This document shows positions 1 to 11,240 of a DNA stretch of 11,240 bases, in pieces; within the stretch, counting starts at the first letter, position 1, and each line of letters begins with the position of its first letter. The DNA lies in the NCBI GenBank assembly GCA_030149405.1, contig JASBRM010000323.1:1-11240 (forward strand). The letters run 5' to 3'. The translations under genes were made by a program, and so were the position numbers. Under the pieces are notes generated by a model. It made no database searches and was not told the origin of the DNA. It saw only the letters and a program-made list of their open reading frames with translations. The DNA is from Neptuniibacter sp. (GTDB lineage: Bacteria; Pseudomonadota; Gammaproteobacteria; Pseudomonadales; Balneatricaceae).

Positions 1-1
1 C

Positions 2-712
2 GAGATAGATCAGCTTTGCACCATGCTTCTGAATAGCCCTACCCCTGAATCAGAATGTATCAAGTGGCTTAATGCACACATTGATAAATTCCATCCTGTT
101 TCACCATTATTACGTATCGCTGAATGCCAGTTGAATCGAACAGACATACTAGGCAAAACACCAGCTAGAAAGATGTCGCCTAATGATCTGATTCAAGCTG
201 TTCAAAATAATTTGCATATGATGCTACAAAATCATTCGATGGTAAAAACTGAAGAAGCACTGCTTGAGTCATTCACTCATTCATATCAGGGTGCAGTCTT
301 CAAATTGAGAGGGAAGAATCAATTTCACAATTTTTTGCAGAGCACAGTGGAGCAACACATCATTTATTCGATTATTGATGACACCCAGAATTACTGTAGA
401 GAGACATTTTCCAAATGGTCAGCTCCCAACTCAGCACAGAGTATTACCGAAAATGAAAGCGACAGAGAGCTATTTCATAACATAGTGGTGCGGGCATGCG
501 ATGAGATACAACAAGCAGCCATCTCTGACTGGAACGTTACTGAGTACAGTTTCGATAATTGGCTTTCAGGAAATGATCTTTCTGATACTAAGACTATAGA
601 CGCCTTTATCAGGAGCTGTTGCTTTTCTCTTATCCAAACGGGTTTTGATCTCGCTAAGGCCCCAAATAAAGAGCCTGCAGACCTCTTTGTTAAAAATATG
701 TTTAGTTACTGA
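2..712 (+). CDS. Hypothetical protein, 5' end probably outside the window
   Basis: The frame is open from base 2 to a TGA at 710-712. The first ATG, at 23, has no Shine-Dalgarno sequence in front of it, so the true start is probably left of the window; from that ATG the protein has 229 residues. I do not recognise the family. It reads as a soluble, mainly helical protein with no signal peptide, membrane segment or obvious catalytic motif. The C-terminal third is acidic, with tryptophans in the NWL and SDW contexts and a paired Cys (SCC) near the end. It lies upstream of and parallel to the replication block but is separated from it by 470 bp, so a shared transcript is not certain. Composition resembles its neighbours. 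That it is coding is likely from its length; its function is unknown. Confidence 0.7.
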   Translation, partial: EIDQLCTMLLNSPTPESECIKWLNAHIDKFHPVSPLLRIAECQLNRTDILGKTPARKMSPNDLIQAVQNNLHMMLQNHSMVKTEEALLESFTHSYQGAVFKLRGKNQFHNFLQSTVEQHIIYSIIDDTQNYCRETFSKWSAPNSAQSITENESDRELFHNIVVRACDEIQQAAISDWNVTEYSFDNWLSGNDLSDTKTIDAFIRSCCFSLIQTGFDLAKAPNKEPADLFVKNMFSY

Positions 713-745
713 TAGTACAAGCCTCTCGATACTTCAGTGTACTTC

Positions 746-766
746 AGCCAGGCCTCATGCCTGGCT
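746..766 (+). terminator. Hairpin after the first gene (weak terminator candidate)
   Basis: AGCCAGGC (746-753) pairs perfectly with GCCTGGCT (759-766) around a 5-nt loop, 34 bases after the stop codon at 712. No T-run follows (AACTATCTCCC), so it is not a textbook intrinsic terminator. It could end transcription inefficiently or stabilise the 3' end of the message. Confidence 0.4.
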
Positions 767-799
767 AACTATCTCCCAATAGTTCCACGCTAAAAGCTT

Positions 800-817
800 A
801 TGCACCTCAAGGTACAT
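800..817. repeat. Palindromic repeat, copy 1
   Basis: ATGCACCTCAAGGTACAT differs at one position from the perfect palindrome at 1088-1105 (8-bp arms around CA). Resemblance continues about 20 bases to the right, where both copies have an AGC followed by TCCATCNCC. The two copies bracket the candidate small ORF at 898-978. It may be an operator for an element-encoded regulator or a repeated protein-binding site; no function can be assigned from sequence. Confidence 0.6.
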
Positions 818-897
818 TAAGCATTGTCCATCTCCGTTTCCCAATATCATGTTTTATGTAATTCCCAGATATAACCCATAGAAATGAGGAACGAATT

Positions 898-978
898 ATG
901 AAAAAAGCAATCAGCCCAACCCCGCCTAGACTTCCTCCTGTAAAGCAAGCAGGACTGCTCTTTCTTTCGACGCCCTAA
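898..978 (+). CDS. Candidate 26-aa peptide
   Basis: An ATG at 898 preceded by GAGGA (886-890, 7-nt spacer) opens 26 codons ending in TAA. The peptide starts MKKAISPTPP, is basic and proline-rich, and ends in a short hydrophobic stretch (LLFLSTP). The good ribosome binding site and a hairpin 40 bases downstream are the main reasons to list it. The Lys/Pro-Thr-Pro-Pro opening vaguely recalls small Pseudomonas hypothetical proteins, but the match is too short to trust. It could also be a leader peptide or chance. It stands alone in a 470-bp gap between two palindromic repeats. Confidence 0.35.
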   Translation: MKKAISPTPPRLPPVKQAGLLFLSTP

Positions 979-1019
979 CACTACACTACCAATCTAAGAT
1001 ATTAACCACAGAATAAAAC

Positions 1020-1052
1020 CAGAGGGTCACACTCCCGCTTGTAAGCCCTCTG
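1020..1052. terminator. Inverted repeat, possible terminator of the small ORF
   Basis: CAGAGGG (1020-1026) is the exact complement of CCCTCTG (1046-1052) across a 19-nt loop, and ATTTCTGATAATT follows. The large loop and lack of a real T-run make it a weak terminator. It sits between the 26-codon ORF and the 302-aa gene. Confidence 0.3.
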
Positions 1053-1087
1053 ATTTCTGATAATTGTACGCCCCACCGCCTAAACCG

Positions 1088-1105
1088 ATGCACCTCAAGG
1101 TGCAT
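1088..1105. repeat. Palindromic repeat, copy 2 (perfect)
   Basis: ATGCACCTCAAGGTGCAT has perfect 8-bp inverted arms around CA and lies 77 bases before the RBS-preceded GTG start of the 302-aa gene. This is a plausible place for an operator controlling the replication block. The other copy is at 800-817. Confidence 0.65.
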
Positions 1106-1181
1106 TCTGAGCGAATCATCCATCACCTTAATTAGACTTTGCATCACATATTTTGAACTTAAACAAGATTAAGGAATTAAA

Positions 1182-2090
1182 GTGAATAGCAAAGAAAATG
1201 AAACCGTATTTACACCAGCTGCTACGAGCAAAAAACTCACAGGTGCTCTTCGATATGCTCAGGAAAACGTAAAGATTGTAGTGAAGGATGGTGCCCTATA
1301 CATCCCGGGGTCTGGAGGTAGAAATGACCTGTCAGATGACCCTAACACTATCACTGAGTTTTTCCGTGAAGCGTCTGACCCAAACCCTGTCATTGCTACA
1401 GGGCATGAAAATCAGCTACTTGCTCTGAGTATTACCAGTAATGATGTTGTTGATGGAATATCCAATATTGCTGCATTAGCTGATCAGTTTGGTATCAACC
1501 CTGAAACTGACATTCTGAAATGCACGTACTCCAAGTCTAATAAAGGTGAGTACGTCATCATTTTTCGCCATAACGGTAAGCGAGTAAAAACGCGAATTGC
1601 GATTCAACCTGGCGTCAGCATCCTAGCTGATGGTGGCCATTTTCACTTGGCGGGTAATAGCTACAAGCTTGGTTGGAATAATACTGTCTGGGCGAAAGAT
1701 TATGAGGATGGTCTAGATCCTATTCTTTCACCGACTGAGTGCCCAGATTCCATCCTGCAACTTGCTGAGATGCCTTCTCCATATGACGCAATCATCAATC
1801 GAGAGTTAAGCCAAACAGAAGCCATTGATATGTTCAGGGCTGGCTTCCGAGGAAATACAGCGATGAAGGATTGCCACGATGCGTTATGTGCCCTTCGAGC
1901 TACAGGCATGGCAAAAAAAGACATCGATCCTTACATGGCGACCGCCATCAGTAATTCAGATTCGCCCATCAACAAGAAGTGGCTGAATCAATGTGCTTGG
2001 TTTGTGTGTTTGCAGTATGAACCAGCCTACCTACCTGACGACAGCACATCTGTTGAGCCTAGCTCTTTGCGAGAACGCTTCACCTTCTAG
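1182..2090 (+). CDS. Degenerate Prim-Pol/PriCT protein (predicted catalytically inactive primase paralogue)
   Basis: The 302-residue protein starts at a GTG with AAGGA six bases upstream. By eye it aligns with residues 10-265 of the primase-helicase encoded at 3144-5396. Residues 20-170 follow the Prim-Pol domain with nearly identical spacing: TG at 73-74, then a strand at the position of the catalytic DxD, then DG at 91-92 matching NG, a KGEYVIIFR segment at the place of GGYHLYFK, and ILADGG (147-152) at the place of IRGEGG. Residues 208-282 follow the primase C-terminal (PriCT) segment, with CALRATGMAKKD matching CSLRSQGIAKSD. The metal-binding aspartates are S83 and T85 here, and the catalytic histidine is V125, so primase/polymerase chemistry is not expected. 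There is no helicase domain. I infer a regulatory, DNA-binding or primase-partner role. The family call by eye is fairly good; the role is a guess. Confidence 0.7.
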   Translation: MNSKENETVFTPAATSKKLTGALRYAQENVKIVVKDGALYIPGSGGRNDLSDDPNTITEFFREASDPNPVIATGHENQLLALSITSNDVVDGISNIAALADQFGINPETDILKCTYSKSNKGEYVIIFRHNGKRVKTRIAIQPGVSILADGGHFHLAGNSYKLGWNNTVWAKDYEDGLDPILSPTECPDSILQLAEMPSPYDAIINRELSQTEAIDMFRAGFRGNTAMKDCHDALCALRATGMAKKDIDPYMATAISNSDSPINKKWLNQCAWFVCLQYEPAYLPDDSTSVEPSSLRERFTF

Positions 2091-2156
2091 CCAACAGAGA
2101 GCAAAGGTAATCGCGCCTTTGTTCTCACAAATTTTTCATCAAAGAAGAGACAGAAA

Positions 2157-3056
2157 ATGCATACAAAAGAACACTCGTCTAGTTTGGCTCCGATCGATAG
2201 CTCTGAGTTATCTGTAGATAGCAATAATCCCGAATGTTTCACTGAAACTGTAAACATCAAACCATTCGGGTTTAAAAACTTATCAGACGGTAATGACCTT
2301 AACACCCTGTATGTGAAATATGGTATCCGCTCTATCGAAGGGCCGCTTTGGCGCATTCGCACAGTCCCACTCGGTTCGCGAGAAGCAGAACTAGTTTTAG
2401 GCGCAATTCGCGGCCACGAGCACTATTTGTACAATGTGACCACCCGAAAAAGTCCTCAGGGCCATTACGATCTCGTAGATATTACAGCCATAGAGCCACC
2501 ATTCTGCTATGAGGATATGCTTCAGGAGTATCAAGACGAACTTAGCCGCCTTTACCCTTACCAGCGTACCCCATTTATCGAAGGAGAGCTTAATCATCAC
2601 AGCAGCTTAAGTTGCTCAGCTCTCACTACTCACTGCGGGGAAAATTCTGACAGATTTAAACTCACATCTGGAATCATCGAACAAGATCCCAACACGAAAG
2701 CCTGGTTTCAAAAGTTAACTGATCCAAAGGTAGAAATCGGGAAAATTGTTTTTGTAACACCTGATTCGACTGAGGCGCCTAACCCAGCAGAAAAAAGCAA
2801 TATTGAATACAAGATACTAATCGCTGGTGAAAACCATTGGTCACACTTTTGCACAGCTGGCTTTACCGATACTGCAAAACTTTTACTTGAAGCGGTAACC
2901 GGAGATACCTCCGCTATTTATCGAATCATAGCTGCAAAGAACCGACTTGGTCTCTATCACATCGTTGATATCCAACCGATAGACGCCTGTGATTTCTCAC
3001 TGTCGGATGCTGAAATGCTAAAGCTTCTGTTCCCAGAAGATAAGTCAGCACCTTAA
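2157..3056 (+). CDS. Hypothetical protein with an internal domain duplication
   Basis: The 299-residue protein starts at an ATG with a purine-rich but weak ribosome site (AAGAAGAGA). I do not recognise the family. It contains two diverged copies of one module: residues about 50-135 and 216-293. In each, a segment of the form A-[EK]-L-x-L-x-A-x-x-G is followed by an aromatic strand, then G-x-Y-x-[LI]-V-D-I-x-x-I, then an acidic helix ending in L-[YF]-P. The linker (about 140-215) is polar. Predicted strands dominate, so a small beta-barrel or similar fold is possible, but I cannot show it. It begins 66 bases after the degenerate primase gene and ends 87 bases before the primase-helicase, all in the same direction, so a replication-accessory role such as DNA or primase binding is inferred only from context. 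Confidence 0.75.
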   Translation: MHTKEHSSSLAPIDSSELSVDSNNPECFTETVNIKPFGFKNLSDGNDLNTLYVKYGIRSIEGPLWRIRTVPLGSREAELVLGAIRGHEHYLYNVTTRKSPQGHYDLVDITAIEPPFCYEDMLQEYQDELSRLYPYQRTPFIEGELNHHSSLSCSALTTHCGENSDRFKLTSGIIEQDPNTKAWFQKLTDPKVEIGKIVFVTPDSTEAPNPAEKSNIEYKILIAGENHWSHFCTAGFTDTAKLLLEAVTGDTSAIYRIIAAKNRLGLYHIVDIQPIDACDFSLSDAEMLKLLFPEDKSAP

Positions 3057-3086
3057 ACATCCCATTTATTTAACACCAACTTGGCC

Positions 3087-3123
3087 ACAGGTAGAGAAAC
3101 CTCTACCTGTACCTACATTTTTT
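3087..3123 (+). terminator. Intrinsic terminator or attenuator before the primase-helicase gene
   Basis: ACAGGTAGAG (3087-3096) pairs perfectly with CTCTACCTGT (3101-3110) around an AAAC tetraloop, and six T residues follow at 3118-3123 after seven intervening bases. It lies 31 bases after the 299-aa gene's stop and 20 bases before the start codon of the primase-helicase. It could end the upstream transcript, or limit read-through so that less helicase than accessory protein is made. Confidence 0.65.
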
Positions 3124-3143
3124 ATCTTAAAAAGGTAACAAAC

Positions 3144-5396
3144 ATGGATACTGATATTCAGCTATCAGACATAGCAGCATTGCTTCAGCACGGAATAGAA
3201 GTAATTGAAGCTAGACCAGGCGAAAAGATCCCACTGCATAGTGGCTGGCAAGACAAATCAACTTCTGACTTCACTAAGGTTGTAAGCTGGCTACACCGCA
3301 ACCCTAAGATTAACTTTGCCATAAAAACAGGCTCTGACTCAGGAATGTTCGTTGTCGACCTGGACGTTAAGCCAACCGCTAACGGATTAGAGTCAATCAA
3401 AGAATTTTCCGGTGAAGAGATCCCCTTTGATTTCAAGAAGAACATGTATGCCAAAACACCATCCGGTGGTTATCACCTGTATTTCAAACTGCCTTCTGGC
3501 GTCACGGCCAAACAATGTGTAGGCGCATTAGATGCAGTTGATATCCGGGGTGAAGGAGGGCTAGCGATATGCGCTCCTTCATCTTATGACGTGGATGGTA
3601 CACAGGTTCGCTACACGCTATGTAATCCTGACGGACCTATAGCAGAACCACCTGATTGGGTCATCCAACTGTTGATTCAAGTGCAGCATAAGGCCTCAAA
3701 ACAAAAAGCCGAGCGGCAAAAACAGTCAACCACTCTGCTCCAAGAAATCATTTCAGGGGTTCCTGAAGGCTCTCGTGATGAAGTGCTATTCAAATTTGCT
3801 TGTAGTCTTCGATCTCAAGGCATAGCAAAGAGCGATGCCCTCTCTTTTGTAAGAACGGCAGCTGAAAATTGTTCACCTGCTTTTGACACATGTTTGGCAG
3901 AAGAAAAAGTACATCGTGTTTATTCAACATATCCAGAGCTATCTGATTTTGAATATACAGATTGGGGAAACTCAAAGCGATGGTCATCTATGTTCAGCAA
4001 GATGTTTAAATGGGTAGCAGAACTAAAGACTTGGTTTCGCTGGACCGGCTTTTTCTGGGCCGAAGATATACACGGCGGCACAAAACAAACCATCGAACCA
4101 TTTCTTCAGGACATTCATGAAGAGAAAAAAATTCTGGAATATGAGTTGGCAGAAAAATCTGAGTCCGACTCTAAAGTTTCCTATATCACGAATCGATTAG
4201 AAGAATGTTCAAAATGGTATAAACAGTCTCAAGGCTCACAACGCATTAGCTCAACCCTCGATCTGGCCAAAACACAGCCTGGGGTATCTATAAGCTTCAA
4301 TGAATTTGATAGCAAAGGTCACTATCTCGGCACCAACAATGGTGTATTAAAACTGACAGATCGAAGTTTTAGTTCCAATGACCCTGCTTATCTAATTACG
4401 AAACATTCTTCCGCAGATTATGATCCTGCTGCCGAATGCCCTAATTGGATTAAATTCTTGGGCACAACCTTTGGGCATAACCAAAACATCATTAAATTTG
4501 TCCAGCGCATAGTAGGACAATGTCTATTGGGAACAGACGATAAAAGCACTTTCTTTATCTTCAGCGGGGCTGGCGCTAATGGTAAATCAACTCTCGTGGA
4601 TACGCTGAAAACGCTGCTAGCTGATTATGCATGCGTAACATCTGCACAAGCGATCACGCATAACAAAACCAATAAAGAGTACTATCTTGCCACCTTGATA
4701 GGTATTCGCTTAGTTATCATCAACGAGACCCAGAAAGGCGCTCGTCTTGATGAAGCAATGGTCAAGCTTCTCGTCGACTCAGGTATTATTCAGGCAAGGA
4801 GGATTTATTCTGAGCCTATTTCTTTCCAGCCTGTATGTACACCGATTCTGGTTACCAATTACCCGCCACACATCAGTGCTGATTACTCTATTAATCGTAG
4901 GCTACTATTTGTTCCGTTCGAACATAAGATCCCTGAAGCAGATCGTGATCCGTTGTTCCGTCAAAAGTACCTGGAACCAGAACTATCAGGCATTTTAAAT
5001 TGGGCGTTAGAAGGCTGTGCTGATTACCTTCAGCAGGGGTTAAATCCACCTGATGAGATTGTTAAAGCAACCAAAGCCTATATCTTTGAAAATGATAAGG
5101 TCTCTCAATTCATCAGTGAATGCTGCACTGTAAACCCGCACTCCAAAATTGAATCTCAAGAACTCTATAAAGTTTTCCTTGAGTGGTGCGATGCAAAAGG
5201 GTGTCAGCGATTTGGTCAGAAGCGGATGAATCAGGAGCTACGCAGCCACGACTTTGAGGTAGAACGATCAACTGGTGGCGTTTTCTATGTATTCGGACTA
5301 AACCTGAAACAACCTGCGGATCAGTTGAGAGCTAAATTTTCTCCACCAGATACTCAGATTGATCCCCGAATTGCTGAGATGACTGATCTGGATTGA
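3144..5396 (+). CDS. Primase-helicase: Prim-Pol + PriCT + D5/SF3 helicase
   Basis: The 750-residue protein is taken from the ATG at 3144, which has AAAGGT seven bases upstream; a TTG at 3081 would add 21 residues but lacks a ribosome site and reads through the hairpin. Domains in order: Prim-Pol at about 10-190 with DLD (D72, D74), GGYH (H111) and DIRGEGG, all expected for an active primase/polymerase; a PriCT segment at about 198-265; a Trp-rich D5 N-terminal region to about 395; an SF3 AAA+ helicase with Walker A GAGANGKST (475-483), Walker B LVIINE (523-528), sensor ILVTN (N572) and arginines RR (585-586); and a C-terminal winged-helix-like region near 670-725. This is the phage P4 alpha / plasmid and satellite type of replication initiator, which primes and unwinds DNA at an element-borne origin. 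It is complete and appears active. It is co-directional with the two upstream accessory genes. Confidence 0.95.
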   Translation: MDTDIQLSDIAALLQHGIEVIEARPGEKIPLHSGWQDKSTSDFTKVVSWLHRNPKINFAIKTGSDSGMFVVDLDVKPTANGLESIKEFSGEEIPFDFKKNMYAKTPSGGYHLYFKLPSGVTAKQCVGALDAVDIRGEGGLAICAPSSYDVDGTQVRYTLCNPDGPIAEPPDWVIQLLIQVQHKASKQKAERQKQSTTLLQEIISGVPEGSRDEVLFKFACSLRSQGIAKSDALSFVRTAAENCSPAFDTCLAEEKVHRVYSTYPELSDFEYTDWGNSKRWSSMFSKMFKWVAELKTWFRWTGFFWAEDIHGGTKQTIEPFLQDIHEEKKILEYELAEKSESDSKVSYITNRLEECSKWYKQSQGSQRISSTLDLAKTQPGVSISFNEFDSKGHYLGTNNGVLKLTDRSFSSNDPAYLITKHSSADYDPAAECPNWIKFLGTTFGHNQNIIKFVQRIVGQCLLGTDDKSTFFIFSGAGANGKSTLVDTLKTLLADYACVTSAQAITHNKTNKEYYLATLIGIRLVIINETQKGARLDEAMVKLLVDSGIIQARRIYSEPISFQPVCTPILVTNYPPHISADYSINRRLLFVPFEHKIPEADRDPLFRQKYLEPELSGILNWALEGCADYLQQGLNPPDEIVKATKAYIFENDKVSQFISECCTVNPHSKIESQELYKVFLEWCDAKGCQRFGQKRMNQELRSHDFEVERSTGGVFYVFGLNLKQPADQLRAKFSPPDTQIDPRIAEMTDLD

Positions 5397-5405
5397 TACA
5401 CACTG

Positions 5406-5432
5406 GGTGGAGTTATAACTTATAGCTCCACC
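5406..5432 (+). terminator. Long hairpin after the primase-helicase gene
   Basis: GGTGGAGTTATA (5406-5417) pairs with TATAGCTCCACC (5421-5432) around ACT, with one G-U pair in 12. It starts 10 bases after the stop codon. No T-run follows, so it may be a weak terminator, an RNA-stabilising structure or part of an origin. Confidence 0.45.
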
Positions 5433-5444
5433 TACTCCACTCCA

Positions 5445-5680
5445 ACAGGTAACGACACGTTCCTTCCTTATAAATACAGGTAACAATTCATGGCTTGTTG
5501 TGGGTAATAACGATGACCATGATATACACCCTGACCGGGCTGCGATTCCGCTCGTAGTTGAATATCCTCGAAATGGATTCCGGTAGCTGCCTGATAGCAC
5601 ACCCACCTCTCTGCTTTCAGGAATGGTTAGAGCAACAGTACTGACCCGACCCGTTTAAATATCCAAACAGCGGTAACGAC
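5445..5680. repeat. Iteron-like ACAG(C)GGTAAC motifs
   Basis: ACAGGTAAC occurs at 5445-5453 and 5476-5484, 31 bases apart (about three helical turns) on the same strand. ACAGCGGTAACGAC is at 5667-5680, and a looser GGTAAT is at 5503-5508. Clustering in the non-coding DNA beside a P4-type initiator suggests binding sites, but three short copies with uneven spacing are modest evidence. Confidence 0.35.
5468..5481 (+). repeat. 14-bp repeat TTATAAATACAGGT, copy 1
   Basis: TTATAAATACAGGT occurs here and at 9398-9411, where it lies 29 bases before the start codon of the 103-aa gene. The TATAAA part could serve as a -10 element. The ATAAATACAG part resembles one half of a LexA box, but the matching CTG half-site is absent. 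This copy overlaps an iteron-like motif. Confidence 0.35.
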
Positions 5681-6047
5681 TTCAATTGAACCTCTTGTGC
5701 CGGATGTGATGATAAGCATCGAAAACCACACAACGCTTACTGATAGTAATGATCGTCATACAGTGACGAGGGAGCGTGTTTTACCCTATGTTGGCTTCCT
5801 TTATAAATTTTTTATAAAAAGGGGGGGTATAGAGTACCGTTTACGGTCTGGTTCGATTGATAATTACAACACCACTCACGAACAATCTGCGACACGCAGT
5901 GGAGCAGTTGTGAAGTTGAGTGATGCAATCAATCTTCCTGATGGAATGTGAATGGCTAGCTGCGTTTGTCTGGTGCTGCAGGCCTCGATGCAGGTATACC
6001 CTGAATTTCGATTTCACCTGTTACAGCTAGATAGACCTGGTTAAATA

Positions 6048-6110
6048 ACTGCTACGCAGTAAGTGAGTGCATACTTCTCCTGCAGGAGCAGTCGGAATTA
6101 TTTCTCACTT
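6048..6110 (-). terminator. Palindrome cluster at the integrase 3' end
   Basis: Reading the - strand past the integrase stop there are, in order, AAGTGAG/CTCACTT outer arms (6104-6110 with 6061-6067) enclosing the perfect palindrome CTCCTGCAGGAG (6077-6088), then a short ACTGC-GTA-GCAGT hairpin (6048-6060) followed by TATTTAA. Together they could form the integrase terminator. A recombination or protein-binding role is also possible. Confidence 0.4.
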
Positions 6111-7153
6111 CAGCTTGTTTCTTTCTTTTGGGTGTCCAACCCATTGAGTATATCTACCGCTTTATCAGCAACGGATTTGAGTTCTAGGTGGGCATAGCGC
6201 TGTGTCATCTGTATTGATGAGTGACCAAGCAATTTACTCAGTTCGTAAAGCGACATACCTCCACGCAGTAATTTAGAAGCGGCATGGTGACGTAGGTCGT
6301 GCGTACGAAATCCATCCAAACCCGCTCGTTTAAAGGCATTCTGAACCGCTTTAGGCGTGTACTTTTTAACTGAGCCGTCCTTACCTGGGAATACATAAGT
6401 ACCGCCATCAGATCCATTTCTACGACGAGTTAAAATGGCTTTTGCTCGATCAGTCAGGTGGATAACAGATTCCGTTTTGGTTTTAGTGCGCCACAACCGG
6501 ATTTCACCTGCATCCACATCAATATCAGACCACTTCAGTTGCTGGATTTCATTAAGACGCGCTGCGGTATCAAGCAGCAATACCACTAGGTCATATCCAT
6601 CACTGGATCGACTGGATAGCAATTCATTTAGAAGTCGCTGCTCCTCCTCATCAGATAGAACCCGATCCCTGGCATTACGGAGTTTTATTTTTGGTAACAC
6701 CAACTGAGAAGGAACAGCGAAGCCACTTGCTTTGGCACATGCGATCATACCTTTAACCAAAACAAATAACTGCTGGATAGTTCCGTCAGATACGCCGTCC
6801 TGAACACGCAACAGACGTAGCTTTTCCATATCCGGTGTTGATAGATCTTCAAGTAATGCTCTTAATTTCAACACGCGAGGTAACTGGGTTTCTAATGCAC
6901 GAATCTGAGCGATTAGATTGCGTTCAACTACCCGTGGTTTCTGTGATTTCTGGTATAGGTAGATAGCATCCTGAATTGAGATAGATGGCAGTTCACCCAA
7001 TCGTTGCTGACGGTAAATTGATTCTCTGAAATTATGCTCAAAGCGACGGGCTAGGTTCTTGTTAGGAGTACCCGTTGATCGGACATACACCTTCCCATCA
7101 ATCTGGAATTCACAATAATAGTTTTTAGAACCGTTACGTTTGTAGACTGTCAT
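6110..7153 (-). CDS. int: Tyrosine recombinase / phage-type integrase
   Basis: The 347-residue protein catalyses site-specific integration and excision through a covalent 3'-phosphotyrosine intermediate. Residues 1-55 resemble the beta-rich arm-binding start of P4/P2-type integrases (YKRNGSKNYYCEF). Residues about 60-160 are the core-binding helical domain, and 165-345 the catalytic domain. The full active site is visible: R199 in the AARLNEI box, a lysine in TKTKTES (K224 or K226), H285 and R288 in THDLRHH, H311 in LLGHSS and the nucleophile Y320 in RYAHL. Length is normal for the family. The ATG at 7151-7153 has only a poor ribosome site. It is oriented against the primase block, and a remnant of a duplicated gene end and a cargo pair lie just upstream. 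It is most likely the element's own integrase; the attachment site is not identified. Confidence 0.95.
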   Translation of the reverse strand: MTVYKRNGSKNYYCEFQIDGKVYVRSTGTPNKNLARRFEHNFRESIYRQQRLGELPSISIQDAIYLYQKSQKPRVVERNLIAQIRALETQLPRVLKLRALLEDLSTPDMEKLRLLRVQDGVSDGTIQQLFVLVKGMIACAKASGFAVPSQLVLPKIKLRNARDRVLSDEEEQRLLNELLSSRSSDGYDLVVLLLDTAARLNEIQQLKWSDIDVDAGEIRLWRTKTKTESVIHLTDRAKAILTRRRNGSDGGTYVFPGKDGSVKKYTPKAVQNAFKRAGLDGFRTHDLRHHAASKLLRGGMSLYELSKLLGHSSIQMTQRYAHLELKSVADKAVDILNGLDTQKKETS

Positions 7154-7228
7154 GTTTCAGTACCAGAATGATTACCCTTAAGGACACTATCCCTCCGGCA
7201 CTGAGGGTTGGACAACGAAACAACAAGG

Positions 7229-7285
7229 TTACTTTGGTTTGTTTTTAGCCTGTTTGATGGACTGATAGTAGGTACTGGAAACCAT
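7229..7285 (-). pseudogene. 3'-terminal remnant of a paralogue of the 8753-9109 gene
   Basis: On the - strand, codons here read STYYQSIKQAKNKPK and then a TAA stop (7229-7231). This is nearly the C-terminal end of the intact 118-aa protein at 8753-9109, STYYQSIKQANAKAK plus stop. Only the last 15-16 codons are recognisable; an in-frame TAG lies a few codons upstream of an ATG at 7283-7285 that has no properly spaced ribosome site. DNA identity is 33 of 34 across 7245-7278 and falls off toward the stop. It is therefore the tail of a duplicated or displaced gene, not a working gene. Confidence 0.75.
7245..7278. repeat. 34-bp direct repeat, left copy
   Basis: It matches 8769-8802 at 33 of 34 positions; the one difference is A at 7265 against G at 8789. 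The copies are 1,524 bases apart and enclose the LysE/Lrp pair with nothing else large between them. It lies 92 bases upstream of the integrase start codon. Confidence 0.9.
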
Positions 7286-7343
7286 ATTCCCCTAATCAAT
7301 TAAGGTCAGCTAACGACACTTTCCTGGCATAGGCAACGCCTCA

Positions 7344-7991
7344 TCATTCCGTATTTGAGGCTCCAATCGTACGAATTCCAAGCCAAATAAGAAGTATTGA
7401 AAGGAGTTGAAGTTGAATGTTTAACAATACTCCATTACCCGAATCAGTAACTACCTTAGCTAATTTACTACTTCCAATAGAATAAATTAAATCAAAAGCG
7501 AGACCTAACAGAACAAGTATTGTGCCCAGCACAAAGAACTGAGCACTTACATTATCGGCTGAAAAATCTACAAACTGGGGAAGTAAGATCGAGCAAAAAA
7601 GTAGAGCCTTAGGATTCAAAAGGTTAGTGAGTAGCCCCTTGCGTACTGATGCGAAGAGACTAAAATCTACCCGCTTTTGTGTAACCTTACCGAAAGACAG
7701 TTCTTTCTTGGCAACTTCATCCAATAACATTCGTACGCCAAGATAAATTAAATATCCTCCCCCCAGAAATTTAATGATGTCATAAGCCCAAGGGGAGGTC
7801 TTGACTATAAGCGCGAGTCCGCTCGCAGCCAATATCACATGAATTGTTCTTGCTATCCCTAAGCCAATAGTAACCGCTATAGCGGTTTGACGCCCATTAC
7901 TAATTCCTGATTGTAAAATCAGTACCATATCTGGCCCAGGCACTGAGTAAACTGTAATCAAGGCTGCTACATACAACCAAAGATCGCTCAT
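7344..7991 (-). CDS. LysE/RhtB-family amino-acid exporter
   Basis: The 215-residue inner-membrane protein has about six hydrophobic segments (roughly 5-27, 37-62, 72-90, 117-138, 150-172 and 188-208), the family layout and length. Family motifs are visible: PGPD at 18-21, GLGIA near 43-47, the GGYLIYLG helix at 78-85 and NPKA at 126-129. LysE/RhtB proteins export amino acids or related small molecules, using the proton gradient; the substrate here cannot be told from sequence. The ATG at 7989-7991 follows a purine-rich GGAAGAGAGAGG stretch. The gene is divergent from an Lrp-type regulator, the classical arrangement in which the regulator senses an amino acid and controls its exporter. The pair lies between 34-bp repeats and appears to be cargo. 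Confidence 0.93.
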   Translation of the reverse strand: MSDLWLYVAALITVYSVPGPDMVLILQSGISNGRQTAIAVTIGLGIARTIHVILAASGLALIVKTSPWAYDIIKFLGGGYLIYLGVRMLLDEVAKKELSFGKVTQKRVDFSLFASVRKGLLTNLLNPKALLFCSILLPQFVDFSADNVSAQFFVLGTILVLLGLAFDLIYSIGSSKLAKVVTDSGNGVLLNIQLQLLSILLIWLGIRTIGASNTE

Positions 7992-8126
7992 AACCCTCTC
8001 TCTTCCAATTCAATATTGTCTGTATCAATTTTAAGCGATCTTGGGGAGTGAGATTATCTAAAACAAGCCATTAAATGTGATAATATTGGAATTATTGAGA
8101 ATATATTTCTGACGTTTTGAAATAAA
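7992..8126. promoter_or_regulatory. Divergent control region between lysE-type and lrp-type genes
   Basis: The 135-bp AT-rich spacer must hold both promoters. AATTCAATATT (8007-8017) and AATATTGGAATT (8082-8093) form an imperfect dyad about 75 bp apart, in line with multiple Lrp-family binding sites. GATAAT at 8079-8084 and TATATT near 8101 are possible -10 elements, but no well-spaced -35 box could be assigned. The regulator's ATG lacks a clear Shine-Dalgarno sequence. Confidence 0.5.
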
Positions 8127-8609
8127 ATGCCAAAAATCAAGCTAGACAAATATGATAGGAAAATATTAGAAGCCCTTCAAAAGAAAGGGCGACTAAGTAA
8201 TATTGAGCTTGCAGAAGAAATAGGGCTTTCTCCTTCCCCCTGTTTAAGGCGTGTTCGTTTATTGGAAGAGTCTGGGGTTATCTCAGGATATGCTGCAAAC
8301 CTTGATCGCAATGAACTAGGTCTTGGCTTAACTGTCTTCGTAGATGTAAAAATGGCTCACCATAGCGATGAAATAGCCGCAGAGTTTAGGGAAGCCCTCT
8401 TGCATATTCCAGAAATCATCATGGCTTACTTGGTATCTGGAGAATCAGATTTCTTGCTACAAGTAACTGTTCCAGATCTCAATGCATACGAAATCCTTCT
8501 TACTAGAAAGTTACTTAAACTTCCGGGCGTAAATGACATTAGAAGCAATTTTGCAATTAAGCCTCTAAAGCAACAAGCCACATTGCCTTTAGATCACCTA
8601 CCAGTTTAA
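8127..8609 (+). CDS. Lrp/AsnC-family transcriptional regulator
   Basis: The 160-residue protein has the full family layout. An N-terminal winged helix-turn-helix spans about 5-58 (LDKYDRKILEAL, then NIELAEEIGLSPSPCLRRVRLLEESGVI), and a C-terminal RAM effector/oligomerisation domain spans about 66-148, with YLVSGESDFLLQV at 101-113 near the usual ligand pocket. Family members bind amino acids and form dimers to octamers that wrap DNA. The closest match in style is the Lrp-like regulator beside LysE exporters, so it probably controls the divergent exporter and itself. The ATG at 8127 is chosen because the domain begins at once after it; the preceding sequence has only TTTTGAAATAAA. The last 12 residues form a short non-conserved tail. 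Confidence 0.93.
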   Translation: MPKIKLDKYDRKILEALQKKGRLSNIELAEEIGLSPSPCLRRVRLLEESGVISGYAANLDRNELGLGLTVFVDVKMAHHSDEIAAEFREALLHIPEIIMAYLVSGESDFLLQVTVPDLNAYEILLTRKLLKLPGVNDIRSNFAIKPLKQQATLPLDHLPV

Positions 8610-8629
8610 TTGTTACGTATGAGATTAAA

Positions 8630-8698
8630 CTCAGTCACTTTGTATAAAGTGTCGGTTTCTGGCACTTTGCAGAAGTTAGAATCAGAACCGTGACTGAG
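8630..8698. repeat. 69-bp palindromic element
   Basis: Outer arms CTCAGTCAC (8630-8638) and GTGACTGAG (8690-8698) are perfect 9-bp inverted repeats. Next to them CGGTTTCTG (8653-8661) is complementary, with one bulge, to CAGAACCG (8683-8690). A smaller hairpin, CACTTT-GTAT-AAAGTG, lies at 8636-8651, and CACTTTG recurs at 8663-8669. It starts 20 bases after the regulator gene and may work as its terminator, but the structure is larger than needed and no T-run follows. It could also be a small non-autonomous repeat. Confidence 0.5.
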
Positions 8699-8752
8699 AA
8701 ATAACCATCATCAGGCTAGTTCTGGTTTTATTATTTTAGTTACGTAGGCCTT

Positions 8753-9109
8753 CTACTTCGCCTTAGCATTAGCCTGTTTGATGGACTGGTAGTAGGTACT
8801 GGCACCTGCCTTTGAAAGCGAACAGCCTTCCATAAACACATTGATAATCTGACTGCGGCTATACCCTGATAACTGATCATATGCTTCTCTAGCCGCATCC
8901 ATCTTGGAACAACCATCCTTAACCAATTTGGCTGATGCACTGATACATTTTTTCATCCCATCAGTAATTTCAACAGGTACGCTCTTACGACCCCTAGATC
9001 TGGTTTTAGCCTGTGGCTTTTGGGTGTTTTTTAACTCTGCCTTTTTCTTACAGTCATCAGATCTTTGGTCTTTCTGATCTTTAGGTGGCGGCGTTTTAAC
9101 GTGCGTCAT
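8753..9109 (-). CDS. Small basic hypothetical protein with a conserved C-terminal motif
   Basis: The 118-residue protein overlaps the stop of the upstream gene by four bases (ATGA), so the two are translationally coupled. Residues 1-48 are Lys/Arg/Pro-rich and probably disordered (TPPPKDQKDQ, KTRSRGRK). Residues about 49-112 form a helical domain ending in NVFMEGCSLSKAGASTYYQS. I recall an AGA-[AST]-TYYQN-like ending after a Lys/Arg-Ser-rich helix from small hypothetical proteins of marine gammaproteobacteria and their mobile elements, but I cannot name the family. The basic tail and the helical core suggest a nucleic-acid-binding protein; this is inference. Its last 34 bases of repeat recur at 7245-7278, beyond the LysE/Lrp cargo. 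Confidence 0.75.
   Translation of the reverse strand: MTHVKTPPPKDQKDQRSDDCKKKAELKNTQKPQAKTRSRGRKSVPVEITDGMKKCISASAKLVKDGCSKMDAAREAYDQLSGYSRSQIINVFMEGCSLSKAGASTYYQSIKQANAKAK
8769..8802. repeat. 34-bp direct repeat, right copy
   Basis: This copy lies inside the 3' end of the 118-aa gene (8753-9109) and matches 7245-7278 at 33 of 34 bases. Together the copies bound a 1.5-kb segment holding the exporter, the regulator and the 69-bp palindromic element. Confidence 0.9.
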
Positions 9110-9336
9110 ATGTGGGGTCTCCGGTCAGTTATGATCTGATAAACCAAATACCCATCGGCTACCAACTCAGTTTGTTCTGGGATGTTTTTAAAAGGGGTCA
9201 TTGCGACGTTTTCCAACATCATCAGGAACACTTCTGCAAAATCTGCTTCACCTAGTCCACTACCGTGATCGTCTTTGATGAAGATACACAGACGGATGAG
9301 TTGGATCAGAGGTATGTTGTCGTATTTGGTTTCCAT
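9106..9336 (-). CDS. Small hypothetical protein, first gene of a two-gene operon
   Basis: The 76-residue protein starts at an ATG (9334-9336) preceded closely by AGGGG. It is acidic, without signal peptide or membrane segment, and reads as mostly helical (IPLIQLIRLCIFI, DFAEVFLMMLENVAM) with a DDHGSGLGEADF turn in between. I do not recognise the family. Its TGA overlaps the ATG of the 118-aa gene by four bases, which indicates coupled translation and perhaps a protein pair, for example a small acidic partner with a basic DNA-binding protein. Toxin-antitoxin pairs have this organisation, but no toxin motif is seen. Confidence 0.7.
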   Translation of the reverse strand: METKYDNIPLIQLIRLCIFIKDDHGSGLGEADFAEVFLMMLENVAMTPFKNIPEQTELVADGYLVYQIITDRRPHI

Positions 9337-9397
9337 ACCCCTACGGTCTTCTGTCCCTAGCCATGAGACAACGGTCTAGGCACCTCTTTTTACAGAT

Positions 9398-9411
9398 TTA
9401 TAAATACAGGT
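9398..9411 (+). promoter_or_regulatory. 14-bp repeat copy 2, possible -10 region of the 103-aa gene
   Basis: TTATAAATACAGGT is repeated exactly at 5468-5481. Here it lies 29 bases before the ATG at 9441, a suitable distance for a promoter with TATAAA as its -10 box. No good -35 box is seen at the expected spacing, so an activator or a binding site is equally possible. Confidence 0.35.
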
Positions 9412-9440
9412 GATATCAACAATCCTTAAGGAGAAAGACA

Positions 9441-9752
9441 ATGGCACTAACACACAAAGAAGCCTGGCATAAGGCAGCTCGCCTCATGGCCCAATGTATG
9501 GGGTTCGAGGCAAAACAGAAAATGATGCTTTTCAAAAACGATCACAGTTTTAATGAAGCAACCAACACTCATAACATTACCTTTAAGCTTCAGATACAGC
9601 ATCCAGTTGAAGTATCTAACCACCGTCCTCTGGTTAAAGAGGCTGAAGAAAAGAAAAGGAACGGCCAGTTAGATCTTCCGCTATTACGTGAGCTGAACAG
9701 GATTGCTAATGAAAAGGAAGGTGAAGAATTGACAGGTGCATCGGTTGAGTGA
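9441..9752 (+). CDS. Small hypothetical protein
   Basis: The 103-residue protein starts at an ATG with AAGGAG seven bases upstream, one of the best ribosome sites in the window. It is charged and soluble: an N-terminal helix (HKEAWHKAARLMAQCMG), a probable beta segment (NTHNITFKLQIQHPVEV) and a Lys/Glu-rich helical C-terminus (KEAEEKKRNGQLDLPLLRELNRIANEKEG). I do not recognise it. It is transcribed away from the two-gene operon at 8753-9336 across a 104-bp gap, and it is a single-gene unit closed by a strong terminator. Element-borne accessory protein is the best description. Confidence 0.75.
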   Translation: MALTHKEAWHKAARLMAQCMGFEAKQKMMLFKNDHSFNEATNTHNITFKLQIQHPVEVSNHRPLVKEAEEKKRNGQLDLPLLRELNRIANEKEGEELTGASVE

Positions 9753-9771
9753 ATTGAGTGGAGTAAAATTC

Positions 9772-9810
9772 AAAAAAGGGGCGTACTTATCTAACATAAG
9801 TACGCCCTTC
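9772..9810. terminator. Strong intrinsic terminator, possibly bidirectional
   Basis: GGGCGTACTTAT (9779-9790) pairs perfectly with ATAAGTACGCCC (9796-9807) around CTAAC, 26 bases after the 103-aa gene's stop. Six A residues precede it (9772-9777), which would give a U-run for - strand transcripts. The + side is followed by TTCTCCTATTGTTT. It marks a clear transcriptional boundary. Confidence 0.85.
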
Positions 9811-10073
9811 TCCTATTGTTTACTAACCACACTGGATACAGCAAGTAGAACAATAAACTGGTAGGATTTCTGTTAGTACTCTTTCCCTGGTGATGATCCG
9901 CATAGCCCGGTTCTAGACCATAAGTACCTGACAATATTAAAATTACTAAGTCCTTATCAAAATCCACTACAACATAGCCACAAAATACTTCAAAGCTCTC
10001 CCTAATTTCTTCAAGACTATAAATCTATTTACGGCAATAAATAGTACAAGAAAAACAATAAACAGGAGTAAGC
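9811..10073. other. Intergenic region without a convincing gene
   Basis: This stretch holds no start codon with a ribosome site until the one at 10064-10074. A - strand frame is open from about 10030 to a stop inside the terminator stem (9791-9793) and looks mildly protein-like (GTYGLEPGYADHHQG), but it has no start codon near its beginning. It may be a decayed gene, or chance. The promoter of the ABM-domain gene must lie here; I cannot place it. Confidence 0.4.
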
Positions 10074-10367
10074 ATGAGTATCACTATCGTTTTAGAAATC
10101 AACGCAGATCCGGAAAGGCTGGGGACACTACTCACAACCTTACAAACAATCCTTCCTGACACTAGAAGTTACGAAGGCTGCAACGAAGTCATAGTATTAA
10201 CAAATCAGGATGATCCATATAACTTTGTATTACTAGAAAACTGGGCAAACCGAGAGAAATATGAGAAATACCTGAGCTGGAGGCAAGAACGAGGTGACCT
10301 AGATGCTCTAGGTGAAATGCTTTCTCAACCACCCACCATCAAATTTTATAACACTTCTACCTATTGA
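10074..10367 (+). CDS. ABM-domain protein (antibiotic biosynthesis monooxygenase-like)
   Basis: The 97-residue protein starts at an ATG with AGGAG five bases upstream. It has the single small dimeric alpha+beta barrel layout of the ABM family: a first strand (SITIVLEINA), a helix with LGTLLTTLQTIL, a central RSYEGCNEVIVLTNQDD segment in the place of the usual epG-x motif, then the strand FVLLENWANREKYEKYL matching the typical E-x-W-x-s-x-e-x-y box. Relatives include YgiN-like quinol monooxygenases and many proteins of unknown substrate, so the reaction is not assigned. It is complete and of normal length. It stands alone and converges with folE2, with a 48-bp gap. Confidence 0.8.
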   Translation: MSITIVLEINADPERLGTLLTTLQTILPDTRSYEGCNEVIVLTNQDDPYNFVLLENWANREKYEKYLSWRQERGDLDALGEMLSQPPTIKFYNTSTY

Positions 10368-10399
10368 TTGATGGGTTACTGGCAACTCCAGACGAACTG

Positions 10400-10415
10400 C
10401 ATTCTTTAGAGAATG
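10400..10415. terminator. Short hairpin between convergent genes
   Basis: CATTCT (10400-10405) pairs with AGAATG (10410-10415) around TTAG, in the 48-bp gap between the converging ABM and folE2 stops. A palindromic GTTATATAAC follows at 10415-10424, inside the folE2 3' end. It is a weak shared terminator candidate. Confidence 0.35.
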
Positions 10416-11240
10416 TTATATAACACTCAGTGATCGATACCTGCTTCCAAGCCCTTTTGTAGCAAAAGCAACTGCATCATGGGCATGGAGGCTTTCAAAA
10501 TGCTCAACCTTAAGCCAAAAGTCTGAAAAGCCTTTAGTGTGTTGCAAAGTATTTTTTATGCGCCTTGCAGCATCTTCACAAAACATTAGGTTATTACCAT
10601 TTAAGCGAGCAAATTCTTGCTCATCTTCTCTTTTAACTACTGTCAAAACAGCTGTCTTTAAGGAGCTCTCAACTAAATCAATAAGACGCATTATCGGAAA
10701 AGCACCTAGATCTTTATCTAATTCAACACAAACTGTAGCTAAGCTTCGTTGGCTGTGGGGAGTCGCGTAAGACCCCTTTTCAGAAAGAAGCCAGCCCTGA
10801 ACAGTTTCTGATGAGACCATTTCTCCGCTAGGGAACGTTGTTTCAAACTCTTTTTGTAACAACTGTCTAGACAATGCCGCCGAACAAGGGCAGGTGGAAG
10901 AATACGGTATACGAGTTGCTAGCTCTATTCTCACCTCACCAGTCTCGTTTAAAGAAATGCTCAGAGAATTAGAATAATTAGACCAGCCAGTGTTATCACT
11001 TATTAAAGAGTGCCTTGCTATTGATAAGTCAAAATCCATTTTGATTTTCGATCGACTAGAAATTCCATCTTGGCTAGAGAGTATTTTTTTTGCAAGAATC
11101 TTCAATATGCCGATATTTAAAGGACTTTCTTTCAAGAACTTGCATAGCTCAATGTAAATTCTGGACATATGAATACCTCTATCTTCATTACTAATGAGGT
11201 TCACATGCGAATCAATTTTCGCAATGACATCCACAAACCC
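10416..11240 (-). CDS. folE2: GTP cyclohydrolase I type IB (FolE2), N-terminus beyond the window
   Basis: FolE2 converts GTP to dihydroneopterin triphosphate, the first step of folate and of queuosine precursor synthesis, in the cytosol. Family signatures are clear. Counting from a GTG at 11232-11234: RGIHMSRIY at 19-27, IPYSSTCPCSAALSRQ at 109-124 with the metal-site cysteine region C115/C117, ATPHSQRS at 157-164 with H160, FCEDAAR at 218-224 and KVEHFESLHAHDA at 242-254. The frame stays open to the window edge, and complete FolE2 proteins have more residues before this point, so the gene is very probably cut by the window and the GTG is not the start. FolE2 can use metals other than zinc and often replaces FolE when zinc is scarce, commonly under Zur control; the promoter is outside the window. 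Confidence 0.93.
   Translation of the reverse strand, partial: GFVDVIAKIDSHVNLISNEDRGIHMSRIYIELCKFLKESPLNIGILKILAKKILSSQDGISSRSKIKMDFDLSIARHSLISDNTGWSNYSNSLSISLNETGEVRIELATRIPYSSTCPCSAALSRQLLQKEFETTFPSGEMVSSETVQGWLLSEKGSYATPHSQRSLATVCVELDKDLGAFPIMRLIDLVESSLKTAVLTVVKREDEQEFARLNGNNLMFCEDAARRIKNTLQHTKGFSDFWLKVEHFESLHAHDAVAFATKGLGSRYRSLSVI

Follow-up and report, generated by a model that had tools for sequence, protein, structure and literature searches.

The window, by which we mean the whole 11,240-nucleotide stretch analyzed here, carries three genes that lie on the same strand in the order A, C, and B, separated by 66 and 87 bases, together with the tyrosine integrase gene of the element to which they belong (Table 1). 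We use A for the ORF of primary interest, B for the primase-helicase, and C for the ORF between them. A consists of 302 codons with a GTG start and no internal stop, and its probable ribosome-binding site stands six bases 5' of the start. B was matched by PF09250 (92.8 bits), PF08706 (85.7 bits), and TIGR01613 (246.4 bits), as well as by PriCT_1 at 19.9 bits, which is below that family's cut-off of 21.1, and its active site is complete (D72, D74, H111, D133, and R135). C had no match in Pfam, PHROGs, NCBIfam, or PADLOC; it shows a faint internal repeat between residues 76 to 114 and 239 to 277 (11 bits by phmmer, nothing by blastp), and this orphan is possibly a third replication component.

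We also looked into the sequence signals around these genes. The hairpin between A and C has 12 pairs and a fold energy of −18.2 kcal/mol (z = −5.87), and 0 of 200 shuffles were as stable; across positions 690 to 3200, four terminator-like sites were found versus 2.2 expected. A simple scan of the same positions found no sigma-70-like promoter, and the transcript units are therefore guessed. Upstream of A, the palindrome ATGCACCTCAAGGT[AG]CAT had two matches versus 0.04 expected, and none of 200 shuffles contained two.

Table 1. Features of the window, with positions counted from its first letter
Feature	Position	Strand	Evidence
Palindrome copy 1, ATGCACCTCAAGGTACAT, one mismatch, upstream of A	800..817	+	Motif scan
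Palindrome copy 2, ATGCACCTCAAGGTGCAT, upstream of A	1088..1105	+	Motif scan
AAGGA, probable ribosome-binding site of A	1171..1175	+	Sequence
A: stand-alone Prim-Pol homologue, catalytically dead as judged from its residues	1182..2090	+	302 aa; PF09250, PHROG 5852, profile, model, Foldseek
Motif I of A: S-I-T instead of D-x-D, residues 83-85	1428..1436	+	Alignments
Motif II of A: V instead of H, residue 125	1554..1556	+	Alignments
Motif III of A: S-I-L instead of D-[IVL]-R, residues 146-148	1617..1625	+	Alignments
Strong hairpin with T-rich tail between A and C, terminator-like	2097..2126	+	Fold energy, terminator scan
C: 299-aa protein, family not recognised	2157..3056	+	Pfam, PHROGs, NCBIfam, PADLOC searches
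B: Prim-Pol/PriCT-like/D5-family primase-helicase, intact active site	3144..5396	+	750 aa; Pfam, TIGR01613, alignment
Tyrosine integrase of the element	6110..7153	-	PF00589 (107.7 bits), PHROG 1

Between B and the integrase gene lie 713 bases (5397 to 6109) without a convincing gene. An inverted repeat there (5406 to 5432) is placed like a terminator after B, and a search of this stretch for repeat families turned up none exceeding two copies. The sequences CAGGTAACGACACGTTCCT and CAGCTAACGACACTTTCCT (89% identical; 5446 to 5464 and 7307 to 7325) flank the integrase gene and are possible recombination sites. Farther along, a 49-base direct repeat (84%; 7230 to 7278 and 8754 to 8802) encloses a LysE-type exporter gene (7344 to 7991, minus strand) and an Lrp/AsnC-type regulator gene (8127 to 8609, plus strand); because the right copy of the repeat is the 3' end of ORF 8753-9109, the enclosed segment may be cargo inserted there or may reflect duplication of an attachment site. 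At the contig end, folE2 (GTP cyclohydrolase FolE2; 10416 to 11240) is cut off and is 54 to 58% identical to the copies in the genus, and a second folE2 of the same genome lies on contig 341, where nearby ORFs by eye resemble TniQ/TnsD and transposase genes. No virion genes were recognized among the proteins scanned with Pfam and PHROGs, where matches to packaging families had E values of 0.065 or worse. Tetranucleotide use in the window correlated at 0.92 with that of seven stretches of its genome (0.70 for the right flank alone), and the G+C content of the window, 0.42, is near the 0.43 to 0.48 of those stretches. With bin contamination considered, the assignment of the window's contig (contig 162) to its host is likely.

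Next, we evaluated the relationship of A to the Prim-Pols (PF09250, archaeo-eukaryotic primase superfamily). PF09250 matched A at 23.4 bits versus a curated Pfam cut-off of 22.8 (24.8 bits in another run), and PHROG 5852 (DNA polymerase/primase) matched it at 3.3e-5; NCBIfam and PADLOC had no match. A profile made from ten Prim-Pols, with both A and B excluded, scored A at 34.7 bits (best of 1,000 shuffles of A, 2.9 bits), and the first 265 residues of B used as a phmmer query scored it at 26.8 bits (best of 1,000 shuffles, 4.3 bits). Scores this far above those of the shuffles put the likeness of A to Prim-Pol well beyond chance, and at the level of sequence we regard the homology as established. 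The best stretch shared by A and B scored 22.6 bits (phmmer), and A aligned with B residues 15 to 244, which span the Prim-Pol and PriCT regions. The first-pass annotation had described A as following the first part of B over both regions with matched motif spacing, and both descriptions held: counted inclusively, each protein has 13 residues from the T of TG to the second D position and 10 from the first D position to the next G. PriCT itself had no Pfam match in A; a profile containing B extended its match to residue 257, into the PriCT region, where A keeps a GxR motif (G221/R223) and has modelled helices between residues 189 and 278. When the PDB was searched by sequence, the 10 matches of A included no Prim-Pol, and a 68-row Prim-Pol alignment used as the query found ORF904.

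AlphaFold2 run on A alone gave a poor model (pLDDT, 38.6). The usable model was guided by 67 aligned Prim-Pols (B of the window, locus L075, and 65 viral sequences) and had a mean pLDDT of 75.6 and a pTM of 0.66; its ten-residue blocks scored 78 to 94 over residues 51 to 110 and 86 to 91 over residues 121 to 150, with both ends and residues 161 to 175 being weak. The model lays out a Prim-Pol core at about residues 12 to 165 and a helical PriCT-like region at about 189 to 278, and the motif positions sit on strands 79 to 86, 123 to 129, and 145 to 148. Searching the PDB with Foldseek at an E value of 0.001 or less gave nine matches, every one of them pRN1 ORF904 (3m1m, 9aam, 1rni, and 1ro0) or NrS-1 PrimPol (6a9w, 6jon, 6k9a, 6jop, and 7rr3), with modest TM-scores by query (0.27 to 0.46) and rmsd values of 6.8 to 17.5. 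In a library of viral structures, the named top matches (best 50 of 432) were mostly Prim-Pol or primase proteins. Since the alignment steers the model, the fold match supports a Prim-Pol fold in A and is not independent proof of it. Neither an unrelated predicted fold nor a confident placement in another family, the two outcomes that the first-pass annotation had named as counting against a retained fold, was seen, with PF09250 and Foldseek both pointing to Prim-Pol.

We then compared the catalytic positions of A with those of other Prim-Pols. In a 12-row alignment and in a wider one, D72, D74, H111, D133, and R135 of B correspond to S83, T85, V125, S146, and L148 of A. The substitutions at D72, D74, H111, and the arginine of the DIRG motif had been listed correctly in the first-pass annotation, and that of the motif III aspartate (D133 to S146) is a fifth replacement that it had not included. 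Two conserved positions outside the active site are also changed, K28 (K in 73 of 81 sequences) to Y and G109 (G in 77 of 81) to E, and A has a six-residue gap at the segment around the conserved P145 of other Prim-Pols. The scaffold residues P42, T73, G74, G151, G152, G158, G221, and R223 are kept (12-row alignment). These comparisons show, as far as sequence goes, a protein that has lost the catalytic residues and kept the family pattern.

To place these replacements among relatives, we surveyed 83 other Prim-Pol ORFs, two of which were gapped at each column, leaving 81. The first position of motif I was D in 79 and E in 2, the second was D in all 81, and motif II was H in 80 and Q in 1. Motif III had D in 77 and E in 4 at its first position and R in all 81, counts that are biased because 68 of the 83 ORFs were among the matches listed by a scan whose pattern called for D and R in motif III; it made no such demand on motifs I and II. 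The phylum genomes contributed 29 further ORFs, 26 of which aligned here: the first motif I aspartate was present in 26 of 26 and the second in 24, the exceptions being one E and one H in a broken piece, and motif II and the motif III arginine were more variable. Both motif I acids were absent from none of the 107 other Prim-Pol ORFs (of 112) with letters in those columns.

In the account given in PMC5862659, the motif I and motif III acids are nearly universal in the families covered there, motif II varies among families, with the histidine replaced by Gln, Tyr, Arg, or Lys in some, and PolpTN2 lost both its primase and its polymerase activity when the two motif I aspartates were replaced by leucine. 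In light of the PolpTN2 mutants and the near-universal acids, we infer that priming by A through the known chemistry is not to be expected.

The first-pass annotation had gone further and taken A for a duplicated half of the primase that lost catalysis. The part of this description that stood is a catalytically dead Prim-Pol homologue adjoining an intact primase-helicase; its origin as a copy of B did not gain the same support. Among 75 Prim-Pols scored against A by phmmer, B ranked 14th (26.8 bits, with 13 of the 74 others higher), and the best match (36.9 bits) was L115, a phage locus with a 313-aa stand-alone Prim-Pol (ORF 3845-4786) followed by a separate 481-aa ORF that by eye looks like a D5/P4-type helicase. 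The viral comparison set was picked for likeness to A, and this ranking therefore favors the others over B. When single sequences were added to a base profile, B came second of 66 (44.2, versus 44.9 for the first and a median of 38.9). In the tree, the branches of A and B were very long (3.55 and 2.32) and carried no starred support, and an AU test of a clade of A plus B gave a P value of 0.517, by which the clade is neither shown nor rejected. In size and layout, A is like the stand-alone primases of roughly 300 aa, with Prim-Pol and PriCT regions, that accompany a separate helicase gene in some phages. Uncut open frames of less than 420 aa made up 21 of the 83 surveyed Prim-Pol ORFs. Descent from a stand-alone primase of the L115 type is thus at least as good an account of A as duplication of B.

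We also assessed how widely A and its pairing with B occur. A is known as a single copy, and the pair was found once. The conservation of A's substitutions and of the gene pair across elements had been proposed as a check in the first-pass annotation; no orthologue of A was found in the plasmids, phages, and family and order genomes searched, and no second pair in the class and phylum genomes. Specifically, tblastn at 1e-5 detected no orthologue in plasmids and phages (at an E value of 10, six records each, the lowest at 5e-5 being a Prim-Pol of a Thermaerobacter plasmid). None was found in 116 genomes of the family or in 390 genomes of the order besides the window's own, where the one match (L009; E value = 0.0098) fell in an ORF unlike a primase by eye, and none appeared in scans of genome contigs and viral contigs, which used a few short peptide words and detect close relatives only. 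With the window's genome excepted, no second near pair of PF09250 matches on one contig was seen among 274 genomes of the class, of which 21 had a match, or among 398 of the phylum, of which 54 did; the two sets overlap in part.

The viral loci gave the same picture. No second Prim-Pol-like ORF (at least 80 aa; E value of 0.05) was seen in the fetched, often short flanks of 145 viral Prim-Pol loci, made up of 67 among the matches listed in the pattern scan and 78 new ones from 80 of 145 relatives; a few of these loci share a contig. One candidate second pair, at L174, was rejected as a single Prim-Pol domain interrupted by an in-frame stop; this viral gene (1824 to 4583) carries the stop inside the domain, as recoding, error, or decay would produce. 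Dead Prim-Pols more divergent than A could escape searches of the kind used. Other parts of the element were sparsely represented as well: the relatives of B and of the integrase in the collections searched were all distant (about 21 to 41% identity), and no relatives of C, ORF 2-712, or ORF 8753-9109 were found, C having one weak match (E value = 0.03) in a LysR-type gene. Among the open-licence papers searched, judged by titles and the beginnings of abstracts, none was recognized as reporting a Prim-Pol without catalysis together with an active partner, which is no proof of absence.

For the function of A, we give about an even chance to its being a Prim-Pol pseudoenzyme that is kept as a non-catalytic replication partner or regulator. 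A probably helps or controls the copying of the element's DNA without making primers. In its likeliest role, that of a putative non-catalytic partner of B, it may use its retained fold and helical C-terminal region to bind single-stranded template, nucleotide, or B itself, and once bound it could govern the sites, timing, or frequency of priming by B. Its location beside an intact primase-helicase was counted in favor of the partner role. Furthermore, the A-C-B run opens with A, and the predicted terminator-like hairpin comes after this first gene, an arrangement that might yield A in excess of B; such an excess would suit a structural partner and a brake alike.

Work on related primases bears on this proposal from both sides. 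The helix-bundle domain of the pRN1 primase is described as preparing substrates and handing them over to the catalytic domain (PMC11009956) and as binding a GTG template motif and nucleotides (PMC8076596), and helix-bundle domain mutants of NrS-1 PrimPol are reported to prime weakly (PMC8718748). Non-catalytic subunits, PriX and UL8, support primases in other systems (PMC5862659, PMC10345425, PMC8187027). However, the isolated pRN1 domains are reported to show no activity when mixed (PMC8076596), which counts against the simplest version of the partner role.

A narrower reading, which we consider possible but somewhat doubtful, is that A is a negative regulator, a dead primase occupying the priming sites or partners of B and thereby limiting copy number or the timing of replication. 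The loss of catalytic residues from a protein that keeps the family pattern is what a dominant-negative decoy would look like, the position of A ahead of the hairpin and of C and B would allow its excess, and two palindrome copies lie upstream of it; yet the palindromes could belong to another regulator, the promoter scan leaves the transcript units as guesses, and the absence of orthologues from the searches weighs against this reading.

The palindromes enter a second alternative, in which A would be an initiator or autorepressor that binds specific DNA sequences, with the Prim-Pol fold serving only as a scaffold, and would act, for example, on the two palindromes rather than on B. We judge it unlikely. 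ColE2 Rep is an initiator. It is described as a plasmid Rep protein with a Prim-Pol core (PMC10345425), and the palindromes upstream of A exceed chance; against this, A matched no HTH or winged-helix family in Pfam, PHROGs, or NCBIfam, and nothing ties it to the palindromes.

We also considered whether A could be the functionless, decaying remnant of an older primase whose place the fused primase-helicase B has taken. Its lost active-site residues, the changes at some other conserved positions, and the failure to find orthologues would fit such a history, and phages do carry a stand-alone Prim-Pol with a separate helicase gene after it (L115), an arrangement of which A may be a left-over. However, A retains an intact 302-codon frame, a ribosome-binding site, and its scaffold residues. 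We simulated drift by introducing neutral changes from A's own codons until the five given sites had all changed (5,000 runs); at that point the medians were 1.12 substitutions per site and 11 stops. An open frame remained in 2 of the 5,000 runs and at least seven of the eight scaffold residues were kept in 27, and no run had both. Passive decay of A is thus unlikely, and an intact A points, from a single known copy, to selection on a protein without catalysis. We rate the relic as very unlikely. Finally, catalysis of something else with shifted residues, such as nucleotide binding or another transfer reaction, is highly improbable: motif II does vary among families of the superfamily, but PMC5862659 calls the acids of motifs I and III nearly universal, and no acidic pair replacing S83/T85 was seen by eye on the same strand of A.

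Returning to A as a kept, non-catalytic partner or regulator, we compared it with known systems. Prim-Pols are treated as enzymes, and a clear case of a pseudoenzyme next to an active relative would demonstrate that binding or control can by itself be reason enough to retain the fold; the A-B pair would also offer a small system in which to study what places or restricts priming on a mobile element. The closest layout, L115, resembles A in length, in joining a Prim-Pol domain to a helical C-terminal region, and in its place upstream of a replicative helicase. It differs in that its active-site residues are present, whereas A has none of the five, and in that the helicase gene of A's element bears an intact Prim-Pol domain of its own. 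In the mitochondrial helicase Twinkle, the N-terminal domain is of primase type, is without priming activity, and is kept in a helicase system. That primase-like domain has a TOPRIM (DnaG-type) fold and is fused to the helicase, in contrast to A, which is a separate Prim-Pol protein.

The solved structures closest to the A model, pRN1 ORF904 and NrS-1 PrimPol, are unlike A in being catalytically active (PMC8076596, PMC8718748). PriX serves as a working analogy: it is described as a non-catalytic subunit with a gene separate from that of the catalytic primase, and efficient primer synthesis depends on it (PMC5862659, PMC10345425); unlike A, which is a whole Prim-Pol plus PriCT protein with a dead catalytic domain, PriX resembles the PriL C-terminal/PriCT fold. 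UL8 of the herpesvirus helicase-primase is a second working analogy, with a polymerase fold that keeps one of three catalytic aspartates and a suggested DNA-binding and scaffolding role in that complex (PMC8187027); it is related to B-family polymerases and not to Prim-Pol, and we claim no homology. A is a member of neither the PriX nor the UL8 family. By analogy, we hold with roughly balanced confidence that a whole Prim-Pol pseudoenzyme may be devoted here, in a bacterial mobile element, to acting as non-catalytic subunit or brake for an active Prim-Pol primase-helicase, which would make A the Prim-Pol counterpart of UL8.
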